Shown one piece after another: positions 1 to 6,587 of a stretch of 6,587 bases of DNA. Position 1 is the stretch's first letter, and every line of letters starts with the position of its first letter. Source of the stretch: a candidate division Zixibacteria bacterium SM23_81 (lineage in GTDB: Bacteria > SM23-81); assembly GCA_001304015.1 (NCBI GenBank), contig LJUY01000084.1, positions 1-6,587 of the forward strand, given 5' to 3'. The position numbers were made by a program, and so were the translations under genes. Below the pieces are notes generated by a model. That model worked only from the letters and a program-made list of their open reading frames with translations, was not told the DNA's origin and ran no database searches.

Positions 1-490
1 GAGGACCCCTCTCCCCCGAGAGCCTCTGAAAATCCTGGGCGCTGGGATTGGAGGTCAGGCAGAGGACAAAGGCACACTTGTCGCCGAACTTCAGGAAAGG
101 CTCCACGGCATCGAAGCCCATGTAGGGATTCACAGTGATGGCATCGAAGCCCATATCCTCGAAGAAGGCCCGGGCGTACATCCGAGCCGTGTTACCGATA
201 TCACCCCGTTTGGCATCCGCGATGACGGGGATTTCCTCTGGTACCTCCCGGCGGGTCTGACCAAGCGCCCGCCATCCAGCCTCCCCCAGAGCTTCGTAAA
301 AGGCCACGTTGGGCTTGTAGGCGCAGACCAGATCAGAAGTGGCCGCAATGATGGCCTTGTTGAAAGTTTCCACGGGATCTTTTTCGGACAGGAGAACTTT
401 GGGGATTCGATCGACATCCACATCCAGGCCCACGCAGAGCAGAGAATTGTTCCTACGAGCGGCTTGGCGCAATTTGTCTATGAAGGTCAT
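1..490 (-). CDS. pyrF: Orotidine 5'-phosphate decarboxylase, type 2 subfamily (3' end outside window)
   Basis: PyrF decarboxylates orotidine 5'-monophosphate to UMP, the last step of de novo pyrimidine synthesis, in the cytoplasm. The frame opens with ATG at 490-488 and is still open at base 1, giving 163 visible residues of a protein usually near 270. Seen in the translation: GLDVD near the N-terminus (residues 21-25), the phosphate/substrate-side AYKPN (57-61, Lys59), the catalytic Asp-Lys-x-x-Asp cluster in DAKRGDIGNT (92-101; Asp92, Lys94, Asp97), TVNPYMG (119-125) and LTSNPS (145-150). The SNP-type motif and spacing fit the type 2 family rather than the E. coli type. The start is the only sensible ATG, but no Shine-Dalgarno sequence precedes it: the upstream bases are the T-rich arm of the neighbouring repeat cassette. 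It lies downstream of rlpA and the cassette on the same strand. Confidence 0.95.
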   Translation of the reverse strand, partial: MTFIDKLRQAARRNNSLLCVGLDVDVDRIPKVLLSEKDPVETFNKAIIAATSDLVCAYKPNVAFYEALGEAGWRALGQTRREVPEEIPVIADAKRGDIGNTARMYARAFFEDMGFDAITVNPYMGFDAVEPFLKFGDKCAFVLCLTSNPSAQDFQRLSGERGP

Positions 491-493
491 GGG

Positions 494-534
494 ATTGAAT
501 GAAATCAAAAATGAAGAATGCGAAATGAAAAATG
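494..534 (+). repeat. Left inverted arm: degenerate AATG heptamer array
   Basis: On the plus strand ATG triplets at 511, 518, 525 and 532 sit exactly 7 bases apart within A-rich heptamers (509-536), with a further GAATG at 497-501. The segment AAATGAAAAATG (523-534) is an exact inverted match to 895-906, and ATTGAATGA (494-502) matches the complement of 921-929 at 8 of 9 positions. The arm begins 3 bases from the pyrF start codon and ends just before the stop codon of the four-helix-bundle gene. Confidence 0.8.
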
Positions 535-540
535 CAAAAA

Positions 541-897
541 TTAACTTCTCTTGGCTGTAACTATCGATTTCGCCATAATATTAGTCAACTCCATCGATTC
601 CTGAATAAGTGCTATGAGACATCTATCATTATTCGGTAGCAATTTCGTTTTTGCAACTAAGCGCAACCAATAGTTGCATTCCCGAACTTCTTTCAAGACA
701 ATCTGTAATTTGTGTATAAAATCCGCTCGGCTTTCCGCAGCGCAGGCTTCTTCGTAGTTAGCGCCTGCTGAAGTCCCGGATCGTATCAGTTGATTACCGA
801 TATGACGCCCAGCAGCTGTTTTTCTTAATCTACCCACTATCTGGATGACCTCAGCTGAGAGGTCTAGTAGTCGATCCGAGAGGTCATTCTTAGCCAT
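541..897 (-). CDS. Four-helix-bundle protein, 23S rRNA intervening-sequence (S23) family
   Basis: A 118-residue, all-helical protein of the family first found as ORFs inside 23S rRNA intervening sequences and related in fold to the Avd accessory protein of diversity-generating retroelements. The family hallmarks are clear: an N-terminal helix DLSDRLLDLSAEVIQIVGRL (5-24), then GNQLIRSGTSAGANYEEA (34-51), then FIHKLQIVLKEVRECNYWLR (60-79). Length is normal and the frame is intact. Its molecular role is unproven for copies outside rRNA; members form oligomers and carry basic surfaces, so nucleic-acid binding is a reasonable guess only. The ATG at 897-895 is forced by an in-frame TGA two codons upstream, and no Shine-Dalgarno is visible. 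The 3' half of the gene (541-720) is about 36% GC by hand count, against about 68% for a 60-base sample of neighbouring rlpA, consistent with recent arrival. No reverse transcriptase or variable repeat is present, so a retroelement role is not supported here. Confidence 0.92.
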   Translation of the reverse strand: MAKNDLSDRLLDLSAEVIQIVGRLRKTAAGRHIGNQLIRSGTSAGANYEEACAAESRADFIHKLQIVLKEVRECNYWLRLVAKTKLLPNNDRCLIALIQESMELTNIMAKSIVTAKRS

Positions 898-929
898 TTT
901 TCATTTGCACTTTGCATTGGTCATTCAGT
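895..929 (-). repeat. Right inverted arm: degenerate AATG heptamer array
   Basis: Read on the minus strand, the arm carries GAATG, CAATG, AAGTG, AAATG and AAATG with successive spacings of 7, 7, 6 and 7 bases, mirroring the left arm at 494-534. Its inner 12 bases (895-906) pair exactly with 523-534. The central part differs in length from the left arm (14 against 20 bases), so this is an imperfect inverted repeat rather than a clean transposon end. The last ATG of the array is the start codon of the four-helix-bundle gene. The outer edge is 2 bases from the rlpA stop codon. Confidence 0.8.
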
Positions 930-931
930 TT

Positions 932-1357
932 CTACTCTCCTCCCATCTCCAACACCTCCAGCCTCACCCTGGCCGTCCCTGGCCCCACCATGCCGATCTT
1001 CCTAGCCGCCCCATAGGAGAGATCGATGATCCGACCCTTGACGAAGGGACCCCGATCATTGATGCGCACCTCCACTTTCTTTCCGTTGTCCAGATTGGTA
1101 ACCAGCACCCGGGTGTTGTAGGGCAATGCCCGATGAGCGGCGCTCATGGCATGCATGTCGTAAATCTCTCCATTGGCCGTCTTGCGCCCATGGAAATCCT
1201 CACCGTAGAATGAGGCCACTCCCTCCTGAACTCGCCTCAGGCTCTCCGGCGAGGAGCCCACCCACGGCTGGACAGCGCTAGTGTAACGTGGCGCGGGAGA
1301 ACAGCTTGCCATGACCACCAGCATGGCTAGGGCGCACTCAAGCCAACACGTTTTCAC
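932..1357 (-). CDS. rlpA: RlpA-family septal ring lipoprotein, short form without SPOR domain
   Basis: RlpA proteins act in the periplasm at the division site; characterised members are lytic transglycosylases that cleave naked glycan strands. This 141-residue protein has a type II signal peptide with hydrophobic core at 9-17 and lipobox MASC, placing the lipidated Cys at residue 19. The double-psi beta-barrel runs from about 46 to 137 and shows [18 protein letters not shown] (47-64), AAHRALPY (73-80), TNLDNG (87-92), RINDRGPF (98-105) and IDLS (111-114). Glu64, His75 and Asp101 lie where active-site residues occur in the family, so activity is plausible. The C-terminal peptidoglycan-binding SPOR domain of E. 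coli RlpA (362 residues) is absent. The start is GTG at 1357-1355 with a weak purine-rich GGGGGCGAG upstream. It follows pyrD by 94 bases. Its last codons contain GGGAGGAG, a strong ribosome-binding-site sequence with no properly spaced start behind it today. Confidence 0.92.
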
Positions 1358-1451
1358 CGTCTCGCCCCCAGGGCATCACTTGTGAGTCAACTGCCTGTTC
1401 CCCATCAGGCGATGTCCCTCGATCCTCGTCTCCAAGTCACAGCATCCATGG

Positions 1452-2384
1452 TCAGATGTTCGTGTCAGTTTCGATGACCATCTTGCCCACCAGCTGTCGG
1501 ATTCTCTTCAGCCCCTGCTGGACACAGGCTTCTTCCAGTCCTCGGATAATCTTCAGTGGAGTCTGCGGATCCACGAAATTAGCGGTGCCCACCTCTACGG
1601 CACTGGCCCCGGCCAGAAAGAACTCCATGGCATCCTGGGCGGTCATAATGCCGCCCACACCGATGATGGGAAGGTCGATTTTCTGCGCCACCTTCCAGAC
1701 CATGGCCAGGGCCACCGGCTTGATGGCCGGGCCAGACAAACCCCCCAGGACTGTGGAGAGTCGAGGTCTTTGCCGGGGCACGTCGATGGCCATGCCCACC
1801 AGGGTGTTGATCAAAGAGATGGCCTCCACGCCAGCGTCGACGGCGCTTTCGGCGATGGCCACGATGTCCGTCACATTGGGGGAGAGCTTGGCGATGAGAA
1901 AACGCTTGGTGGTCCTCCTGACCGTCGAGAGCACACGAAGAGCCGCTTTGGGGTCCGAGCCGAACGCCAAGCCACCCTCCCTCACATTGGGACAGGAGAT
2001 ATTGATCTCCAGCGCGTCTATGCCCGGATACCCCTCGAGCTGGCGAGCTACCTCCGCATACTCCTCGGGGGTGCTCCCGGCCACATTGACGATCACTGTC
2101 GTCTTCAGGGATTGAAGAAAGGGAAGCTTTTCCCGAATAAAGGCCTTTACCCCGACATTGGCCAGGCCAATGGAGTTGAGCAGCCCACAGCTGGTCTCGA
2201 CGATCCGCGGAGGTGAATTGCCCTCTCTGGGATGCTGGGTCACGGCCTTGGTGATCAGGCCGCCCAACAGATTGGGATCCAAAAGATCCCTGTATTGCTG
2301 GCCCCAGCCATAGGTTCCCGAGGCTACCAGAACGGGATTTTTCAGACGCAAGGCGCCCAGCTCGATGGACAGATCGACTGCCAC
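1452..2384 (-). CDS. pyrD: Dihydroorotate dehydrogenase B, catalytic subunit
   Basis: PyrD of class 1B is the FMN-binding catalytic subunit that oxidises dihydroorotate to orotate and passes electrons through PyrK to NAD+. The 310-residue length is normal. Seen: NPVLVASGTYGWG (16-28), TKAV with FMN/substrate Lys46, NSIGL (70-74), NISCPN (128-133) whose Cys131 is the catalytic base of class 1 enzymes, AKLSPN (165-170, Lys166), the flavin-phosphate-side GGLSGPAIKP (214-223) and GVGGI (242-246). A Cys rather than Ser base and the overall sequence exclude the membrane-bound class 2 enzyme. The start is GTG at 2384-2382, 32 bases after the methyltransferase stop, with only a G-run (GGGGG) in front as a weak ribosome-binding site. 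It is probably co-transcribed with the methyltransferase gene from the promoter at 3257-3285. Its partner pyrK is about 3.7 kb upstream instead of adjacent. Confidence 0.96.
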   Translation of the reverse strand: MAVDLSIELGALRLKNPVLVASGTYGWGQQYRDLLDPNLLGGLITKAVTQHPREGNSPPRIVETSCGLLNSIGLANVGVKAFIREKLPFLQSLKTTVIVNVAGSTPEEYAEVARQLEGYPGIDALEINISCPNVREGGLAFGSDPKAALRVLSTVRRTTKRFLIAKLSPNVTDIVAIAESAVDAGVEAISLINTLVGMAIDVPRQRPRLSTVLGGLSGPAIKPVALAMVWKVAQKIDLPIIGVGGIMTAQDAMEFFLAGASAVEVGTANFVDPQTPLKIIRGLEEACVQQGLKRIRQLVGKMVIETDTNI

Positions 2385-2416
2385 GATGCCCCCAATGCAG
2401 GCTAGCTCAGAGGGGT

Positions 2417-3160
2417 TTATTTAAAGGCCAAAGCCGTCAGGCGCTTGGCTTTGTGGTCGTAAGGTGAGCCCTGCAAATCTCCGAATAGCATCACTTTCTG
2501 AAAACCGGACTCCAGCAAGACTCTGGCAAGGTCGGCTCCCCCATAGATGCGATGGGAAATGTTGAACTCCTTGACTTCTCCTTTTTTCACCAGGATCCAT
2601 CGATTGTTCATCCAGGTCCAGTCGGAAGAGGGCTGGCGCTCCTCAAGCAAAAATCCGCCGTCATCGGTGGGCTGCCAATCTCGATCCCTGAAGATCCTGG
2701 TCAGCACCTCCCGGCCCATCATCTCCATGACCAAGTTCCCGCCTGGCTTCAGCGACGCATACAGATTTTGAGCAACCTGCCGATCTTCCTGGGGATCTTC
2801 AAAGTAGCCGAAGGAAGTGTAGAGGTTCAGGGCCAGGTGGAAGGCGGAGGACCGCCGAAACCGGCGCATGTCCTCCTGGACGAACTCCACCTCCAGTCCC
2901 TCTTTCTCGGCCTGGGTTCTGGCTTGAGCCAGATACTCAGCGTTGCGATCCACAGCCGTCACCCGAAAACCACGGCGAGCCAACTCGAGGGCGTGCCGGC
3001 CGAGCCCACAACAGAGATCCAGCACTCCAGATGGGGGGGATATATCTGCGAGCTGAAGGAGCCCATCGATCTCGGTGGGGGCATCTTCCCAGCGCCTTTT
3101 GGCAAACAGATAAGGAGCCATAGTCCGCCAAAAATCGTCATCTTCGTGCCAGACTCTCAT
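2417..3160 (-). CDS. Class I SAM-dependent methyltransferase, substrate unknown
   Basis: A 247-residue cytoplasmic methyltransferase with a Rossmann-type SAM-binding core. Motif I is VLDLCCGLGRHALELARRG (46-64), followed by the ribose-binding acidic residue in VTAVDRN (Asp71), the adenine-side VQEDM (94-98, Asp97), motif IV-like LNLYTSFGYF (111-120), and the post-core strand after LKPGGNLVMEM (137-147). The C-terminal part, about 150-247, is a beta-rich extension that probably shapes the substrate pocket. Within the broad Methyltransf_25/UbiE-like group nothing identifies the acceptor; I would not assign ubiquinone, rRNA or small-molecule activity. The start is ATG at 3160-3158 with GGAG at 3167-3170 and a 6-base spacer. 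It heads its own transcription unit behind a strong promoter and runs into pyrD after 32 bases, so it is probably co-expressed with a pyrimidine gene. Confidence 0.92.
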   Translation of the reverse strand: MRVWHEDDDFWRTMAPYLFAKRRWEDAPTEIDGLLQLADISPPSGVLDLCCGLGRHALELARRGFRVTAVDRNAEYLAQARTQAEKEGLEVEFVQEDMRRFRRSSAFHLALNLYTSFGYFEDPQEDRQVAQNLYASLKPGGNLVMEMMGREVLTRIFRDRDWQPTDDGGFLLEERQPSSDWTWMNNRWILVKKGEVKEFNISHRIYGGADLARVLLESGFQKVMLFGDLQGSPYDHKAKRLTALAFK

Positions 3161-3256
3161 GTCTGTCTCCGCGAAACCGAACGTTTTAGCACGGGCTCAC
3201 CGAGAGACCATCACAGACGACAGGCAGTTGGTAAGGCCCTCGTAAGAATCAGGTTC

Positions 3257-3285
3257 ATTTTATGCTGCCTAGGCCCTCATGTCAA
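3257..3285 (-). promoter_or_regulatory. Sigma-70-type promoter for methyltransferase-pyrD
   Basis: The minus strand reads TTGACA (3285-3280, perfect -35), a 17-base spacer, then TAAAAT (3262-3257, five of six matches to TATAAT). The predicted start of transcription is near 3250, giving a leader of about 90 bases before the methyltransferase ATG at 3160. Position and strand fit the downstream genes, and no gene overlaps it. The leader has only a weak hairpin (3193-3209), and I see no recognisable riboswitch or PyrR site. Confidence 0.75.
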
Positions 3286-3304
3286 GGATTTCTGGTGAAG
3301 ACAC

Positions 3305-3322
3305 AAAAAACGGCCGCTCCGG
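3305..3322 (-). terminator. Possible weak intrinsic terminator after znuB
   Basis: About 45 bases past the znuB stop the minus strand has a GC-rich CCGGAGCGGCCG (3322-3311) followed directly by six T (3310-3305). The stem is short (three pairs in either folding), so termination strength is doubtful, but the position, between the zinc operon and the next promoter, is where one is expected. Confidence 0.3.
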
Positions 3323-3367
3323 AAAACATCTGGCCCTTCCTCTGGTCATACCTCTGGATCGGGGATG

Positions 3368-4177
3368 TCATCGAATTTCCCTCAGCCGGGCGATGAATAG
3401 AGAGGTGAAAAAGAGAGCGCCGGCGAACAGCACGATGGTCGCCCCAGAGGCCAGATCTAACTGATAAGAGAGGAACAGCCCGAGCACGGTGGAGACCACA
3501 CCGGTGGCCACCGAATAAAAGACCAGCCCACGGTAGTGGTCGGTGAGCTGGCGGGCGGTGGCGGCGGGAAGCACCAGAAGGGCCGATACTAAGACGATGC
3601 CGATGAGTTTGATGGCGATGACGATGGTCACCGCCATGGCCAACAGAAAAAGATAGTAGACAGGAGACACGGCCACCCCACTCACCTGAGCTACCTCCTC
3701 GTCGAAGCTCAGGAAAAGAAGTTCCTTGAAAAGGGAGAGGATCAGGACGAAGACAATGGGCGATAATATCACAACCAGCAACAGGTCTCCTCCAGTAACG
3801 GCCAGGATATTGCCGAACAGGTAGCCGAAGAGGTCGACATTATAGCGGCGGGACAGCCCGATGAAGACGATGCCCAGGGCCATGGTCAGGGAGAAGAAAA
3901 TTCCGATGGCCGTGTCTTCGTGCAGTCGGCCCTGCCGGTTAATGAAACCGATCAACAGGGCCACGGCTCCGGAGAAAATGATGGCCGTAATGGTGGGGTC
4001 AATGCCCAGGAGAAAACCCAGGGCAACTCCCCCGAAGGCGGAATGGGAGATTCCCACCCCGATGAAAGAGAGGCGTTTCAGCACCACGAAAACGGAAAAG
4101 AGGGCGCACAGGCAGGCGATGAGAATCCCTGTTATCAGAGCCCGCTGCATAAACCCCAGCTGAAAGGCCTCAATCAC
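3368..4177 (-). CDS. znuB: Zinc ABC transporter, membrane permease (ABC-3 family)
   Basis: ZnuB-type permeases form the transmembrane channel of high-affinity metal uptake systems in the cytoplasmic membrane. The 269 residues are almost entirely hydrophobic, with about eight transmembrane stretches, including roughly 14-33, 62-79, 91-108, 132-149, 172-188, 189-206, 220-237 and 245-263. ABC-3 family marks are ISHSAFGGVALG (43-54), HEDTAIGI (86-93), FDEEVAQVSGV (158-168, the likely ATPase-contact loop) and LVSALLVLPAATA (196-208). The start is GTG at 4177-4175, preceded by GGAG (4184-4187) with a 6-base spacer. It overlaps the end of znuC by 8 bases, a sign of translational coupling. ATG at 4150-4148 is possible but would lose the overlap and cut the N-terminus. 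Mn- and Zn-type permeases are hard to tell apart, so the zinc call rests on the receptor ZnuA. Confidence 0.93.
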   Translation of the reverse strand: MIEAFQLGFMQRALITGILIACLCALFSVFVVLKRLSFIGVGISHSAFGGVALGFLLGIDPTITAIIFSGAVALLIGFINRQGRLHEDTAIGIFFSLTMALGIVFIGLSRRYNVDLFGYLFGNILAVTGGDLLLVVILSPIVFVLILSLFKELLFLSFDEEVAQVSGVAVSPVYYLFLLAMAVTIVIAIKLIGIVLVSALLVLPAATARQLTDHYRGLVFYSVATGVVSTVLGLFLSYQLDLASGATIVLFAGALFFTSLFIARLREIR

Positions 4178-4949
4178 TATGCTCTCCGATGACTCGATGG
4201 GGAATTTTGCCGTGAACTAACATCTCAACCTCACAGCCATAAACCTTACTCAGGACCTTGCCGTCAAGGACCTCAGTGCATTTTCCGTGGTGGTGGAGCT
4301 TCTGATTGAGACAGGCGATTTCATCTGTGTGGTAGGGGATGACCCCGATGTCATGAGAGACCAGGACTATGGTCAGAGAGAGGACTTCTTTCAGCTTTCC
4401 CAACAGCTGATAAAAAGTCCCCTGGGCTTTGGTGTCAACACCGGAGGTGGGCTCGTCCAACAACAACATCTGGGGGTCACAAGCCAGGGCTCGGGCGATG
4501 AAAACGCGCTGTTGCTCACCCCCGGAGAGATGGCCGATAGGCCGATCTCGCAGATGGATGATCTCCACCGCCTCCAGCTTCTCTAATACCCGACGTCGAT
4601 CCTCGGCCGTGGCTTTATGCCACAGTCCGATCTTGGAGTAGCGTCCCATCAGCACCACATCGAAGACGCTTACCGGGAAGGACAAATCGGCAAAGGCCCT
4701 CTGCGGCACGTACCCGATGATCCCCTTGTTTTTATGATGCCCCGGAGGGTGACCAAAGACCCTCACCTGCCCCCTATCAGGCTTGACCAGGCCCAGGATA
4801 ACGTGCAACAGGGTGGTTTTACCTCCCCCGTTGGGACCGATGAGGCCGAGAAAAGTACCCTGCTGAATGCTCAGGTTGACCTCTCGGAGGATAAAATCGT
4901 GGTTCAGAGATACCCACAGGTCTTTGATATCCACCACCGATGCGTTCAC
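4170..4949 (-). CDS. znuC: Zinc ABC transporter, ATP-binding subunit
   Basis: The ATPase that powers the transporter on the inner face of the membrane. In 259 residues all ABC elements are present and intact: Walker A GPNGGGKT (38-45), Q-loop Gln83 in YVPQ, signature LSGGEQQR (141-148), Walker B MLLLDEP (161-167), D-loop SGVD (169-172) and the switch His199 in LVSHD. A His/Cys-bearing stretch [10 protein letters not shown] (215-224) is typical of the Znu/Mnt/Adc ATPases. The start is GTG at 4949-4947 with GGAGG (4957-4961) and a 7-base spacer, and it overlaps the znuA stop in the four-base GTGA arrangement, so znuA and znuC are surely one message. Alone it could be a manganese or iron ATPase; the receptor upstream decides for zinc. 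Confidence 0.95.
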
Positions 4950-5863
4950 TCCATGGCCTCCCTGATCATCTTCAGATTATACTCCATAAGGCCTATATAA
5001 GAATCTCGCCCGGGCAGATCCGGCCCGCCCAAGGGGTCTAAGATAAGCACCCTGACATTGGCCTCAGAGGCGAGGACCGAGGCGGCACTTGGGTTGAACT
5101 GGGGCTCGGCGAAGACCGCTCGGATCCCGTGATCCTGGATGGTCCGAATTATGCTCTGGAGGTGCTTTGGAGTGGGCTCTCGACCCGGAGATTCCTGGAT
5201 CACGCCCACCTCAACTAGGCCATACCGTCTGGCAAAATAGCTCCAGGCCGGATGAAAGGCCACGTACTCTTTGATTCGAAACTGTCCAGCCGTCTCACGG
5301 ATGTGTTCATCGAGAGCGCGCAACTGTTCTTGGTAAGTGGTCAGGTGTTCTCCATACTCCTGGGAATGCTCTGGGTCCAGATGCATCAGGGCTTGGCCGA
5401 TATTTTCGGCCAGCGATATGGCCACCATGGGATCCAGCCAGACATGGGGATTGCCCAGCCCGTGATCATGGAGATGAGGCTCAGAGCCCTCTTCTTGATG
5501 GGCCGTCATCTGAATAAGCTGAACGCCATCGGCAGCTCTGACCACTGCCGGCGTTTCATCGGCCACGGCGGCGATCAGCTCCTGAGCCCAAAATTCGAGA
5601 CCGGCTCCCACCATGACGAACAGGCGAGTTTTGGCGAATTGGCGAAAGGCCTCCGGAGTGGGCTCAAAAACGTGAGGGCTGGCGCCAGCGGGGATGAGCA
5701 CCTGCACCTCGACCCAATCGCCGCCGACACTTGCGGCGATGTCGGCCAGGGGGAAGATGCTGGCGGTCACTTTGACCTTATCGTTCGAAGACGGCGGGGA
5801 GAAACAGCCCCACAGGAGACCGAGAGAGAGAAAAAGGACTATGGTGATGGCCGGTCTTCTCAC
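4946..5863 (-). CDS. znuA: Zinc ABC transporter, substrate-binding lipoprotein
   Basis: A TroA/ZnuA-family receptor that captures metal outside the cytoplasmic membrane and hands it to ZnuB. Counted from GTG 5863-5861 it has 305 residues. The signal peptide has RR at 2-3, a hydrophobic core and lipobox LWGC, with lipidated Cys20. Metal ligands are in the family positions: His64 (SPHVFEPTP), His140 (NPHVWLDP), His204 (FHPAW) and Asp276 (LDPLGG). Three His ligands, with His rather than Glu at the third, and a short His/acid-rich loop (122-134, His122, 130, 132, 134) point to zinc rather than manganese. For the start, GGAGG (5870-5874) lies 6 bases before GTG 5863 but touches ATG 5869, so GTG is preferred; ATG 5869 would add two residues. 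The frame is open further up to TTG 5944, but that start would fall inside the promoter. It heads a znuACB operon. Confidence 0.93.
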   Translation of the reverse strand: MRRPAITIVLFLSLGLLWGCFSPPSSNDKVKVTASIFPLADIAASVGGDWVEVQVLIPAGASPHVFEPTPEAFRQFAKTRLFVMVGAGLEFWAQELIAAVADETPAVVRAADGVQLIQMTAHQEEGSEPHLHDHGLGNPHVWLDPMVAISLAENIGQALMHLDPEHSQEYGEHLTTYQEQLRALDEHIRETAGQFRIKEYVAFHPAWSYFARRYGLVEVGVIQESPGREPTPKHLQSIIRTIQDHGIRAVFAEPQFNPSAASVLASEANVRVLILDPLGGPDLPGRDSYIGLMEYNLKMIREAME

Positions 5864-5869
5864 CTTCAT

Positions 5870-5874
5870 CCTCC
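5870..5874 (-). promoter_or_regulatory. Ribosome-binding site that decides the znuA start
   Basis: GGAGG on the minus strand lies immediately before ATG 5869-5867 with no spacer and 6 bases before GTG 5863-5861. Spacing strongly favours GTG. Both choices keep the same signal peptide. Confidence 0.6.
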
Positions 5875-5928
5875 ATTTGGCTTGGACAAAGCGGTGATAT
5901 GAGGTTCTCTGGGGGCATGCCTTTTTGA

Positions 5929-5957
5929 AATTTATGAGAAACAAGGGGTTCTGTCAA
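5929..5957 (-). promoter_or_regulatory. Sigma-70-type promoter for znuACB
   Basis: The minus strand carries a perfect -35 TTGACA (5957-5952), a 17-base spacer and TAAATT (5934-5929, four of six matches to TATAAT). Transcription should begin near 5922, leaving a leader of about 55 bases before znuA. The zinc genes can therefore be expressed separately from pyrK. I looked for a Zur-type A+T-rich dyad over the promoter and found none that was convincing, so zinc control is expected from the system but not shown. Confidence 0.7.
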
Positions 5958-5963
5958 GTGAGA

Positions 5964-6087
5964 TCGTCGGAGTAGCCCCGTCTTAGCGCGACGTCTAGTC
6001 AAGGGCCACAGGGACCAAGAGGATTGAGCAGACATATCACCGTGAGAGGTTTCAATATAATCAGGGGAACCCCCGAGAGCCCTCTTC
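5964..6087. other. Gap between pyrK and the znuA promoter, no gene seen
   Basis: This stretch has no credible reading frame in either direction. It contains a small GC hairpin just after the pyrK stop (GGGG-GTT-CCCC on the minus strand, about 6063-6073) that lacks a proper T-run, so it is at best a weak terminator. Nothing else was recognised. Confidence 0.5.
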
Positions 6088-6587
6088 TCACTGCTGGAAG
6101 GCGATCTCCTCCAGGCCGAAGACAGGACCATCCGTGCAGACTCGGCGATATCTTCGCCCTTTGCCGCGGAAACGACAAGCAACGACGCAACCCAGACATG
6201 CTCCCACACCACAGGCCATCTGCTGTTCCATGGAAATTTGGCCGAGAATCCCGAATTTACGCGCCAGGGAGGACACCTGGGACAACATGGGCTCGGGCCC
6301 AGCAGAACAGACAAACGTGGAATGAGGACCGAAACTCTCCTGGAGCAAGAATTTCTCCAACAATTGAGTGACCAGGCCAGGGAAGCCCTCGCTGCCGTCG
6401 TCAGTGGAGGTCATCAGATGGACGCCCAGGTTCCTTAATTGTAGACGACAGAGAAGCTGCGCTTGCGTCCTGGCCCCCAGCAGAAAATGCAAGGGCATCC
6501 CTCTCTGAATGAGGCTTTCAGCCAGAAAAAAAAGGGGGGCTACCCCTATACCACCAGCCACCACCAGGGTGGTGCGGGTTCTCGGGG
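6088..6587 (-). CDS. pyrK: Dihydroorotate dehydrogenase B, electron-transfer subunit (5' end outside window)
   Basis: PyrK carries FAD and a 2Fe-2S cluster and passes electrons from PyrD to NAD+. The frame is open from the window edge to TGA at 6090-6088; 165 residues are visible, about the C-terminal two-thirds of a protein near 255. The NAD-binding start VVAGGIGVAPL is at about 6564-6532, and the AGPEPML motif follows at about 6303-6283. The cluster site has four Cys in C-x4-C-x2-C-x16-C spacing at codons 6213, 6198, 6189 and 6138, ending in the typical CTDGPVF. The FAD-binding beta-barrel is upstream of the window. The usual Cys of the CGP nucleotide-binding motif is replaced by Ala here (SAGPEP), a known type of variation. 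The 2Fe-2S arrangement separates it from general ferredoxin reductases. Normally pyrD follows directly; here a zinc operon does. Confidence 0.93.
   Translation of the reverse strand, partial: PRTRTTLVVAGGIGVAPLFFLAESLIQRGMPLHFLLGARTQAQLLCRLQLRNLGVHLMTSTDDGSEGFPGLVTQLLEKFLLQESFGPHSTFVCSAGPEPMLSQVSSLARKFGILGQISMEQQMACGVGACLGCVVACRFRGKGRRYRRVCTDGPVFGLEEIAFQQ

Follow-up and report, generated by a model that had tools for sequence, protein, structure and literature searches.

A free-standing 118-amino-acid four-helix-bundle (4HB) gene in candidate division Zixibacteria bacterium SM23_81 sits between rlpA and pyrF with arrays of a 7-bp unit on both sides, which raises the question of whether gene and arrays together form a mobile element and, if so, of what kind. 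The window (the whole stretch of DNA that was analysed, 6,587 nt) is an entire contig (G000:C59) of a 3.07-Mb genome assembled in 99 contigs. Its minus strand carries, in order, an rlpA-family lipoprotein gene (932–1357; TIGR00413, 162 bits), the 4HB gene (541–897) and pyrF (2–490, cut by the window edge; TIGR02127, 182 bits). The complete element, that is, the 4HB gene with its inverted heptamer arrays, occupies 494–929 on the same strand and fills the space from the rlpA stop (932; ~3 bp away) to the pyrF start (490; 6 bp from the ATG), with a GC content of 0.41 within 495–930 against 0.57 on either side. Elsewhere in the window (3368–5944, minus strand), the ORF sequences read as a metal-type ABC transporter set (permease, ATPase and substrate-binding protein), an assignment made from those ORFs only.

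The 4HB protein is a member of the S23/IVP family, scoring 81.2 bits against TIGR02436 (curated cut-off, 24) and 57 bits against PF05635 (cut-off, 33.8). Its AlphaFold (AF2) model (pLDDT 95) has the four-helix fold, and the best PDB matches of the model are the S23-family structures 2RLD and 2GSC (TM 0.81–0.84), followed more weakly by Avd (4DWL). The 4HB gene is the only one encoded between the arrays—the transposase that would define an insertion sequence is absent—and is one of eight TIGR02436 genes in the genome.

On the gene strand, the upstream array (895–928, minus strand) reads AATGACCAATGCAAAGTGCAAATGAAAAATG, with the start codon inside the last unit, and CATTTTTCATTTCGCATTCTTCATT follows the stop codon. 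The downstream array (497–539; AATGAAGAATGCGAAATGAAAAATG on the plus strand) is inverted relative to the upstream one, its pattern is unique in the genome at 0 mismatches, and TRF called a 7/14-bp array at 508–539. The two arrays share an exact inverted core of 12 nt, AAATGAAAAATG at 523–534 and CATTTTTCATTT at 895–906 (both arms on the plus strand). The original prediction had listed ATGs at 511, 518, 525 and 532, a right array mirroring the left, a 12-base exact inverted core, low GC and a tight fit between the neighbouring genes; each of these was recovered, the mirror over 895–928. RNA folding of the window pairs array with array and places the 4HB gene in the loop (z −2.3), and an Rfam search of the window returned no match. 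A perfect run of four AATG at 7-bp steps occurs at one site in the 3.07-Mb genome, and at ≤2 mismatches the only sites are this one, its allele on contig C44 and one place near a Y1 transposase gene. In dinucleotide shuffles, the lag-7 identity of the arrays was equalled in 101/5,000 (upstream) and 5/5,000 (downstream) cases and their inverted match in 38/5,000. Judged alone, the arrays of the window are only moderately non-random, and the argument is therefore carried by comparison, that is, by recurrence across the family.

We compared the upstream flank of 4HB genes with the reverse complement of the downstream flank and counted scores of ≥28 as inverted flanks. Such flanks were present at 100 of the 126 4HB loci with adequate flanks versus 15 of 1,541 random windows, with 35/49 in the genome of the window and its relatives (1/323 random windows of the same DNA) and 65/77 among named loci obtained by a profile scan of genome contigs (14/1,218 control windows). 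The inverted heptamer arrays that were proposed to recur at free-standing 4HB genes do so, whereas AATG, put forward as their signature, gives way to a heptamer specific to each lineage. Most of the eight TIGR02436 genes in the genome of the window themselves have short tandem repeats on both sides, in inverted orientation and each with a different word (GATCGGT, GAGATTC, AATGAAA and so on). Across 109 loci, array identity at lags of 7, 14 and 21 was 0.52, 0.48 and 0.44 versus 0.30 in shuffled sequence, with nothing at other lags; the arrays are strictly of period 7 and span a median of 490 bp from outer end to outer end (interquartile range, 464–525 bp). About one-fifth of the 4HB loci have no detectable arrays. 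Control windows and shuffled sequence rule out chance in A+T-rich DNA, and a metagenome-assembly or binning artefact is ruled out by complete cyanobacterial plasmids, the same architecture being carried by isolate plasmids of Nostoc, Calothrix, Planktothrix and Anabaena.

The elements sit in operon spacers. Both neighbours run in the direction of the 4HB gene at 56 of 81 loci and in the opposite direction at 8; behind an upstream gene of the same direction, a median of 14 bp separates the stop codon from the outer end of the array. Several copies are found within defence loci (G002:C55 (L062), L174, L187, L194 and L175–L177), at cas2–cas4, cas6–cas4 (twice) and cas2–cas1, and Planktothrix plasmids carry one between drmD and a methylase gene. 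At five loci (L147, L160, L134, L140 and L148), the start of the 4HB gene and its array are repeated head-to-tail downstream of the gene, as tandem element copies. A different family arrangement is seen in G011 (contigs C2, C3, C7, C12 and C13), in which 19 low-scoring TIGR02436 matches form divergent pairs ~100–300 bp apart.

Array and protein travel together. The same array is found in 77% of locus pairs at ≥70% protein identity and in ~5% of pairs below 55%; because all pairs taken together give only a weak Mantel correlation (0.13; best of 500 permutations, 0.14), this link resides in the close pairs and is quickly lost beyond them. A tree of the proteins (76 rows) requires at least 37 changes of phylum (minimum possible, 19), and one clade of 4HB proteins (support 100/99) with CCAATATCC-type arrays covers six phyla (Cloacimonadota, Neomarinimicrobiota, Lentisphaerae, Kiritimatiellae, Verrucomicrobia and Armatimonadota), a spread part of which may be due to misbinning, some bins being from one study. 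Within this clade, DNA homology of 84–94% reaches only from ~65–108 bp before the gene to 70–122 bp after it and the contexts differ; the homologous stretch around the gene measures 480–520 bp, and single genomes hold two and three copies. The end of this homology, at the array edges, defines the edges of the element. Close pairs mostly have dN/dS values of 0.03–0.2, and the 4HB protein is therefore retained for function. In G032, a second copy (C4:217353 and 218528; L072) is 98% identical over 259 bp, shares the left end and is truncated within the gene, beside another heptamer hairpin. Carriage by phages was considered and rejected, given that a tblastn search of a phage collection with one 4HB query gave no match and that viral contigs were few.

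Sites without the element were found at two other loci. In G002, the element lies between cas2 and cas4 (named from the translated neighbours); the corresponding site of its congener G003 lacks both the gene and one arm and retains ~35 bp of period-7 sequence, so that from the sequences gain and loss cannot be told apart, one array remaining at the 'empty' site. On three Nostoc plasmids, a DNA cytosine methyltransferase gene, intact on other Nostoc plasmids, is split by the element. This insertion is not clean, as 328 bp of the target is replaced, and no clean insertion with target duplication was seen. The heptamer of the Nostoc element, CAATTCG, is already present in the methyltransferase target at the left junction (L180 2380–2480 compared with L186 1060–1110), by chance, target choice or seeding; a general origin of the unit by copying from the target site, which this junction suggested, is ruled out by the units travelling with the protein. 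In the cas6–cas4 spacer of Anabaena/Dolichospermum, a second record has another repeat in that position.

The locus of the window itself yielded no empty allele in its own genome. Contigs C59 and C44 (L083) hold two rlpA–4HB–pyrF alleles that are ~77–80% identical, through either duplication or mixed strains in the bin; both are filled, the C44 4HB allele being a pseudogene with two in-frame stops, and in the phylum-level relatives G002 and G003 pyrF does not adjoin rlpA. Orthologous sites without the cassette, for which a search had been proposed, were thus found at cas2–cas4 and in the Nostoc methyltransferase gene, and none was found for the site of the window. The idea of a small cassette, mobile or domesticated, that carries no transposase is supported at the level of the family, and the window copy itself is a putative mobile copy.

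Scanning contiguous DNA revealed additional inverted heptamer pairs whose arms are 50–130 bp apart and enclose no gene. In the relative G019, the units of these gene-less hairpins (GATTGCT, AATGGCT and GTCCTGA) are those of its 4HB-bearing elements. Its AATGGCT arrays occupy ~14 sites genome-wide, one of them with the gene (0 for the reversed-pattern control), and its GTCCTG family comprises six gene-less hairpins and one gene-bearing copy, all inverted pairs being of one polarity. For AATGGCT and GTCCTGA, therefore, G019 has gene-less copies with the termini of gene-bearing copies, a MITE-like relationship; gene-less copies of the unit of the window were not seen in its 3.07-Mb genome. Eight 4HB-bearing genomes contained 46 period-7 arrays in 878 kb and 35 genomes lacking the gene contained 5 in 889 kb, in a comparison uncorrected for phylogeny and with unequal amounts of DNA sampled per genome; other periods displayed no such difference. 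One of the five arrays in the 4HB-free set is of low complexity and the rest are in two genomes with no PF05635 match over the cut-off (L334 in G050 and L342 in G066).

On the basis of these results, we consider it probable that the feature in the window belongs to a widespread class of free-standing elements, ~450–520 bp long, that move horizontally and resemble intervening sequences (IVSs), each a stem-loop with a 4HB gene in the loop. The window copy is a typical family member, and the free-standing elements probably work as the IVSs do and are their kin. The array of a lineage-specific 7-bp unit, the 4HB (S23/IVP, Avd-like) gene and the inverted array together make up the stem-loop. In the proposed mechanism, transcription reading through from the operon of the host would express the gene. 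The co-directional placement in operon spacers, ~14 bp behind a stop, fits both read-through expression and toleration of the element as an mRNA hairpin. The 4HB protein, which like its homologues probably forms a pentameric ring that binds nucleic acids, would recognize the hairpin of its own element, as RNA or single-stranded DNA, and would promote hairpin copying or insertion with host enzymes acting in trans. Gene-less hairpins of the same unit would be mobilized too, and slippage may lengthen the arrays and make them drift. We infer hairpin binding and spread by the 4HB protein from its homology to Avd, the co-travel of unit and protein and the genome-wide link between gene and arrays. 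Against this explanation stand the lack of any enzyme in the element able to cut or join DNA, the filled alleles at the site of the window, the one-fifth of 4HB loci with no detectable arrays, the array left at the cas2–cas4 site, the unclean methyltransferase insertion, the period-7 arrays of G050 and G066 and the lack of a phylogenetic correction in the genome-level comparison. More tentatively, the 4HB protein itself might drive a transposase-free and reverse-transcriptase-free spread of heptamer-array hairpins with host replication or repair enzymes, in which case the IVSs of 23S rRNA would be the same phenomenon as the free-standing cassettes, the gene-less hairpins and a large part of the heptamer repeats in bacterial genomes; we regard this wider proposal as possible rather than likely.

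The rival that survives best, and still an unlikely one, is that the element is mobilized in trans by a RAYT-type HUH (Y1) transposase of the host, to which heptamer hairpins would serve as REP-like substrates, the 4HB protein being an accessory or passenger. Y1_Tnp was found in 16/17 4HB-bearing versus 9/24 4HB-free genomes (Fisher p = 0.0003, uncorrected for phylogeny), and a set of gene-less hairpins with only one or few gene-bearing members is reminiscent of a REPIN–RAYT population; like REPIN–RAYT systems and MITEs, these elements are small inverted-repeat units that are present many times over, mostly without the gene. Here, however, the units are heptamer arrays instead of palindromic REPs, and a transposase is absent. 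The ends of 30 Y1_Tnp genes in the same genomes are palindromic REP-type repeats, mostly without period 7, on which ground the arrays were rejected as RAYT transposase ends, and G011 has no Y1_Tnp match though it has many 4HB matches.

Somewhat less probable again is a non-autonomous retroelement, in which the 4HB protein acts as Avd does in diversity-generating retroelements (DGRs) and a reverse transcriptase is supplied in trans. The 4HB fold matches that of Avd in DGR ribonucleoproteins (4DWL and 8UB7; TM about 0.72–0.80), and the similarity between PF05635 and Avd has already been noted (PMC10053308); a stem-loop RNA with the ORF in its loop, the strong operon sense bias and the truncated second copy in G032 also point in this direction. 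The element is nevertheless not a DGR, as it lacks TR/VR and a reverse transcriptase, and the 4HB protein is only 12% identical to Avd. Against supply in trans, RVT_1 has no match in the genome of the window (92.6% complete; none in the window) nor in the multi-copy genomes G003, G004, G019 and G021, and reverse transcriptase and 4HB genes are not associated (5/17 versus 6/24 genomes); movement driven by a reverse transcriptase was therefore rejected for the genome of the window, in which none was found. That the gene is instead domesticated and regulatory, its arrays a fixed, vertically inherited hairpin for the processing or termination of mRNA in the rlpA–pyrF spacer, agrees with the presence of the element in both alleles, its neat stop-to-start fit and purifying selection among family members, but is very improbable given the C44 pseudogene, the unrelated contexts of other copies with homology ending at the arrays and the patchy distribution over phyla.

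The closest known relatives of the preferred IVS-like element are the IVSs of 23S rRNA (S23p/IVP; Coxiella, Leptospira and others), and the class is not an isolated one, as these IVSs have the same anatomy. That of C. burnetii is 428 nt long, with a 28-bp terminal stem, an S23p ORF in the loop and, before the ORF, tandem (GACAGAT)3 heptamers whose number varies between strains (PMC4990558). In both types, complementary termini form a stem whose loop contains an S23-family ORF—in the window, through the 12-nt exact core and the array-to-array fold—and the two share a size of about 430–490 bp, a sporadic distribution and, in C. burnetii, heptamers before the ORF (PMC4990558). A 23S IVS is further characterized by its excision by RNase III. 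The free-standing elements differ in lying between or inside protein genes (rlpA and pyrF for the window copy) instead of in a 23S helix, and in having heptamer arrays as both arms, a heptamer that changes by lineage and gene-less hairpin relatives. In the trnL intron, the P6b repeats are inverted heptamers. Repeat motifs have been described in the P6b stem-loop of this intron (PMC4476775). The heptamer repeats of Beggiatoaceae, cyanobacteria and others (TAACTGA sets) similarly have 7-bp units and are intergenic and patchy over distant phyla, and 'no mechanism is evident' for their spread; they are reported there mostly as direct repeats, with no link to the S23 family in the text searched (PMC4679880).

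S23 proteins, IVSs, heptamer repeats and Avd are known singly; in the literature searched we found no paper that joins them for free-standing genes, and one may exist elsewhere. The origin and purpose of the 23S rRNA IVSs have been in question since 1990 (PMC4990558), and tying IVSs and heptamer repeats to one protein family provides a concrete candidate for each, with culturable genomes and isolate plasmids as testable material. The many genes with no annotation beyond 'four helix bundle protein' gain a context as part of a mobile hairpin element, and this apparent free-standing cousin of the IVSs may account for the heptamer repeats that have lacked an explanation in bacterial genomes.
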